DNA from: Cryomorpha ignava
GTDB taxonomy: Bacteria > Bacteroidota > Bacteroidia > Flavobacteriales_D > Cryomorphaceae
NCBI RefSeq assembly: GCF_010686655.1
Contig: NZ_JAAGVY010000028.1
Coordinates: 1 to 64,000 of the forward strand
Direction of reading: 5' to 3'
Length of the DNA stretch: 64,000 bases
Shown piece by piece: positions 1 through 64,000 of the stretch. Within the stretch, counting starts at the first letter, position 1, and every line of letters starts with the position of its first letter. The notes under the pieces were generated by a model. The model ran no database searches, had not been told where the DNA came from, and saw nothing but the letters and a program-made list of their open reading frames with translations. Made by a program: the position numbers and the translations under genes.

Positions 1-75
1 AAAACCGATTTTGGAACAACCATTAACAATATCCCAAATATCAAACGGTTAAATCAATTTCTTGAGGAAGATTAA
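1..75 (+). CDS. 3' end of an unidentified gene (partial)
   Basis: Frame 1 is open from the window edge to a TAA stop, giving 24 residues that end in NQFLEED. The composition looks like genuine coding sequence, but the fragment is too short to assign to a family. It runs convergently with the minus-strand epimerase gene that follows. The 123 bases between the two stops (76-198) are AT-rich, and I see no gene or clear hairpin there. Confidence 0.5.
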   Translation, partial: KTDFGTTINNIPNIKRLNQFLEED

Positions 76-198
76 AAGAATAAATATCATGTTTTAGTGT
101 ACTTTTAGATGTGCGAAACTTTAGTAAATTATATACAACTACCTCTAATTTAAATGTGATTTATTGTAATTACTCTTTCCGGGAAAAACGCCACATTA

Positions 199-1110
199 TC
201 AAGCCATCTTACCAACAAAAAACCTAAGCTCATCCAAAAAGGTCTCTTTATTCTCGCCAATTAAATCAAGCACATCGCTATCAGGTTTTACTTTTATTTG
301 GCGCAAGCTAAGCTGCTGATCAACATAAAGCATCTCCATTGCTGGAAAGATTTCTTTTAGTGAATAGGCAACATCATTAATACTTAAATTTCTGTCTATC
401 AAATCATAATGTAGCCCGGCATCCTTTTCAAAAAGCAGTTTTTCCATAAAATCAACAACTCGGTTTATGCCGACAAAGGCTCTACCCTGGTCTCCGTTTC
501 CATTAATGGTTACGCGACCCACATTCTTGGCGTCAAAAACAAATTTATTTATTACAGCATCAAAGCGCATACTTCGTGAGTAGCCGTAAACATTGGCACA
601 TCTCACAATCGAAACAGCTTTTTTAGACTTGAGTCTCTCCACATGCCTTTCACCGTTCAACTTTGAAATTCCGTAAAACGTTTTCGGTGTTGTAGGCGTA
701 TCTCCACCCACTTCGTCCTCACTGGAACCGTACACGCTAACGCTGCTCATATAAATCAAACGCTGGCAATCAGATTCTTCTACGGCGTAAGCTAATTCAG
801 CTGTTCCCCAGTTGTTTACCTGGTCAAATAGATGGGGGCTTTGATCGGCAAAAGGTGTGGTAACTTTTGCAGCCAGATGAATTACCGCATCAACTTTCGC
901 GACTTCTTTGCGGAGGGTATAAGAGTCTAATACGTCTGCTTCCGCGAATGAGACCTTGGAAGTGAGCTTATGATCGCCCAAAAAGAAATTAAAATTCTTG
1001 CGACTCAGGTTGTCATATACCCGAATGGATGACACGTCAGGATGATGCATCAGTCTGCTGCAAAGCTCGGTACCAATGTATCCGGCACCACCGGTAATCA
1101 ATATTTTCAT
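199..1110 (-). CDS. NAD-dependent epimerase/dehydratase (extended SDR family)
   Basis: This 303-residue protein has the layout of an extended short-chain dehydrogenase that acts on nucleotide sugars or similar substrates in the cytoplasm. A Rossmann nucleotide-binding motif, GGAGYIG, lies at residues 7-13. The catalytic pair is Y146-xxx-K150 (YGISK), preceded by the conserved SSVSVYG serine segment near 122-128. A DVLD segment near 59-62 fits the adenine-binding acidic loop. The start codon directly abuts the stop of the upstream cysH-like gene, so the two are probably co-transcribed. The substrate cannot be read from sequence. A sugar-nucleotide epimerase or reductase is the likely class, but sulfoquinovose-type or other sulfur-linked chemistry is not excluded by the neighbour. 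Confidence 0.85.
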   Translation of the reverse strand: MKILITGGAGYIGTELCSRLMHHPDVSSIRVYDNLSRKNFNFFLGDHKLTSKVSFAEADVLDSYTLRKEVAKVDAVIHLAAKVTTPFADQSPHLFDQVNNWGTAELAYAVEESDCQRLIYMSSVSVYGSSEDEVGGDTPTTPKTFYGISKLNGERHVERLKSKKAVSIVRCANVYGYSRSMRFDAVINKFVFDAKNVGRVTINGNGDQGRAFVGINRVVDFMEKLLFEKDAGLHYDLIDRNLSINDVAYSLKEIFPAMEMLYVDQQLSLRQIKVKPDSDVLDLIGENKETFLDELRFFVGKMA

Positions 1111-1764
1111 TTATTTCTCTACTAAGTCGGTGTGCAGACCACATTCAGTCTTGTTCATTCCAAACCAGCGTGCTTCGCGGGCATCGTTTGGCATAGCTTT
1201 GCGCGTACATGGCTCACAGCCAATACTCGAATAGCCTTTCTCATCAAGCGGATGACGTGGCAAATTGTGTTTTTTAATATAGTCGAAAATGTTTTTTCCG
1301 CTCCACTCAAGCATCGGATGAAAACGCATCGCTCCCTGCCCTGCCGTTTGGAAAGTCTTCATGGTTTTCCGGTTGGCATTTTGGTCACGTCGTACCCCAT
1401 TAATCCATACATCATGGGTTTTTAAAAGATTTTCTGTCGGCTTTACCTTGTTGATTTGGCAGCAATAATCCGGATTTGATGTGAAGAGCATATTTCCCAA
1501 GCTGTCTCGCTGCTGAATTTTTGGAATATCAGAAAAAATACTCCGTATTTCAATGTCAAACTCCTTTGCTAGCTCATCTTTAAAAGCCAGTGTTTCAGGA
1601 AATAGAAACCCGGTATTTAAGCAATAAACCGGAATATCCAGACCACTGCGGGCAATGATGTGAATTAGCGGAATAGAATGTGTTTGAAACGACGACGTCA
1701 CGAAAAGTGACTTGCCCTCGTTTTTTAGTTTATTGATATTTTCAATAATTTCTTCTACTTGCAT
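1111..1764 (-). CDS. cysH: APS/PAPS reductase, thioredoxin-dependent (CysH family)
   Basis: This 217-residue enzyme of assimilatory sulfate reduction reduces adenylyl sulfate (or PAPS) to sulfite with thioredoxin as electron donor. Numbering from the preferred start, the sequence has a PP-loop-like SSFQTHS segment near residue 24, the cysteine pair C101-C102, the CEPC motif C183/C186, and the C-terminal ECGLH motif with catalytic C208. The CC...CxxC arrangement is the [4Fe-4S] signature that marks the APS-using type. An in-frame ATG 30 bases upstream also exists. I prefer 1764 because a promoter-like box lies inside that extension. The gene abuts the SDR gene downstream. No other sulfate-assimilation gene is visible in the window. 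Confidence 0.9.
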   Translation of the reverse strand: MQVEEIIENINKLKNEGKSLFVTSSFQTHSIPLIHIIARSGLDIPVYCLNTGFLFPETLAFKDELAKEFDIEIRSIFSDIPKIQQRDSLGNMLFTSNPDYCCQINKVKPTENLLKTHDVWINGVRRDQNANRKTMKTFQTAGQGAMRFHPMLEWSGKNIFDYIKKHNLPRHPLDEKGYSSIGCEPCTRKAMPNDAREARWFGMNKTECGLHTDLVEK

Positions 1765-1771
1765 AGTGGTG

Positions 1772-1779
1772 CGAAAGTA
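1772..1779 (-). promoter_or_regulatory. Candidate -7 promoter box for cysH
   Basis: The minus strand reads TACTTTCG, matching the Bacteroidota -7 consensus TAnnTTyG, 8 bases before the preferred cysH start. A TTTG lies about 16 bases further upstream, somewhat closer than the usual -33 spacing. The position argues against the longer cysH reading frame that would start at 1794. Confidence 0.4.
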
Positions 1780-1830
1780 CAGATTGTGAACCAAAAAGAG
1801 ATTGTTTTATCTCATTGTTTGAAATCCACC

Positions 1831-3219
1831 TCAACGAACAGAACTTTTCTTAATCTCATCAATAAGTTGATTCCCTGCATCGCTTGCCTGATTTACAGCC
1901 ACAAACCGCCCACCGCCTTCGTCAACAAGCTGATTCATTTGCTTTGTGGTAAATGGCCCGCATTTTATTCCCAGCACTGATAGCTGAATATTTTTTCGCT
2001 TGTATTTTGATGTATAATTCATCGCTTTGTCTACCCCTTCATTAAAGGCGCCGTCAGTAGCGAGAATAATTTGATTGTTTCCGTTATCTACGAAATGGCT
2101 CATTGCCACACTCCCTGCTTTATTGATTGCTTTTGCTCCCGCTGTTCCTCCGCCCGGCTCAAGCGCGAGTATAGCAGCTATACAAGCATCGCGATCCAGA
2201 TTGCTTTCTGTTTCTATGATTACATTCGTTTCATTAGAATAGCTGATAAGCGAAAATCGGTCAACAGGTCGCAACACATCAAGCAATTCTACCATAGCGA
2301 TTTTTAGCAGATCAAGTTTGCCATCCTTTTTCATTGATGTGGAAACATCTACCAGAAAAACCAAATTGTTTTGCTTAAAACCACTTAAAGGAAGTACTGA
2401 ATTTTCAGGCTCTACTGGTATGGGAATATCTCTCGGGGTTTGCTCAACCGTCGGCGTACTTAACGGTTTTGGCTCAACAGGAATTTCAATTTCTTCCTCC
2501 TCCAAGGCAACCTCTTCGTCTTCAATAACATACTCTTTAATGGCTTCCTCGTAAATAATCTCTTTCGCCTCAAGCATGGCGAGTAAATGCGAATTTACAG
2601 CATTTACATAGAGTGCTGTATCCATTTGAAAACCATTGTGTTGTATCGAGAAAAAATATCTGCCGTAAGGCAATTGCGCCGATACTTCGCCGTGTTGATT
2701 TGTAGAAAGATTATCAATTTTTCTTCCATCCTTATACACCGCTATTTCAGCTTCTTCAACAGGGATATTTTTGATCAATTCGCGAACTGAAATATGAAAT
2801 TGATTGTCGTTGGCGGCCGTATTGCTTCCAAAATCAGGACATGGAATCAGGCTGCTTGCTGCAAATGTGGATTCGCCTTTGATTTCAATCATTTCCGGTT
2901 TCGCCCATGGGCTAGCGTGCACTGCCAGATCAATGCTAAATTTTCCTTCTGCCTTTGGGCTCACCGCCACACGAATAAATTCAGATTTGCCGGCTATCAC
3001 GGTTTTTGCCGAAAGTTTTATGTCAGTATTTTTTGGCCCTTCTACTCTAAAGATTACCGCATCGGCACTGCCCGAATTGCGAATTTCAAAGTCAACCCAG
3101 TTGGGATCGGCCCGGCGCAAAATACCAAAATCTTTCACTTTATCAACCATGGCGAGCTGCGCCGAAGCCGATAAAATCAAAACACTAAAAAGAAAACTTA
3201 AACTCATTTTTCGCGCCAT
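1831..3219 (-). CDS. Secreted von Willebrand factor A domain protein
   Basis: This 462-residue exported protein has a signal peptide (basic MARK, hydrophobic stretch, cut near ASAQ at 18-21). It has an N-terminal beta-rich region resembling DUF1573/ASPM-type Ig-like domains (about 25-120) and a carboxypeptidase-regulatory-like segment (about 140-210). An acidic and proline-rich linker (about 220-275) leads to a C-terminal VWA domain. The metal site looks complete: D291-V-S293-T-S295, T359 in GGGTAG, and D389 in ATDG. VWA domains bind ligands through a divalent cation, but the ligand is unknown. It overlaps the upstream GH3 gene by 16 bases, so co-expression is likely. An internal ATG at codon 5 would give an ATGA overlap, but it would remove the basic residues of the signal peptide. 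Confidence 0.8.
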   Translation of the reverse strand: MARKMSLSFLFSVLILSASAQLAMVDKVKDFGILRRADPNWVDFEIRNSGSADAVIFRVEGPKNTDIKLSAKTVIAGKSEFIRVAVSPKAEGKFSIDLAVHASPWAKPEMIEIKGESTFAASSLIPCPDFGSNTAANDNQFHISVRELIKNIPVEEAEIAVYKDGRKIDNLSTNQHGEVSAQLPYGRYFFSIQHNGFQMDTALYVNAVNSHLLAMLEAKEIIYEEAIKEYVIEDEEVALEEEEIEIPVEPKPLSTPTVEQTPRDIPIPVEPENSVLPLSGFKQNNLVFLVDVSTSMKKDGKLDLLKIAMVELLDVLRPVDRFSLISYSNETNVIIETESNLDRDACIAAILALEPGGGTAGAKAINKAGSVAMSHFVDNGNNQIILATDGAFNEGVDKAMNYTSKYKRKNIQLSVLGIKCGPFTTKQMNQLVDEGGGRFVAVNQASDAGNQLIDEIKKSSVR

Positions 3220-4703
3220 TCTGTAAGTACATCGGCAATTTTGCGGTCGTTGCTCAATCTGGGAACTTTATTCTGGCCACCAAGCTTGCCCTGCGATTTC
3301 ATGTAGGCATTAAACGCGTCTTGCTTCAAAGATGTTATCCGAAGGGGTCGAAGAATTTTCCCATTTATCAAATCAGCGTAGTAAGCATTCCTCTTTTGCA
3401 TCGTTTTATCTATGCTTTCCGCAAATGCAGTCATGTTTTCGGGCGCTTTCGCGAAAGCGATGAACCACTCATGATAGGGCAGACCTTCAGTAGGATTGAG
3501 CTCAGGTGCAACCGTAAATTCTATCACCTCGGCAGGATATTTTTCAACCGCTTCGCGAAGTGCCGCTTCAACTTCTTCTGCAATGACGTGCTCACCAAAA
3601 GCCGAAGTAAAATGCTTAATCCTTCCGGTAACGAGAATTTTATAAGGGTTTAGCGAAGTAAACTTCACCGTATCGCCAATGCTGTAGGCCCACAAACCAG
3701 CATTTGTAGAGAGTATCAAAGCGTAATTTTTATCGACCTCCACTTCAGCGAGTGATATACGGGGTGGATTTTCATCAAAATAATTTTCGGCAGGAATAAA
3801 TTCAAAAAATATTCCCGCATCGACATTTAGCAGGAGCGAAGAATCGTTTTGATCGTCTTGGAAAGCGATAAATCCCTCGCTGGAAGGATAGGTTTCTATG
3901 CTATCTACTCTTTTGCCTATCAGTTTTTCGAACCGGCTGCGGTAAGGCTCAAAGTTTACACCGCCATATACAAAGAGGTTGAAATTTGGAAAAACCTCTT
4001 TGATATGCTGCTTACCCGATCGCGTGAGAATGCGTTCAAAATAAAACTGAACCCAGCTCGGAATCCCCGAAATTAGGGTCATATCTTCATTTATAGTTTC
4101 ATCTATTATCGCATCTACTTTTGTTTCCCAATCGTCAATGCTATTCGTTTTAAGACTCGGCAATCGATTTTTTTGCAAATAGGCAGGAATGTGATGCGCC
4201 ACAATTCCCGAAAGGCGACCGGTAGCAATTCCGTTTTTCTCTGTCATTACCGGGCTTCCCTGCAAGAAAATCATTTTCCCATCAACAAAATCCGCATTTC
4301 CTGTTTGACTAATATAGAGCAAAAGTGCATCGCGGGCAGCGGTAAGGTGATGTCCCATCGACTCTTTCGAAATGGGAATATACTTCGTACCGGAAGTCGT
4401 TCCAGATGTTTTTGAAAAATATTTAGGTAATCCCGGCCAAAAAATATCAGCCTCACCATTCACAAGTCTGTCGAAATACGGTTTCAATGCTTCGTAATCG
4501 CGTACAGGAACCAATTTTTTAAAATCACTATATGATTTAATCGTACTAAAATCATGATCCTTGCCAAATTGGGTATCCTTGGCCTTATCGGTAATTTTTA
4601 AGAGCGTTTGGTTTTGCCGATTTACCGCATCCTTTTTCCAGGCATCGACCTTTTTTCGGGTTTGCTTCGCAATGATTTTACCGAAGAATTTTTTTAGGCT
4701 CAT
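3204..4703 (-). CDS. GH3-family acyl-adenylating enzyme
   Basis: This 499-residue protein belongs to the GH3 (auxin-responsive promoter) family of the adenylate-forming superfamily. The plant members join amino acids to acyl acids such as indole-3-acetate or jasmonate. The visible signatures are the P-loop-like TSGTTSGT at 99-106, the YPSSEGF segment in the middle (A5-like) and the YSIGDTVKFT segment (A7-like), followed by a C-terminal cap domain. Length fits the family. GH3 members are common in Bacteroidota, but their substrates there are largely unknown. No amino-acid or auxin metabolism genes are adjacent. The next gene, for a secreted VWA protein, overlaps its end. Confidence 0.85.
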   Translation of the reverse strand: MSLKKFFGKIIAKQTRKKVDAWKKDAVNRQNQTLLKITDKAKDTQFGKDHDFSTIKSYSDFKKLVPVRDYEALKPYFDRLVNGEADIFWPGLPKYFSKTSGTTSGTKYIPISKESMGHHLTAARDALLLYISQTGNADFVDGKMIFLQGSPVMTEKNGIATGRLSGIVAHHIPAYLQKNRLPSLKTNSIDDWETKVDAIIDETINEDMTLISGIPSWVQFYFERILTRSGKQHIKEVFPNFNLFVYGGVNFEPYRSRFEKLIGKRVDSIETYPSSEGFIAFQDDQNDSSLLLNVDAGIFFEFIPAENYFDENPPRISLAEVEVDKNYALILSTNAGLWAYSIGDTVKFTSLNPYKILVTGRIKHFTSAFGEHVIAEEVEAALREAVEKYPAEVIEFTVAPELNPTEGLPYHEWFIAFAKAPENMTAFAESIDKTMQKRNAYYADLINGKILRPLRITSLKQDAFNAYMKSQGKLGGQNKVPRLSNDRKIADVLTEWREK

Positions 4704-5161
4704 GTGCAGAGTTGAAGTATTAATTGGTGTTCAGAGCGTGTTGTAGTCTGAATTTCCAAATATAGCGTTATATGGTTTAATTGGTGAATTCCTCAGCAAA
4801 GCTTTATTTATATTGCTCCGAAGCTTTCGCAAAAGCGCAAAGAGTTATAGCTCTGGAGGCTCACGCAAAATTAGAGAGAAAAAAAACACGCTCCATATTG
4901 ACTTCTCACGGTCGAAAGGTCGCAAATTTTAGATCAAGCCACAGACAAGGGAAATTTTAGCTAAAGCTCGAAAAAAAGGCAGAAAGAGCGCATATTGATC
5001 TCGCCACCCTTTCGCAGGTTTTGTCTTTTCGCAGCGCGAAGCCCACTTTGCGCCTTTATTCGCTTTGCTCACCCTTCGGGCTCCTTTTAGTCGTGAAATC
5101 GCTATCGCTAAGTTGCGGCTTTGCGTGAAACCCTTTTTGCGAGAAACCTTTAAGACAAATC
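4704..5161. other. Non-coding gap of 458 bases
   Basis: This gap lies between the GH3 start and the stop of the upstream M23 gene, both minus strand. Near 4757 it holds a promoter-like box for GH3. The rest is rich in short CG-containing words such as TTTCGCAAAAGCG and CTAAAGCTCG. I find no convincing reading frame, RNA gene or long repeat. Similar short words recur in the gap at 39950-40502, suggesting decayed intergenic repeats. Confidence 0.5.
4757..4764 (-). promoter_or_regulatory. Candidate -7 promoter box for the GH3 gene
   Basis: The minus strand reads TATATTTG, an exact TAnnTTTG match, about 53 bases upstream of the GH3 start. No clear TTG was found at the -33 distance. Confidence 0.4.
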
Positions 5162-6052
5162 TTAACTTGAAAAAGCAATAAAATCTTGGGGATCAAGCGG
5201 AGAGCCATTGTACCAAAGTTCAAAATGCAAATGCGGCCCGTCGGTCAGTTCGCCCGAATTCCCAATAATAGCAATACTCTCGCCGGCAACTACCTGATCT
5301 CCCACATTTTTGAGCAGGGCAGAGTTGTGCTTGTAAATTGAAATCAGATTATTTGAGTGCTGTATTTGGATAACATTCCCGCCATCGCTGGTAAAAGAAG
5401 CCATAATAACGGTGCCGTCGTAAACGGCTTTTATAGCTTCACCTTCTTGTGCTGCAACATCCACACCCAAGTGCCCAATAGCCGAATTAAACGATGAGGT
5501 AACGGTTCCCCGAATGGGTGTGAAAAACAAGACTCCCGGCAGACCTAAGAACGCTGAAGATGTAGCGTTTTGTGTTGTTAGGGCATACTGCTCTTTCGAT
5601 TCAATTTCTGCCCGAAGCAACGAATCTTCTTTCGATACCGAAAAATCAAGTCCCGTATAAACTTTTGTTTCCCCATCGCCTTCCACATCGGTGCTGTCTT
5701 TGCCAATTGTACCGTTTAAAATATGCTGCAGGTTTACGAAATAAGCTTGATACTGATCCTGTGCCTCTTCCAGTGAATCGGCTTTAAGAGCAGCATTCAA
5801 CGCATTGAGCCGCATATTGGTATCGCTGTATCCGGGAATGTACTCTTTTAGCGGCGTGAACAGAACGAGCGATACAACCACAGCTGTAATAATCACAAAT
5901 ACCAGCGCCACTCCGGCAATAACGTTCAGTGGAGTAAGAAATGCGGAGAAGCGCTCATCGAAAGTCGCATCATTAATAATCACAAGCCGATACTTATTGC
6001 GGAGCTTGCGAATTAATTTCTTGCGTTCTTTTGGATTTTTCTTTGCCATCAA
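5162..6052 (-). CDS. Membrane-anchored M23 family metallopeptidase
   Basis: This 296-residue cell-envelope peptidase probably cuts peptidoglycan cross-links, or acts as a LytM-type regulator. A basic N-terminus is followed by one membrane segment at about 43-66. A periplasmic helical stretch (about 75-160) leads to the LytM/M23 domain. All zinc and catalytic residues appear present: H194 and D198 in HLGVD, and H274 and H276 in HLHFE. ATG codons 1 and 2 are both possible starts. It is transcribed away from sprE, with 118 bases between the two starts. Confidence 0.9.
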   Translation of the reverse strand: MMAKKNPKERKKLIRKLRNKYRLVIINDATFDERFSAFLTPLNVIAGVALVFVIITAVVVSLVLFTPLKEYIPGYSDTNMRLNALNAALKADSLEEAQDQYQAYFVNLQHILNGTIGKDSTDVEGDGETKVYTGLDFSVSKEDSLLRAEIESKEQYALTTQNATSSAFLGLPGVLFFTPIRGTVTSSFNSAIGHLGVDVAAQEGEAIKAVYDGTVIMASFTSDGGNVIQIQHSNNLISIYKHNSALLKNVGDQVVAGESIAIIGNSGELTDGPHLHFELWYNGSPLDPQDFIAFSS

Positions 6053-6170
6053 TTTTCAATCGGGCGTAAATATCTGAAATTTAAATTGGCGGAATTACCA
6101 CATTAGTTTCTAAGTTCTTAAAAAATGCAATAATTTTGTAATCTTTGAGTTAAACGCTTACCCAAAGTAT

Positions 6171-8876
6171 TTGATATTGAAAATTACATCTTTATATAGA
6201 CTCACTTTTTTGCTTTTTGTTGCCGCGATGGTTGTGTTAAGTGGCTGTTCGCGAAAAAAATCGGGCTTTACCCATCGGCTTTATCACAATACTACTTCGC
6301 ATTATAACTGGTATTTTAATGCCAATGAAATGATGAAGCAGACCCAAAATCAACTCTGGTTAAGCAAGGAAGATGATTATTTGGAGCTTTTACCCGTTTA
6401 TGTTTTGCCAGATGAAACGGCTCAAAAAGGTCTGTATCCCCAAATGGACGAAATAATTGATAAGTGCAGTACGGTAATAGACCGCCACAGCATGGAAATC
6501 AAGAAAAAAGAATACAATAAATGGATAGACGATAATTTTTTGCTTATCGGTATTGCCAATTATTACAAAGGAAAATATGCTACGGCACAAGAAATGTTCT
6601 CGTACTGCGCCAAGAAGTATAAGGGTCAGGAGTCGCGCTTTGATGCCGCCCTTTGGCTTGCCCGCACTTATGTAGAGCAAAAACAATACAATAAAGCACT
6701 TACTGTTCTTTCGGTAGTAGAAAAAGATGAGAGTAAGGATAGACCTAAAGATTTTTTGGCCAATTTTGAAACGGTGTATAGCGATTTATACCTCAGACAG
6801 GAGCGCTATAAAGATGCCGAGCCGCACCTCGAAGATGCTGCCCGTCTTACTACCGATAAACAAATGAAAGCACGCCTGACATTTATTCTCGCCCAAGTGT
6901 ATAAGGAGCAAAATAAATCGCAGCAGGCAATTGATGCTTACGCAGATGTTATTAAGCAGCGACCAGCTTACGAGATGGAGTTTTACGCTAAAATAAGCCA
7001 GGCGCTGGCTTACGACCGCCGGCTCGATCCGCAAAAAATTATGGATATGCTTTGGGCTATGGCCAAAGATGAAAAGAACGAGGAGTATTACGATCAGATT
7101 TATTACGCTCTAGCCGAAATAGAAATTGAGAATCAAAATATTCCGGAGGGGATTACGCTTTTAAAAACATCGGCTCAAAAGAGTATAAATAATCCGCGGC
7201 AAAAAGGAAAAAGCTTTCTGCGCCTGGCCGAAATTTACTTTATAGATCGCGAATACGTGCTTGCCAAGAATTATTATGACAGCACCGCTACCTATCTACC
7301 CGAAGAATATCCCGGTTATGAGACTATTGTTGCCACAGGCGCGTCGCTAAATGATTTGGTAACGAATATTTTCACAGTACAATACAACGACAGCATTATT
7401 GCTCTGGCGATGATGGATGACAAAGACCGTGACAAAAAGCTCCTCCGCATGATTGCCGATCTGGAGGCAGAAGAAGATCGCAAAAAGCAGGAAGAACTTG
7501 CAGCATTGGAAAGAATTCAAAATGCCGTTCCCACCGGGGGCGATAAAGGCCGAGGGGGAGGCGGTAAATCCTGGTATTTCTATAATTCCTCAACTGTGGG
7601 AAGCGGTTTTCAGGAGTTTAAACGCATTTGGGGTCAGCGGAAGCTGGAAGACGATTGGCGCAGATTGACTAAAACAACCTTTGCCGGTGGTGATGGAACT
7701 ATGGGAGCCGATTCCGATTCGCTTTTAGCGGAAATGGGGCAAGAAAAATCGAATGTGAAATCGCTTGACGAGTACCTCGCCGAGCTTCCGCAAAGCGATG
7801 CAGAAATAGCAGCGGCCCACAACAAAATTATCGAAGCTCTTTACGATATCGGCACCATTTATAAAGAGCGCCTCAAAGACGACGACAATGCCATAGAGTC
7901 TTTTCTGCGTATAGCCAATGAGTACGATACAAGCGCGGTGGCACCTCAGGCATACTATCAGCTTTACCGAATCTATCTCGAAAAAGAGCAGGCTGGTGGG
8001 TTTGTTGGAACGGGTTATAAAGACAATTCGGCTTATTATAAAGATGTTATTCTATCAGATTATCCCGATAGCGAATTTGCAAAACTTATTCTCGATCCCG
8101 GTTTTATTACATCGGCAAATCAGCGGTACCAAGCTGAAAAGGCCATATATGAAGAAACTTATAAAAAATACAACAGGAGGCAGTACACTGATGTGCTCAT
8201 AGCGTGTAATACCGTAATACAGGAAGAGCCCAATAATAATTTTATCTCTAAGTATTACCTTATTAAAGCACTTACCGTGGGCGCTCGCAGAGATGCGGAC
8301 AATTATGAAACTCTGCTGCGCGAAATAATTGTAAAGTTTAAGGGTACTCCCGAGGCAGAAAAAGCTGCTGAACTTTTGGGTGAGCTCAATAAACTAAAAG
8401 CAGAGCTTGCGCGAAACAAGAAAAACGATGACAATACCAACAATGCTGATGCCGACGGCGATGCAACTGCCGCTATTAACGATGCAGCAAGTGAAGAGGA
8501 TATTGCAATGTTTACCTACGAAGAAGCTTCTGAACACTTTTTTGCCCTTATTTTTCCAAAACCAGATGGCGACGCGACTAAATTAAAAAGCACCATTGGT
8601 AATTTTAATACTGAGTTTTTTAGAAACGAAAAGTTGCGCATTACCAATAGCTTTATTGACCGCGACCACCAAATCATTATTGTTCGTAGCTTTGCAGATC
8701 GCGCCGCCGCAATGGACTTCTACAATACCTTTATGGTTAATGACGATATCCTCAAAGAAATAAACGGGGTGCAGAGTTATCAAAAATTCGTAATTTCAAC
8801 CAAGAATTTTACTGTTTTGTTCAGAAATAAGAACGCAGACGTATATCAACAGTTTTTCGAAAGTAAATACTTGTGA
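6171..8876 (+). CDS. sprE: SprE/PorW-like TPR lipoprotein of the type IX secretion and gliding machinery
   Basis: This 901-residue lipoprotein has a signal peptide ending in the lipobox LSGC (cysteine near residue 26). It is followed by the family's characteristic GFTHRLYHNTTSHYNWYFNANEM-type start, tetratricopeptide-like repeats (about 130-400), a low-complexity charged region (about 430-560), further TPR-like helices and a C-terminal region. SprE/PorW proteins sit at the outer membrane and are needed for T9SS secretion, and for gliding in gliding species. The start is TTG at 6171 or TTG at 6177; no ATG fits. T9SS substrates are encoded at 22.7, 59.6 and 61.4 kb. A bactofilin gene follows after 22 bases. 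Confidence 0.85.
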   Translation: MILKITSLYRLTFLLFVAAMVVLSGCSRKKSGFTHRLYHNTTSHYNWYFNANEMMKQTQNQLWLSKEDDYLELLPVYVLPDETAQKGLYPQMDEIIDKCSTVIDRHSMEIKKKEYNKWIDDNFLLIGIANYYKGKYATAQEMFSYCAKKYKGQESRFDAALWLARTYVEQKQYNKALTVLSVVEKDESKDRPKDFLANFETVYSDLYLRQERYKDAEPHLEDAARLTTDKQMKARLTFILAQVYKEQNKSQQAIDAYADVIKQRPAYEMEFYAKISQALAYDRRLDPQKIMDMLWAMAKDEKNEEYYDQIYYALAEIEIENQNIPEGITLLKTSAQKSINNPRQKGKSFLRLAEIYFIDREYVLAKNYYDSTATYLPEEYPGYETIVATGASLNDLVTNIFTVQYNDSIIALAMMDDKDRDKKLLRMIADLEAEEDRKKQEELAALERIQNAVPTGGDKGRGGGGKSWYFYNSSTVGSGFQEFKRIWGQRKLEDDWRRLTKTTFAGGDGTMGADSDSLLAEMGQEKSNVKSLDEYLAELPQSDAEIAAAHNKIIEALYDIGTIYKERLKDDDNAIESFLRIANEYDTSAVAPQAYYQLYRIYLEKEQAGGFVGTGYKDNSAYYKDVILSDYPDSEFAKLILDPGFITSANQRYQAEKAIYEETYKKYNRRQYTDVLIACNTVIQEEPNNNFISKYYLIKALTVGARRDADNYETLLREIIVKFKGTPEAEKAAELLGELNKLKAELARNKKNDDNTNNADADGDATAAINDAASEEDIAMFTYEEASEHFFALIFPKPDGDATKLKSTIGNFNTEFFRNEKLRITNSFIDRDHQIIIVRSFADRAAAMDFYNTFMVNDDILKEINGVQSYQKFVISTKNFTVLFRNKNADVYQQFFESKYL

Positions 8877-8898
8877 TATACATCTTAACTAAATAAAC

Positions 8899-9357
8899 AT
8901 GTTTAAAAGCACAAATCAACGAGATATGGCGAAGACAAACGAAACTCACTCACCTGAGCAATTAAACCGCATAGTAGCGGGCACTAAAATAGAAGGAGTA
9001 ATCGTTTCGGATAACAATATTCGGATAGATGGAACGGTAAAAGGCACCATTACTGCCAAGGGCAGATTGGTGGTGGGCCCCACCGGAAAAATAGAAGGAG
9101 AAGTGATTTGTGAAAATGCCGATATTGAAGGTGCGCTAACTGGTACTATTACTGTAAATGGCATCCTTTCGCTTAAGTCTACTGCCCGTCTTGAATGTGA
9201 TATTACCACCAAGAAACTGGCCATTGAGCCCGGTGCCGTATTCAGCGGTAAGTGTGTAATGGGTGGCGGCGTAGTAAAAGACATGAAGCAAAGCATGGAA
9301 GATCAGGGGCGTCAACGAGTTCAAGACTCATCTCATGCCCAGTCAAAAGAAAGATAG
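8899..9357 (+). CDS. Bactofilin (polymer-forming cytoskeletal protein)
   Basis: This 152-residue protein has a central beta-helix of about 100 residues built from short repeats rich in Val, Ile and Gly (GTKIEGVI, IDGTVKGTI, VGPTGKIEGEV, IEGALTGTI). Charged flexible tails lie on both sides. Bactofilins form nucleotide-independent filaments that support cell shape or localise envelope enzymes, and they are often next to M23 peptidases. One is encoded about 2.8 kb upstream. An internal ATG at 8926 is an alternative start. Its 3' end overlaps atpZ by 23 bases in another frame, linking it to the ATP synthase cluster. Confidence 0.9.
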   Translation: MFKSTNQRDMAKTNETHSPEQLNRIVAGTKIEGVIVSDNNIRIDGTVKGTITAKGRLVVGPTGKIEGEVICENADIEGALTGTITVNGILSLKSTARLECDITTKKLAIEPGAVFSGKCVMGGGVVKDMKQSMEDQGRQRVQDSSHAQSKER

Positions 9358-9550
9358 CGGCAATTCTAACGAGGCATTAAAATACTCGGGAATGGCCGTG
9401 AAAATGGCAGTGGCAATTGCTGCCGGTGTGTTTGGCGGGCAATATCTCGATGAAAAAATGGGCAACGCAAACCCTTGGATGACAATAATCTTGTCGCTAA
9501 TTGGTGTGGCTGTGGCTATCTACTTTGTTATAACTGATACTTCCAAATAG
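9335..9550 (+). CDS. atpZ: AtpZ/AtpI-family ATP synthase accessory protein
   Basis: This 71-residue protein has two membrane helices (about 19-37 and 47-66) separated by a short loop, GQYLDEKMGNANPW, that fits the AtpZ/AtpI family. Members are thought to assist assembly or magnesium/calcium supply of F-type ATPase. It is the first gene of the ATP synthase cluster and overlaps the bactofilin gene. The TAG stop is itself the first bases of a short repeat also found at queA. Confidence 0.85.
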   Translation: MPSQKKDSGNSNEALKYSGMAVKMAVAIAAGVFGGQYLDEKMGNANPWMTIILSLIGVAVAIYFVITDTSK

Positions 9551-9799
9551 TGTCTGTATACCAAGTCCAACAGCTTCGTTATGCCTGGTCTTGAATCTTA
9601 TGATCCAAACGCTGAATGCTATTGACAAACCCTGAATATGAATCTATCCACTACTCATTTGCAACCTTTCAACTTTTGAAGCCCGTGTGGGGCGTAAATC
9701 TTAGCGCCTTTAGACTGGAGGGAGTGTCCGTATGGAGCGGTTAAACAGATTGAGATAGGTAATTCCTTGTAACTAAACTGGCCACCCAAAATCTTCTAA
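9549..9799 (+). repeat. Intergenic region opening with a dispersed-repeat end
   Basis: The 249-base gap after atpZ begins, inside its TAG stop, with AGTGTCTGT and continues with partial similarity (TTCGTTATGC, GTCTTGAA, TATTGACAAA) to the repeat that begins in the queA stop at 55789. The second half shows no gene. I could not define a right end here, so this is probably a degenerate or partial copy. Confidence 0.45.
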
Positions 9800-10192
9800 A
9801 TGAAACAACAAACATCTAAATTTCGCCGCGAGTTTTTAATTGTGGTAATACTATGTTGCCTTGGCGCCTATGCAACGGCTAAGTTTGCGCTGCATCAAGC
9901 CGTACCACTATCTTTCTGGATTATGACGGCGTTTATTAGCATAGCCACATTTTTTATTTTCAAAATCTTAATGGATGCCAATGTAAATAAGCGGCCACCG
10001 GTATTTGTAAATTATTTTTTGGCTGCACTTACAGGCAAATTAATGCTATCGGCAATTCTGCTTTTAGTGGTAGGGTTGGCCGACCGTTCTAATCTTAAAT
10101 TCTCAGCAATAGGCTTCTTTATTGTCTATACACTTCTCACTGTCGTCGAATTAAAAAATTTATTGCCTTTGATTAGAAATTCTGATCGCTGA
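9800..10192 (+). CDS. Four-helix membrane protein of the ATP synthase cluster
   Basis: This 130-residue protein has four predicted membrane helices (about 12-30, 38-57, 68-90 and 100-120) and a basic N-terminus. The position between atpZ and atpB and the four-helix layout suggest an ATP synthase subunit I-like accessory protein, as found in other Bacteroidota clusters. I see no conserved catalytic motif. The functional call rests on context and topology, not on a recognised signature. Confidence 0.65.
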   Translation: MKQQTSKFRREFLIVVILCCLGAYATAKFALHQAVPLSFWIMTAFISIATFFIFKILMDANVNKRPPVFVNYFLAALTGKLMLSAILLLVVGLADRSNLKFSAIGFFIVYTLLTVVELKNLLPLIRNSDR

Positions 10193-10269
10193 TATTCAGT
10201 GTTTTATCCAGTAAATTAGGCAAATAAAAAAAAGGTGATCAATATATTTCATTCTCAATATTAAATATC

Positions 10270-10277
10270 TATTTTTG
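10270..10277 (+). promoter_or_regulatory. Candidate -7 promoter box for the atpB operon
   Basis: TATTTTTG matches TAnnTTTG and lies 44 bases before atpB in a 129-base AT-rich gap. No good -33 TTTG is visible, so this is a candidate internal promoter for atpB-G. Confidence 0.4.
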
Positions 10278-10321
10278 CAGTCCAATTTTCGCGCTCCAAA
10301 ACGTGCGAAAACTAGCGTAGA

Positions 10322-11461
10322 ATGTCAATGACTTTAAAGAAATTAAGCCGCCCGTTTTTCGCCATTGTAACTTTCATGTTATTGGCATCGCAGCCCGTGC
10401 TTTTTGCTCAAGAGCACACAGAGCAACCCGACTCAACACAGCATGAAGTCGAAAAAGAGAAGTTTAATGCCGGTGAGATGATTATCCACCACATTTCCGA
10501 TGCGCATGAAATTCACCTTTTTGGCGATGCAGCCATCTACCTTCCGGTAATACTATATGCAGATAACAGTGTGAAAGTTTTCTCAAGCTCACACTTTTAT
10601 CACAACGAAAAGCATTTTACAAATGCCGAAGGAGAATCTGAGCATTACTATGAGTATAATGGCTTTGTAATGCACCACGAGCATATTTACGCTGCCGCAG
10701 ATGGTGGTATATCGCTTAACGCTGAAACAGGCGAAGTAAATAACGCTTCTGTTCTAGACTTTTCTATTACTAAAACCGTTACCGGAATTTTAATTACCTG
10801 TTTGGTTCTTCTTTTGATATTTGGCACTGTAGCTCGCGGATATAAAAAGCGCAAGGGCAGCGCACCAAAAGGGCTTCAATCGTTTATGGAACCGCTTATT
10901 TTGTTTATTCGAGACGAAGTGGCCATTCCATCTATTGGTGCTAAAAAAGCGGATAGGTATATGCCCTTCTTGCTTTCTACTTTCTTCTTTATTTGGATAG
11001 CAAATATTCTCGGTCTTATTCCATTTATTGGTGGTTTCAACGTTACTGGAACGCTAAGCGTAACACTTGTGCTTGCCGCGATTGTATTTATTATCACTAC
11101 TATTAGTGGGAACAAGCATTATTGGGGTCACATTTTATGGCCTCCAGGTGTTCCTCTTCCTATTAAGTTTATTCTTGTTCCTATTGAGGTCGCCGGACTC
11201 TTCATCAAGCCATTGGTCTTGATGATACGACTCACAGCAAACATTACAGCGGGACACATAATTATATTGGCATTCGTAGCTCTGGTGTTGATTTTTGGAC
11301 AGATGGGCGCCGCTGCTGGTTATGGAGTGGGTGTAGGAAGTATTCTCTTTATGGTATTTATGTTTTTTCTTGAGTTGCTTATTGCATTCTTGCAAGCTTA
11401 TGTGTTCACATTGCTTGCAGCCCTTTATTTTGGCGATGCCACACAGGAAGCTCATCATTAA
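10322..11461 (+). CDS. atpB: F-type ATP synthase subunit a
   Basis: This 379-residue proton-channel subunit of the membrane Fo sector has the essential arginine at R303 in LVLMIRLTANITAGH. The helices preceding and following it match subunit a, with the last at about 340-368. The N-terminus is unusual compared with the E. coli-length form. It has a cleavable-looking signal sequence (about 8-29, ending LFAQ) and a roughly 120-residue periplasmic region rich in histidine and acidic residues before the first membrane helix (about 150-170). Long N-termini of this kind occur in Bacteroidota. ATG codon 3 (10328) is an alternative start. Confidence 0.95.
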   Translation: MSMTLKKLSRPFFAIVTFMLLASQPVLFAQEHTEQPDSTQHEVEKEKFNAGEMIIHHISDAHEIHLFGDAAIYLPVILYADNSVKVFSSSHFYHNEKHFTNAEGESEHYYEYNGFVMHHEHIYAAADGGISLNAETGEVNNASVLDFSITKTVTGILITCLVLLLIFGTVARGYKKRKGSAPKGLQSFMEPLILFIRDEVAIPSIGAKKADRYMPFLLSTFFFIWIANILGLIPFIGGFNVTGTLSVTLVLAAIVFIITTISGNKHYWGHILWPPGVPLPIKFILVPIEVAGLFIKPLVLMIRLTANITAGHIIILAFVALVLIFGQMGAAAGYGVGVGSILFMVFMFFLELLIAFLQAYVFTLLAALYFGDATQEAHH

Positions 11462-11479
11462 TCTAGGCTTTATTAATAA

Positions 11480-11746
<267 letters not shown>

Positions 11747-11828
11747 AACTATGGAAAGGTGAGCTGCGACGGTTGGTCGTAGCCCCTTTCTTTTTTTGAA
11801 AAAAATTGACCATTAAAAAATAAACAAT

Positions 11829-12317
11829 ATGCTTTCAGTTAGTATAGGTACAGTAGTTTGGAGCTCCATAGCATTTTTAATTGTGCTATTTCTTTTGGCT
11901 AAACTGGCTTGGAAACCAATTTTGGCATCGATTAGAGAGCGCGAAGATTCTATTGACGATGCGCTTAAATCTGCCAGCAAAGCCAGAGAAGAAATGGCTA
12001 ATCTTACCAAGAGCAATGAAGCACTTTTAAATGAGGCTAGAGCTGAGCGCGATGGTATGCTCAAAGATGCACGCGGTACGAAAGATCAAATTATTTCTGA
12101 AGCCAAAGACCGCGCTGATGTGGAATACAATAAAATATTGGCTTCTGCTAAAGATGCTATCCGCCAGGAAAAATCTGCGGCAATAGCCGAGATTAAAGAG
12201 CAGGTAGCTACTTTAAGTATTGAAATTGCTGAACGCGTTATTCGTGAAGAGCTGAAAAGCGACGAAAAGCAAAAGCAATTGATTGATAAATATTTGCAAG
12301 AAGCAAAACTGAATTAA
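11829..12317 (+). CDS. atpF: F-type ATP synthase subunit b
   Basis: This 162-residue peripheral-stalk subunit has one N-terminal membrane helix (about 5-27) and a long charged helical stretch that dimerises and reaches up to delta and alpha. It is separated from atpE by 82 bases and followed by atpH after one base, indicating translational coupling. Confidence 0.93.
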   Translation: MLSVSIGTVVWSSIAFLIVLFLLAKLAWKPILASIREREDSIDDALKSASKAREEMANLTKSNEALLNEARAERDGMLKDARGTKDQIISEAKDRADVEYNKILASAKDAIRQEKSAAIAEIKEQVATLSIEIAERVIREELKSDEKQKQLIDKYLQEAKLN

Positions 12318-12318
12318 A

Positions 12319-12870
12319 ATGCAACAAGACTCGCAAGTAGCTATACGATATGCTAAGTCGCTTTTAGACTTTGCGCTAGAGCGCAAAGAACTTGAGGCGG
12401 TGGCTGCGGATATGGCGCTTATTTCACAAACTTGTTCTAATAGCAAAGATCTTCGACAAATGTTGAAGAGTCCGATTATTAAGCCGGAAAAAAAGCTAAC
12501 CGTTATCAAAGAGATTTTTGGTGGTGAAATAGGGAGCGTAACGCTTAACTTTCTTGGTGTAATTGCAGGAAAAAAACGTGAAAACATCCTTCCCGAAATA
12601 GCAAATGCCTTTACAACAGTTTACCGCAAACATCTCGGTATTGTTTCTGCCGAAATAACCAGTGCCGTTGCGCTTTCTGATAACGAGCGCGAAAAAGCAA
12701 TTGCTGTAGTTCAAGGAATGGGCACCGGAAAGGTGAAATTGATCGAAAAAATAGATAAAAATATTATTGGCGGCTTTATCATACGCGTTGACGATAAACA
12801 GTACGACGCATCAGTGGCAAGCCGAATTACAGCGCTTAAGCGCACTTTTTCAAAAAATCATTTACAGTAG
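12319..12870 (+). CDS. atpH: F-type ATP synthase subunit delta
   Basis: This 183-residue soluble subunit links the peripheral stalk to the top of the F1 head. An N-terminal helical domain (about 1-105, beginning VAIRYAKSLLDFA) is followed by the C-terminal segment with the family pattern VDDKQYDASVASRITALKR near 157-175, close to the usual VGDKVIDGSVRGKL motif. It starts one base after atpF stops. Confidence 0.92.
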   Translation: MQQDSQVAIRYAKSLLDFALERKELEAVAADMALISQTCSNSKDLRQMLKSPIIKPEKKLTVIKEIFGGEIGSVTLNFLGVIAGKKRENILPEIANAFTTVYRKHLGIVSAEITSAVALSDNEREKAIAVVQGMGTGKVKLIEKIDKNIIGGFIIRVDDKQYDASVASRITALKRTFSKNHLQ

Positions 12871-12888
12871 AATTTTAAACAGATCATC

Positions 12889-14463
12889 ATGTCTGAAATA
12901 AAACCAGCAGAAGTATCAGCAATCCTAAGAGAACAACTCGCAGGACTTAAATCTCAAGTAGAACTTGAAGAAGTAGGAACCGTTCTTCAGGTAGGAGATG
13001 GTATTGCTCGAATTTACGGATTGTCAAGTGTACAAGCCGGAGAGTTGATAGAGTTTGAATCAGGCCTTAAAGGGATGGTTCTCAACCTTGAACAAGATAA
13101 CGTTGGAGCCGTACTTTTGGGTGCGTCAACAACCATTAAAGAAGGTGATACCGTAAAACGAACCGGCCTTATTATGTCTATAGAGGTAGGCGAAGGAATG
13201 CTCGGACGTGTAGTAGACACTCTGGGTCAACCAATAGATGGTAAAGGTCCGATAGAAGGGAAGCTATACGAAATGCCTATTGAGCGTAAAGCTCCAGGGG
13301 TTATTTTCCGCCAGCCGGTAAACGAGCCTTTGCAAACAGGTATTAAAGCTATCGATGCCATGATTCCGGTAGGCCGTGGTCAGCGTGAGCTTATTATCGG
13401 TGACCGCCAAACCGGTAAAACTACTGTTGCGATTGATACCATTATCAATCAAAAAGAATTTTACGATCGCGGTGAGCCTGTTTTCTGTATTTATGTTGCC
13501 ATTGGTCAAAAAGGATCTACGGTAGCACAAATCGTTAAAACACTTGACGAAAACGGTGCACTTCCATATACTTGTGTCGTTGCATCTAACGCTTCAGACC
13601 CAGCGCCAATGCAATTTCTTGCCCCATTTGCAGGAGCAGCAATCGGTGAATATTTTAGAGATACAGGCCGCCCGGCATTGATCGTTTATGATGACTTATC
13701 AAAACAAGCTGTTGCTTACCGTGAGGTATCTCTTCTTTTAAGAAGGCCTCCGGGGCGTGAAGCTTATCCTGGAGATGTATTCTACCTTCACTCTCGTCTT
13801 CTTGAGCGTGCGGCTAAGGTTATCAACTCTGATGAGATTGCTTCGCAAATGAACGACCTTCCAGAATCACTTCGCGGAGTGGTGAAAGGTGGTGGTTCGC
13901 TAACAGCACTTCCAATTATTGAAACACAAGCGGGTGACGTATCTGCATATATTCCTACCAACGTAATTTCGATTACAGACGGTCAGATATTCCTTGAGTC
14001 AAACCTTTTCCTTGCCGGGGTGCGGCCTGCAATTAACGTTGGTATTTCTGTATCGCGTGTTGGAGGTAATGCTCAGATTAAATCAATGAAGAAAGTAGCT
14101 GGTACGCTAAAACTTGACCAGGCGCAGTACCGTGAGCTTGAAGCTTTCGCGAAATTTGGTTCAGATCTTGACCCTGCTACAATGTCGGTTCTTGGAAAAG
14201 GAGCACGTAACGTAGAAATTTTGAAGCAAGCACAAAACTCTCCAATGCCGGTAGAGGATCAGGTTGCGATAATTTATTTAGGTACAAAAGGCTTGTTGAG
14301 CAAAGTACCGGTAGATAAGATTCGTGAATTTGAAGAAGAATTTCTTGCATTTATGGACACCAAGCACCGCGATGTGCTCGATTCATTGAAAGCAGGTAAA
14401 TTGACCGACGAAATAACAGCTGTACTTGAAAAAGTAGCTTCAGAACTTTCATCAAAATATTAA
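12889..14463 (+). CDS. atpA: F-type ATP synthase subunit alpha
   Basis: This 524-residue regulatory nucleotide-binding subunit of F1 has the Walker A motif GDRQTGKT at 171-178. The [16 protein letters not shown] Walker B region and the SVSRVGG segment with the arginine finger reaching the beta active site are also visible. Length is normal. In this cluster alpha and gamma are neighbours, with no beta gene between or after them. Confidence 0.97.
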
Positions 14464-14508
14464 TTGATCGCTGAGCCGCCTTTTGGCAGCATAACCGACT
14501 AAGAAAAT

Positions 14509-15384
14509 ATGGCAAATCTAAAGGAAATACGATCCAGAATAACATCGGTAAACTCTACACGACAGATTACCGCTGCTATGAAAATGGTTTCTGCTGCGAA
14601 ACTCAGGAGAGCTCAGGATGCTATTACCCAGATGCGTCCGTATGCTGAGAAATTGCAGGAGATATTGCAAAATCTAAGCAGTGCACTCGACGTGTCAGAA
14701 AATCCGTATGCCGCTCAACGTGAAGTGAAAAGAATACTCATCGTTTCTATTACTTCAAATCGTGGTCTTTGTGGTGCGTTCAATAACAACGTCATTAAGC
14801 AGGCAAAGACTATTATTGCACAAAATCCGGGTGCGCGCATTCAGGTTTTGTCAATTGGTAAAAAGTCTTTTGATGTATTTAAGAAGACTGATTATGCTCC
14901 GGGTGTAGGCTATCCTACCGAAGCGTACAAAATCTATGAGGATTTAAATTTTGCCGATGCTTCTTCTATTGCAGAATGTGTAATGGATAAGTTTGAAGCC
15001 GGTAAATTAGACAAGGTTTACCTGGTTTATAACTCATTCAGAAATGCAGCGATTCAAATATTAGAAACGGAGCAGTTTCTGCCTATAGTTCCGCCAGAAG
15101 CTTCTTCAGAATCAACTTCGCAAATCGACTATATTTTTGAACCAAACAAGGAAGAAATTGTAACAGAATTGATTCCCAAATCGCTAAAAACACAGTTTTA
15201 TAAAGCGATATTAGATTCGAATGCAGGTGAGCACGGTGCGCGTATGACTGCCATGCACAAGGCTACCGATAATGCAACTGATATGCTTAAGGATCTTAAA
15301 CTTACCTATAACAAAGCCCGTCAGGCTTCTATTACCAATGAGATTTTGGAAATTGTTGCAGGTGCAGAAGCATTGAACGGATAA
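14509..15384 (+). CDS. atpG: F-type ATP synthase subunit gamma
   Basis: This 291-residue central rotor shaft has N- and C-terminal coiled-coil helices. The first begins LKEIRSRITSVNSTRQITAAMKMVSAAKLRRA, in line with the family. The Rossmann-like middle contains SNRGLCGAFNNN near 87-98. The conserved end reads ITNEILEIVAGAEAL. It is the last gene of the cluster and is followed by an intrinsic terminator. atpD and atpC are absent here and must lie elsewhere. Confidence 0.95.
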   Translation: MANLKEIRSRITSVNSTRQITAAMKMVSAAKLRRAQDAITQMRPYAEKLQEILQNLSSALDVSENPYAAQREVKRILIVSITSNRGLCGAFNNNVIKQAKTIIAQNPGARIQVLSIGKKSFDVFKKTDYAPGVGYPTEAYKIYEDLNFADASSIAECVMDKFEAGKLDKVYLVYNSFRNAAIQILETEQFLPIVPPEASSESTSQIDYIFEPNKEEIVTELIPKSLKTQFYKAILDSNAGEHGARMTAMHKATDNATDMLKDLKLTYNKARQASITNEILEIVAGAEALNG

Positions 15385-15403
15385 GAGAATAAAATTTCTA
15401 TCG

Positions 15404-15437
15404 AAAAAGCCTTGCGAAGATTCGCAAGGCTTTTTTT
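15404..15437 (+). terminator. Rho-independent terminator of the ATP synthase operon
   Basis: The perfect 10-bp stem GCCTTGCGAA/TTCGCAAGGC (15409-15418 and 15421-15430) is preceded by five A and followed by seven T. It starts about 20 bases after the atpG stop. The A-run and T-run make it potentially bidirectional. Confidence 0.9.
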
Positions 15438-15525
15438 ATGGGTTCGTATCCGCGAGCTGTTCTGAAAATAGAATTTTATTTCAGTGTTTTTTCTGATCTT
15501 GTCTAATCTTATCCATCCCCCATTA

Positions 15526-15879
15526 ATGCCAAAAACTGGATATACCTATGTATTAAGCAACAAGAACAGAACGGTTCTTTATGTTGGTGTAACGAGCAGA
15601 ATTCGACTTAGAATGCTACAGCATAAAAGCGGTCATGGTTGTGTTTTTTCTTCGCGGTACAACGTGTACGACCTAATGTATTTTGAGACAATTCCGATTA
15701 TTGTAAATGCCATTAAGCGCGAAAAGCAACTTAAAAACTGGCATAAAGAGTGGAAATGGAATTTTATTAAAGAGAATAATCCAGATTTGATCGATCTGGC
15801 CTGCGAATGTTTACCGATGAGGAAATACTGGAGTATAAGAAGAAGAAGATGGATAAGGAGAAAGGGAAGAAGTGATTAG
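15526..15879 (+). CDS. GIY-YIG domain nuclease-like protein, probably frameshifted at the 3' end
   Basis: This 117-residue single-domain GIY-YIG protein has the YTYVL...LYVGV core at its start. A conserved arginine-rich helix (RIRLRMLQHK) and AIKREKQLKNWHKEWKWNFI complete the compact domain. The cellular role of such small proteins is unclear. The last 25 residues are an arginine-rich tail (RRRRWIRRKGR) unlike the domain. From 15807 another frame encodes an acidic, lysine-rich tail, MFTDEEILEYKKKK..., with its own stop at 15873-15875, which looks more natural. A one-base indel between about 15790 and 15810 is suspected. A GTG start at 15484 is possible but less likely. Confidence 0.75.
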   Translation: MPKTGYTYVLSNKNRTVLYVGVTSRIRLRMLQHKSGHGCVFSSRYNVYDLMYFETIPIIVNAIKREKQLKNWHKEWKWNFIKENNPDLIDLACECLPMRKYWSIRRRRWIRRKGRSD

Positions 15880-15979
15880 ACCCAGGCACAATGAACAGAC
15901 TCTGATTAGACCCAAGCACAGTGAACAGACTCTGAAACAAGTTCAGAGTGACGTTGGTTAACGAGTGACGTTGGTTAAC
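15874..15979 (+). repeat. Two adjacent tandem duplications (30-bp and 17-bp units)
   Basis: Positions 15874-15903 and 15904-15933 are two 30-base copies differing at two positions. Positions 15946-15962 and 15963-15979 are two identical 17-base copies (GAGTGACGTTGGTTAAC). Both arrays lie at the 3' side of the GIY-YIG gene, and the first copy includes its alternative stop. They look like recent local slippage or duplication. Confidence 0.8.
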
Positions 15980-16015
15980 GACTCACGCCAAGGTGACGTA
16001 TGGATGAAAAAAAGC

Positions 16016-17356
16016 CTACGGCTTCAAGTCAAATGTCTCCAAAAACTTGGTAGTAAAATCTCCTTTTTTAAACTTCTCGTCTTCAAATAAACGAATGTGG
16101 AACGGTATGGTGGTTTTAACCCCATCAATAATGTATTCGCTCAAAGCGCGATACATCTTTTTGATTGCCTCTTCACGAGTTTGGGCTCTTACGATGAGTT
16201 TAGAGATCATTGAGTCGTAATTTGGCGGAATGGTATAGTCGGCGTAAACGTGAGTGTCTATGCGCACACCATGGCCTCCGGGAGCGTGATAAACTGTAAT
16301 TTTCCCAGGACTTGGTCTGAAGTTATTGAATGGATCTTCAGCGTTTATTCGGCACTGGATAGCGTGCATTTGAGGTTCGTAATTTATACCGCTTATTGGA
16401 ATCCCGGCGGCAATCTTAATTTGCTCCTTTACAAGGTCAAAATTAATTACTTCTTCGGTAATGGTATGCTCTACCTGTATACGGGTATTCATTTCCATAA
16501 AATAGAAGTTTCGGTGTTTGTCAACCAAAAATTCTACTGTTCCTACTCCTTCATAATTTACGGCAGCGGCAGCTTTTATAGCCGCCTCGCCCATCTTTTT
16601 GCGAAGGGCCTTAGTCATAAATGGACTCGGCGTTTCTTCAACAAGCTTTTGGTGGCGACGCTGAATAGAGCAGTCGCGCTCGCTCATATGGCAAAATGTA
16701 CCAAACTGATCGCCGGCAACCTGAATCTCTATGTGGCGTGGCTCTTCAATAAACTTCTCCATATAAACACCATCGTTTCCGAAGGCAGCTTGCGCTTCGC
16801 GCTGGATGGCGGACAGAGCATTTTCAATATCTTCTTCTTTCCAAACTACGCGCATCCCTTTACCACCACCACCGGCAGTAGCTTTCATCATTACCGGAAG
16901 GCCAACTTCTCTTGACATTTTAATGGCATGTTTGCCGTCTTTTAGCAATCCTGCCGAACCGGGAACACAAGGCACACCGGCAGCAAGCATAGTTTCTTTG
17001 GCCGTCGCCTTATCTCCCATTCCTTCAATTTGATCAGGCAGGGCACCAATAAATTTGATTCCATTCTCAGCACAGATTCTGGAAAACTTAGCGTTTTCTG
17101 ACAAGAATCCGTATCCCGGATGTATTGCATCTGCATTAGTGATTTCTGCGGCCGCAATAATATTTGGAATGCGTAAATAAGACTCCGAACTGGGAGGAGG
17201 GCCAATACAAACGGCTTCATCTGCAAAACGAACCGGCAGACTTTCTGCATCGGCAGTGCTATATACGGCAACGGTTTTAATGCCCATTTCCTTGCAGGTT
17301 CTAATAATCCGCAAAGCTATTTCACCGCGATTGGCTATAAGTATTTTCTTAAACAT
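16016..17356 (-). CDS. accC: Biotin carboxylase subunit of acetyl-CoA carboxylase
   Basis: This 446-residue ATP-grasp enzyme carboxylates biotin on BCCP, the first half-reaction of fatty-acid synthesis. It has the N-terminal [14 protein letters not shown] fold, the glycine-rich ATP lid [14 protein letters not shown] near 157-170, [15 protein letters not shown] near 293-307 with the catalytic Glu and Arg, and a C-terminal domain. Length matches bacterial AccC. accB lies 36 bases upstream. Confidence 0.97.
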
Positions 17357-17392
17357 AAGAAGAGGCGTCAGGTTTCAAAAAAGATAGAAAAC

Positions 17393-17911
17393 TTAAGAAG
17401 GATCTACCAAAAATAATGGCTGGTCGTATTCAACCGGCGATGCATCTTCGGCGAGCACTTTAACGATTTTTCCGCTTATTTCGGCTTCTATTTCGTTAAA
17501 GAGTTTCATCGCTTCAATGATGCAAATCACCTTTCCTTCTTTAATATCGTCTCCTACCGAAAGGAAAGGATCTTTATCAGGCCCAGGCGAACGATAGAAG
17601 GTACCAATCATCGGAGATTTTACCGTGATGTACTTTGATTCATCCTCTGCTTTTTGGTCTTTGGTTGGCTCAGCAGCTGAAGGTGCTTGTTGCTGCATTT
17701 GCTGTACCGGTTGCATTTGCTGTGGCATCATCTGCGGCATCATTTGCATGGGCTGCTGTAGGTATGCTTCCTGCTGTTGCTGCGATCCTTTCTTTTTCTT
17801 ATCAGATTCGCTTTTAATGGTGATCTTAAAGTTTGCTTGTTCTATTTCCACTTCGGTTACACCAGAGCGGGCTACAAACTTTATCAAATCCTGTATCTCA
17901 GTTAATTTCAT
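17393..17911 (-). CDS. accB: Biotin carboxyl carrier protein of acetyl-CoA carboxylase
   Basis: This 172-residue carrier swings carboxybiotin between AccC and the carboxyltransferase. The C-terminal biotinyl domain (about 95-170) has the EAMKLFNEIEAE motif with biotinylated K136. The flexible linker (about 45-76) is very rich in Gln, Met and Pro (runs such as MQMMPQMMPQQMQPVQQMQQQ) instead of the common Ala-Pro linker. fabH lies 48 bases upstream on the same strand. Confidence 0.96.
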   Translation of the reverse strand: MKLTEIQDLIKFVARSGVTEVEIEQANFKITIKSESDKKKKGSQQQQEAYLQQPMQMMPQMMPQQMQPVQQMQQQAPSAAEPTKDQKAEDESKYITVKSPMIGTFYRSPGPDKDPFLSVGDDIKEGKVICIIEAMKLFNEIEAEISGKIVKVLAEDASPVEYDQPLFLVDPS

Positions 17912-17959
17912 AATTGGTGAGTTGGATAAATGCGGGCGTTAAATATAAAAATGTTTGGG

Positions 17960-18958
17960 CTATTTGGTATCATATGCCCATTTTAAATAAATGGAACCCC
18001 AGGTAAAACCGCCACCAAAAGCCGCGAGAATAATGTTGTCGCCTTTTTTTAGCTTGTTTTCCCATTCCCATAAGCAAAGGGGAATTGTTCCATTCGTTGT
18101 ATTTCCAAATTTGTGAATATTAATCATCACCTTAGATGGGTCAAGCCCCATTCTATTAGCGGTAGCATCGATAATGCGTAAATTAGCCTGATGAGGTACC
18201 AGCCATGCTACATCTTCGCCGGTAAGATTGTTTTTCTCGAGAATTTCTGCAGAAACATCGGCCATTTTGCTCACCGCAAATTTAAATACGGTTCGGCCCT
18301 CCTGAAAAATATAATGATCTTTGTTTTCTACTGTTTTTACAGTGGCGGGATTGAGCGATCCACCTGCTTTCTGGTGCAAATAATCTCTTCCGCTTCCATC
18401 GGTGTGCAATATGGAATCTTGAATTCCCATTCCTTCCTCATTTGGCTCAAGAAGCACTGCTCCGGCACCATCTCCAAAAATTATGCAAGTACTTCTATCG
18501 GTATAATCAACGATAGAGCTCATTTTATCTGCACCTACAACAATAATTTTCTTGTATTTGCCAGTTTCAATAAATTGGCTTGCGGTTGTAAGGGCGTATA
18601 AAAATCCGCTACACGCTGCCATAATATCGTATGACCACGCGTCTTTTATTCCGCATTTATGCGAAATTAAATTTGCGGTAGAAGGAAATAGATGATCTGG
18701 AGTAGCCGTAGCACAAATCACCATATCAATTTCTTCTGGCCCGATACCCCGTTTTTTCAGTAAGCCTTTTACGGCTTCGGCTCCCATATCGCTGCTCGCT
18801 TTTGTGGGATCCTTTAAAATTCTTCTCTCCTGGATTCCGGTACGCGCTCTGATCCACTCATCGTTGGTATCAACGATTTTTTCTAAATCGGCATTTGTGA
18901 GTTTATCGTCCGGCACGTAACCATTTACCGCTGTAATTGCTGCCCGTAATTTGGTCAT
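17960..18958 (-). CDS. fabH: 3-oxoacyl-ACP synthase III (KAS III)
   Basis: This 332-residue thiolase-fold enzyme condenses an acyl-CoA primer with malonyl-ACP to start fatty-acid synthesis. The catalytic triad is in place: C116 in AACSGF, H256 in PHQAN and N286 in GNTTNGT. It lies between rpmF and accB on the same strand, but a terminator hairpin after rpmF suggests it has its own promoter in the 138-base gap. A TAACTTAG sequence there resembles a -7 box. Confidence 0.97.
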
Positions 18959-19048
18959 TTAGTATGCAGTTTATCTGAAAAATTGGATGTGATTAAGGCG
19001 CTAAGTTAGAAAACTTATTGCACGCAAGACACTTCGGCGTGTGCGCAC

Positions 19049-19075
19049 AAAAAAAATCAGCCATTTAGGCTGATT
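19049..19075 (-). terminator. Intrinsic terminator after rpmF
   Basis: On the minus strand an 8-bp stem (AATCAGCC/GGCTGATT, plus coordinates 19055-19062 and 19068-19075, loop of five) is followed by a run of eight T. It lies about 20 bases past the rpmF stop, separating the rpmF transcript from fabH. Confidence 0.8.
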
Positions 19076-19096
19076 CTAAATTGCTTTAAGAATTTC

Positions 19097-19288
19097 TTAT
19101 TCGGCGGCGGTAGGATCCATTACGACCTTACCTTTATAATAAAGTTTTCCTTCATACCAGTGCGCTCTGTGGTACTGATGTACTTCGCCGGTAGTAGAGT
19201 CCGTAGCAAGAGTAGGCCCACTGGTTTTGTAATGTGTGCGGCGTTTATCTCTTCTTGTTTTGGATATTTTTCGCTTAGGATGTGCCAT
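19097..19288 (-). CDS. rpmF: Large ribosomal subunit protein bL32
   Basis: This 63-residue basic protein begins [21 protein letters not shown], the hallmark of bL32. It lacks the zinc-ribbon cysteines seen in some forms, so it is of the cysteine-free type. It follows the DUF177 gene by 15 bases, a pairing conserved across many bacteria. Confidence 0.97.
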
Positions 19289-19303
19289 TATATATGTTTT
19301 ATG

Positions 19304-19813
19304 TTACTTCAATTTTTTTAATGCGTCCCATCGGGGATCTGTATTCTTTGCTTTTAATTCTTCTGCTTTGATTTTTAATTTCTTCAGTCGCTCAATTGCT
19401 TCCTGATCACAATCGCTTTTTTTGCTGTGTACCCGCTTATTGGGAAGGCTAATAACAATCATTTCATAAATATGATGCGATACATCAATTTCATGACTGT
19501 CATGGCTAAGCACCAGAATATCATCTGTTTGTTCGAATGCCTCATCGCCAAACTTCACGTATATTCTTTCCTTTGTTTTGATGGGCAGATCAAAATCATC
19601 TCCACACCTATCGCAGGGTACTGTAGTTTTACCTTTCGCCTTAAAGTCAAGCACGAGCATACTGCTCGATTTTTCAAGTTCGAGTTTTACCTCGATCTCG
19701 GCGTCTTCAAGCAAGCTACTCTCAAAAGCTTCAAAGAACAACCGGTCAATTTTAAACTTGAACTCATGTTTACCTTCTTTCAGTCCGAAAAAGGGTATGA
19801 TAAATTCTTCCAT
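19304..19813 (-). CDS. DUF177 (YceD-like) protein
   Basis: This 169-residue cytoplasmic protein of the DUF177/YceD family is linked to 23S rRNA or ribosome biogenesis through its constant pairing with rpmF. The central CDRCGDDFDLP segment is the conserved CxxC part of the family. The preferred start is the ATG at 19813 (MEEFIIPF). An upstream in-frame ATG at 19843 adds ten residues that do not look conserved. Confidence 0.88.
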   Translation of the reverse strand: MEEFIIPFFGLKEGKHEFKFKIDRLFFEAFESSLLEDAEIEVKLELEKSSSMLVLDFKAKGKTTVPCDRCGDDFDLPIKTKERIYVKFGDEAFEQTDDILVLSHDSHEIDVSHHIYEMIVISLPNKRVHSKKSDCDQEAIERLKKLKIKAEELKAKNTDPRWDALKKLK

Positions 19814-19879
19814 GACCATCCTCCCTAAATATTGGGACGGCAAATGTAGTCAAAAATTCATAATTGCAATGCTCAAAAA

Positions 19880-20929
19880 CTAATCTTTTTTCTGAGGTTG
19901 TAAAGCGTTGGCAGCAAGCTCCCGGTTTTCCATTCGGGTATGGTAAATATCGCATGCCATATAAAGTGCCTGCCTAAAGCTTTGCTCACTTGCAATTCCT
20001 TTGCCAGCAAGGTCATAGGCGGTGCCGTGTGCCGGAGATGTGCGCACAATTGGCAAGCCTGCGGTAAAGTTTACGCCGTATTCGCCGGCAATAGATTTAA
20101 AGGGTATAAGCCCTTGGTCATGGTACATCGCCAAAACGGCATCAAAGTTTTTCCAGTTTGAACTTGCAAAGAATCCATCTGCAGGAAACGGGCCAATGGC
20201 TAAAATTCCCTGATCGCGCGCCTCATGAATGGCAGGGTTTATCACATCTTTTTCTTCCATTCCCAGCAATCCGTCATCGCCGGCATGAGGATTTAATCCC
20301 AACACGGCAATTTTTGGTTTTTCGATTGAGAAATCGGTGCGCAGAGTTTTATCAATGGCGAGTATTTTTTTCAGAACAGCCTGTTTGGTAATATGGGTAT
20401 TTACATCTTTAAGCGGAATGTGGCCTGTAACGACTCCTACACGCAGGGTTTCGCTACACATAAGCATAAGTGCATCTTCTACATTGCTATATTTTGCCAA
20501 ATATTCGGTATGACCCGGAAAATGAAAATCCTCACTCTGAATATTCTTCTTGTTAATGGGAGCGGTAACTAGTACGTCTATTTTGTTGCTGGCAAGGTCT
20601 TGCACAGCTTTTTGCAAAGATTCAAATGCCAGTTTTCCGGCTTGCACACTTACCTTCCCCGGCTCTACTAATAATTCTTCGCGGGTAATAGATATGAGAT
20701 TTGCTTTTTTGTAAACCGCCTGATCTGCATCTTTTGCTCCCTGAAAAGTTATTTCGTCGAGCCCTAGTTCTTTTTTGTAAAAGTTCATTACTCGGTTTGA
20801 TCCGTAAACTATGGGTATTATATTTTGGAAAAGCCTGCTGTCTGAAAGCGTTCGGAGTATAACCTCCGGGCCTATTCCATTCATGTCGCCGAGCGTAATC
20901 CCTACTCTTATTCTATCAGTACTTGTCAT
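19880..20929 (-). CDS. pdxA: 4-hydroxythreonine-4-phosphate dehydrogenase
   Basis: This 349-residue enzyme of DXP-dependent pyridoxal phosphate synthesis oxidises 4-phosphohydroxy-L-threonine with NAD. It has the N-terminal GITLGDMNGIGPEVI, and metal-binding histidines in FPGHTEYLA, in MYHDQGLIPFK and in SPAHGTAYDLAGKG. Length is normal. It is the first gene of the minus-strand set leading to DUF177 and rpmF. The 196 bases between its start and the aminopeptidase stop hold no other gene. Confidence 0.96.
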   Translation of the reverse strand: MTSTDRIRVGITLGDMNGIGPEVILRTLSDSRLFQNIIPIVYGSNRVMNFYKKELGLDEITFQGAKDADQAVYKKANLISITREELLVEPGKVSVQAGKLAFESLQKAVQDLASNKIDVLVTAPINKKNIQSEDFHFPGHTEYLAKYSNVEDALMLMCSETLRVGVVTGHIPLKDVNTHITKQAVLKKILAIDKTLRTDFSIEKPKIAVLGLNPHAGDDGLLGMEEKDVINPAIHEARDQGILAIGPFPADGFFASSNWKNFDAVLAMYHDQGLIPFKSIAGEYGVNFTAGLPIVRTSPAHGTAYDLAGKGIASEQSFRQALYMACDIYHTRMENRELAANALQPQKKD

Positions 20930-21125
20930 TTTTTTCGTTAAGTTATTAATTAACTTTCAGCTTCTTATGAAAGTTATGCCTAATAATTTTCCTTTTGTGA
21001 TGCCTCTAATATAACGTGCAAATCGGAAAACTATTAAAATCTGAGTGCAAATTTTTACACATCTGTTTACTACTCAGATGTGTTATAGACAGCCGCAATA
21101 AGTAAAACACAATCGTTAAAGCTAA

Positions 21126-22547
21126 TTACTTATAATCCTTAAAGAAACTAAACAACAAATTTACACCAAATCCGGTTGCACCTTTCGGTAAATATCCACG
21201 TGCAGAAGGTAAGAACGCCGGACCGGCAATATCGATATGTAACCAAGGGTAATCTGTAAATCTCTCCAAAAACTTACCTGCAATAATAACCCCTGCAAGT
21301 GGCGAAGATCCTAAGTTCTTAATGTCTGCAATGTCGCTTTTCAGGTCGTTTTCGTAATCATCCCATAAGGGGAATTCTACCAGCCGTTCCCAGCTGTTTG
21401 TGCCCGCTTCGAGCAATTTAGATTTTGTCGCATCGCTTGCCGAGCCCATTAGTGCTGCCGCATAAGTGCCAATTGCCGCGATTGCCGATCCTGTAAGGGT
21501 AGCAAGGTCAATGGTTAGTTCGGGTTTTAATTTTTTAGCGTAAGCCAGCGCATCAGCAAGTACCAGTCTCCCTTCAGCATCGGTATTCATTACCTCTACT
21601 GTTGTGCCATCCATCATTGTAATTACATCGCCGGGGCCATAAGCGTCAGGGCCGGGTTGATTGTCGGTGGCGGGAATCAAACCGACAATATGAATGGGAA
21701 GACCTGCAGTCGCTGCCGCGAAAATGGCACCGGCCACGGCCGCTGCTCCACCCATATCACATTTCATAATATCCATAGAGTTGAGAGTGGGCTTCAAACT
21801 CAAGCCTCCGGTATCGTATACGATGCCTTTTCCCACCAGCACTATTGGTTTCTTGTTTTTAGGTTTAGCAGGTTTATATTCAATAACAGAAAAGGTGGGA
21901 TCCTTAGTACTTCCTTGATTTACAGCAAGCAAACCGCCCATTTTTAGGGCTTTAATTTTGGTTCTACCCATTATGTCTACCTTGTATCCCGCTTGTTTTC
22001 CGCCGTCTTTTATACGTTTGGCCATCTCAACGGCGGTTAAAATATTCGCGGGTTCATTAACTAGGTCGCGGGCAAAATAAATTCCATCTAAAACAGCGAT
22101 TAAAGAATCTACTTCTTTCTTAGAGCTGATTTCTTTTTGAACGCCAATATGTTTAATTTCAAAAGCAGACTTTTTCTTTTTATAAGGTTCAAAACGGTAA
22201 TTTTTAAGCCATAATCCTTCGGCAATAGCCAATGCGCTACTCTCATTGCCAGTAGCCAAATGCACCGATGCTTTATTAATAGATTTCATAAAATCCCAAA
22301 GAGCTGCCCCGGCAATCCTATAATGTTCGGTACTATTTTTACCGTCTTTTGGTTTCTGAATATTTACATAAGTGATGCCCTTGCTTGATGCCGAAATAAA
22401 AGATTGCCAGTCGGCGGGTTTAGCGCGTAGGGATTTCTTTGTTTCAGCTGTAATATGTGCGTCAAGCGCAGATGAAAATTCGCCATCAATAATACATATC
22501 ACATCTTCGCCCTGATGCTTGGATTTGAGCTTAATTGGTGCAGACAT
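21126..22547 (-). CDS. pepA: Leucyl aminopeptidase family protein (M17)
   Basis: This 473-residue cytosolic aminopeptidase has two metal ions. It has the signature NTDAEGRLVLADAL in the catalytic half, the metal-binding VGKGIVYDTGGLSLKP segment and the KCDMGGAAAV segment. The less conserved N-terminal domain covers about 1-150. It releases N-terminal residues from peptides. The divergent gene at 22699 encodes a secreted protein, and 151 bases separate the two starts. Confidence 0.94.
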   Translation of the reverse strand: MSAPIKLKSKHQGEDVICIIDGEFSSALDAHITAETKKSLRAKPADWQSFISASSKGITYVNIQKPKDGKNSTEHYRIAGAALWDFMKSINKASVHLATGNESSALAIAEGLWLKNYRFEPYKKKKSAFEIKHIGVQKEISSKKEVDSLIAVLDGIYFARDLVNEPANILTAVEMAKRIKDGGKQAGYKVDIMGRTKIKALKMGGLLAVNQGSTKDPTFSVIEYKPAKPKNKKPIVLVGKGIVYDTGGLSLKPTLNSMDIMKCDMGGAAAVAGAIFAAATAGLPIHIVGLIPATDNQPGPDAYGPGDVITMMDGTTVEVMNTDAEGRLVLADALAYAKKLKPELTIDLATLTGSAIAAIGTYAAALMGSASDATKSKLLEAGTNSWERLVEFPLWDDYENDLKSDIADIKNLGSSPLAGVIIAGKFLERFTDYPWLHIDIAGPAFLPSARGYLPKGATGFGVNLLFSFFKDYK

Positions 22548-22698
22548 AAGTTTATTTTGCGCTAATTTAATCTTTTATTATTGCTATCCTATTGTCAGTA
22601 TATGAGAAGCAGTAGCAGTTATTTACAATAGAAATGACATTTATAGCGTTTATTCTATTGAATTTTAATTACCTTTAAGATTCTTTATTTTACAGACC

Positions 22699-25368
22699 TT
22701 GAAACATTTATTTACTACGGTATTCGCTTTACTTATCATCGTTTCGGGTGTGTACGCCACGCACAATCGTGCCGGCGAGATTACTTACAGGCATATTGAT
22801 GGCAATACCTACGAGTTTACAGTCTATACCTGCACCAAAACCTCTGCGCCCGCCGACAGGCCTTTTCTTCCTATTTTTTGGGGCGATGGATCACCCGCCG
22901 ATAGCTTAGAGCGAGCCGAGATTATTTTTGATCCGATTAAGGATTCTCAAACCAACATTTATATCAAATCGCATACATTTCCGGGCTCCGGACTTTACAA
23001 AATATGTATTACCGATCCCAATAGAAACGCCGATATTTTAAACATTGCGAATGGTGGATCTGTACAAATTCCATTTGCCATTCAAACCACACTACGTATT
23101 TCGCCTGCTATTGAGGAGAATAGCTCAGTGACCTTTCAAAATGATTGTTTACAAGATGCCTGCCTTTGGCAACCATGGGTTTTTAATCCAGGTGCTGTTG
23201 ATCCAGATGGTGATAGCCTTGTTTATTCATTGGTACCCGGAATGGGCGAAAACTGCCAGTCATTTGAGCTGGGTTTTTATGAATATCCTAATCAAATTCT
23301 ACCGTCAAGTACCAATCCGCCAAATACATCCATGAATCTAAGCATTGATTCGCAAACGGGAACAATAATATGGGAAGTGCCGCAGCGGGAAGGGGAATAC
23401 AACATCGCAATTTTAGTTGAAGAATACCAAAATGGTTTACAAGTAGGTACCGTGTTACGCGATATGCAGATAACGGTAATGACCTGCGATAATTTACCTC
23501 CCATCATTGAAGCTTTAAACGACACATGCGTGGAAGCCGGTCAAACACTCACTTTTTCGGTTTATGCCGATGATCCCAATAGCACCAATGTTGAAGTTAT
23601 TGGTTTTGGAGCACCTTATGAAGTTGCGAGCTCACCTGCCGATCCGGTTACTCAAACGGGTGAATTGCCTCCGGTAGAAGCTACATTTAACTGGAATACG
23701 AATTGCAGCCATGTTAGGCTGGCTCCTTATCCCGCAGTATTTGAGGCAACCGATAATGGTCCCGGAGTAGATTTGGTGGCCATCGAAACCATGAATATTT
23801 ATGTGGTGGCGCCCGCTCCCGAAAATCTATTGGCGGAAGCCGTAGGAAGTGCTATACAATTAAACTGGGATGAATCACCGTGTACTGAAGCTATCGGATA
23901 CAAAATATACAGGCGTATAGGTTCGTATGGTTTTGTGCCCGACCCTTGTGAAACAGGGGTGCCTGAATATACCGGATTTGTGCAAATAGCTGACCTGGAA
24001 GGGCTTGAAAGTACCACTTACCTCGATATGGACGAAATTATTTTTGGCCGCGAGACTTGCTATATGGTGATTGCTTATTTTAAAGATGGCGCAGAAAGCT
24101 ATGCGAGTAACGAATCTTGTGATCAAATAAAATTTGAAATTCCTATTATTAAGAAAAATAGTGTCGGAACAACTGCAATTTTTGGTGTTGATACCATTTT
24201 TTGGCGCAGCCCGATAGAGCTTGATACATTGGTGTTTCCTGGCCCGTACCAGTATAAGTTGCTTCGGAGCGATGGGTATGAATCGCCGACTGGAGTTGTT
24301 TATACATCAGATGTTCAGGCAGATATTGATGACCTGCCAACTTCTTTTATTTCTGACAATATCAATACAGAAGATACCGCCCATACCTATCGGGTAGAAT
24401 TGTTTAGCGGTGGAGCGTTTGCCGCGCGATCTAATAAAGCTTCATCGTTGTTTCTGAAGCTTACGCCAAATGACAATCAAATGGGGTTGAGCTGGCGTGA
24501 AGAAGTTCCCTGGCTTAATTATGAGTATGATATTTATCGTCAAACCGATGGATCCGGTCCCTTTGATTTAATCGATGTTTCATCTGAAGCGGGCTATGTG
24601 GACAGCAATTTGGTCAACAACCGCAACTACTGTTATTACATTGTAAGTCGTGGCTCGTATCAAGCTATTGAAGAGAATGATACGCTTGTAAATTTTTCGC
24701 AGCGTATTTGCGATCAGCCTTATGACCGCACTCCACCCTGTCCACCGGTTTTTGCAGGAGATGGTGATTGTGTAGAATTTACGGTAGATTTTGAATGGAC
24801 AAATCCTAACGAAGAATGCGTAGATACGGATGATGTAACGGCTTACAATATATATTTCACACCGGTAGAAGGTGGAGAATTTGAATTGTTAGAGACTATT
24901 GATTTTAGCGGTCAGACTGACTTGCAGTTATATTTTGAAAACTCCATAGCGGGGTGCTACGCCATTACGGCGCTCGACTCTCTTGCGCTCTGGCCGGATG
25001 GATCTCTTAATCAAAATGAAAGTGAGTTTAGCAATATCCTTTGTTTTGATAATTGCCCGATTTATGAATTTCCAAATGTAATTACTCCAAATGGTGACGG
25101 TAAAAACGATGTTTTTGGCCCGTTTCCATATCGTTCGGTTGAGTCGGTAGAATTTACTGTTTTCAATCGGTGGGGCTCTATTGTTTTTCAAAGTACCGAT
25201 CCTGATATTTTATGGGATGGAACCAACAAGGAAACCGGCGAGCTGGTAAGCGATGGCACTTATTTCTATACCTGCAAAGTGTTTTCCATTCGGTTATCCG
25301 GATTAGATCCGGTAAATTTGTCGGGGTATGTTACTGTATTTGCAGATCGCCCACAAAAGCAGAATTAA
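22699..25368 (+). CDS. Secreted FN3-like protein with gliding motility-associated C-terminal domain
   Basis: This 889-residue protein is probably exported by the T9SS. A TTG start gives a signal peptide (MKHLFTTVFALLIIVSGVYA) followed by THNRAGEITYR, a beginning seen in a family of Bacteroidota surface proteins. Beta-sandwich regions follow, including at least two fibronectin type III-like segments (one near 374-470, PENLLAEAVGSAIQLNW). The end, from about residue 790, has FPNVITPNGDGKNDVF and VFNRWGSIVF...WDGTN, the gliding motility-associated C-terminal sorting domain. A role in adhesion or surface structure is inferred. ribE starts 8 bases after its stop. Confidence 0.85.
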   Translation: MKHLFTTVFALLIIVSGVYATHNRAGEITYRHIDGNTYEFTVYTCTKTSAPADRPFLPIFWGDGSPADSLERAEIIFDPIKDSQTNIYIKSHTFPGSGLYKICITDPNRNADILNIANGGSVQIPFAIQTTLRISPAIEENSSVTFQNDCLQDACLWQPWVFNPGAVDPDGDSLVYSLVPGMGENCQSFELGFYEYPNQILPSSTNPPNTSMNLSIDSQTGTIIWEVPQREGEYNIAILVEEYQNGLQVGTVLRDMQITVMTCDNLPPIIEALNDTCVEAGQTLTFSVYADDPNSTNVEVIGFGAPYEVASSPADPVTQTGELPPVEATFNWNTNCSHVRLAPYPAVFEATDNGPGVDLVAIETMNIYVVAPAPENLLAEAVGSAIQLNWDESPCTEAIGYKIYRRIGSYGFVPDPCETGVPEYTGFVQIADLEGLESTTYLDMDEIIFGRETCYMVIAYFKDGAESYASNESCDQIKFEIPIIKKNSVGTTAIFGVDTIFWRSPIELDTLVFPGPYQYKLLRSDGYESPTGVVYTSDVQADIDDLPTSFISDNINTEDTAHTYRVELFSGGAFAARSNKASSLFLKLTPNDNQMGLSWREEVPWLNYEYDIYRQTDGSGPFDLIDVSSEAGYVDSNLVNNRNYCYYIVSRGSYQAIEENDTLVNFSQRICDQPYDRTPPCPPVFAGDGDCVEFTVDFEWTNPNEECVDTDDVTAYNIYFTPVEGGEFELLETIDFSGQTDLQLYFENSIAGCYAITALDSLALWPDGSLNQNESEFSNILCFDNCPIYEFPNVITPNGDGKNDVFGPFPYRSVESVEFTVFNRWGSIVFQSTDPDILWDGTNKETGELVSDGTYFYTCKVFSIRLSGLDPVNLSGYVTVFADRPQKQN

Positions 25369-25375
25369 TAAAAAC

Positions 25376-25966
25376 ATGTTTACTGGAATAATTGAAACTC
25401 TGGGCACCATTCGGGAGATAGAGAACGATGGTGGAAATATCCATTTTATAATAGAATCTAATATCAGCAACGAATTAAAAATTGATCAGAGCGTTGCCCA
25501 CGATGGTGTATGCCTTACTGTTGTTGCCCTTAATGATAGAAAATACCGCGTTACTGCCATACAAGAAACGCTTGATAAAACGCGACTTGCCGAATGGAAA
25601 AAAGGCATGAGTATAAATTTGGAGCGTTGTATGCCCGCTAACGGCCGTTTCGACGGCCATATCGTTCAAGGCCATGTAGATACCACGGCTAAGGTTACTA
25701 AAATCAAAGAAGATAATGGGAGTTGGCGTTTCTATTTTTCATATGCGCCTTCCGCCGAGTTTGTAACTGTTAAAAAGGGATCCATTACAATAAATGGAGT
25801 TAGCCTTACTGTGGTAGATAGCAGCCAGGATTCTTTTTCAGTAGCAATTATTCCATATACTTACGAGCATACCGGTTTTAAGAATCTAAAAGTAGGCGAC
25901 TCGGTAAATCTGGAGTTTGATATTGTAGGGAAGTATGTGGCAGAGATGATGCGGAGAACGCGCTAA
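25376..25966 (+). CDS. ribE: Riboflavin synthase, alpha subunit
   Basis: This 196-residue enzyme makes riboflavin from two molecules of 6,7-dimethyl-8-ribityllumazine. It has the characteristic start MFTGIIETLG and two lumazine-binding repeats; the second begins about residue 98 after HIVQGHVDT. The ATG at 25376 is preferred over an in-frame ATG at 25328 that would overlap the previous gene and spoil the conserved N-terminus. Confidence 0.95.
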   Translation: MFTGIIETLGTIREIENDGGNIHFIIESNISNELKIDQSVAHDGVCLTVVALNDRKYRVTAIQETLDKTRLAEWKKGMSINLERCMPANGRFDGHIVQGHVDTTAKVTKIKEDNGSWRFYFSYAPSAEFVTVKKGSITINGVSLTVVDSSQDSFSVAIIPYTYEHTGFKNLKVGDSVNLEFDIVGKYVAEMMRRTR

Positions 25967-26196
25967 GAGAACGGCTTCGTGGTTTTTAGAACCTAGACTG
26001 AGGCAGATACAGTTTGTTGCCACAAGTCTTGGTAAAATGTACAAAGTTTAAATCCTGAAAACTGTCTTTTAGCGTTTTACTCTTTTAGCTCATGAGAATG
26101 ATTTATCCGGCTCCAAATTTACAATAGTTGAGCTTTATTTCTCTTTTGAATGAGCTTGAAAAGACAGTTATGGAAATCTCTTTTTACTATTTTGTC

Positions 26197-28278
26197 CTAC
26201 CGCACCGTCGATCCATTCGGCATTTCAGTCGTCGGGCTCATAAAGCTAAGCTTTCCGTCGGCATCTTCTGCCATCAAAATCATTCCCTGCGATTCAACTC
26301 CTTTTATTTTTCGCGGCTCCAGATTCATTAGTACAGAAACCTGCTTGCCGGGTAGTTCTTCGGCTTTATAGTGCTCTGCGATTCCAGAAACTACAGTGCG
26401 CTTATCAAGGCCCGTATCGAGCAAAATCTTCATAAGCTTATCCGTTTTCGGCACGCGCTCGGCTTCCAGGATTGTTGCTGTACGAATATCGATTTTCATA
26501 AAGTCATCAAATTCAATAGCTGATTTTTGAGGCATAAGGCTACTTTCTTTTTTGGTGTTTTGTACCAATGAAGCTTGAAGTTTTGCTTTCTGCGCTTCTA
26601 CTTCTTCGTCTTCTATTCTTTTAAAAAGCAATTCGGGTGTATTGATGTCATGGCCAACGGCGAGCATTTTTAGTGTTCCTGCGTCTTTCCATTCGGTAAA
26701 GTCGGTGTTGAGCATTTGCCCAAGCTTTGCGCATGTATTTGGCAAAAATGGCGCAGCTATTACCGTAAGATTTGCCGACAATTGAAGACAAAAATTCAAA
26801 ATTGCTTCTGCTTTTGGAAGGTCGGTTTTTGCCAGTTTCCAAGGCTCGGTTTCGGTAAGTACTTTGTTTCCAAAACGCGCCAGACCCATCATGGCCTGCT
26901 GTGCATCTCTAAAGCGATACGCTTCAATAAATTTGGCTATATCTTCTGCCGCGTGTTGCACTTCTGCGGCGCAGTCTGCTTTCGCCAATTCATTTAAATC
27001 AACTCCTTCGCCGGAAGGCACTTTACCATCAAAAAACTTGTGGGTAAGCACCAAAGCGCGATTTACAAAATTGCCGAGCACCGCCACAAGTTCGTTATTT
27101 ACACGCGCCTGATAATCGGCCCAGGTAAATTCACTATCGCGGAATTCAGGACTGATGGCATTGAGCACATAGCGCAACTCGTCTTGCTGGCCGGGAAAAT
27201 CTTCAAGATATTCATGCACCCACACCGCCCAGTTTCTGGATGTGGAAATTTTCTTTCCTTCCAAATTCAAAAATTCATTTGCTGGCACATTTGTAGGCAA
27301 GATATAATCGCCGTGAGCTTTGAGCAAAACAGGGAAAATAATGCAATGAAATACAATATTGTCTTTTCCAATAAAGTGAACCAATTCTGTTTCAGGGTCT
27401 TGCCAGTATTTTTTCCAGTCTTTGTTTTCTCTTTCGGCCCAAGCTTTTGTAGCCGAAATGTATCCGATAGGGGCATCAAGCCAAACGTAAAGCACTTTTC
27501 CGTCTGCTCCTTCTACCGGTACTTTAACGCCCCAGTCAAGGTCGCGCGTCATGGCACGTGGTTGCAAGCCGCCGTCTATCCATGATTTGCATTGTCCGAG
27601 CACTTGTTTCTTCCATTTGGAAGGGTTGTGTTGCTTTACGCCGTTCAAAGTTCCATTTTCGAGCCACTCGCGCAGCCACGTTTCGTGATTTTGAAGAGGT
27701 AAAAACCAATGCGAAGTTTCACGCATTACCGGAAGGGTGCCGCTTAAGGTAGATCTTGGATTGATCAAATCTTGAGAGCTAAGCGTACTTCCGCAGTTTT
27801 CGCATTGGTCGCCATAAGCATTTTCAAACCCGCACTTTGGGCAGGTACCGGTAATATATCGATCAGCCAAAAATTGTTCTGCCTCTTCGTCATAATACTG
27901 CTCTGAAGTTTTTACTTCAAAAACATCTTTTTCGAGGAGGGTTAAAAAATAATCGCTCGCTGTTTTGTGGTGCAGTGGCTCTGATGTACGGTAATAAATG
28001 TCAAAATTAATTCCGAAATCGACAAAGGCATTTTTTATTTGATTGTTGTATTTATCTACAATTTCCTGTGGAGATACTTTATCTTTTTTTGCCTTGAGCG
28101 TAATAGCGGCGCCGTGCTCATCGCTTCCGCAAACAAAAACTACATCGCGTTTGCAAAGCCTTAAGTAGCGTGCAAAAATATCGGCAGGGAGGTAAGCGCC
28201 TGCAATATGCCCAATATGTAAGGGGCCATTTGCGTAAGGCAGGGCCGCTGTAATTGTATATCTTTTTGGATTATTCAA
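26197..28278 (-). CDS. metG: Methionyl-tRNA synthetase
   Basis: This 693-residue class I synthetase has the HIGH motif in [12 protein letters not shown] near residue 21. A four-cysteine zinc knuckle (CPKC...CENC) lies near 145-162. The KMSKS-type loop is GKKISTSRN, and an anticodon-binding helical domain follows. The C-terminal EMAPII-like tRNA-binding domain (about 590-693) begins [12 protein letters not shown], the dimerising form of the enzyme. It converges with ribE; the 230 bases between them show no gene and no clear terminator. Confidence 0.97.
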
Positions 28279-28303
28279 AAGGAATGTGCTTGTTTGTGAT
28301 GCG

Positions 28304-28311
28304 CAAAGATA
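28304..28311 (-). promoter_or_regulatory. Candidate -7 promoter box for metG
   Basis: The minus strand reads TATCTTTG, an exact TAnnTTTG match, 25 bases upstream of the metG start in the divergent 55-base gap. Confidence 0.5.
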
Positions 28312-28333
28312 AACACCTCAATCAATCTTTTCT

Positions 28334-29242
28334 ATGTCAGTAATTATTCCGAAAAATTTAGCCAAAGGCGATTTAATCCAAATTGTTTCTACGGCACGCT
28401 TTGTAGATCGTAAATTAATTGATCTAGCATTAGAAAAATTGACTGCTTTTGGCTTTAGGGTAGAGGTAGGAAAAAACCTGTACAAGCAGCAAAATCAGTT
28501 TGCAGGAAGCGATGCCGAACGACTTGAAGATATTGACGCTGCCATCCGCAATCCTGAATGTCGCGCCATTCTTTGCGCTCGCGGCGGATATGGATCTGTG
28601 CGAATTATTGATTCAATCGATCTGGAGGCACTCAAAAAAGATCCGAAATGGATAGCGGGGTACAGCGACATTACTGCAATTTTAAATCATCTTTATATGA
28701 ATGCAAGACTGGCAGGAATACACAGTACCATGCCGGTAGATTTTCATAAAAACACGCCGGAGAGTTTAGAAACTTTGGTTGGTGCCCTTACGGGAAAAGA
28801 GCTTTTCTACACAGCTCCAACCTATAAGTTTAATAGAACTGGTGCAGCTGAAGGAGAAATGATAGGTGGTAACTTGAGTATGCTTTACAGCCTGCAAGGA
28901 TCAAATAGCCAACTGAATACAAACGGAAAGATTTTGTTTTTAGAAGATCTGGACGAATATCTCTACCACATAGACCGCATGATGATGGCACTAAAGCGAA
29001 GCGGAATGCTTGAAAATCTCGCCGGGCTGATTATTGGCGGTATGAGTGATATGAATGACAATAAAATTCCTTTTGGAAAAACGGCTCAAGAAATTATTAG
29101 TGAGCATATTGCGGAATATGATTTTCCGGTATGTTTCAATTTTCCATCCGGCCATCTCGATGACAATCGTGCGTGGATTCACGGCAAAAAAATAAGGCTG
29201 ATCGTTAAAAACGATCAGCCTTCTGAAATAGTTTCTTTTTAG
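28334..29242 (+). CDS. S66 family LD-carboxypeptidase
   Basis: This 302-residue peptidase trims the terminal D-alanine from tetrapeptides during murein recycling. Catalytic residues line up with LdcA: nucleophile S111 in GYSDIT, E204 in FLEDLDEYLYHIDR, and H274 in PSGHLDDN. ARGGYGS near 82-88 is the other family hallmark. The last codons contain a perfect 13-bp stem-loop. It is divergent from metG and convergent with the DUF4412 gene, which stops 12 bases away. Confidence 0.93.
   Translation: MSVIIPKNLAKGDLIQIVSTARFVDRKLIDLALEKLTAFGFRVEVGKNLYKQQNQFAGSDAERLEDIDAAIRNPECRAILCARGGYGSVRIIDSIDLEALKKDPKWIAGYSDITAILNHLYMNARLAGIHSTMPVDFHKNTPESLETLVGALTGKELFYTAPTYKFNRTGAAEGEMIGGNLSMLYSLQGSNSQLNTNGKILFLEDLDEYLYHIDRMMMALKRSGMLENLAGLIIGGMSDMNDNKIPFGKTAQEIISEHIAEYDFPVCFNFPSGHLDDNRAWIHGKKIRLIVKNDQPSEIVSF
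29194..29222. terminator. Coding-embedded 13-bp stem-loop between convergent genes
   Basis: AAGGCTGATCGTT (29194-29206) and its perfect complement (29210-29222) flank an AAA loop inside the last codons of the S66 gene. A T-rich stretch follows about 12 bases later. On the minus strand it lies about 30 bases beyond the DUF4412 stop and is followed there by TTATTTTTTTG, a good T-run. It therefore most likely terminates the minus-strand transcript. Confidence 0.65.
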
Positions 29243-29253
29243 AATATAGACTT

Positions 29254-29898
29254 TTACTCTCTTTCGAATTTCGTGTAATTTGCCGGAATTGTAAAGAGAT
29301 CATTGCTCAAATCAGATTTTGTTACATCCACAACCTGAAGCTTTGTAAGCTCTACACCATCGGTCTTTTTCTCAATTCCTACCATCGGGAAAGCTCCTTC
29401 AAAGTTTGGGATATTCATAAAGTAAACCGCCAGCTTATCTTTTCTGTTTAGCGTTTCCAGCATAGGAACCATAAAATTAAAATCATCATCGGCAGCCCAG
29501 AACGTTACCTCTCGACCGTCGTCTTTTCCTGTAACTTTTACCTCGGTGCATTCATATCCGTTAATCGTTTTCTTGTTGTTCGTTTTTTGAACAAATACTT
29601 CAGTTTCACGTGCTGGCCTTTTATTTGGCACATCTATAAACATATTTCGCTCAGGACTGAGCGCTTTTACAGTATTCTCTTTGGTATCAACAATCATAAT
29701 ACCCTGGATTTCTCCATTTTCACTTAATTCCTCTACGCGAATTTTATCACCTTTAACGTAATAAATGTAATTTGCGGTAACGGGACCAATAGTTTTGGTA
29801 AATTTGATGGTGCCTTGGAAAGGTCCACCGGCATAAGCCATAGAACCTAGCGTAACCCCGAGCACAATTGCGGCAAATTTTTTCATAAAATGTTTCAT
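29254..29898 (-). CDS. Exported DUF4412 domain protein
   Basis: This 214-residue protein has a signal peptide (MKKFAAIVLGVTLGSMAYA) and a mature beta-rich body with the DUF4412 pattern: GTIKFTKTIG..., a YVKGDKIRVEE segment, and NGYECTEVKVTGK. The domain resembles outer-membrane lipid-carrier folds of the LolA type, but a function is not established. Codon 5 (29886) is an alternative start that keeps the full signal peptide. Confidence 0.85.
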   Translation of the reverse strand: MKHFMKKFAAIVLGVTLGSMAYAGGPFQGTIKFTKTIGPVTANYIYYVKGDKIRVEELSENGEIQGIMIVDTKENTVKALSPERNMFIDVPNKRPARETEVFVQKTNNKKTINGYECTEVKVTGKDDGREVTFWAADDDFNFMVPMLETLNRKDKLAVYFMNIPNFEGAFPMVGIEKKTDGVELTKLQVVDVTKSDLSNDLFTIPANYTKFERE

Positions 29899-29948
29899 AA
29901 CTTGAAAGTTTAAAGGAACCCTTTAGATTCACAATTAATAATTTTAAC

Positions 29949-30317
29949 ATGTCTTTAGAATCGACTAACTCAATCGGTAAAGCAGGCGAATCTCATGCTT
30001 GTACGCACTTAGAGAAACTAGGTTTCAAAATACGTGACAGAAACTGGCGACATATTCACGATGAATTAGATATTATTGCTGAAAATGAGACGTTTATAAT
30101 TTTCGTGGAAGTAAAAACCAGGAAAAATAATAATTACGGAAACCCTGAAGCATTCGTAACCAGAAAGAAACAAGCCTTTATAATTAGGGCTGCGAATGAA
30201 TACCTTATTCGCAAAAAGCTTGATAAGGAAGCGCGCTTTGATATTGTGGCTGTAACGGGATTGGATGAAAATTGTGAAATAGTGCATATACCAAATGCTT
30301 TTTACCCGATAGTATAA
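29949..30317 (+). CDS. yraN: YraN family endonuclease-like protein (UPF0102)
   Basis: This 122-residue protein of the UPF0102/YraN family has a Holliday-junction-resolvase-like nuclease fold. It has GKAGESHACTHLEKLGFKI at the start and the ELDIIAENETFIIFVEVKTRK segment with the D...ExK catalytic pattern near 37-57. The biological role is unsettled. It is divergent from the DUF4412 gene. Confidence 0.93.
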   Translation: MSLESTNSIGKAGESHACTHLEKLGFKIRDRNWRHIHDELDIIAENETFIIFVEVKTRKNNNYGNPEAFVTRKKQAFIIRAANEYLIRKKLDKEARFDIVAVTGLDENCEIVHIPNAFYPIV

Positions 30318-30476
30318 GGTAGGAGTAGGTTTTTAACCAGGTTTTTATTATAATAGGATTGAAATTGAGTTGTTATGAATTTTAAATTTAAGTTCTTTGC
30401 CAATTAAATTGAAGTACTTACTGGAATTTCTAATACAATAAATCACGGCGTTCATTCAGGAGCGCTATACCTATAA

Positions 30477-31742
30477 ATGAGCGAACGAGATAATAAAAGA
30501 GGCAATTCTGACAGAAGAAGACCGGGAGGGAAGCCGGAAAGCGATAGATCGGAAAATAGAAAATCTGATGATAAAAGACGTCCGGGAAGTCGGCCGTATA
30601 GCGACCGGAATGAAGATAGAAACGAGCGCCGACCAGATTCGCGGAAGCGCACTTCTGAAAATGAAGAAGGTGAAAACAAAACCAGTGATCGGTCTAATGC
30701 TCGCAAATACTCCACAGGAAAGCCTTTTGGAGAACGCACGACCGATAGAAATACGCGCAGGCCAGATTCGCGGAAGCGCTACCCCGATACCAATGAGGAC
30801 GAAAAGAAACCCGGAGGACGACCAAATGCGCGCAAATATTCCACCGATAAACCTTTTGATGATCGCTCGGGAGATAAAAATACACAATGGCCAGATTCGC
30901 GGAAGCGCACGCCTGAAAGTGACGAACAAGGAAGTAAACCCGGTGGACGACCAAGTGTGCGTAAATACGCCGCCAGCAAACCCTTTGGATACCGGGGTAA
31001 GCGGGCTGTAGCCGATGTGACTAAAGACGGCACGATGCGCTTGAACAAGTATATTTCTAATTCTGGAATTTGCTCGCGCCGCGAAGCCGATGATTTAATA
31101 AAAACCGGATTGGTAGAGGTAAACGGGAAATCCATTACCGAAATGGGCTATAAAGTTCAACCAAACGATATTGTAAAATACGCCGGCGAGAAAATCACAC
31201 CCGAAAAACCGGTTTACTTCTTGCTGAATAAGCCAAAAGACTACACGGCTGAAATGAAGAGTACGATGGACCGCAGAAATGGACTTACACTGCTCCGCGG
31301 AATTGGAAATCACAGCGTACTTCCTGTAGGTAAAATGGATAGAAGCACATCGGGATTGATTATTTATACAAACGATGGCGACCTTACCATGAAGCTTTGC
31401 AACCCGAAACTGGGAGTGAAAAAACTATTTCATGTGCATCTCGATAAGAATTTGAAAAAGGAGCATATGGATAAACTGCTTGAAGGAGTGGAGCTGGAAG
31501 ATGGTTTTGTGAAAGCAGAAGAAATATCATACGTAGGTGATAAAAATGACAAGAAGCAAATAGGAATTGAGACGAAAAGTGGAAAAAATAAAGCGGTGCG
31601 TCTTATGCTTGAGTCATTGGGTTACTATGTGGTAAAGCTTGACCGCGTGATGTTTGCGGGGCTTACAAAAAAAGATTTGCCTCGCGGAAGGTGGCGAGCA
31701 CTTACTACCCAAGAGGTAATAAATCTAAAGATGTTAAAATAA
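30477..31742 (+). CDS. RsuA/RluB-type pseudouridine synthase with repetitive disordered N-terminus
   Basis: This 421-residue protein converts uridine to pseudouridine in rRNA, probably 23S by family. An S4 RNA-binding domain lies at about 187-235 (MRLNKYISNSGICSRREADDLI). The catalytic domain has D288 in GKMDRSTSGLI. The first 180 residues are highly charged (Arg, Asp, Lys, Ser) and contain three copies of a 43-residue unit starting RRPDSRKR (51-93, 94-136 and 137-173, the last partial). Arg-rich disordered extensions are known on Bacteroidota synthases and may bind rRNA. The clear repeats encoded here are a local feature. Confidence 0.9.
   Translation: MSERDNKRGNSDRRRPGGKPESDRSENRKSDDKRRPGSRPYSDRNEDRNERRPDSRKRTSENEEGENKTSDRSNARKYSTGKPFGERTTDRNTRRPDSRKRYPDTNEDEKKPGGRPNARKYSTDKPFDDRSGDKNTQWPDSRKRTPESDEQGSKPGGRPSVRKYAASKPFGYRGKRAVADVTKDGTMRLNKYISNSGICSRREADDLIKTGLVEVNGKSITEMGYKVQPNDIVKYAGEKITPEKPVYFLLNKPKDYTAEMKSTMDRRNGLTLLRGIGNHSVLPVGKMDRSTSGLIIYTNDGDLTMKLCNPKLGVKKLFHVHLDKNLKKEHMDKLLEGVELEDGFVKAEEISYVGDKNDKKQIGIETKSGKNKAVRLMLESLGYYVVKLDRVMFAGLTKKDLPRGRWRALTTQEVINLKMLK
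30627..30995 (+). repeat. Three in-frame 129-bp repeats in the pseudouridine synthase gene
   Basis: Units start at 30627, 30756 and 30885. Each encodes a 43-residue (last one shorter) charged segment with the pattern RPDSRKR...ARKYST.KPF. The period is a multiple of three, so copy-number change would keep the frame. Long open frames on both strands across this stretch are a by-product of the repeats. Confidence 0.85.
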
Positions 31743-31813
31743 TGACCGTACTGGTACGTTTAATGCTGTAACAGAATAGGCGAAATCTTTCCCAATTTAC
31801 TTTCCAGACAGCA

Positions 31814-34462
31814 TTGAAGAAACTCCTGAAATATGTTGCCATAATTGCTGCGCTCATCGCAGTTCTCCTTGTGGTGGCGTATTACCTGGCCAAGAAGTAT
31901 GAGCCCGAAGTGCGCAAAGTAATTGTGTATGAGCTTAATCGCAAGCTTACTGTACCTGTAAAAGTAGGCGATATAAATTTAAGTTTGCTGCAGCGGTTTC
32001 CATACGCTTCGCTGCGCTTTAGCGATGTTGTAATTCCGCAAGTGAAAAACGGAGAAGCTACGGCCGATACATTGATTTATATAAAAGATATGTATCTGCA
32101 AATGGGCTTGCTTAATTTCATGCGAAAGAATTATGTGGTATCTGAAGCAGAAATAAACACTGGCTTTTTTGATATGGCCTTTTATGAAAATGGAAGCGAT
32201 AATTTCCATTTCTGGAAAGCCAGTGACGACACCAGCAGCAGTGGAACAAACTTTTCGATAACAGAGGTTCTTATTAGAGATTTCAACTATCGGCTTAAAG
32301 ATTCAAATAAACTCGCTTTAGATTTACTAATGGTAAAGTCAAAAGCCCGCGGAGATTTTGGAAGTGAAGAGTACACTATTGAATCGGGGAGCGATATGTG
32401 GATTAGAACTGTGGTTTATGAATCTGATACATTGTATGAAGCTGAAAAATTTTCAGGCGATCTTAATATTGACATAGACCGTATTAAAGATTCGTACACC
32501 TTTAATAGTGATGATTTAGAATTAGCCGGACAAGACATTGGCTTAACAGGAAGTTATATCCCAAAAAACAAGCAGTCGTGGAATCTGAATATAGAAGCCC
32601 AAAATGCCGATCTTGAAAAGCTTACCCATCTGCTTCCCCTAAACCTGCGAAATAGATTTGCGAAGTATAAGGCGAAGGGAAAGACCGATTTAAAATTGAA
32701 TTTGAGTTCAGGGGAGCGTTTCGATTTAGATGCGTTTTTTAGTTCCCTTTCGGGAAAATTTCAACACAACGAAGCTCTTGGAACTGCAGAAATAAGCGGA
32801 GCGAAAGGAAAGTTTGAAATGCGCAATGGTATCTCTTCACTTATTCTGGATGAGCTTGAGGCCTCAATCGGCCCCGGCGACATGAATGTATGGGGCAAAA
32901 TAATTGACTTTGATGCTCCTTCATTTGATTTAAATCTGGAAGGTGAAATAGATTTGGAAGAACTAAAAAGCCTTTTAAATATAAGCCTACTCGAGAAACT
33001 GGAGGGACGAGTGCAGCTAGATGGTCGCCTTCAAGGAAACCTGCCTCGTGAATCTACAAATGAAACACTCGATTTATTAAAAGGAATAGACTTTATAGGA
33101 AAGATAAATCTCAGTGAGGGAATTTTTCAAATGGAAGGACAGGACCAGCTATACGATAAAATAGAAGGAGACATTCAGTTAAAAGACAATGCAGTAATAA
33201 TAAAATCGGCTAAAGCGCGGGTTAACAAAAGCCCTTTTGAAATATCGGGAACTATAAAAAATGCGCTTCCTTACATTTCCCGAAAAGGTCAGAAATTGAG
33301 TATCCAGGCCGACTTCAAAGCTAAAGAGCTCAATTTTAATGATATTCTTACTCAGAATGAATCAAAACGCGATACCACTTACAATTTTCAGTTGCCAAAA
33401 GATGTGGCTTTTGATTTAAGTGTGGAAGTGGGAAAAATGACATTTCGAAAATTTATAGCCACCGATATTACAGGCAATGCCTACTACAAGAGCGGATTAC
33501 TTACTTTAAATCCATTCGCTTTTAAGCTTGCTTCAGGAACTGTAAATACAAATGTGCATTTCATACAGAAATCTGACAATCAATTTGAAGCTCAAGCTTT
33601 AGCCCAATTGAAAAATATTGATTTAGAAGAATTTTTTGTGGCATTCGAAAATTTTGGACAGAGTGTAATTCAGGCAAATAACCTGGAAGGAAGAGCAGAT
33701 GCTACCATTGAATTTTCGGCTCTGTTTAAAAGCGATCTTTCCATTGCATCAGAGAGCATTAAGTCAAATATTGAATTAATGGTGCTAGATGGAAAATTGA
33801 AAAAAGTAGAATCCCTTCAAGCAATTTCCGATTATTTGCGTGGAAACGCACTGTGGCGCTCACTTATAAAAGTAGATGAGTTTGAGAAAAAACTTAGGGT
33901 TGTGGCTTTTGATACACTTAGCAATACGATTGCTATCGAAAACCGTGTCATTAAAATTCCGGCTATGACGATTGGTTCGTCCGCACTTACGCTTAATCTT
34001 TCAGGCACGCATAGCTTTGATGACGCCATTGACTATTCTATAAATTTCAGGATCAATGAATTGCTTCGTACAGGAAAGAGAGAACAGCAGAACGAATTTG
34101 GATATGTGGTAGATGACAATACCGGATTACGCTTTTTTCTAAAGATGCAGGGAACTGTTGATAATCCCGAATTCAGCCTCGATGGAGATGCCGCACGCAA
34201 CAAACGCAAGCAGCAATTTGAGCAAGAGAAGAACACTTTTAAGAGCATTCTAAAAGAAGAGTTTGGCCTGTTTAAATCAGATACAACACTCACGGGTGTG
34301 CCGGAGCAAAAGAAAAAGAATGATGCAAAATTCTCTGTAGACTTTGAAGAGTTTAAGAATGCAAACGATACATCTGCCGGTAAGGAAAACACTCAAAAGA
34401 AGAAGAAAAAAGGAAACTCAAAGCAAGATGAGGATCTTTACGATAAAGATGATGATTTATAG
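31814..34462 (+). CDS. AsmA-like inner-membrane-anchored protein
   Basis: This 882-residue protein has an N-terminal membrane segment (about 7-27) and a very long beta-rich periplasmic body typical of AsmA/TamB-related proteins. These are thought to bridge the envelope and carry phospholipids to the outer membrane. A conserved VKVGDINLSLLQRFPYASLRFSDV segment lies near 50-73. The end is a lysine-rich charged tail (KKKKKGNSKQDEDLYDKDDDL). The start is TTG, with no nearby ATG in frame. Confidence 0.8.
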   Translation: MKKLLKYVAIIAALIAVLLVVAYYLAKKYEPEVRKVIVYELNRKLTVPVKVGDINLSLLQRFPYASLRFSDVVIPQVKNGEATADTLIYIKDMYLQMGLLNFMRKNYVVSEAEINTGFFDMAFYENGSDNFHFWKASDDTSSSGTNFSITEVLIRDFNYRLKDSNKLALDLLMVKSKARGDFGSEEYTIESGSDMWIRTVVYESDTLYEAEKFSGDLNIDIDRIKDSYTFNSDDLELAGQDIGLTGSYIPKNKQSWNLNIEAQNADLEKLTHLLPLNLRNRFAKYKAKGKTDLKLNLSSGERFDLDAFFSSLSGKFQHNEALGTAEISGAKGKFEMRNGISSLILDELEASIGPGDMNVWGKIIDFDAPSFDLNLEGEIDLEELKSLLNISLLEKLEGRVQLDGRLQGNLPRESTNETLDLLKGIDFIGKINLSEGIFQMEGQDQLYDKIEGDIQLKDNAVIIKSAKARVNKSPFEISGTIKNALPYISRKGQKLSIQADFKAKELNFNDILTQNESKRDTTYNFQLPKDVAFDLSVEVGKMTFRKFIATDITGNAYYKSGLLTLNPFAFKLASGTVNTNVHFIQKSDNQFEAQALAQLKNIDLEEFFVAFENFGQSVIQANNLEGRADATIEFSALFKSDLSIASESIKSNIELMVLDGKLKKVESLQAISDYLRGNALWRSLIKVDEFEKKLRVVAFDTLSNTIAIENRVIKIPAMTIGSSALTLNLSGTHSFDDAIDYSINFRINELLRTGKREQQNEFGYVVDDNTGLRFFLKMQGTVDNPEFSLDGDAARNKRKQQFEQEKNTFKSILKEEFGLFKSDTTLTGVPEQKKKNDAKFSVDFEEFKNANDTSAGKENTQKKKKKGNSKQDEDLYDKDDDL

Positions 34463-34631
34463 AGTCTCTGGGGTATTAATTAAGGCATCGCAGGTTCGTT
34501 TTTAGAATCCGTTTAAGCTGCAAGAGCGCAAAAAACACCATCTTTGGCTTATAAAATCGAAAAGATTTATACTTTAGGTGAAAATTCCCACTATAGAAGA
34601 GACTTCTACCTGAAGAATACAGCATTCCAAA

Positions 34632-36140
34632 ATGAATTTATACACAAAAAAGCAGCGGTGGAAAGCCGGATTGCTCGTGTTTGCTACCGTTATTGTGGGT
34701 CTTTCGCTATGGTACTCTAACCATATCGTAAACAAAATACGGCAGGAAGAACGTCAAAAAGTACAATTGTGGAGCGAGGCTATTAAGGAGCGCCTCTCGC
34801 TCATAAACTATACCGAAAATCTTTTTAAAGATATGCGCAGCGAAGAGCGCACCAAAGCCAAGATCTGGGCGCAAGCTACAGGAAGGGTTTTGACGGCAAG
34901 CGACAACGAGCTCCGTTTTTTGCAGGATATTTTGTCAAAGAATACGACAATACCGGTTTTGGTTGTCGATGCTAAAAGGCAAATTCCATTTTACAGAAAT
35001 GTGGATGAAAAATATTTGCGAACTCCAAAAAGTAGAGACAGTCTCATTACTGCTTTTGGAGAAATGTATGAGCCCATTGGTTTAAGCATTCAAGGAATTG
35101 AGCAAAAGGTGTATTACAAAGATTCTCGTATTATTTCCGATTTGGAAACGACAATCGATAACCTGATAAATTCGTTTATCAGCGAAACCGTCATGAACTC
35201 CGGTTCGGTGCCAGTGCTCGTAACCGACAGCGCAAAAAGGCATGTTATAAATTACAGCAATATTGACTCTACAATCGTTCAGGACTCCCTTTTACTACAG
35301 AAAAAAATCGGAGAAATGGAAGCCAGCAATAAGCCGATTGAAATTCATTTTGGTGAAAATCAAACAAATTATGTGTTTTATACTGACTCGGTGATTATTA
35401 CTCAGTTGCAATATTTCCCTTATATCCAGCTGATTATTATTGGATTGTTTCTCCTTATTTCCTATTTGATTTTTAGCACTTTTAGAAATGCGGAGCAAAA
35501 TCAGGTATGGATAGGAATGGCCAAAGAAACTGCTCATCAACTCGGCACGCCCTTATCCAGCCTTATGGCGTGGGTGCAGCTTCTGGAAGCGCGAGGCACA
35601 GATAAGGAAACAATTACAGAGCTAAACAAGGACATTGAGCGCCTTGAAATGATTACAGATCGTTTTTCTAAAATCGGATCGACCCCCGAACTCAAAGAAA
35701 CGGATGTTAAAGAGTTGATGGTTCAGGCTACTTCTTATTTGCGTCCGCGGATATCAACGAAAGTGGATATTGAGATAAATCAAAATCAGGAGACCGGAGT
35801 ATATGCCATGATTAACGCACCGCTTTTTAGTTGGGTAATTGAAAACATTTTCAAAAACGCCGTTGATGCCATGGATGGAAAAGGGAAGATCACCGTAGAG
35901 ATTTACAATGAAATTCAAAACGTTTATATCGATATAAGCGACACCGGAAAAGGGATCCCCAGTGTAAACCATAAAACTATTTTTCACCCCGGCTACACGA
36001 CTAAGAAGCGTGGATGGGGTCTGGGTTTATCGCTTGCTAAGCGAATAATTGAGACTTATCACAGTGGCAAGATTTTTATAAAACGCAGTGAGCCAAACAA
36101 TGGCACCACATTTAGAATCGTGCTAAAAACAAAAGCTTAA
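34632..36140 (+). CDS. Sensor histidine kinase with duplicated extracytoplasmic sensor
   Basis: This 502-residue kinase has membrane helices at about 12-28 and 263-283 enclosing a sensor. An H-box lies in KETAHQLGTPLSSL with phosphoacceptor H302, and an HATPase domain follows with N405/N409, DTGKG at 437-441 and GWGLGLSL at 461-468. The sensor appears internally duplicated: EERxKxxxWxxA near 39-50 recurs near 71-82, and PVLVxDxxxR near 108-116 recurs near 194-203. No response regulator is adjacent, so the partner is unknown. The stop shares one base with the hemW start. Confidence 0.92.
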   Translation: MNLYTKKQRWKAGLLVFATVIVGLSLWYSNHIVNKIRQEERQKVQLWSEAIKERLSLINYTENLFKDMRSEERTKAKIWAQATGRVLTASDNELRFLQDILSKNTTIPVLVVDAKRQIPFYRNVDEKYLRTPKSRDSLITAFGEMYEPIGLSIQGIEQKVYYKDSRIISDLETTIDNLINSFISETVMNSGSVPVLVTDSAKRHVINYSNIDSTIVQDSLLLQKKIGEMEASNKPIEIHFGENQTNYVFYTDSVIITQLQYFPYIQLIIIGLFLLISYLIFSTFRNAEQNQVWIGMAKETAHQLGTPLSSLMAWVQLLEARGTDKETITELNKDIERLEMITDRFSKIGSTPELKETDVKELMVQATSYLRPRISTKVDIEINQNQETGVYAMINAPLFSWVIENIFKNAVDAMDGKGKITVEIYNEIQNVYIDISDTGKGIPSVNHKTIFHPGYTTKKRGWGLGLSLAKRIIETYHSGKIFIKRSEPNNGTTFRIVLKTKA

Positions 36141-37282
36141 TGGCTGGAATCTATGTTCATATTCCATTTTGCAAGCAGGCTTGTACCTATTGCGATTTTC
36201 ACTTTTCTACCTCTATGCGCAATAAGCAAAATGTGCTGGATGCTTTAAAGAAAGAGGCGAAAATGCGTGTGGATTATCTGGGAACTGAACCGATTGAAAC
36301 ACTTTATTTTGGGGGAGGTACACCGAGTTTGTTAAACGCCCATGAGTTGACATCAATTCTGAAAAGCCTTCGTGAAAACTACAATTTTGCACATGAGATA
36401 GAATTCACTTATGAAGCCAACCCCGACGATTTGAGTGCTGAAAAACTTAACATGTTAGTTGAAAATGGAGTGAATCGCTTGAGTATCGGCATTCAATCTT
36501 TCGATGATAAATACCTTGAGTGGATGAACCGTGCGCACCGAAGTGCCGATTCCGTTGCCTGCGTGAAGCGTGCTCATGAGGCTGGCATTACCAATATCTC
36601 TATCGATTTGATTTATGGATTGCCAAACCTTGAGATTTCACAATGGAAGTCTGAAATAGATAATGCGCTTGCTCTTGGAGTAACCCATATTTCGGCGTAC
36701 TGCCTAACCGTTGAGCCAGCAACCGCGCTGGGATTCCGAGTTAGAAAAGGCACCGAAAAACCTGTAGACGATGAAGCTGCTTCTCAACAATTTGAAGTTC
36801 TAATTGAAAAACTCGCTGCCGCAGGATTTGAACAATATGAAGTGAGCAATTTTGCGCGAGAAGGTTTTTATTCAAAACACAATACTTCTTATTGGTTTGG
36901 TATTCCATATCTCGGTCTTGGCCCCTCGGCACATAGTTTTAAACCGGCAGAGCGCGCTTGGAATGTGGCGAACAACAGCCGGTATATTCAGAAAATTGAA
37001 GCCGATGAATTGCCAATAACCAGTGAAAATCTTAGCCTTGAAGATCAGTTTAATGAATGGGTAATGACCGGGTTGAGGACCAAGTGGGGGCTTGATATTT
37101 TAGGCGGAACTCAACGATTCAAAATAGATTTAAGAACCGGAAATGAAAACCTGATTGAAAAACTCGTCCAGGAAAAAAAAGCGGAGTTAAATAATGGTAT
37201 TTTCCGACTCACCAAAAGAGGATTTTTTCTGGCTGATGGAATAGCTTCTGAATTTTTTCTGGTGGAAGAAAATTCTAAATAA
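36140..37282 (+). CDS. hemW: Radical SAM heme chaperone HemW
   Basis: This 380-residue protein begins MAGIYVHIPFCKQACTYCDF. The CxxxCxxC cluster site is C11/C15/C18, and YFGGGTPS follows near 55. The C-terminal HemW domain (about 300-375) is present. Proteins of this type were long annotated as coproporphyrinogen III oxidase, but act in heme insertion. It is translationally coupled to the kinase gene (TAATG). Confidence 0.93.
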   Translation: MAGIYVHIPFCKQACTYCDFHFSTSMRNKQNVLDALKKEAKMRVDYLGTEPIETLYFGGGTPSLLNAHELTSILKSLRENYNFAHEIEFTYEANPDDLSAEKLNMLVENGVNRLSIGIQSFDDKYLEWMNRAHRSADSVACVKRAHEAGITNISIDLIYGLPNLEISQWKSEIDNALALGVTHISAYCLTVEPATALGFRVRKGTEKPVDDEAASQQFEVLIEKLAAAGFEQYEVSNFAREGFYSKHNTSYWFGIPYLGLGPSAHSFKPAERAWNVANNSRYIQKIEADELPITSENLSLEDQFNEWVMTGLRTKWGLDILGGTQRFKIDLRTGNENLIEKLVQEKKAELNNGIFRLTKRGFFLADGIASEFFLVEENSK

Positions 37283-37327
37283 CCAGATTGAAATAATCTG
37301 AAGTCATAAATATTTTAATTTTATCGC

Positions 37328-38101
37328 ATGATTGCAAGCATCGAAACCTTCGGAGAATCATATAGTACTGATCTTTCCAAACCGATAGATATCTCTATTC
37401 CGCTTCACCCAGATGGGCCGCGTGCCTGGTATGTAGATAAAATGACCATTGAGCCGGTAATGACAGATCGATTTACTGGAAGTGTAGCCAAAGGAGGAGC
37501 AGTAAATTTTAGGAATATCGCTTTTAATCCGCATGGACATGGTACCCATACCGAAACAGTGGGGCATATTGATAATGAGATCATTTCGATTAATAGAACG
37601 TTGAATAAGTTTTTCTTTTTAGCAGAGCTACTTACCATCGCGCCAAAGCCATTTACCGGAAGGGAAGAAGAGTTTAAAAAACACGGCGACCGAATCATCA
37701 CACAGGCAGATGTGGATTTGGCAATTGGAGATAGAAAATGCGAAGCGCTCATAATCAGATCAGTACCAAACACAGACGAAAAGCTTTCAAAAAATTATTC
37801 CAATACAAATCCGGTTTATTTTGAACCGGGAGCGCTAAATTTTATGCGGGCAAAAGGAATAAAACACTTGCTCACCGACTTACCATCTGTAGATCGTGAA
37901 GAAGATGGCAGAAAGCTGCTTGCCCACCGCGCTTTTTGGCATGGAAACCGCCCCGATGATCTGGAATGTACAATCACTGAATTTATTTATGTGCCTGATT
38001 CGGTAGCCGACGGAACTTATCTCTTGAACCTCCAGATTGTCTCATTCGAAAACGATGCATCGCCGAGCAAACCGGTACTATACAAAATTGAAAAAGAATG
38101 A
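37328..38101 (+). CDS. Cyclase family protein (kynurenine formamidase-like)
   Basis: This 257-residue metal-dependent hydrolase of the cyclase family has the metal-binding signature HGHGTHTETVGH at 69-80, close to the canonical HxGTHxDxPxH. The substrate is uncertain: arylformamides, isatin-like or polyketide compounds are hydrolysed by relatives. No tryptophan-catabolic genes are adjacent. Its stop overlaps the next start by four bases (ATGA). Confidence 0.85.
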   Translation: MIASIETFGESYSTDLSKPIDISIPLHPDGPRAWYVDKMTIEPVMTDRFTGSVAKGGAVNFRNIAFNPHGHGTHTETVGHIDNEIISINRTLNKFFFLAELLTIAPKPFTGREEEFKKHGDRIITQADVDLAIGDRKCEALIIRSVPNTDEKLSKNYSNTNPVYFEPGALNFMRAKGIKHLLTDLPSVDREEDGRKLLAHRAFWHGNRPDDLECTITEFIYVPDSVADGTYLLNLQIVSFENDASPSKPVLYKIEKE

Positions 38102-38457
38102 ATATAGAAGAATTTAGGGCCTATTGTCTTGCCAAAAAAGGAGTAGAAGAATCGCTGCCTTTTGGCCCTTCTGCATTGGTTTTTAAAGTGATGGGAAAGA
38201 TGTTCACGATATGTAACATTGATGACTTTACCGGATTTTCTGCAAAGTGCGACCCCGAAAGAGCTATTGAGCTACGCGAAGAGTATCCCCACGGTATTTC
38301 CGGGGCTTACCATATGAGTAAAACCCATTGGAATGGGGTGCTCTGCGATGGAAGCGTTCCGCACCATCTCTTGATTGAATTGATAGATAATTCATATGAT
38401 TTGATCGTTAAAAGTTTAACCAAAAAACTTCGTGACGAACTAAATATAATGCGTTAA
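38098..38457 (+). CDS. MmcQ/YjbR family protein
   Basis: This 119-residue cytosolic protein of the YjbR/MmcQ family has a double-wing fold often described as DNA-binding. Typical parts are the start NIEEFRAYCLAKKGVEESLPFGPSALVFKVMGKMF and the HMSKTHWNGVLCDGSVP segment. The function is not established. It is coupled to the cyclase gene by an ATGA overlap. Confidence 0.9.
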   Translation: MNIEEFRAYCLAKKGVEESLPFGPSALVFKVMGKMFTICNIDDFTGFSAKCDPERAIELREEYPHGISGAYHMSKTHWNGVLCDGSVPHHLLIELIDNSYDLIVKSLTKKLRDELNIMR

Positions 38458-38462
38458 TTTTG
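38455..38462 (+). promoter_or_regulatory. Candidate -7 promoter box for the DUF502 gene
   Basis: TAATTTTG matches TAnnTTTG exactly, overlaps the preceding TAA stop and ends only 7 bases before the ATG at 38470. If used, the mRNA would have almost no leader. Confidence 0.4.
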
Positions 38463-38469
38463 CGGTCTT

Positions 38470-39072
38470 ATGTTAGACCAAAAATTCATTTATAAACGCA
38501 TATTGGGCTACTTTTTTAGTGGCCTTCTATTGGTAGTTCCCATTACGGTAATTATCTACGTAATTTACAGCCTTTTTATTTTCCTCGACCGGCTCATTCC
38601 CATAGCCATACCCGGTTTGGGTCTGCTCACTTTGTTGCTTGGTATTACTGTTCTCGGCTATCTCGGGTCGTCTTTCATTTCACAACCTATTCGCCGCAGG
38701 GCTAATAAGATGCTTGACAGAGTGCCTTTGGTTAAGACGATTTATACCGCCATATCAGATCTTCTTTCGGCTTTCGTGGGACAAAAAAAAAGTTTCTCGC
38801 GACCCGTATTGGTAAAAATGAGCCGCAGCAGCAATATCGAAAAGCTGGGGTTTGTAACCAATGACGACTTGAGTATGCTAAATCTTCCGCAAGGAAAAAT
38901 AGCTGTTTATCTGCCACATAGCTACAATTTTTCTGGAAATTTATATATCGTTCCAATCGAAAATGTAACTCCAATTTCGGCAAATACAGCCGAGGTAATG
39001 AAATTCATTGTTTCTGGTGGTGTTACAGATCTGGGTCATAAAGAGGAAGATGAAACAGTCGAGATTCGGTAA
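38470..39072 (+). CDS. DUF502 family membrane protein
   Basis: This 200-residue protein has two N-terminal membrane helices (about 9-33 and 43-66) and a soluble C-terminal part. The signature segment RVPLVKTIYTAISDLLSAF lies near 82-100, and VYLPHSYNFSGNLYIVP near 137-153 fits the DUF502 family. Plant relatives are COV (continuous vascular ring) proteins. The bacterial function is unknown. It overlaps the next gene by 23 bases. Confidence 0.9.
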   Translation: MLDQKFIYKRILGYFFSGLLLVVPITVIIYVIYSLFIFLDRLIPIAIPGLGLLTLLLGITVLGYLGSSFISQPIRRRANKMLDRVPLVKTIYTAISDLLSAFVGQKKSFSRPVLVKMSRSSNIEKLGFVTNDDLSMLNLPQGKIAVYLPHSYNFSGNLYIVPIENVTPISANTAEVMKFIVSGGVTDLGHKEEDETVEIR

Positions 39073-39949
39073 TTTATTCCTGCTTCACCTCATTGTTTTT
39101 ATTTTCGGTTTTACCGGAATTTTGGGACGGCTAATAGAAACGAGTTCAGACATTCTGGTATGGTGGCGCATGATTATTGCCAGCGTAGCTATTGCGGTTT
39201 TTGTATACGCTACCGGTAAAATCAAAAAAAATCTTTCAGTAAATGCGCTCATTTACAGTATGGTGGGAATTATCATTGCCGCGCACTGGGTTACTTTTTT
39301 CGAAGCCATTAAGCAATCGAATGTATCTGTAACGCTGGCCTGCCTTAGTGCTTCATCGCTTTTTACGGCCATTCTCGAACCCATATTTTTCAAAAGACGT
39401 GTAGACAAATACGAGCTGTTTTTTGGCTCGCTGGTTGTTAGTGGTCTACTGCTTATTTTTAGTTTCGAAACAGAGTATAAACTCGGAATTATTCTGGCCC
39501 TGACAGCCGCATTACTTGCCTCGCTATTCACCACCATCAATGGAAAGTTGATACAAAAAGACAACCCATATCGCATCAGTTTGGTAGAAATGATGGCAGG
39601 TGCGCTGGGTATCACCGTTTGGTTATTTATACAAGGCAAGCTTAATGTCAGTTTGTTTCAGCTTCCGCCAATGGATTGGTTTTGGATAGCTATTCTGGGA
39701 ACAGTTGCAACCGCTTTTGCATTTGTGGTAAGCGTAAAAGTAATGGAAGAAATAAGCCCTTTTACTGTCTCACTCACGGTAAATCTCGAGCCGGTTTACG
39801 GAATTATTCTAGCTTTTTTCATTTTTGGCAGCAGCGAAAAAATGACCTGGGGTTTCTATGCCGGAACGGTTTTGATTCTGGCAGCTTTATATCTGAACGC
39901 CCTTCACCGAAAGGGAAAATTGAAACGACAGAAGCAGTTGATTATATGA
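39050..39949 (+). CDS. EamA/DMT superfamily transporter
   Basis: This 299-residue protein has ten predicted membrane helices arranged as two five-helix EamA repeats. The ends read SPFTVSLTVNLEPVYGIILAFFIFG, the usual motif of the second repeat. Substrates of this superfamily include amino acids and metabolites and cannot be predicted. The ATG at 39050 is preferred. An in-frame ATG at 39008 would extend the overlap with DUF502 and add a non-hydrophobic segment. Confidence 0.9.
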   Translation: MKQSRFGNLFLLHLIVFIFGFTGILGRLIETSSDILVWWRMIIASVAIAVFVYATGKIKKNLSVNALIYSMVGIIIAAHWVTFFEAIKQSNVSVTLACLSASSLFTAILEPIFFKRRVDKYELFFGSLVVSGLLLIFSFETEYKLGIILALTAALLASLFTTINGKLIQKDNPYRISLVEMMAGALGITVWLFIQGKLNVSLFQLPPMDWFWIAILGTVATAFAFVVSVKVMEEISPFTVSLTVNLEPVYGIILAFFIFGSSEKMTWGFYAGTVLILAALYLNALHRKGKLKRQKQLII

Positions 39950-39966
39950 GCGAGTAGTTGCCAAGG

Positions 39967-40007
39967 CTCGCGTCTCGCGAGGCTTTATTATTCCGGCGTC
40001 CCGCCGG
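39967..40007. terminator. Pair of perfect GC-rich hairpins
   Basis: CTCGCG-TCT-CGCGAG (39967-39981) and CCGGCG-TCC-CGCCGG (39993-40007) are 11 bases apart. Each has a 6-bp perfect stem and a 3-base loop. They start 18 bases after the EamA stop. The first is followed by GCTTTATTATT, so it may act as a weak terminator. Confidence 0.5.
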
Positions 40008-40167
40008 GCTCACGTTGATTAAAATTTGTTAGGATGCATAATGACATATTTACTTAATCCAAGAGTTACTTTCAATACCAATTTTTCGACCAAATAACCC
40101 AGCGAGACTCCGGACGAAATGTCCCCAAGCTAAAGCTCGGCGACTGCGCAATCTACCCTAAATTTAA

Positions 40168-40188
40168 ATTGCCTATTGCTCATTGCTG
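40168..40188 (+). repeat. Heptamer tandem repeat ATTGCYY, short array
   Basis: Three consecutive units read ATTGCCT, ATTGCTC and ATTGCTG. This is the same heptamer as in the longer array at 40312, about 125 bases downstream. Confidence 0.75.
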
Positions 40189-40311
40189 CCCTCGTGCATT
40201 CCTCTCGGCGAAAAGCCTCGTCGGATGCAGGAAGGGAGTTTACCTCACGGTATAATAAAAATTAGAATCTAATTGGAAGGATTTAAGTAGTAATTAAGAT
40301 CGTTATTGAAA

Positions 40312-40359
40312 ATTGCCCATTGCTCATTGCCTATTGCTCATTGCCTATTGCTCATTGCC
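40312..40359 (+). repeat. Heptamer tandem repeat ATTGCYY, about seven units
   Basis: Units read ATTGCCC, ATTGCTC, ATTGCCT, ATTGCTC, ATTGCCT, ATTGCTC and a partial ATTGCC. The alternation of CTC and CCT gives a 14-bp higher-order period. The array is non-coding and ends about 145 bases before ispG. Confidence 0.85.
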
Positions 40360-40483
40360 AACTAAGCGAAGCGACCTCACGCAGCGCAGCAAGTAATTGC
40401 TTATTAAACCTACCCCATCTCTCAATTTGCCGATTGTAAGTTGGCAATTCATTACGAAAACAACAATCATCCACCGAAAGCGT

Positions 40484-40491
40484 TACCTTCG
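40484..40491 (+). promoter_or_regulatory. Candidate -7 promoter box for ispG
   Basis: TACCTTCG matches the TAnnTTyG variant and lies 11 bases before the first ispG ATG. The same octamer precedes the M23 lipoprotein gene on the other strand. Confidence 0.35.
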
Positions 40492-40502
40492 TACTTCCAA
40501 AA

Positions 40503-42476
40503 ATGCGTATTCTTATGTCAACGGCCATCTCTGACGATAAAAAATATACCACCAGCCTGATTACCTATCACCGATTTAAGACCCGCGAAGTTAAAGTGGG
40601 AAATATCGGCATTGGTGGCGACAATCCCATTCGCATACAGTCCATGACCACAACCGATACCATGGACACACAAAAAACTATCGATCAATCTATCAGGATG
40701 ATTGAAGCCGGTTGTGAAATTGTGCGAATTACTGCGCCGACAAAAAACGACGCAATAAATCTCGGCCCCATCAAAGATGGAATTCGTGCTGCAGGATACG
40801 CCACTCCGCTCGTTGCAGATATCCACTTTACACCAAATGCTGCCGAAATCGCAGCCGGAATAGTTGAAAAAGTGCGGGTAAATCCCGGAAACTACGCCGA
40901 TAAGAAGAAGTTTGAAAACATTGAATATACCGATGAGACTTACAATTCGGAATTAGAGCGAATCCGCAAACGATTTACTCCACTTGTGCTGCTTTGTAAG
41001 CAAAATGGCGCTGCGATGCGAATTGGGACAAACCACGGTTCGCTGAGCGACCGCATTATGAGCCGCTATGGCGATACGCCGCAGGGAATGGTTGAATCGG
41101 CTATGGAATTCTTGCGTATTTGTCGCGATCATGATTACCACGACATAGTGCTTAGCATGAAGGCCAGTAATTGCAAGATTATGGTGGAGGCTTATCGCTT
41201 GTTGATGGTTTACATGATGCGCGAAGATATGAATTACCCGCTTCATTTAGGTGTAACCGAGGCAGGTGAAGGCGAAGATGGACGTGTGAAATCTGCAGTT
41301 GGAATCGGAACTCTTTTGGAAGATGGAATTGGCGATACTGTGCGCGTTTCGCTAACCGAAGAGCCGGAAGCAGAAATTCCGGTTGCTGAAATGTTGGTGA
41401 AACGGTATGCCGAGCGCGGAGATCATGATCCGATTCCAGAAATTATTCACAACCCTATAAATCCTTTTGAATTTAACCGCCGTGAAACGGATGTAATTCT
41501 TAATATCGGAAAAGGAGAAGTGCCACGCATTATTGGCGACCTTTCAGAACGAGAAACGATTAAGCCGGCATCGCTTTTTGCATTTGGCTATAATTATAGC
41601 ATTCCACTCGATAAGTGGAATATTACTGATCAGGCAACTGATTTTATTTTTGTCGGCAATAATGAAGTCGATTTTCAAATACCGGGTACTTTGGGCATCA
41701 TTGCCAATGCTGACTATTGGAAAAAAGATCCTGCTAAGCCGCGTTATTATCCGCTAATCACAAAAGCGGAGTTTGAGAAAGAAGGCGAGTTGAGCCAAAA
41801 ACTCAATTTTATCCAAGCAGAAGACACTGAAATATACAACGATGGATTTATCGATAAGCTGAAACAAACGCAGCATTCAGTTTTGGTATTATCAACTCAA
41901 AACACTCATGCAGTCGCAGCTTTGCGACGCGTTTTTATGGAATTGATGAATGCTGAATGTCGTATTCCTGTCATGATTTACCGAAAGTACAATAAGCTGA
42001 ATAAAGAGGAGCTACAGTTGTATTCTGCCACAGACTTTGGCGCCTTGCTTATAGATGGCTTGAGCGATGGAATCTGGCTCAAATCAAATGTTATGGAGCT
42101 CAAGGCGCAAAATGCTTTGACTTTCGGAATCCTTCAGGCTACACGTACACGCATTAGTAAGACTGAGTATATTTCTTGCCCTTCTTGTGGACGAACACTT
42201 TTCGATTTGCAGGAAACAACCGCAAAAATCCGCTCGCGAACTGATCATTTAAAAGGGTTGAAAATCGGTATTATGGGTTGCATTGTAAATGGCCCCGGCG
42301 AAATGGCCGATGCCGATTATGGCTATGTTGGTACTGGTGTCGGAAAAATAACCCTCTATAAAGAAAAAGATGTCGTAAAGCGAAACGTATCATCAGAACA
42401 CGCCGTTGATGAGCTTATCGAGTTAATTAAATTACACGGCGACTGGATTGAACCACTAAACCCGGACGGAAATTGA
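40503..42476 (+). CDS. ispG: 4-hydroxy-3-methylbut-2-enyl diphosphate synthase (large type)
   Basis: This 657-residue [4Fe-4S] enzyme of the MEP isoprenoid pathway converts MEcPP to HMBPP. The TIM-barrel half (about 20-300) includes IRIQSMTTTDTMDT, and the C-terminal cluster domain has C559, C562 and C593 with E600 in NGPGEM as the fourth ligand. A middle domain of about 260 residues separates them, the insertion form typical of Bacteroidota, Chlamydia and plants. Codon 5 (40515) is an alternative ATG. A second MEP gene, ispD, lies 13.5 kb downstream. Confidence 0.96.
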   Translation: MRILMSTAISDDKKYTTSLITYHRFKTREVKVGNIGIGGDNPIRIQSMTTTDTMDTQKTIDQSIRMIEAGCEIVRITAPTKNDAINLGPIKDGIRAAGYATPLVADIHFTPNAAEIAAGIVEKVRVNPGNYADKKKFENIEYTDETYNSELERIRKRFTPLVLLCKQNGAAMRIGTNHGSLSDRIMSRYGDTPQGMVESAMEFLRICRDHDYHDIVLSMKASNCKIMVEAYRLLMVYMMREDMNYPLHLGVTEAGEGEDGRVKSAVGIGTLLEDGIGDTVRVSLTEEPEAEIPVAEMLVKRYAERGDHDPIPEIIHNPINPFEFNRRETDVILNIGKGEVPRIIGDLSERETIKPASLFAFGYNYSIPLDKWNITDQATDFIFVGNNEVDFQIPGTLGIIANADYWKKDPAKPRYYPLITKAEFEKEGELSQKLNFIQAEDTEIYNDGFIDKLKQTQHSVLVLSTQNTHAVAALRRVFMELMNAECRIPVMIYRKYNKLNKEELQLYSATDFGALLIDGLSDGIWLKSNVMELKAQNALTFGILQATRTRISKTEYISCPSCGRTLFDLQETTAKIRSRTDHLKGLKIGIMGCIVNGPGEMADADYGYVGTGVGKITLYKEKDVVKRNVSSEHAVDELIELIKLHGDWIEPLNPDGN

Positions 42477-43126
42477 AAGCAGTAGTAGCAGGAGCAACAG
42501 GTCTTATTGGCGGTTATCTGATTACCGAATTAGAGAATGATTCTGCATTTAATGCGGTTGTAGCACTTACGCGAAAACCCAAACAGAATTCGGCAAAAAC
42601 AACCTGGAAAGTAGTTGATTTTGATTTGGAAAGTAAACTTGAAAGTGCAACTGAAGGGGCGGATGTAGTATTCTGCTGTTTGGGTACAACAATGAAAAAA
42701 GCCGGCTCTAAAGAAGCTTTTTATAAGGTTGATTTTCAGTATGTTGTTGATTTAGCAAAAGCTGCAAAGAAGAATGGTATTCGCCAATTTTCTGTTATTT
42801 CTGCTATGGGTGCCGATGCAAAATCAAAGGTTTTTTATAATCAGGTTAAAGGCGAGATGGAAGCAGCCATACGCGAGCTGGGGTTTAATGAATTAATCAT
42901 TTTTCATCCATCATTATTGCTGGGCCCGCGTGAAGAAAGCCGCTTTGGAGAAAGGGTTGGTATAGTTTTAGGAAAAATATTTTCGCCGCTTCTTTTTGGC
43001 TCACTCAAAAAGTATCATCCCATTCATGTTTCGCATATTGCTGAGGCAATGAGTGCAGAAGCGAAGACTGAAGCTGACCGTATCAGAGTTTTGGAATATG
43101 ATGCGATTCTTGAAATGTCAAAATAA
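42473..43126 (+). CDS. NAD(P)-binding oxidoreductase-like protein (atypical SDR)
   Basis: This 217-residue Rossmann protein has the nucleotide motif GATGLIG near residues 7-13. It resembles HTATIP2/TIP30-like atypical SDRs, with the FCCLGTTMKKAGSKEAFYKVDFQYVVDLAKAA segment and HPSLLLGPREESRFGE. No SDR catalytic YxxxK is evident. The start is TTG, and TTGA forms a four-base overlap with the ispG stop, so translation is coupled. The function is unknown. Confidence 0.85.
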   Translation: MKAVVAGATGLIGGYLITELENDSAFNAVVALTRKPKQNSAKTTWKVVDFDLESKLESATEGADVVFCCLGTTMKKAGSKEAFYKVDFQYVVDLAKAAKKNGIRQFSVISAMGADAKSKVFYNQVKGEMEAAIRELGFNELIIFHPSLLLGPREESRFGERVGIVLGKIFSPLLFGSLKKYHPIHVSHIAEAMSAEAKTEADRIRVLEYDAILEMSK

Positions 43127-43220
43127 TATCGTGCTTTGGAAAACCTGGCGGATTATTAAATGCAGGCATATCTCAGTTTCTATAAAACATATTTATTATA
43201 ATACGATTAGCGCCGCATAG

Positions 43221-43335
43221 CGTATTTTTGGAAATACGTTTATTGCATACCATCGTATTTTGAAAAACGCATAAAAATCTGTTAATGTATTATTATTAAT
43301 ACAATAATTCGTATATTTGTATTTTTAGAAATACA
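43221..43335. promoter_or_regulatory. Cluster of palindromic operator-like sites before the AAA ATPase gene
   Basis: Two palindromes share the half site GTATTT and its complement AAATAC: CGTATTTTTGGAAATACG (43221-43238) and TGTATTTTTAGAAATACA (43318-43335). An imperfect relative, CGTATTTTGAAAAACG, lies at 43254-43269, and a different palindrome, TGTATTATTATTAATACA, at 43286-43303. The last GTATTT site begins inside the -7 box and ends three bases before the ATG, so a bound protein would block transcription. Confidence 0.6.
43312..43319 (+). promoter_or_regulatory. Candidate -7 promoter box of the AAA ATPase gene
   Basis: TATATTTG matches TAnnTTTG exactly and lies 19 bases before the start codon. 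It overlaps the palindrome at 43318-43335. The other palindrome at 43286-43303 covers the -33 region. Confidence 0.55.
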
Positions 43336-43338
43336 CTT

Positions 43339-44535
43339 ATGGAAAAATTAATAGAGCGATTTGCCATCCGATTGCGTAATACGTCCTTAAGTTTTAAGAG
43401 GTATTTACTACACAGCATTGACTGGGGCGATAGGCTGATTGCTATAAAAGGAGCGAGAGGAGTTGGTAAAACAACACTCATACTACAACATATTAAAGAG
43501 AATTTTAAAATAGACGCAACAGTATTATACGTCAGTCTTGATGATATTTATTTTCAAGCGCATAGCTTGGTTGATTTGGCGGAAGAGTTTTACAAAAATG
43601 GAGGAAAACATCTATTCATTGATGAGGTGCACAAGTATTCGAATTGGTCATTAGAGCTCAAAAATATTTATGACAACTATCAAGATTTGAAGGTGGTCTT
43701 TACCGGTTCTTCGATGCTTGAAATTTATAAAGGTGATGCAGATTTGAGCCGACGAGCTGTAAGCTACGAATTGAAAGGGCTCTCTTTTAGGGAGTACCTC
43801 ACCTTTGAAAAAAAAGCTGACCTCGCTCCTTTGGATTTGAGCGATATACTCGTCAATCATCACCAAATTGCTACCGAGATAACTGCAGAGCTAAAAATAT
43901 TACCGGAGTTTAAGCAATACCTCAAAATGGGCTATTACCCATTTTATAAAGAGGGAAAAAATTCATATCATCAAAAGCTAAACAATATTGTGAACTTGAT
44001 ATTAGAGACTGATGTCACGTCGGTTTACAGAGCAGAATATCAGACCATTCTCAAGCTTAAGAAGTTGCTATATGTAATAGCGACTTCCGTGCCTTTCCAG
44101 CCCAATATCACAAAGCTTTCCGAAAAGATAGATACAACCTCACGGTCATCTACCTTGCAATATTTAGACTATCTGGAAAAAGCCAATCTGATAATTAATT
44201 TGAAAACGAGCGCCAAGGGAAACAACTACCTTGTAAAGCCCGATAAAATTTACCTCGAGAATACCAATTTGATGGTTGCCCTTGGAGACCAGGCGAATGA
44301 AGAGGGAAACATCAGGGAGACCTTTTTCTTAAACCAGTTGAGTGGAGCAAACCAGGTAAACACAAGTAAAATAAGCGACTTTCTTGTAAATAATCAATAC
44401 ACCTTTGAGGTGGGCGGCAAGAATAAAGGTAAAAGCCAAATTAAAGGACTTGACGATGCTTTTCTGGCCAGTGATAATATTGAGATTGGGTTTGGGAATA
44501 AAATTCCGATATGGCTGTTTGGGCTGTTGTACTAG
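43339..44535 (+). CDS. AAA-type ATPase with DUF4143 C-terminus
   Basis: This 398-residue protein of the AAA_14/DUF4143 family has Walker A GARGVGKTT at 38-46 and Walker B HLFIDEVH at 91-98. The sensor-like FTGSSMLEI follows near 136. A winged-helix-like stretch lies near 235-280, and the C-terminal DUF4143 region has SDFLV...FEVGGKNKG, which resembles a PD-(D/E)xK nuclease core. Such genes are usually single, sporadically distributed and of unknown role. This one looks more AT-rich than its neighbours, stands alone and has its own palindrome-controlled promoter, fitting horizontal gain (inference). Confidence 0.88.
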   Translation: MEKLIERFAIRLRNTSLSFKRYLLHSIDWGDRLIAIKGARGVGKTTLILQHIKENFKIDATVLYVSLDDIYFQAHSLVDLAEEFYKNGGKHLFIDEVHKYSNWSLELKNIYDNYQDLKVVFTGSSMLEIYKGDADLSRRAVSYELKGLSFREYLTFEKKADLAPLDLSDILVNHHQIATEITAELKILPEFKQYLKMGYYPFYKEGKNSYHQKLNNIVNLILETDVTSVYRAEYQTILKLKKLLYVIATSVPFQPNITKLSEKIDTTSRSSTLQYLDYLEKANLIINLKTSAKGNNYLVKPDKIYLENTNLMVALGDQANEEGNIRETFFLNQLSGANQVNTSKISDFLVNNQYTFEVGGKNKGKSQIKGLDDAFLASDNIEIGFGNKIPIWLFGLLY

Positions 44536-44592
44536 GGAATTATTCAACGGTTCCTTTTCGCGTTTTTACAAAAAAATCATCCTTTAAAAGAC

Positions 44593-46077
44593 TTATTTCC
44601 CATACAGACTTTGACCAGCATCATAATATTTATCTCCTTTTATCCAATAAGGTCTTTCGGGCATATTGCCCACCAGGCGGCAGGCCAGCACATAAGCCTT
44701 GGTAAATTTATAGAGATAATCATAATCAACAGAGTTGGGATTATCAGCTTGTTTGTGATAGTATCGCGTTATTTCTTCTCCAAAATCGGTAATTCCCATA
44801 CCGTACATTAGTGCTGGAATGCCCACTTTGGCAAAGCTCACCTGATCAGACCGGTCATAGAGATTCTGTTCTGGCACCGGATCTTTTGTTGCTTGCAATC
44901 CATAGGCCTCACATGCTTTTCTCAATACAGATTCTGCAGTAGTGCGCTCTATACCGATAATTGTAGCGGCTGAAGTATCATTATAACCGCCATTATCGCT
45001 GTTAAAGCAATACACCACCTGCTCTAAGGGCACTAATGGATGATCGACATACCATTCACTACCGAGCAATCCTTTTTCCTCGCCGGTAAAGAAGATAAAA
45101 ATTGAGCTGCGCTTTAGCGGATATTTTGCAATATTTTCAGCCGCTTTGAGCACTGTAGCCGTTCCTATTGCATTGTCACGCGTACCGTTAAAAATGCTGT
45201 CTCCATCTAAATCGGGTTCACCCACGCCCACATGATCGTAATGCGCTGAATAAATTACAAATTCATCTTTGAGTTTTGAATCTGTTCCTTCCACATATCC
45301 AATTACATTTTTGGTTGTGAATTTTTTTATTTCATTTCCGGCTATCGTTAATGAGGCATTTCCCACATATGATTCAAAATACGGTCTTCTATTATTGTTC
45401 ACATCCTCGAGCCAAATATGAGGAATGGATTCATCGTCCTGCTCCCCATAATCGAGTGCTACTTTCGTATTGCTGAGATAATATCTCAATATTTTCCAGT
45501 TTGGCTGGGGCGAATTAAAAAGTTCAATAACGGCAAGCGCACCTTTTTCATTCGCCAGCGCAACTTTTGTCGCACCCGATTTAAAAGCTGACATGGCTCC
45601 CCGATCCGTTTTCTGACCGGCTTGTAATACCACAATCTTTCCTTTTACATCTAAATCGGAGAAATCGTCTTCATTTCCATATCCTGCATATACTACCGGG
45701 GCTTCAATATTTACTGAGCTTCCGCCAATATATATCAGCTCATTATCAACAGAATAGGAAGAGTCTCTTGTTGCAAATAGGCCTTTGCTCGGTGGAGAAG
45801 ATGACACCATTTTTACCTCCTGAAAATACGTGTCAATTCCCGGGACAGTCAATGCGCCTGCCGCAAAAAGCGATGTAGAGAGATATTTAGCTGCAATATC
45901 CAGTCCGGGCGAAGGGGTTTGGCGACCGCGGAGCTCATCTGATGCGATAAACGATATAGCTGCTTCTACTCCCTGACGTGTAACAGTTTTATCTACTAAC
46001 TTTTTATCTTTTTGAGCAGAGGTTGTTATACAGGTCAGTGCCAGAGCTGCTGCCAATAGGATTTTAGAAATCTTCAT
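44593..46077 (-). CDS. Secreted M28 family metallopeptidase
   Basis: This 494-residue zinc aminopeptidase has signal peptide MKISKILLAAALALTCITTSAQ. A protease-associated insert (about 110-260) precedes the M28 domain. Metal ligands and catalytic residues visible from this start are H279 (SAHYDHVG), D301 (TRDNAIG), E333/E334 (TGEEKG) and D361 (NSDNGGYND), with a late histidine in RYYHKQAD. A longer in-frame reading to 46191 exists. The signal peptide argues for 46077, with 46086 as an alternative. It converges with the AAA ATPase gene. Confidence 0.92.
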   Translation of the reverse strand: MKISKILLAAALALTCITTSAQKDKKLVDKTVTRQGVEAAISFIASDELRGRQTPSPGLDIAAKYLSTSLFAAGALTVPGIDTYFQEVKMVSSSPPSKGLFATRDSSYSVDNELIYIGGSSVNIEAPVVYAGYGNEDDFSDLDVKGKIVVLQAGQKTDRGAMSAFKSGATKVALANEKGALAVIELFNSPQPNWKILRYYLSNTKVALDYGEQDDESIPHIWLEDVNNNRRPYFESYVGNASLTIAGNEIKKFTTKNVIGYVEGTDSKLKDEFVIYSAHYDHVGVGEPDLDGDSIFNGTRDNAIGTATVLKAAENIAKYPLKRSSIFIFFTGEEKGLLGSEWYVDHPLVPLEQVVYCFNSDNGGYNDTSAATIIGIERTTAESVLRKACEAYGLQATKDPVPEQNLYDRSDQVSFAKVGIPALMYGMGITDFGEEITRYYHKQADNPNSVDYDYLYKFTKAYVLACRLVGNMPERPYWIKGDKYYDAGQSLYGK

Positions 46078-46187
46078 ATAAGACATAATTTTTAACAGAA
46101 TGGCACAAGGTAAATGAATCTTCCGAAATCTGACCTTTTCCGGTCTGATTTGATAAGAATTAAAATGAATAGGATGTAAAGATTGAA

Positions 46188-46487
46188 TCAACAGTACGAC
46201 CGCATAATGCGGTACCGGGTAATGGCATTCCCATTTTCATCTGATATTTCGAGCGTAAATGAATCAGCATTATGCTGCTGCAATGGTATTTCGATCTTCT
46301 CTCCTGATTTATAAAACCGGTTGCCAACGAGATTTTTACGTGTGGTAGAGAGCAATTCCAGCGCAATTTTTCTATCAATAGGGATTTTACATTCCAGCTC
46401 CAAACTGCCCCCTAAACTGTTAATAGAAGCAGTTACGTTAAAGTCTGTTTCCTCCTTTAATACCGTACAATCAACTATGTTATACAT
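46188..46487 (-). CDS. Small protein of unknown function
   Basis: This 99-residue reading frame lies upstream of the M28 gene on the same strand. Composition and alternating hydrophobic pattern (FNVTASINSLGGSLELECKI..., IEIPLQQHNADSFTLEISDENGNAITRYRIM) suggest a single beta-sandwich domain, similar in style to C-terminal carbohydrate- or sorting-type domains. It has no signal peptide or recognised motif. It may be a small cytosolic protein, and I do not assign a function. Confidence 0.5.
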   Translation of the reverse strand: MYNIVDCTVLKEETDFNVTASINSLGGSLELECKIPIDRKIALELLSTTRKNLVGNRFYKSGEKIEIPLQQHNADSFTLEISDENGNAITRYRIMRSYC

Positions 46488-46639
46488 CGTCTTTAAATTA
46501 CTTTCAAAGGTATGTCTATTGATTTGTTATTAGGAGTAAAAGTAAAAGGTATGCAGTACGAGTATTTTACCAAAGGATTACAATAATGAGACTCGATTGA
46601 AACGTTTTGGCGCATTATCCGAAAGGAGTTTATAAACCA

Positions 46640-47887
46640 TCAAACATCCTCTCTTTCAATATGAATTCGCTCAAGCAAGGGTGCCAGCGTATCCATAGCT
46701 AATTTAAACGCGTCTTTATACTTTGATTCAATTGGCTCGCTGGGTGGCAAATCTTGTTTGTAAGGATCTACCTGATTTCCGTTTTTCCAAAAGCGATAGC
46801 ACACGTGCGGCCCTGTAGCTAAACCGGTAGAACCTACCAAACCAATAACATCTCCCTGACGAATTCGCTGGCCAACTTTAACCTTGCGCTTGCTCATATG
46901 CAGGTATTGGGTTGTGTAAGTACTATTGTGTTTAATTTTCACGTAATTGCCATTGTATTTGCTGTAAGCAGAAGCTATTACAGTGCCATCTCCTGTCGCC
47001 ATAATGGGTGTGCCGGGAGGTGCAGCGTAATCTGTACCAAGGTGTGCTTTCCATCTTTTCTGTACAGGATGGTAACGCTTCATGGTGTATTTAGAAGAAA
47101 TACGCGAAAACTTAAGCGGTGCTTTCAAAAATGCCTTGCGTAAACTCTCGCCATTCTGATCAAAAAAGTTGGCTACGCTATCCTGCACAAAACGATAGCT
47201 GTAAAATGCCTCATCGCGGTGTACAAATTCTGCGGCAAGCACATGGCCTATACCAATGCTCTGGCCATCTACATAGATTTCTTCAAAGATTACCTTAAAA
47301 TAATCGCCTCTTTGAATACGATAAAAATCTACGGTCCATGCATAAATATCGCTTAGCTTATTTGCTAGCGTAGGGCTTAAATCGTTTTCTGCAATTGTTT
47401 GAGAAAGAGAGCTGTTAATCACTCCGCCGACTTCTCTGATTTTTGTTACAACGGGCTTTTTACCAATATATGCCGCTATGGAATCATTGAGTTGATAAAC
47501 CACATAGGTGTCGGGACTGGTCTCTACCACAAAGTAGCAGGCAGATTCTGTACTGTCTTTTGTGCAAAACATCGCATATGGATCGCCTTGGCGCAATTTG
47601 CGAACATCGTAAACGTCTTTAGCAACATTTTCTAAAGATGCAATGCTGCCATAAGGCACACCGTATCCCAATAAAATATCAGCGAGAAACTGATTTTTTT
47701 TGATAATGCCATCGTAAATTTTAAACGATGCTTCAGGAATGCCGTACCTTTCGGCAATCTCTTCTACTTCAATTGACTGCTCTATATCACTGTATTCTAA
47801 ATCCGTGTTTTCATCTGGGGTGCAACCCAAAACAAGAAGTATAGGCAAGAATGAGAAGTATGAAAATCGTAGTTTAAGGGATCTCAT
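46640..47887 (-). CDS. M23-like lipoprotein with altered HxH motif
   Basis: This 415-residue outer-envelope lipoprotein has lipobox LVLGC with the modified cysteine at residue 22. A middle region (about 35-250) resembles the OapA/LysM-like N-terminal part of M23 proteins. The C-terminal LytM domain has H282 and D286 (HLGTDYA), and YLHMSK at 328-333. The usual HxH is H361-V-C363 (GPHVCYRFW), so one zinc ligand is replaced by cysteine. It could still bind zinc through Cys or be a non-catalytic LytM regulator. A TACCTTCG box lies just upstream. Confidence 0.87.
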   Translation of the reverse strand: MRSLKLRFSYFSFLPILLVLGCTPDENTDLEYSDIEQSIEVEEIAERYGIPEASFKIYDGIIKKNQFLADILLGYGVPYGSIASLENVAKDVYDVRKLRQGDPYAMFCTKDSTESACYFVVETSPDTYVVYQLNDSIAAYIGKKPVVTKIREVGGVINSSLSQTIAENDLSPTLANKLSDIYAWTVDFYRIQRGDYFKVIFEEIYVDGQSIGIGHVLAAEFVHRDEAFYSYRFVQDSVANFFDQNGESLRKAFLKAPLKFSRISSKYTMKRYHPVQKRWKAHLGTDYAAPPGTPIMATGDGTVIASAYSKYNGNYVKIKHNSTYTTQYLHMSKRKVKVGQRIRQGDVIGLVGSTGLATGPHVCYRFWKNGNQVDPYKQDLPPSEPIESKYKDAFKLAMDTLAPLLERIHIEREDV

Positions 47888-47893
47888 ATTTCA

Positions 47894-47901
47894 CGAAGGT
47901 A
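47894..47901 (-). promoter_or_regulatory. Candidate -7 promoter box for the M23 lipoprotein gene
   Basis: The minus strand reads TACCTTCG (TAnnTTyG), 6 bases before the start codon, implying a very short leader if used. Confidence 0.35.
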
Positions 47902-47914
47902 AAAATTGAAACCG

Positions 47915-48736
47915 TTAATTGCTGACTATTGAAATTGGATTGGCGAGATTCTTATAATCTACAAGCTCCATTTTAATGCTTCCCACCAAAACTTTGGCCT
48001 GCGCCAAAATCAAAATTTTGTTCTTATCGTCTGTAATCCAAACAGTCATGTCTTCTTCTTCTTTAAAGATACGACCTTCCTGAACCACGGGAACAAATTT
48101 TAAACATTTATATGTTCCTGATCTTACCTTCACCTCTTCTCTACCAATAAATTTAATTTGTAAGGGATACTCCTCATCATCAACAAAAGTAGGGATTGTA
48201 TAAACTTGTCCGTATTGGGCATTTGAAAAGTCAAAAGTTCGGGCGTAATAAAACGACGAGAGCATATCTTGCGAAAATGGTGGAATTTTATAGGTCTTTC
48301 CTTTATTGGTTTTTACTGCCGCTTTGTGCTGATAGAATGCGTATTCCTGTTTCTTTTCATAACCGCCTTCGCGGATGTCGCGCACAAACTGCCATGGAAA
48401 AATTCCCTGCGCGTCGAGAAAGGTCTCGTATCGATCACGAACTTTAAAAAACCAATTAAAAGCACCAAGGGTTTTTCCGGTTCCAACAATATGATACGCC
48501 GACCGACCCATATATTTTTTCCCTGCATGATTTACGGTAAGTTCAGCTTCGCCCGCATCTATAATACCATAATGCAAAACAAACTTCAGGTATTCGCCGG
48601 CTGTGAAGGCTTCGTTTTGAACAGTTGCCAACTCAATAACTGGAAGGGTATCAAGGCTTGCTACCTGAGGGGTCTTTTGCCCAAACGCTGCAAAGGTCGA
48701 AATCAACAGAATTGAAATTAAAAAGATCTTATTCAT
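47915..48736 (-). CDS. Exported DUF3108 domain protein
   Basis: This 273-residue protein has a signal peptide (MNKIFLISILLISTFAAFGQ). Its DUF3108 body opens with AFTAGEYLKFVLHYGIIDAGEAELTV and contains VRDRYETFLDAQGIFPWQFVRDIREGGY and a C-terminal VWITDDKNKILILAQAKVLVGSIKMELV. DUF3108 proteins are periplasmic or outer-membrane associated and of unknown function. The M23 lipoprotein gene lies 27 bases downstream, so an envelope-linked operon is likely. Confidence 0.88.
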   Translation of the reverse strand: MNKIFLISILLISTFAAFGQKTPQVASLDTLPVIELATVQNEAFTAGEYLKFVLHYGIIDAGEAELTVNHAGKKYMGRSAYHIVGTGKTLGAFNWFFKVRDRYETFLDAQGIFPWQFVRDIREGGYEKKQEYAFYQHKAAVKTNKGKTYKIPPFSQDMLSSFYYARTFDFSNAQYGQVYTIPTFVDDEEYPLQIKFIGREEVKVRSGTYKCLKFVPVVQEGRIFKEEEDMTVWITDDKNKILILAQAKVLVGSIKMELVDYKNLANPISIVSN

Positions 48737-48847
48737 AGTACCCTTGTTCCCAAAATCCGTTCCAAATTATAAAAACCTCTTTTATGTCAGTATTTGGCAT
48801 CGATTAAAAGACGTATTCATACCGTAGTTTATTGTGTTTCCACAAAA

Positions 48848-51800
48848 TTAAACCACAATATTTACAATTCTCTTAGGCACAACGATTACTTTTTTTGGCG
48901 ACTTTCCTTCCAAATATTTGGCAGCATCTTCTGTTTCCAGAACTGCCTTTTCTACTTCTTCTTTAGATAATTCGGTTGATAGCGACAACTTAAAACGCAT
49001 TTTTCCATTGAAAGATACCGGATAGTCAAACTCAGAATCTTTTAGCCATGCTTCATCATATTTTGGCCATGGAGCCTTGCTTATGGACGTGCTGTTCCCG
49101 AGTTTTTCCCATAGTTCCTCGGCAAAATGCGGAGCGTAAGGCGAAACCAGAATCAGCATGGTTTCAAGCACCTTTTTGTTGTTGCATTTCTCTGTAATTA
49201 GCTCGTTAACAGCTATCATGCAGGCACTTACTACTGTATTCCATGACAGCCGTTCCAAATCTTCGGTGATTTTCTTAATCGTTTTATGAAGCGTTTTCAT
49301 TGCCGCTTTTGATGCCTGACCTTCACTTACGTCAAATTCGCCTTTCTCATTGTAAAAGAGTCGCCAGAACTTCCGTAAAAAGTTGTGCACTCCGCTTATT
49401 CCCTGTGTGTCCCACGGTTTTGACTGCTCAACCGGCCCAAGAAACATTTCGTACATCCGCAAAGTATCTGCACCGTATTCCTCGCAAAGCGAATCGGGAG
49501 TAACTACGTTAAACCACCGCTTTGACATTTTTTCAATCTCGTGCCCACACTTGTACTTTTCGTTTTCATTTAAAATGAATACGGCATCTTCATAATCTAT
49601 CCGCCACTTGCGAAAAGCGGGAATATCAAGCTCATCGTTGTGCACTATACTCACATCTACGTGCAAGGCCGAAAATGTGTATTCCCAAAAGGTGTTTGAC
49701 AAATCCATTTGAAACTCCTCCGGGAGCAATTCGTGGAGCAGTGTGCCAAGACGATGCTCTACGTTGTATTTAAACTCGTTTACCTTTTGGTCTTTTTCCC
49801 AGTCGAGATATATTTCCCTGGTCACAAAGATCTCTGGAAAGCTTTTTGGCGATGGGAGATTTGGATCATCATCAAGCCCGGGAATCATATAAGAGTTAAG
49901 CTCCAAACGATAAACTATGCTCGATCTGCCCAGGATCATTCCCTGATTTACCATTTTCTTAAAAGGCTCGTCAAAAGGAATTACCCCGCGATCGCTTAAA
50001 AACTTCGTCCAGAAACGAGAGTAGAGCAAGTGACCCGTGGCGTGCTCGGCACCTCCCATATATAGATCTACGGCACCCCAGTAATCTACTTTTTCAGGAG
50101 CTACTAAAGCATTTTTGTTATTGGGATCCATATAGCGCAGAAAGTACCAGGACGATCCTGCCCATCCAGGCATTGTATTACACTCCATGGCGTCGCCCTT
50201 AAAAATCGGCCAGTCTTCGCGTCGCGCTCTTGCCAGTGGCGGCTCACCTGATTCGGTGGGCAAATATTTATCAACTTTTGGTAAGGTAAGTGGCAATTCA
50301 CTTTCGCTTAAAAGCTTGGGCTTTCCATTCTCATAGTAAACAGGAAAGGGCTCTCCCCAATAACGCTGCCGCGAAAATATAGCATCTCGCAGACGGTAAT
50401 TTGTTTTTCCGTAGCCGATACCTTTTGCTTCCAGTTCGCGAATAACTTCTTCGGTGGCCTTTTCTACAGTCATACCGCTTAGAAAACCAGAATTTTGAAG
50501 TTTTCCTGTCTTTTCGCTGTAGGCTTCTTTTGTTAATTCTATACCTTCGAAAATATTAACAACAGGCAGATCGAAAGTGCCGGCAAAATGTAAATCGCGC
50601 TGATCGCCCGATGGAACTGCCATAATTGCACCAGTGCCATAACCTGCCAAAACATAATCAGCAATCCAAACCGGAATTAAATCGCCAGAAAATGGATGTT
50701 TTGCGTAAGCGCCGGTAAAAGCACCCGTAACAGTTTTTACATCACTTTGCCGATCGCGCTCACTGCGCGCCATTGCCTGTTTTACATAGGCATTAATTTC
50801 ATCTTTATTATTGGCAGTTGTGATTTTAGCAACCAATGGATGCTCCGGAGCCAAAACCATAAAAGTAACTCCAAAAATGGTATCGGGACGGGTGGTAAAA
50901 ACCTCGATCTTATCATTGTAATTTTCTAAGGTAAAGCTTACCGAGGCGCCGCGGGATTTTCCAATCCAGTTTCTCTGAATTTCTTTTATTGAATCAGGCC
51001 AATCGAGTTTTTCTAAATCATTGATCAATCTATCCGCGTAAGCGGTAATGCGCAGGCTCCACTGTTTCATAAGGCGCTGCTCTACGGGGTGTCCGCCGCG
51101 CTCGCTTAATCCGTCTTTAATCTCGTCGTTTGCCAAGACCGTTCCCAGCTCCTCGCACCAGTTTACCCATGTATCCGAAAGAAATGCAAGACGATAATGC
51201 GCTAAGATTAGCTCGCGTTGCTCATCATTCATTACTTCCCAGTCGGTAGCTGTAAACTCACCGGCAAAATACTCGCCAAAGGCAAATTGCGATAAGTCTA
51301 AAGTTTTGTACCATTCTTTTTCAATGGCCGCATCTACAGCATAAGATCCGTTTGTTTCGAATGCTTTAACCAACGCATCTATTGACTCTGCCTTGTTGGT
51401 TTTTTCGTTGTACCAGCTATTGTACAATTGTATAAAAATCCACTGTGTCCATTTGTAGTATTCAGGGCTACTGGTACGAACCTCGCGTGACCAGTCGTAA
51501 TTAAAGCCCAGTTTTTCAAGTTGTTGACGATATCTGGAAATATTTTCTTCGGTGGTAATGGCCGGGTGCTGACCGGTTTGAATGGCATACTGTTCAGCCG
51601 GAAGGCCAAAAGAATCGTAACCCATTGGGTGCAATACATTGTAGCCTAAATGTGTTTTGTAACGCGCAATTACGTCAGAGGCAATATAACCAAGTGGATG
51701 ACCTACATGAAGGCCGGCGCCGGAGGGATAAGGAAACATGTCCAAGACATAGAATTTTTCTTTATCACCGTCTTCGGTTACTTTATATGTGCCTTCTTCG

Positions 51801-51850
51801 GCCCACTTTTTATGCCATTTGGCTTCAATTTCTCTGAAATTGTAGTTCAT
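48848..51850 (-). CDS. leuS: Leucyl-tRNA synthetase
   Basis: This 1000-residue class I synthetase has the HIGH motif in PSGAGLHVGHPLGY near 42-55 and a CP1 editing domain (TTRPDTIFGVTFMVLAPEHPL). The catalytic WAGSSWYFLRYMDP segment and the C-terminal anticodon-binding and tail domains follow. The KMSKS loop reads KMSKRWFNVVTPD, with arginine in the final position. It is longer than E. coli LeuS through an insertion before the KMSKS loop, a normal trait in this phylum. Confidence 0.97.
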   Translation of the reverse strand: MNYNFREIEAKWHKKWAEEGTYKVTEDGDKEKFYVLDMFPYPSGAGLHVGHPLGYIASDVIARYKTHLGYNVLHPMGYDSFGLPAEQYAIQTGQHPAITTEENISRYRQQLEKLGFNYDWSREVRTSSPEYYKWTQWIFIQLYNSWYNEKTNKAESIDALVKAFETNGSYAVDAAIEKEWYKTLDLSQFAFGEYFAGEFTATDWEVMNDEQRELILAHYRLAFLSDTWVNWCEELGTVLANDEIKDGLSERGGHPVEQRLMKQWSLRITAYADRLINDLEKLDWPDSIKEIQRNWIGKSRGASVSFTLENYNDKIEVFTTRPDTIFGVTFMVLAPEHPLVAKITTANNKDEINAYVKQAMARSERDRQSDVKTVTGAFTGAYAKHPFSGDLIPVWIADYVLAGYGTGAIMAVPSGDQRDLHFAGTFDLPVVNIFEGIELTKEAYSEKTGKLQNSGFLSGMTVEKATEEVIRELEAKGIGYGKTNYRLRDAIFSRQRYWGEPFPVYYENGKPKLLSESELPLTLPKVDKYLPTESGEPPLARARREDWPIFKGDAMECNTMPGWAGSSWYFLRYMDPNNKNALVAPEKVDYWGAVDLYMGGAEHATGHLLYSRFWTKFLSDRGVIPFDEPFKKMVNQGMILGRSSIVYRLELNSYMIPGLDDDPNLPSPKSFPEIFVTREIYLDWEKDQKVNEFKYNVEHRLGTLLHELLPEEFQMDLSNTFWEYTFSALHVDVSIVHNDELDIPAFRKWRIDYEDAVFILNENEKYKCGHEIEKMSKRWFNVVTPDSLCEEYGADTLRMYEMFLGPVEQSKPWDTQGISGVHNFLRKFWRLFYNEKGEFDVSEGQASKAAMKTLHKTIKKITEDLERLSWNTVVSACMIAVNELITEKCNNKKVLETMLILVSPYAPHFAEELWEKLGNSTSISKAPWPKYDEAWLKDSEFDYPVSFNGKMRFKLSLSTELSKEEVEKAVLETEDAAKYLEGKSPKKVIVVPKRIVNIVV

Positions 51851-51869
51851 TCTGATCGTTTTGAAGCCG

Positions 51870-51877
51870 CAAAGTTA
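51870..51877 (-). promoter_or_regulatory. Candidate -7 promoter box for leuS
   Basis: The minus strand reads TAACTTTG, an exact TAnnTTTG match, 19 bases upstream of the leuS start, in the 122-base gap divergent with ftsX. Confidence 0.5.
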
Positions 51878-51972
51878 CCTTTTTCAATGTTCATACCAGA
51901 TAATCTATTCGCTGAAAGGTTTTCAAAACTTATTCCATCAACGCTTAATTATTTCTAATTTAGCCGCAAAAT

Positions 51973-52848
51973 ATGGCAGCAAGTCCCGACAAATACGCGA
52001 GAAAACGAGCGCGATCAAGCGCAATATCAACGGTAATAGGCATTTCGTTGGTGCTTTTTATGCTCGGCATATTAAGTGTTTTGGTGTTGAATGCCAGGAA
52101 ATTATCAGATACAGTTAAGGAAAACATCCAGATTCAGGTTTTTCTTGATGAAGATGTAAAAGAGGCCGATGTAATCAGATTAAAAAAAGAAATAGACGCT
52201 GAAACTTTTACCCGCAGCACAACTTATGTGAGCAAAGAAGAGGCTGCAAAACAATTAACTGAAGACCTGGGCGAAGATTTTATTTCGTTTTTGGGCTATA
52301 ATCCACTGCAGGCAGCGATAGATTTGCGCCTAAATGCCGATTATGCTCATCCCGACAGTATAGAGAATATTGTGGAGGGAATAGAAAATCGCGAGGCTGT
52401 GGCCGAAGTGGTTTACAGCCCAAATCTGATTAAGCAAATTAACCAGAATGTGAATAAGATCGGGTTGGTGCTTTTGGGATTTAGCGCGCTTTTGCTTCTT
52501 ATTGCAATTGCTTTAATTAACAATACAATTCGCTTAACCATTTACTCTAAGCGGTTTATAATTAGAAGTATGCAGCTCGTTGGAGCCACACGCGGGTTTA
52601 TTCAACGGCCGTTTATCTTTGCAGGTATTATGCAGGGATTGTACGCCAGTTTCATCGCAATACTTTTAATTCTTGGCGTTCTTTACGCTGTGCGAATGGA
52701 AATTCCCGAGTTTTTTGAGTTCACCGACATTTTAATGTTTGTTAAACTTTTTGGACTTGTAGCTCTTCTTGGTATCATTATATCCGGATTATCAACTTTA
52801 TTTGCAGTGCGCCGTTATTTGAGAATGGATGCGCGTAAAATTTACTAA
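51973..52848 (+). CDS. ftsX: Cell division protein FtsX
   Basis: This 291-residue permease-like partner of FtsE has four membrane helices (about 20-40, 160-182, 215-240 and 255-278). The large periplasmic loop between helices 1 and 2 contains the IQVFLDEDVKEADV start. It regulates murein hydrolases at the septum. ftsE is not adjacent, which is usual here. It heads the run ftsX-DUF3098-uppP-truB. Confidence 0.93.
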   Translation: MAASPDKYARKRARSSAISTVIGISLVLFMLGILSVLVLNARKLSDTVKENIQIQVFLDEDVKEADVIRLKKEIDAETFTRSTTYVSKEEAAKQLTEDLGEDFISFLGYNPLQAAIDLRLNADYAHPDSIENIVEGIENREAVAEVVYSPNLIKQINQNVNKIGLVLLGFSALLLLIAIALINNTIRLTIYSKRFIIRSMQLVGATRGFIQRPFIFAGIMQGLYASFIAILLILGVLYAVRMEIPEFFEFTDILMFVKLFGLVALLGIIISGLSTLFAVRRYLRMDARKIY

Positions 52849-52857
52849 TAGAAAGCC

Positions 52858-53130
52858 ATGTCAACATTAGATCAAAAATCACCCGATACGCCAAAAGAAG
52901 AAACTTTTGCTTTGAGCAAAGGCAATTATAAGTTTATGATTATTGGAATAGCAGTCGTTATCATCGGTTTTCTTTTAATGTTGGGCGGAGGGAGTGAGGA
53001 CCCAATGGTTTTTAATGAAGAGATATTTAGCTTTAGAAGAATAACCCTCGCACCAATTGTTTCGCTTATTGGCTACGGGATTATTTTTTATGCGATTCTT
53101 CATAAAGAACGAAAATCTTCTGCAGCCTAA
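52858..53130 (+). CDS. DUF3098 family membrane protein
   Basis: This 90-residue protein has two membrane helices (about 26-42 and 64-82). FALSKGNYKFMIIGIAVVIIGFLLMLGGGSEDP and the following FSFRRITLAPIVSLIGY are the DUF3098 hallmark. It is found in Bacteroidota between ftsX and uppP. The function is unknown, with a role in envelope biogenesis suggested by context only. Confidence 0.9.
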   Translation: MSTLDQKSPDTPKEETFALSKGNYKFMIIGIAVVIIGFLLMLGGGSEDPMVFNEEIFSFRRITLAPIVSLIGYGIIFYAILHKERKSSAA

Positions 53131-53136
53131 TTCAAA

Positions 53137-53937
53137 ATGAGTATTTTAGAAGCAATTATCCTTGGAATTATTCAGGGACTGACCGAGTTTTTGCCGGTAA
53201 GTAGCAGCGGACACCTCGAACTTGCGAAAGTTATATTCGGTCAGGAAGGAATAGCCGAGGAGAGTATGCTTTTCACCATTGTGCTTCACGGTGCTACTGC
53301 ACTAAGTACAGTTGTGGTTTTCAGAAATGAAATAGCAGATATTTTCAAAGGACTTTTCAAGTTTGAATGGAATGCCGAGACCAAGTTTGCGGCGTTTATT
53401 CTGGTCAGCATGATTCCGGTTTTTATCATCGGTATGCTTTTTAGAAAGGAAATAGAATCGCTCTTTACAGGAAATATAATTTTGGTTGGAGCGGCTTTGA
53501 TTTTCACAGCGATTCTTCTTTATAGTACTACGCGTATTCCTATTCAGAAAGATGGAAAACTCACCTTTAAGCGGGCATTGCTTATCGGTGTTGCTCAGGC
53601 TGTAGCTGTTTTGCCGGGTGTTTCCAGATCTGGATCTACCATTTCTGTTGCGCTACTGGCAGGGGTAAGCCGCGAGAGGGCCGCAAAATTTTCGTTTCTT
53701 ATGGTATTGCCCGTTATTTTTGGCGCCATGATACTCGATTTTAAAGATTTTATCGAGGTACAGCCCGATAGATCAATTGACAATTACAGCCTGCTTGCGG
53801 GTTTTGTTGCCGCCTTTATTGCCGGACTTTTTGCCTGTAGCTGGATGATTAAAATTGTAAAACGCTCTAAGCTCGATTACTTTGCCTATTACTGTTTTGC
53901 AATAGGTCTTATTGCCTTGATTTACGGAATATTATAA
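53137..53937 (+). CDS. uppP: Undecaprenyl-diphosphatase
   Basis: This 266-residue integral membrane phosphatase of the BacA/UppP family recycles undecaprenyl pyrophosphate, the lipid carrier of wall synthesis. The two signature segments are GLTEFLPVSSSGHLEL at 15-30 with the catalytic Glu and Ser, and GVSRSGSTI near 160-168. It follows the DUF3098 gene by six bases. Confidence 0.96.
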   Translation: MSILEAIILGIIQGLTEFLPVSSSGHLELAKVIFGQEGIAEESMLFTIVLHGATALSTVVVFRNEIADIFKGLFKFEWNAETKFAAFILVSMIPVFIIGMLFRKEIESLFTGNIILVGAALIFTAILLYSTTRIPIQKDGKLTFKRALLIGVAQAVAVLPGVSRSGSTISVALLAGVSRERAAKFSFLMVLPVIFGAMILDFKDFIEVQPDRSIDNYSLLAGFVAAFIAGLFACSWMIKIVKRSKLDYFAYYCFAIGLIALIYGIL

Positions 53938-53942
53938 AGCAT

Positions 53943-54662
53943 TTGAAAAAAGATTACGCCCAATTATCTGCCGAAGACTTTCTGGAAGGACAGCTTCTTT
54001 TAATCGATAAACCTCTGGAATGGACATCTTTTGATGCCGTAAAAAAAATCAGGTATTCCATTCGTAAAAAGTTTAACTTAAAGAAGATAAAAGTAGGCCA
54101 CGCCGGTACGCTCGATCCCTTGGCTACGGGATTATTAATTATTTGTACAGGACGGTTTACCAAGAAAATTACGGAGCTCACTCTCGAAGAGAAATCCTAC
54201 TCAGGAACTTTTACCATTGGAGCTACAACAGCCTCATACGACCTGGAAAGTGAGGTAGAAAATAAAACTTCTACAGATCATATTACTACTCAAGATGTAG
54301 AAGCTGCTGTGGCAGAACTCACCGGAAAACAGGAGCAGGTGCCGCCCATTTTTTCGGCAAAGAAAGTGGATGGAAAGCGGGCTTACGAGTCGGCGAGAAA
54401 AGGAGAAGAGGTTATCCTTAAAGCAAATACGGTCGAAATTAAAACTTTTGACGTGGATTGCAGTGAACTTCCATTGGTTCGGTTTTCGATTATTTGCTCA
54501 AAAGGCACTTATATCCGATCTATTGCACGCGATTTGGGTGAAAAGCTAAAAACGGGAGCTTATTTATCTGAATTGAGGCGAGATGCAATTGGTCATTTCA
54601 ATCTGGATAATGCAATAGATCCTATTGCCTTTCAGGAGCTTTTAGAAGGAGAAAAAGGATAA
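53943..54662 (+). CDS. truB: tRNA pseudouridine-55 synthase
   Basis: This 239-residue enzyme makes pseudouridine 55 in the tRNA T loop. Motif I reads KVGHAGTLDPLATG near 51-64 with the catalytic Asp; KSYSGTFTIGATTASYDLESE and CSKGTYIRSIARDLG are also present. It starts with TTG, five bases after uppP stops, so it is part of the same operon. Confidence 0.95.
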   Translation: MKKDYAQLSAEDFLEGQLLLIDKPLEWTSFDAVKKIRYSIRKKFNLKKIKVGHAGTLDPLATGLLIICTGRFTKKITELTLEEKSYSGTFTIGATTASYDLESEVENKTSTDHITTQDVEAAVAELTGKQEQVPPIFSAKKVDGKRAYESARKGEEVILKANTVEIKTFDVDCSELPLVRFSIICSKGTYIRSIARDLGEKLKTGAYLSELRRDAIGHFNLDNAIDPIAFQELLEGEKG

Positions 54663-54698
54663 GATAATTCTTGTCTGTCAATTCTAAAACATATTAAC

Positions 54699-54706
54699 TA
54701 CATTTG
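54699..54706 (+). promoter_or_regulatory. Candidate -7 promoter box for queA
   Basis: TACATTTG matches TAnnTTTG and lies 34 bases before the queA start. A TTG at 54671 is too far upstream for the usual -33 spacing. Confidence 0.45.
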
Positions 54707-54740
54707 CACCCGCTTTTTGGACACTAAAAACACGCCTTGA

Positions 54741-55790
54741 ATGAAGCTTTCGAAGTTTAAATTCAATTTACCACCAGAATTAATTGCAAAATATCCGGCC
54801 AATAACCGCGATGAGAGCAGAATGATGGTGCTACACCGCAAAACCGGTAAGATAGAACACAAAACATTTAAAGACATCATAAATTACTTTGATGACAAGG
54901 ATACTTTTGTGATGAATAATACCAAGGTTTTCCCTGCCCGCCTTTATGGAAATAAAGAAAAAACAGGTGCTAAAATCGAGGTATTTCTACTTCGTGAGCT
55001 CAACCGCGAAAGCCTTTTATGGGATGTTTTAGTTGATCCGGCTCGAAAAATCAGAATTGGTAACAAACTTTACTTTGGTGAAAACGATGATCTCGTAGCA
55101 GAAGTAATAGACAATACTACTTCCCGTGGGCGAACCCTCCGTTTCCTTTTTGACGGTGAGTACGAAGACTTCAAAAAAACGATTACCCGATTGGGCGAAA
55201 CCCCAATACCCAAATATATTGACCGAAAGGTAGAAGCGATTGATGACGAACGTTTTCAAACGATTTTTGCCAAAGAAGAAGGTGCGGTAGCAGTTCCTAC
55301 TGCCGGACTACACTTTAGCCGCGAGCTGATGAAGCGCCTTGAGCTTAAGGGAGTTAGTTTTTCAGAAGTAACCCTCCATATCGGTTTGGGAACTTTCAGA
55401 CCTGTTGAGGTAGAAGACCTTACAAAGCATAAAATGGACAGCGAGCAGATGGAAATTAAAGATGCTGCTGCCAAAATTGTAAACCGAACCAAAGATGCCA
55501 AAGGTAAGGTATGTGTGGTGGGCACTACGGCTATGCGTGCGGTAGAGACATCAGTTTCTACAGATGGTCGCCTAAAACCTTATGCAGGATGGACAAATAA
55601 ATTCATTTTTCCTCCTTACGATTTTGAAATTGCAGATGCCATGGTTTCAAACTTTCACATGCCCGAGAGCACTTTGCTTATGCAAGTTGCGGCATTTGGC
55701 GGTTACGATCATGTTATAAAAGCCTATAAAGAAGCCATTAAAGAAAAATACCGCTTTTTGGCCTATGGCGATGCAATGCTCATCATCTAG
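54741..55790 (+). CDS. queA: S-adenosylmethionine:tRNA ribosyltransferase-isomerase
   Basis: This 349-residue enzyme of queuosine synthesis moves the ribosyl part of SAM to preQ1 in tRNA. Typical segments are [28 protein letters not shown] at the start, [13 protein letters not shown] near 176-188 and [20 protein letters not shown] near 305-324. The TAG stop is followed by, and overlaps, the left end of a palindromic repeat. Confidence 0.96.
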
Positions 55791-55913
55791 TGTCTGTCCA
55801 TAAAGCCCGCTATCTGCGTTGCACTTGTCTTGAAAACAGTCATTGACAAAGTTCAATTCCTTGGTATTCAAAACTACGTGCGCCTTGCTATCGAACTTTC
55901 TGACCTAGACACT
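55789..55913. repeat. MITE-like palindromic repeat of about 125 bp
   Basis: The element begins AGTGTCT inside the queA stop and ends AGACACT. The outer 35 or so bases at each end are imperfect inverted repeats of one another: matched blocks include AGTGTCT, AAAG, a TA-C core and GC-CAC. The left end resembles the sequence that starts in the atpZ stop at 9549. No coding capacity is evident. It sits between queA and ispD without disrupting either. Confidence 0.6.
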
Positions 55914-55939
55914 TCAATATATCGATATACACTATCTAA

Positions 55940-56623
55940 ATGCCAAAAAGAGCAGTAATCATAGTGGCGGGTGGCACTGGCACCCGCATGAACTCTAAGA
56001 TTGCCAAGCAGTTTTTGCCTCTTGCCGGTAAGCCTGTCATTTTTCACACATTTGAAGCTTTTGCGCGTTTCGATTCCGAGATGCAATTTATTCTAGTGCT
56101 TTTTCCGGGCCTGATAGATCAATGGGAAGAGCTGACAAAAACGCATAATTTTAAGCTTAACCATACTGTAGTACTCGGCGGAGAAGAGCGTTTCCACTCG
56201 GTGCGAAACGGCCTTGAAGCGCTAGCTCCCGATGTTGAGATTGTTGCCATACACGATGCAGTTCGCCCGCTGGTTTCGCAAAGCACGATTTCAAAATGCA
56301 TGGAAGCCGCAGAAAAATTCGGTGCTGCCATTCCCGTACTTCCGGTGATAGACAGCATTAGAAAGATAAAAGGCAGCACCAGCATTCCCATACCGCGCCA
56401 CGAGCTGGTGGCTGTGCAAACGCCCCAGTGTTTTAAAACAGATCTTATTAAAAAGGCATATCAGGCCAGTTACAATATTGCGTTTACTGATGATGCTTCG
56501 GTTGCGGCTTCCGCCAATTTTGCCGTAGAACTTGTAGAAGGAAACCGCACCAATCTCAAAATTACTACCAGCGAAGATTTGGCTATTGCCGAAGCGCTTC
56601 TTGCTTACGGAAAGGAGAAGTGA
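55940..56623 (+). CDS. ispD: 2-C-methyl-D-erythritol 4-phosphate cytidylyltransferase
   Basis: This 227-residue MEP-pathway enzyme transfers CMP from CTP to MEP. It has the glycine-rich nucleotide loop VAGGTGTRMNSKIAKQF near 10-26, GGEERFHSVRNGL near 85-97, VAIHDAVRPLVS with the metal-binding Asp near 107-118, and VQTPQCFKTDLIKKAY near 157-172. It complements ispG at 40.5 kb. Confidence 0.95.
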   Translation: MPKRAVIIVAGGTGTRMNSKIAKQFLPLAGKPVIFHTFEAFARFDSEMQFILVLFPGLIDQWEELTKTHNFKLNHTVVLGGEERFHSVRNGLEALAPDVEIVAIHDAVRPLVSQSTISKCMEAAEKFGAAIPVLPVIDSIRKIKGSTSIPIPRHELVAVQTPQCFKTDLIKKAYQASYNIAFTDDASVAASANFAVELVEGNRTNLKITTSEDLAIAEALLAYGKEK

Positions 56624-56678
56624 TTTTCCTCAATTTAGCTTTCCTTCTCATTTTGTAATAAAATTAAGTTGTTAGCAA

Positions 56679-56711
56679 GACCTCAAAGGTATTTTTTTCT
56701 CCTTTGAGGTC
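56679..56711 (+). terminator. 11-bp perfect stem-loop after ispD
   Basis: GACCTCAAAGG (56679-56689) pairs perfectly with CCTTTGAGGTC (56701-56711) around an 11-base T-rich loop. It lies 56 bases after the ispD stop. There is no T-run after the stem, so termination could be factor-dependent, or this may be an RNA processing signal. Confidence 0.5.
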
Positions 56712-56771
56712 TATATGGAACTCTAAAAGTAGCAGGAAAGCTTGTCTCAACCTCCTTCGCGCCAAATTAAA

Positions 56772-56795
56772 GACCCCATCCGCACGGATCGGGTC
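56772..56795. terminator. GC-rich stem-loop with one mismatch
   Basis: GACCCCATCCG (56772-56782) pairs with CGGATCGGGTC (56785-56795) apart from one C-C opposition. The left arm is C-rich and the right arm G-rich, like the last hairpin of the duplicated RNA elements further on. The other conserved blocks of those elements are absent. Confidence 0.45.
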
Positions 56796-57028
56796 TGGGC
56801 CAATCATTATTGGTTAACATTTAGTCGTTGGCAACGAATCCCTCTTTCAAAAACTAACTTATGTTCCGATGACCATATTTCACTTTGTCCTTAAAAAGCT
56901 CTTGTATCCATCGAATAAAAAAGAGTTGAACTGAACCCTAATTTCAGAAGTAAAAAGCATATGGAAGCTAACCTTCCACTCCTTTTCTACGTACTCAATC
57001 AATTAACTGAACATCAAAAAGAACGCCC

Positions 57029-59140
57029 TTGAAACGCCTGCTTCTCCCTGTAATAATTATTTTGATTGCTATTGCGGTAATTTTTATCGGCGGTAAGGAC
57101 GAAGTAAAAGGAGCCGGATTTACACACAGTGTAAAGAATCCATTGCTTCTCATAGGCTCCATTGCCGGTAGCGGATCTGTTTCATCTGTTCAGGAAATCG
57201 CTGAATTGGGCGATATCGAATTTTTGCCGGTAGGCAAAATGCCCACCTTTGGCTTTAGCGATGTGCCACAATATATCAAACTCCGCGTTTTTAATTTTGA
57301 AAACCGGGCCGTGGAAAAGGTGCTGGAAGTTAAAAATCCCATCCTCAACGTTTGCAACCTCTACGAAATTGAAGGCAATACAGCTAGGGTGCTTTTTAAG
57401 GCAGGCGATGAGAAAGACTTTTCGGAGCGCCCGGTTCCGCATATAAATTATCAATTTCCAGTGTGGCTGCAGCCAAATAGTACACGCGAATTTATTCTCA
57501 AAGTCTCTGCTAAAGGTGAGCAACTTCAAGTGCCAATTGGCCTTTGGACAAATGCAGAATTATCGCTACGCGATGAAAAAGACAGGCTGCTTCGCGGAAT
57601 CTATTTCGGAATTATTCTCTTTGTACTTCTTTTCAATCTTTTTATTTACCTCATTATCAAGGAAAAATCTACACTTTGGTATGTATTTTATGTATTCGCA
57701 CTGCTTATGCTTCAGCTATCGCTCGGCGGATTTGCGCATCGGTATTTTTGGCCCGAATCTACTTACCTGACCAATATTGCCAATCCATTTTTTGCCTCGG
57801 CGAGCATATTTGCACTTATTAAGTTTACTCAGCAGTTTTTAAATCTCAAAGAATTTTATCCGCGGCTCAACAAGGTCTTTGCGCTAATGGCCCATCTCGT
57901 GGCAATAAACATGCTGCTGGCACTGATTTATACACCGTTGTTTTTTAAGATCTCCGTTCTTTCTATAAATACCATAGCACTCATTCTCAATGCCATGATA
58001 TTGCCTACGGTGATTATGGTGATGCGCAAGAACTTTAAGCCTGCACGTTATTTTCTGTATGCATTTATTATTCTAGTGGGCAGCGTATTCCTTTTTATTC
58101 TCAATAATTTCGGACTTTACGAAAGCGATTTTTACGCTACTTATGGCCTTCAGATCGGCTCGGCGCTCGAAGTGATATTGCTCTCTTTTGCGATTGTAGA
58201 TAAATTTAAAATCTTTAGAGAAGAAGCCTATACCCGATTGGTTACCATTACCGATATGAAGGCCAAAGCCAATGAAGTGCTCGAAAAGAAAGTGACCGAG
58301 CGCACCCATGAAATTGCCATGCAAAAGCAAATTGTTGAAAAACAGAAAGAAGAAATTGTAGACAGCATTCGCTATGCCGAGCGCATCCAAAAATCTATTT
58401 TGCCCACAATGGCCGAAATTGAAGGTTTGTTTGGAGATAATTTTGTGCTCTTCAAACCCCGCGATATTGTAAGTGGCGATTTCTACTGGTTTGGCAAAAC
58501 CCACGAAGACCATCCCTGGAAAGGAAAAACAAACCTGCGCCATTTTGCGGCAGTAGATTGTACTGGTCATGGCGTACCTGGAGCCTTAATGAGCATGCTT
58601 GGGCATAATAGTCTGGAGCAGTGCCTTACGGCAAAAGGGGTTGAATCGCCGGGAGATGCCTTAGACTTTTTAAACAACGAAATAATAGCTGCATTACAAC
58701 ATGATAGCAGCGGCGAGCTGAATGTAAGCGACGGGATGGATATTGCCTTTTGCACCTACGACCCTGACTCACGGTTGCTCTCATTTGCAGGAGCTAAAAA
58801 CAATCTTTACATCCTTCGAAATGGAGAATTTATTGAGTTGAAAGGAGACAGAAAAGCTATCGGATTGGAAGAAATCAATGCCGACAATGGGTTTACAAAC
58901 CACGAAATAAGGCTCGATCCCGGCGATATGGTTTATACATTTACCGATGGTTATCCAGATCAATTCGGTGGAGACCGAAACAAAAAGCTAAAGTCTAAAA
59001 CCCTGCTTCAAAAAATCGCCGACTTTGCTCATTTGGAAATGGATGAACAAAAAAATGCGCTGCTGCACGCTTTTGATGAGTGGCGTGGAGAAAATGAGCA
59101 AATTGACGATGTGTGTATGCTTGGGATAAAAATTCTTTAA
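57029..59140 (+). CDS. 7TM-DISM receptor with SpoIIE-type phosphatase domain
   Basis: This 703-residue membrane signalling protein starts with TTG, giving an N-terminal signal or membrane segment (about 3-21). An extracytoplasmic DISM-type sensor (about 55-180) leads to seven membrane helices (about 190-390) and a coiled coil (about 405-455). A PP2C/SpoIIE serine phosphatase domain follows from about 470, with KPRDIVSGDFYWF (D484), AAVDCTGHGVPGALMS (D510) and YTFTDGYPDQFGG. Such proteins dephosphorylate anti-anti-sigma-type partners or signal to regulators. None is adjacent. Its 3' end is duplicated at 60826-61033. Confidence 0.9.
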   Translation: MKRLLLPVIIILIAIAVIFIGGKDEVKGAGFTHSVKNPLLLIGSIAGSGSVSSVQEIAELGDIEFLPVGKMPTFGFSDVPQYIKLRVFNFENRAVEKVLEVKNPILNVCNLYEIEGNTARVLFKAGDEKDFSERPVPHINYQFPVWLQPNSTREFILKVSAKGEQLQVPIGLWTNAELSLRDEKDRLLRGIYFGIILFVLLFNLFIYLIIKEKSTLWYVFYVFALLMLQLSLGGFAHRYFWPESTYLTNIANPFFASASIFALIKFTQQFLNLKEFYPRLNKVFALMAHLVAINMLLALIYTPLFFKISVLSINTIALILNAMILPTVIMVMRKNFKPARYFLYAFIILVGSVFLFILNNFGLYESDFYATYGLQIGSALEVILLSFAIVDKFKIFREEAYTRLVTITDMKAKANEVLEKKVTERTHEIAMQKQIVEKQKEEIVDSIRYAERIQKSILPTMAEIEGLFGDNFVLFKPRDIVSGDFYWFGKTHEDHPWKGKTNLRHFAAVDCTGHGVPGALMSMLGHNSLEQCLTAKGVESPGDALDFLNNEIIAALQHDSSGELNVSDGMDIAFCTYDPDSRLLSFAGAKNNLYILRNGEFIELKGDRKAIGLEEINADNGFTNHEIRLDPGDMVYTFTDGYPDQFGGDRNKKLKSKTLLQKIADFAHLEMDEQKNALLHAFDEWRGENEQIDDVCMLGIKIL

Positions 59141-59585
59141 CTCATATATTTCGTTGCTGAATTGATGTATTAAAGTAATTGACTGTCAGTCAATTACCCC
59201 CCCCCCATTTTAAAATTTATTAACAAAATATTAGGATAATAAGAAAACAAACTTTAATTTCAGAGCCCCATTTTAGGAAAGAGAAAGCATTCGCAGCAGA
59301 CGGGACCGAAAGATTAAAAATTAAGTTCTTGCCAGACGTTTATTTTACCGGCAGGAACTTCGAATATAAAAATTAAAAAACCCCAACGGACTAGGTTGGG
59401 GTCATCAAAACCACCCGGCTCTAAAAGGAGGTGATTATGAATTGACAAAGGTATATAAATTGCACTTTAATATCAATCGGTATTAATAAGCAGGTTATTG
59501 TCATGAGCCAAATCCTGACACGACTGTCTGCCCGATACGCGGCGGTAATCCCTGCCTGAAAGGGAATTCATCCAATAAAACTCTT
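59141..59585. other. Leader/intergenic region holding RNA element A
   Basis: Most of this 445-base gap is the structured element at 59176-59445. After it, about 140 bases lead to the secreted-protein gene at 59586. They contain short inverted words (CCCGATACGCGGCGG, CCCTGCCTGAAAGGG) but no reading frame. Confidence 0.7.
59176..59445 (+). ncRNA. Putative structured RNA element, copy A
   Basis: From 5' to 3' the element contains the following parts. Hairpin 1: 9-bp stem, 59176-59184/59188-59196, loop GTC. A run of ten C (59197-59206). A block of 29 bases identical to copy B (59275-59303). Hairpin 2: AAGTTCTTGCC/GGCAGGAACTT (59323-59333/59350-59360) with a T-G wobble. Hairpin 3: ACCCCAAC/GTTGGGGT (59380-59387/59395-59402). 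Then AAAAGGAGGTGATTATG, an extended Shine-Dalgarno followed by the mini-ORF ATG AAT TGA (59437-59445). It could be a small RNA or the 5' leader of the secreted-protein gene. No known RNA family was recognised. Confidence 0.6.
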
Positions 59586-60578
59586 ATGAAATATTTTTCC
59601 TTTTGCCCATTTATTTTGGCACTCTTATTCTCTACTTTGGGTTTTGGACAAAACCTTGTTCCAAACCCAAGTTTTGAGGAGTATTTAGAGTGTCCGCAAG
59701 GCACAGCTGACTTTCAAACACAAGTTGTAGATTGGTACTCTTGGCAAGAAACTCCGGATTACTTTAATGCTTGCAATAATACTGAGCTTGGCACGGCTGG
59801 GGTACCCACTAATGCATGGGGTTACCAATATCCCGTATCTGGCAGTGCCTATGCTGGATTAATAACTTATGTTCATTATTTAGAAAACGGAAGAGAGTAT
59901 ATTGCTTGTCCAATCGATCAATTGACAATTGGTATTAGTTACTATGTCATGTTTTACGTATCTAACTGTGATAATGGTTCCACGATTGAATGGAGTTGTG
60001 CAACAAATCATCTCGGGTTGAAATTTTTCAAAGATTCATCCTATAGCTTCAATTCAAATCCCTATACACCCGAAAACACAGCAGACATTGAATTTAATGA
60101 AATGTTTACTGATACTACTAATTGGCATTTGGTTGAAGGTTGGTTTACAGCAGATCAAGCTTACAATTGGATTGCTCTCGGAAATTTTTATGATGACGAC
60201 CATACAGACACCCTTCAACTCAGCAATCCAAATAATCAGTTAAACGAATGTGCTGCGGTTTATTATATTGATAATGTTTGTATCTCAGCAAATCCTGCTG
60301 ACTGTCACTATTTATTGGGCTCAAGAGCTCATGAATTTGAGGTTAGTATAGATGTTTACCCCAACCCTACCAATGGTGAGTTATCTATATCAAGCAATAC
60401 ATTACAAATCGTAAACATCACAGTGTACAGTGTTTTAGGAAAGTTGATTTATCAAAAACATGAACATGAGAACAAAATTGTACAGCTAACTATAGGTCAA
60501 TGGGCATCTGGAATATATATAATTGAGATTGAACTGGATGATGGAATTTTTTATCAAACAAAAATTTTAAAGAAATGA
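59586..60578 (+). CDS. Secreted T9SS substrate, NLVPNxSFE family, copy 1
   Basis: This 330-residue protein has signal peptide MKYFSFCPFILALLFSTLGFGQ. A beta-sandwich body of the OmpA-associated/carbohydrate-binding style begins NLVPNPSFEEY and contains TPDYFNAC, GVPTNAWGYQYPVSGSAYAGL and ENGREYI. A type A T9SS sorting domain covers about 255-330 (VDVYPNPTNGELSI...GIYIIEIELDDG). It is therefore predicted to cross the outer membrane by the T9SS and stay surface-attached or be released. It is paralogous to the 61387 gene. Its stop overlaps the following fragment's ATG by four bases. Confidence 0.85.
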   Translation: MKYFSFCPFILALLFSTLGFGQNLVPNPSFEEYLECPQGTADFQTQVVDWYSWQETPDYFNACNNTELGTAGVPTNAWGYQYPVSGSAYAGLITYVHYLENGREYIACPIDQLTIGISYYVMFYVSNCDNGSTIEWSCATNHLGLKFFKDSSYSFNSNPYTPENTADIEFNEMFTDTTNWHLVEGWFTADQAYNWIALGNFYDDDHTDTLQLSNPNNQLNECAAVYYIDNVCISANPADCHYLLGSRAHEFEVSIDVYPNPTNGELSISSNTLQIVNITVYSVLGKLIYQKHEHENKIVQLTIGQWASGIYIIEIELDDGIFYQTKILKK

Positions 60579-60718
60579 AAAATTTATACGTATTGCTCAC
60601 ACTAATATTTATTCCGTTACTGTCATATTCACAGACAACCGTTACAAATAACAATCCTTTTACGGGAGCATTCCTTGGTTGGAATGCCGGTCAAGATCTA
60701 GACTTCAAAACCAACTAA
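60575..60718 (+). pseudogene. Truncated 5' fragment of an exported-protein gene
   Basis: A 47-codon frame begins with a convincing signal peptide (MKNLYVLLTLIFIPLLSYSQ) and continues PFTGAFLGWNAGQDLDFKTN before TAA. The gene at 62550 has the equivalent FPGDFLGTTNNQVLNFKTN and then runs on for hundreds of residues. This is therefore the preserved beginning of a paralog whose remainder was deleted. The ATGA overlap with the preceding gene suggests it was once part of that operon. A short secreted peptide may still be made. Confidence 0.75.
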
Positions 60719-60825
60719 AACATCAATCCCCAACTTAAATAAATTCAAAGAGCACAACGCTATGCAAAAGCGAGAATTATCCTCCGTCTTTTAACAATAT
60801 CTGACACATTAAAAGAAGTGTAAGA
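60719..60825. other. Deletion-junction segment
   Basis: These 107 bases link the truncated exported-protein gene to the phosphatase remnant. One frame, from 60785, reads RLLTISDTL, loosely like RLVTITDMK just after the membrane region of the intact receptor. It could be a further scrap of the lost paralog, but the match is too short to be firm. Confidence 0.4.
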
Positions 60826-61033
60826 TTTTACGTTTACCGATGGCTATCCCGATCAATTCGGCGGCGACCGAAACAAAAAGCTGATGTCGAAAACCCTTCT
60901 TCAAAAAATCGCCGACTTTGCACATCTGGAAATAGACCAACAAAAAAGTGCGCTCTTATCCGCTTTTGATGAATGGCGCGGTGAGAATGAGCAGATTGAT
61001 GATGTGTGTGTGGTTGGGATAAGAATTGGCTAG
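60826..61033 (+). pseudogene. 3' remnant of a second receptor-phosphatase gene
   Basis: The frame from just after a TAA to a TAG encodes about 69 residues, TFTDGYPDQFGGDRNKKL...DEWRGENEQIDDVCVVGIRIG. This matches the last part of the intact receptor-phosphatase (about 59 of 68 positions identical). Across this stretch I count about 18 synonymous differences but only nine amino-acid changes. The paralog evidently evolved under protein-level constraint before it lost its front part. No start codon or signal for expression is present. Confidence 0.85.
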
Positions 61034-61074
61034 CCCTTATATTCGTTGTTGCATCGACGAATTGAGAAATCTGA

Positions 61075-61331
61075 TAATCAGCTGATTACCCCCCCCCTAT
61101 TTATAATTAATTAACTAAAAATTAGGATAACAAAATAATAACTGTTAATTTCAAAGCCACTTTATAGGAAAGAGAAAGCATTCGCAGCAGACGGCACCCC
61201 AAGATTGAAATTCAAGTTCGAGCCAAAATTATTAACAGGCACGAACTTCAAGCTAAGAATAAAAAACCCCGACGTATGAGGTCGGGGCGAATCAATAACC
61301 ACCAAGGTCAAAAAAGGAGGTGATTATGTAA
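61075..61331 (+). ncRNA. Putative structured RNA element, copy B
   Basis: It has the same order of parts as copy A. Hairpin 1 is the palindrome TAATCAGCTGATTA (61075-61088), followed by nine C (61089-61097). The identical 29-base block is at 61166-61194. Hairpin 2 is AAGTTCGAGCC/GGCACGAACTT (61214-61224/61238-61248, one mismatch). Hairpin 3 is CCCCGAC/GTCGGGG (61267-61273/61281-61287). At the end AAAAAAGGAGGTGATT leads to ATG TAA (61326-61331), a start codon directly followed by a stop. Compared with copy A, several paired bases changed together (A-T to G-C in hairpin 3, T-G to G-C in hairpin 2), supporting an RNA structure. Confidence 0.6.
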
Positions 61332-61386
61332 AAACAAAAGTAGTACTATTATTCTGATACTTCAACAGGGTCTTTGAAACCGTAAG

Positions 61387-62523
61387 ATGTGTCGAATAAT
61401 TTCTACTTTAATTTGTCCGCTAGATGCGAGGCTGCGTACTTCAGAAATACATTGTACTCAAAAACTAATCAATTTTTTAAAAATTCCTATTTTGATTTAC
61501 CGTTTTATATTTTTTGCGATAAGTATTTTGACTTGGCATACGGTTATTGCCCAATCACCTAATCTGGTTCCTAACGGAAGTTTTGAAACACGAATTGAAT
61601 GTATCTGGAATGATGGTTTTATAGCAGATGCACCGCCATGGTTTAACCCGACAAGAGCTACACCAGATGTTTTTCATCAATGTTCTGTTGTGAATTCAGA
61701 TCCTTGCCCCTGGCCTGATCAATATTACCTCGATCCTTGGCTTTATGGTGTTCCAACTAATGCGCTTGGATGTGAAAGCCCTTATGATGGTGATGGTTAT
61801 GCAGGATTATTCGTGGCAGGCAATAATATTAATGGATATGATGGCTATAAAGAATATATAGGCGTCCGTTTAAATAATCCTTTAACTGCCGGAAATCAAT
61901 ATACATTGAAATTTGCAGTATCACTGCCTGAAAGGATTGGAAATGCCATTTGGAATGTTCAGGTGTATTTTGGTTCGGATAGTATTTTCCAACCGGATAG
62001 TATTATAGCACCTTATGATAGTTATCTTGACGTCAATCCACAACTTTCTGGAACTCCCGGAGAATATATTACGAATTATGATGGATGGCACGAAATGGCC
62101 TGGGACTATACCGCTAGTGGAGATGAAGCTTTCATGTATATTGGGAACTTCCAACCAGATTCAGAAACGGATACTTTATATGTATTGCAAGAAGATCCTG
62201 AAGATAACTTTTCTTTATTTTCTTATTACTATATTGATCAAATAGAACTAAGAGAAGGCACTTTAAATATGACTGAAATACCATTTAAACAAAACTTTAA
62301 AGTATATCCCAATCCCAGCACCAACAAGTTAAAGATTGAATCAGATTCTCAAATAAAAAGGATTCAAATATTGAACTTAGAAGGAAAAATTTTGAAAAAT
62401 GTAAGCTTTTTTACAAGCGAATTATACGAGACTGATATTTCAAAATTATCAAGTGGAATGTATGTCCTTAAAATTACATTTTACGATGGTCTTATCGATA
62501 TGTGCAAATTTATAAAACGGTGA
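61387..62523 (+). CDS. Secreted T9SS substrate, NLVPNxSFE family, copy 2
   Basis: This protein of up to 378 residues is paralogous to the 59586 product. It has NLVPNGSFETRIEC, TPDVFHQC, GVPTNALGCESPYDGDGYAGL, YKEYIGVRL, and a C-terminal type A sorting domain (KVYPNPSTNKLKI...GMYVLKITFYDG). The start is uncertain. The ATG at 61387 gives a long hydrophilic lead before the hydrophobic IYRFIFFAISILTWHTVIAQ. A TTG at 61492 would give a normal signal peptide. The RNA element ends about 55 bases before the ATG. Confidence 0.82.
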   Translation: MCRIISTLICPLDARLRTSEIHCTQKLINFLKIPILIYRFIFFAISILTWHTVIAQSPNLVPNGSFETRIECIWNDGFIADAPPWFNPTRATPDVFHQCSVVNSDPCPWPDQYYLDPWLYGVPTNALGCESPYDGDGYAGLFVAGNNINGYDGYKEYIGVRLNNPLTAGNQYTLKFAVSLPERIGNAIWNVQVYFGSDSIFQPDSIIAPYDSYLDVNPQLSGTPGEYITNYDGWHEMAWDYTASGDEAFMYIGNFQPDSETDTLYVLQEDPEDNFSLFSYYYIDQIELREGTLNMTEIPFKQNFKVYPNPSTNKLKIESDSQIKRIQILNLEGKILKNVSFFTSELYETDISKLSSGMYVLKITFYDGLIDMCKFIKR

Positions 62524-62549
62524 ATTGAAAAGGAGAATCTTTTTCAATA

Positions 62550-64000
62550 ATGAAAATTCTTAAACTCTTATTTACATTCTTAATTACTTACATTTTAGTT
62601 AGCAATGTATCCCAAGCTCAAGATTGGGATACCGCAGGAAATTCTACCTTTCCCGGCGATTTTTTAGGCACAACCAATAATCAGGTTCTCAATTTTAAGA
62701 CCAATAGCCTTTTCAGGATGCGGTTGATGAATAGCACCGGCTATCTCGGTGTTGGCTCTCAAACCTTTACCCCATCGGCTTCTTTGCATCTAAACCTATT
62801 GTCATATAATATCAATGCAGGCAATTTGATAAGAACAGATGGCAGGGTAAACCTCAATTTGAGCTGGGCAATGTACAGCGGCACCAATGTTGGAAACTCT
62901 GTTCAAAGAGCCAGATTTTTATTAAGCCCTTTTACAGATACTCAAAATGACGATCACGACACCGTGATGTTTAATGACGCAATAAACCACTTACAAATAG
63001 AGTCTACACTTGGTGATATCGTTTTTCAAGCTCATGGAGCCAATAGCTCAACAGAACAGGGAGAATTATTTGAAAGAATGCGTATTACAAGTGCGGTGTA
63101 TAGCGATCCTCACTGGGACGAGGTTACAACATCTACAACCCGGGTCTCTATTTCGGGAAGGCCCGATCGCGAAATTACAGAACCACTTGCAATGCTTCAT
63201 ATTGGGGAAGCTTGGGATTTTCAAAGAGGTGGCCACCGCGAATGGATGAACTCTGGAGTCTATATCAACAGGGGTAATGATAACGTTTTTTTCGGAATGC
63301 GACCAAGAGAGAATACAACAGATTCAGACGATAATGATGCTATAATCGCTTGGGGCGACAATGCTGCGCCTCCCGGAAGAGAAGACGGATTGAGAATTGT
63401 ATTTTCAGGCCCTTATGACTCAAGTGCAAATCCTGGAGAAGACGCCCATTTGAATGGACTTGAAACCATGCGTTTTCATCCTTCTGGAAATATTGGAATG
63501 GGTGACTTTTCAGTAAATGGACTCGATCAAATGCCTACCGAGAAATTGGATATTGTTGGCAGGTTGCGGGTAAGAGATGTTCCGTTAATAGAAAATCCAG
63601 ATGTACTCTTCGTCGGCCGCGAAATAGATGACGAAGGCGATTATGTGCTGAATCATCTCACTTTTCCAGATGACGATACGCAAGTTTTAAGTGGAACAGG
63701 TGAATGGATTGATATAAGTAGCACAGGTGGTGCAGATTGTAGATGGGTGGATATAGGTTCTGGAACTATAGGAGGAGAACTGGATATACGTATGGGATTT
63801 GATCCTAACTCTGATTGTTATAGAGGGAAAGTAGCTATAGGGGCCCCATTTATAAAGGATGCTAAATTAGAAGTTCACGCAAATTTTGAACGAGATGAAA
63901 TTCGAACCGCTGCCATTTTCCGTATACGTGGCGATCAGGATAATCTTGACAACATTCTGACTGGAGCTGTTGCCCTTTCTGATGGTATTCAGGGAGCTCC
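62550..64000 (+). CDS. Exported FLG...FKTN protein (partial, runs off the window)
   Basis: The frame is open from ATG 62550 to the window end, giving 483 residues so far. Signal peptide MKILKLLFTFLITYILVSNVSQAQ is followed by FPGDFLGTTNNQVLNFKTNSLFRMRLMNSTGYLGVG. This opening is seen in a family of large Bacteroidota cell-surface proteins whose bodies resemble phage-tail-fibre or T9SS cargo repeats (GNIGMGDFSVNGLDQMPTEKLDIVGRLRVRDVP). The C-terminus, where a sorting or chaperone domain would be, is outside the window. It lies 26 bases after copy 2 of the NLVPNxSFE gene, matching the order in copy 1. Confidence 0.8.
   Translation, partial: MKILKLLFTFLITYILVSNVSQAQDWDTAGNSTFPGDFLGTTNNQVLNFKTNSLFRMRLMNSTGYLGVGSQTFTPSASLHLNLLSYNINAGNLIRTDGRVNLNLSWAMYSGTNVGNSVQRARFLLSPFTDTQNDDHDTVMFNDAINHLQIESTLGDIVFQAHGANSSTEQGELFERMRITSAVYSDPHWDEVTTSTTRVSISGRPDREITEPLAMLHIGEAWDFQRGGHREWMNSGVYINRGNDNVFFGMRPRENTTDSDDNDAIIAWGDNAAPPGREDGLRIVFSGPYDSSANPGEDAHLNGLETMRFHPSGNIGMGDFSVNGLDQMPTEKLDIVGRLRVRDVPLIENPDVLFVGREIDDEGDYVLNHLTFPDDDTQVLSGTGEWIDISSTGGADCRWVDIGSGTIGGELDIRMGFDPNSDCYRGKVAIGAPFIKDAKLEVHANFERDEIRTAAIFRIRGDQDNLDNILTGAVALSDGIQGA

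Follow-up and report, generated by a model that had tools for sequence, protein, structure and literature searches.

A multicopy candidate small RNA with an anti-Shine-Dalgarno motif, encoded beside genes for T9SS-sorted proteins in Cryomorpha ignava and related genomes

Small RNAs (sRNAs) that carry anti-Shine-Dalgarno (anti-SD, aSD) motifs are known from bacteria in which SDs are common. The double-hairpin RNAs of Burkholderia are about 60-90 nt long, and the second of their two hairpins is the terminator; they have CU-rich stretches complementary to ribosome-binding sites, and each genome has 3-5 copies at dispersed places (PMC5688073). For one of them, ncS27, the action by pairing with mRNA was shown by overexpression and antisense silencing (PMC5688073). 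The rhizobial cuckoo RNAs, or alpha-r14 (NfeR1), keep an ultraconserved aSD motif unpaired, and their stems are highly different in sequence (PMC10746234). In Neisseria, the NmsR RNAs are near-identical sibling sRNAs working through aSD motifs (PMC5362039). Pairing with mRNA has been shown for NfeR1 and NmsR as well. The Flavobacteriales are a different host: essentially only rpsU has an SD, and the 16S rRNA tail is hidden by bS21, bS18 and bS6 (PMC9976891). A structurally conserved, multicopy anti-SD sRNA in this order raises the question of what an anti-SD can pair with where the ribosomes hide their own and the mRNAs, rpsU apart, have no SD.

Here we describe such a candidate from Cryomorpha ignava (GCF_010686655.1). 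The window, that is the whole stretch of 64,000 nt analysed (NZ_JAAGVY010000028.1, positions 1 to 64,000), contains the string AAGGAGGTGATTATG exactly twice on the plus strand, at 59425-59439 and 61314-61328. Allowing up to three mismatches, six sites were found in the window against 1.8 expected, so the recurrence of AAGGAGGTGATTATG is not due to chance. The string is followed by ATG AAT TGA in copy A and by ATG TAA in copy B, as a preliminary description of this DNA had noticed. The complementarity to the 16S rRNA 3′ end that it had also pointed out is real, the organism's own 16S rRNA ending in GGAACACCUCCUUUUUAGAGA (L232). The two copies are true sequence copies but they are not independent, since a single duplication of about 250 bp gave rise to them, with 79% identity over 244 bp. 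The preceding 7TMR/SpoIIE-domain gene (57029-59140 in full) has its 3′ end within the duplicated block; a truncated duplicate of this gene end, belonging to the same segmental duplication, is located at 60828-61035. A third copy (C), 82% identical, lies on another contig of the same genome (C10:66990-67243, locus L002, G000 contig 10).

The sequence strongly suggests that each copy is a minus-strand gene for a small RNA of ~67-78 nt, which starts from a promoter of its own and ends at an intrinsic terminator. In copy A, the sRNA is predicted to be about 67 nt long (59375..59441, minus strand), starting at about 59441 and terminating at about 59375; in copy B it would be about 70 nt long (61261..61330, minus strand), with the start at about 61330. 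Read on this strand, copy A has the layout TTG-N20-TACCTTTG-TCAATT-CATAATCACCTCCTTTT and copy B the layout TTG-N20-TACTTTTG-TTTTTA-CATAATCACCTCCTTTT, and both finish with a GC hairpin followed by TTTTTT. The predicted sigma-A-type promoters thereby occupy 59446..59476 in copy A (minus strand; TTG at 59476-59474, 20 nt, TACCTTTG at 59453-59446) and 61335..61365 in copy B (minus strand; TTG at 61365-61363, 20 nt, TACTTTTG at 61342-61335). All 12 copies scanned have TAnnTTTG, or a form of it that differs in one base (TATCTTCG, TACCTTTA), exactly 6 nt 5′ of a CAT that forms the conserved 5′ end, with a TTG further upstream at a spacing of mostly 20-21 nt. TAnnTTTG is the −7 box of the Flavobacterium sigma-A, sited at −12 to −5 (PMC9723704), which puts the predicted start of the sRNA 1-2 nt before the CAT.

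Folding returns two hairpins, with z-scores from −2.9 to −5.1: copy A, matched by the covariance model at 59375-59439 (−), folds with −23.4 kcal/mol (z −2.9), and copy B, matched at 61261-61328 (−), with −23.7 kcal/mol (z −4.4). Hairpin 1 spans 59406..59439 in copy A (CAUAAUCACC / GGUGGUUUUG) and 61294..61328 in copy B (CAUAAUCACC / GGUGGUUAUU), on the minus strand in both. It presents CCUCCUUUU, and its loop opens with UCCUUUU, the anti-SD. The exposure of the loop differs by copy, and the CU stretch of copy A may be partly paired. The predicted intrinsic terminators (59379..59403 in copy A and 61266..61288 in copy B, minus strand) have their T-run on the minus strand only; no T-run was found on the plus strand 3′ of either hairpin in these two copies. 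Judging from this layout, the “SD” is the reverse complement of the anti-SD and the “ATG” that of the 5′ CAT.

A first covariance model, built on nine copies, was used to search 150 genomes of the order and retrieved a new member in genome G004 (L081, E 5.5e-5), in which the arms of hairpin 1 pass from AAUCACC/GGUGGUU to AUAUACC/GGUGUAU with CCUCC unchanged. Two diverged members (L202 and L205) were spotted upstream of homologues of the neighbouring gene described below, here called gene 1, and scored 1.8e-5 and 1.2e-6 with the same model; none of these three sequences was in its training set. Upstream of seven control gene-1 homologues, nothing like the L202 and L205 elements was found. A second covariance model comprises 13 members, all with E ≤ 5e-9, and the next match has an E-value of 0.04. 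The members are distributed over four of the eight genomes of the family, three in C. ignava (G000), six in G003, two in G004 and two in G007; with the covariance models, no copy was found in G001, G002, G005 and G006. A class-wide model search, in which 12 candidates per genome were scored and from which diverged members could escape, gave no convincing match in about 400 other Bacteroidia genomes.

In a public genome collection, a pattern search gave 34 stretches, among which the real elements belong to contigs from two MAGs labelled “Flavobacteriales bacterium”. These two, MAG28 and MAG29, correspond to G003 and G007 and are the only genomes of the collection that carry the exact string as sRNA. 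The remaining stretches were rejected as coding or chance matches, except for three that are true SDs of Hsp20. Exact 14-mer matches outside the family were nearly all coding, with the same coding site recurring. Two matches on viral contigs were judged to be chance, those in phages were 24-nt matches only, in coding sequence, and no match was found on plasmids.

Covariation was assessed on the 13-sequence alignment, which was fitted to the model and is hence biased towards structure. In this alignment 93% of the cells pair, and in 16 cells both partners have changed, where shuffles gave 3.8 ± 1.7 (0/500 shuffles); slid registers gave at most 8 double-change cells. The CCUCC is invariant in 13/13 copies while the stems covary. 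The signal comes from the diverged members, the nine close copies alone having little covariation. A MAFFT alignment (A3), in which the terminator stem of copies A-C is mis-registered, showed no covariation, whereas the model-fitted one did. The preliminary description had named a lack of further homologs and of covariation as what would refute it, and the outcome was the opposite, 13 homologs and clear covariation; its proposal of a structured RNA present in duplicate, with base changes that compensate each other, was right. The wobble-type cells, which are not independent of each other, amount to 26 G-U and 0 C-A on the minus strand; on the plus strand there would be 0 G-U.

The same description had favoured the plus strand, where the string would be an ideal SD and the reading frame behind it would be empty, as a leader that captures or senses ribosomes. 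This reading was reasonable: the string makes a perfect SD, and the identical AAAAGGAGGTGATTATG is the genuine extended SD and start codon of Hsp20 in three Chitinophagaceae (L160 7679-, L171 5735-, L176 3714-). However, the mini-ORF is not conserved: a stop follows the ATG within two codons in 11/13 copies, but in copy C (ATG AAA AAA CAA AAG TAG) it is postponed to codon six, and in G003:C221 it is lost and the frame stays open. Moreover, the −7 box, the terminator T-run and the G-U pairs are all on the minus strand; the plus-strand reading is not supported, and we consider it very improbable. An rpsU-type extended-SD leader would have its SD on the strand that is transcribed, followed by a conserved ORF, and this arrangement was not found. 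What the signals of promoter and terminator point to is the minus-strand anti-SD sRNA, “a small RNA” having been among the options originally listed. More generally, when one strand only is read, an anti-SD sRNA can be mistaken for an SD followed by an empty ORF.

The relation with the 16S rRNA is close. The sRNA is identical to the organism's own 16S tail over 11 nt (CACCUCCUUUU) in 10/13 copies, and the other three have CACCUCCUUU (G003:C221), ACCUCCUUU (one G004 copy) and only CCUCC (the other G004 copy, G004:C8, the most divergent of all). As regards the use of SDs by the host, we counted matches in the region before the start codon for 604 genes, over 864 kb of genome. No enrichment was found: an uninterrupted run of five or more matches to the 16S complement precedes 17/604 genes, and the mock windows gave 20 and 17, in agreement with the literature (PMC9976891). 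In another Bacteroidia genome, AAAAGGAGGTAAGTATG precedes the gene of a ribosome hibernation factor (S30AE; L225 1503-). By their sequence, the Hsp20 and S30AE genes would be SD-bearing stress genes besides rpsU.

Sequence supports the anatomy of the gene, its strand, copy number, covariation and neighbour; transcription itself, pairing in trans with mRNA and the direction of the regulation are what we infer. The sRNA would be transcribed from its own sigma-A promoter and stopped at the intrinsic terminator. It would then act in trans on a few mRNAs that carry purine-rich, AGGAGG-like sites: the CU-rich loop would pair with these sites, and the pairing would block or destabilise the mRNAs, as with other anti-SD sRNAs. 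The sibling copies have stayed similar within each genome, each in a divergent promoter region common with the gene of a T9SS-secreted protein. Traits of sibling anti-SD sRNAs are present: an unpaired CCUCC/CU-rich motif that is kept while the stems vary, several copies per genome, and, as sequence signals, a promoter and a terminator for each gene. In our analysis, an action mainly by mRNA pairing is the explanation we moderately favour.

Among the candidates examined, i.e. rpsU, Hsp20 and the leader of the neighbour gene, no target of the sRNA was found. rpsU was rejected since its SD is weak in the sRNA-bearing genomes, with pairing energies of −6.0, −9.5 and −4.0 kcal/mol; the pairing is stronger in 3/4 family genomes without the sRNA, which are too few genomes to conclude. 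At the rpsU loci (L195-L201), the SD is weak or absent in genomes that have the sRNA, and AAAGGAG(A) is present in 3/4 family genomes without it, a sample that is far too small. Hsp20 was rejected because no SD is present in its three readable leaders from the family. The cognate pairing of the sRNA with the leader or start of gene 1 was also rejected, z being near 0 in most copies.

The missing SD targets make a serious rival of another explanation, which we regard as possible and clearly less probable than mRNA pairing. The sRNA could be a decoy of the 16S tail, binding the factors that handle this tail (the bS21-bS18-bS6 pocket, Era, the nucleases that trim the 16S 3′ end) rather than mRNAs, and could thereby tune ribosome maturation or the exposure of the anti-SD. 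This agrees with the 11-nt identity to the lineage's own tail, with the lack of an SD-bearing mRNA pool as substrate, and with the tail of Bacteroidia being held by bS21/bS18/bS6 (PMC9976891). Nevertheless, the CCUCC retained by G004:C8 is less than a protein-bound mimic might need, and we found no biochemical precedent for such an sRNA. A fuller version, in which a multicopy, concertedly evolving 16S-tail mimic linked to T9SS cassettes acts on the ribosome or on maturation and anti-SD-sequestering factors (bS21 pocket, Era), appears marginally less probable still.

Of the 13 copies, 12 are divergently upstream of a gene-1 homologue, and the last one is at a contig end with the partner out of view. 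The gene-1 products, about 270-350 aa long, are secreted proteins with T9SS type A sorting, and the distance from the sRNA to the gene is 101-157 bp in the copies measured. More distant gene-1 homologues have no sRNA. In copy A, gene 1 (59586..60578, +) encodes a secreted protein of 330 aa with a T9SS type A sorting domain (PF18962 / TIGR04183), and in copy B gene 1 (61387..62523, +) encodes a T9SS-sorted secreted protein 29% identical to it. Where the sequence is long enough, gene 1 is usually followed 3′ by gene 2, which encodes a larger protein; both examples tested have Peptidase_S74 and T9SS sorting domains. Gene 2 of copy B (62550..64000, +) runs past the window end and has homologues with Peptidase_S74 chaperone and T9SS sorting domains, whereas that of copy A is a remnant (60575..60718, +) cut short after about 47 codons in comparison with the full gene 2 in L074 and L076.

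This association could mean that the sRNA works in cis and governs gene 1 and gene 2, either through its transcription or, if the T9SS operon has a long leader, as an antisense RNA to it. We hold this to be unlikely: in the copies scanned there is no consistent plus-strand promoter upstream of the sRNA, the signal of cognate pairing is missing, and the sRNA is retained where the genes are damaged. Indeed, in copy C (L002, about 1900-2950) gene 1 is frameshifted, gene 2 also looks cut short and the sRNA is intact, and in copy A the sRNA is kept despite the shortened gene 2.

Elements and adjacent proteins evolve in different ways. Taking the sRNA plus 110 nt downstream as the element, and using a permissive aligner for which the lower identities are near background, element identity within a genome is 81-94% (69-76% for pairs with the outlier G003:C221), against mostly 29-37% for the gene-1 proteins of the same genome. 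Conversely, the closest cross-genome gene-1 pairs (79%, 54% and 46%) correspond to elements that are only 76%, 67% and 81% identical with this aligner. The element of copy A is nearest to that of C, yet gene 1 of C resembles that of B and not that of A. Uniform elements beside diverged proteins suggest that the region of the sRNA gene undergoes gene conversion or an exchange of cassettes. One could go further and suppose that the element matters as DNA, as a site of gene conversion or cassette exchange or as a divergent promoter region, the RNA being incidental. Homogenisation within genomes next to diverging proteins, and a poly-C tract close by in several copies, would fit; the compensatory changes, the G-U bias and the preserved promoter and terminator signals are instead signatures at the RNA level, and we consider this explanation improbable, even more so than control in cis.

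The remainder of the duplicated element, 59186..59374 in copy A (no strand assigned), contains this poly-C tract and a further hairpin (AAGTTC..GAACTT); both are kept across the three C. ignava copies and lie outside the 70-nt sRNA model. The further hairpin, beyond the sRNA terminator, is at 59310-59372 in copy A (AAGTTCTTGCC/GGCAGGAACTT) and at 61207-61252 in copy B (AAGTTCGAGCC/GGCACGAACTT); it has a paired change and is conserved only among these three copies. That of copy A, with a T-rich stretch after it on the minus strand, is perhaps a back-up terminator. The tract consists of 9-10 consecutive C, which are G on the strand of the sRNA, and is found in the window at 59198-59207 and 61090-61098, at about 1697-1707 in L081, and in L076. 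It lies 120-180 nt past the sRNA terminator in several copies (about 123 nt past the sRNA end in L076), is interrupted in others, and in copies A and B comes immediately after a palindrome of 14-20 bp. Candidate meanings are a phase-variable tract, a recombination site or chance. Between the sRNA and gene 1, the G004 copies and G003:C221 have a long inverted repeat, TCARACC...GGTYTGA, in which the changes are paired (L081 about 1390-1480, L202 about 230-330, L205 about 210-315). For the secreted-protein gene it is a candidate leader with structure, or a candidate site for a regulator.

Our conclusions are drawn from sequence evidence in one bacterial family, MAG assemblies included. Within this frame, the sRNA would be a natural probe for bS21-dependent ribosome specialisation. 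The only SD-16S tail system established in Flavobacteriales is the autoregulation of rpsU/bS21 (PMC9976891), to which the element is related by its subject; unlike there, where the mRNA carries the SD, here an RNA carries the anti-SD, and the rpsU SD is weak in the genomes that bear the sRNA.

Compared with the described sRNAs, no match for the element was found in Rfam at curated thresholds. In a permissive scan, two sRNA families of Burkholderia, both with a CU-rich 5′ hairpin and a terminator, matched the minus strand weakly and over the full length: RF02837 (anti-hemB), with 25.1 bits for copy B and 16.9 bits for copy A, far below the gathering value of 49.5, and RF02278 (Betaproteobacteria toxic small RNA), with 21.9 bits for copy B only, far below the gathering value of 50. 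Members from the other genera gave no match to RF02278 or RF02837. The likeness to these families and to the Burkholderia double-hairpin RNAs consists in size, two hairpins with the terminator second, a CU-rich stretch and multiple copies; the differences from RF02278 and RF02837 are the phylum, a host that hardly uses SDs, the lineage-specific 11-nt match to the 16S and the T9SS gene alongside. NmsR, likened here by its published description, also consists of sibling sRNAs with aSD motifs, but it is a tandem pair in Betaproteobacteria with TCA-cycle targets shown. With the alpha-r14/cuckoo RNAs of rhizobia, the Cryomorpha element has in common a constant aSD motif with varying stems. Unlike it, the cuckoo RNAs have three hairpins with CCUCCUCCC, an SD-using host and experimentally shown targets, against one CCUCCUUU motif and two hairpins here. 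Taken together, the sequence comparisons speak best for sibling anti-SD sRNAs encoded in several copies, which resemble the double-hairpin RNAs of Burkholderia and the cuckoo RNAs of rhizobia in their design and fall outside the Rfam families of these RNAs.
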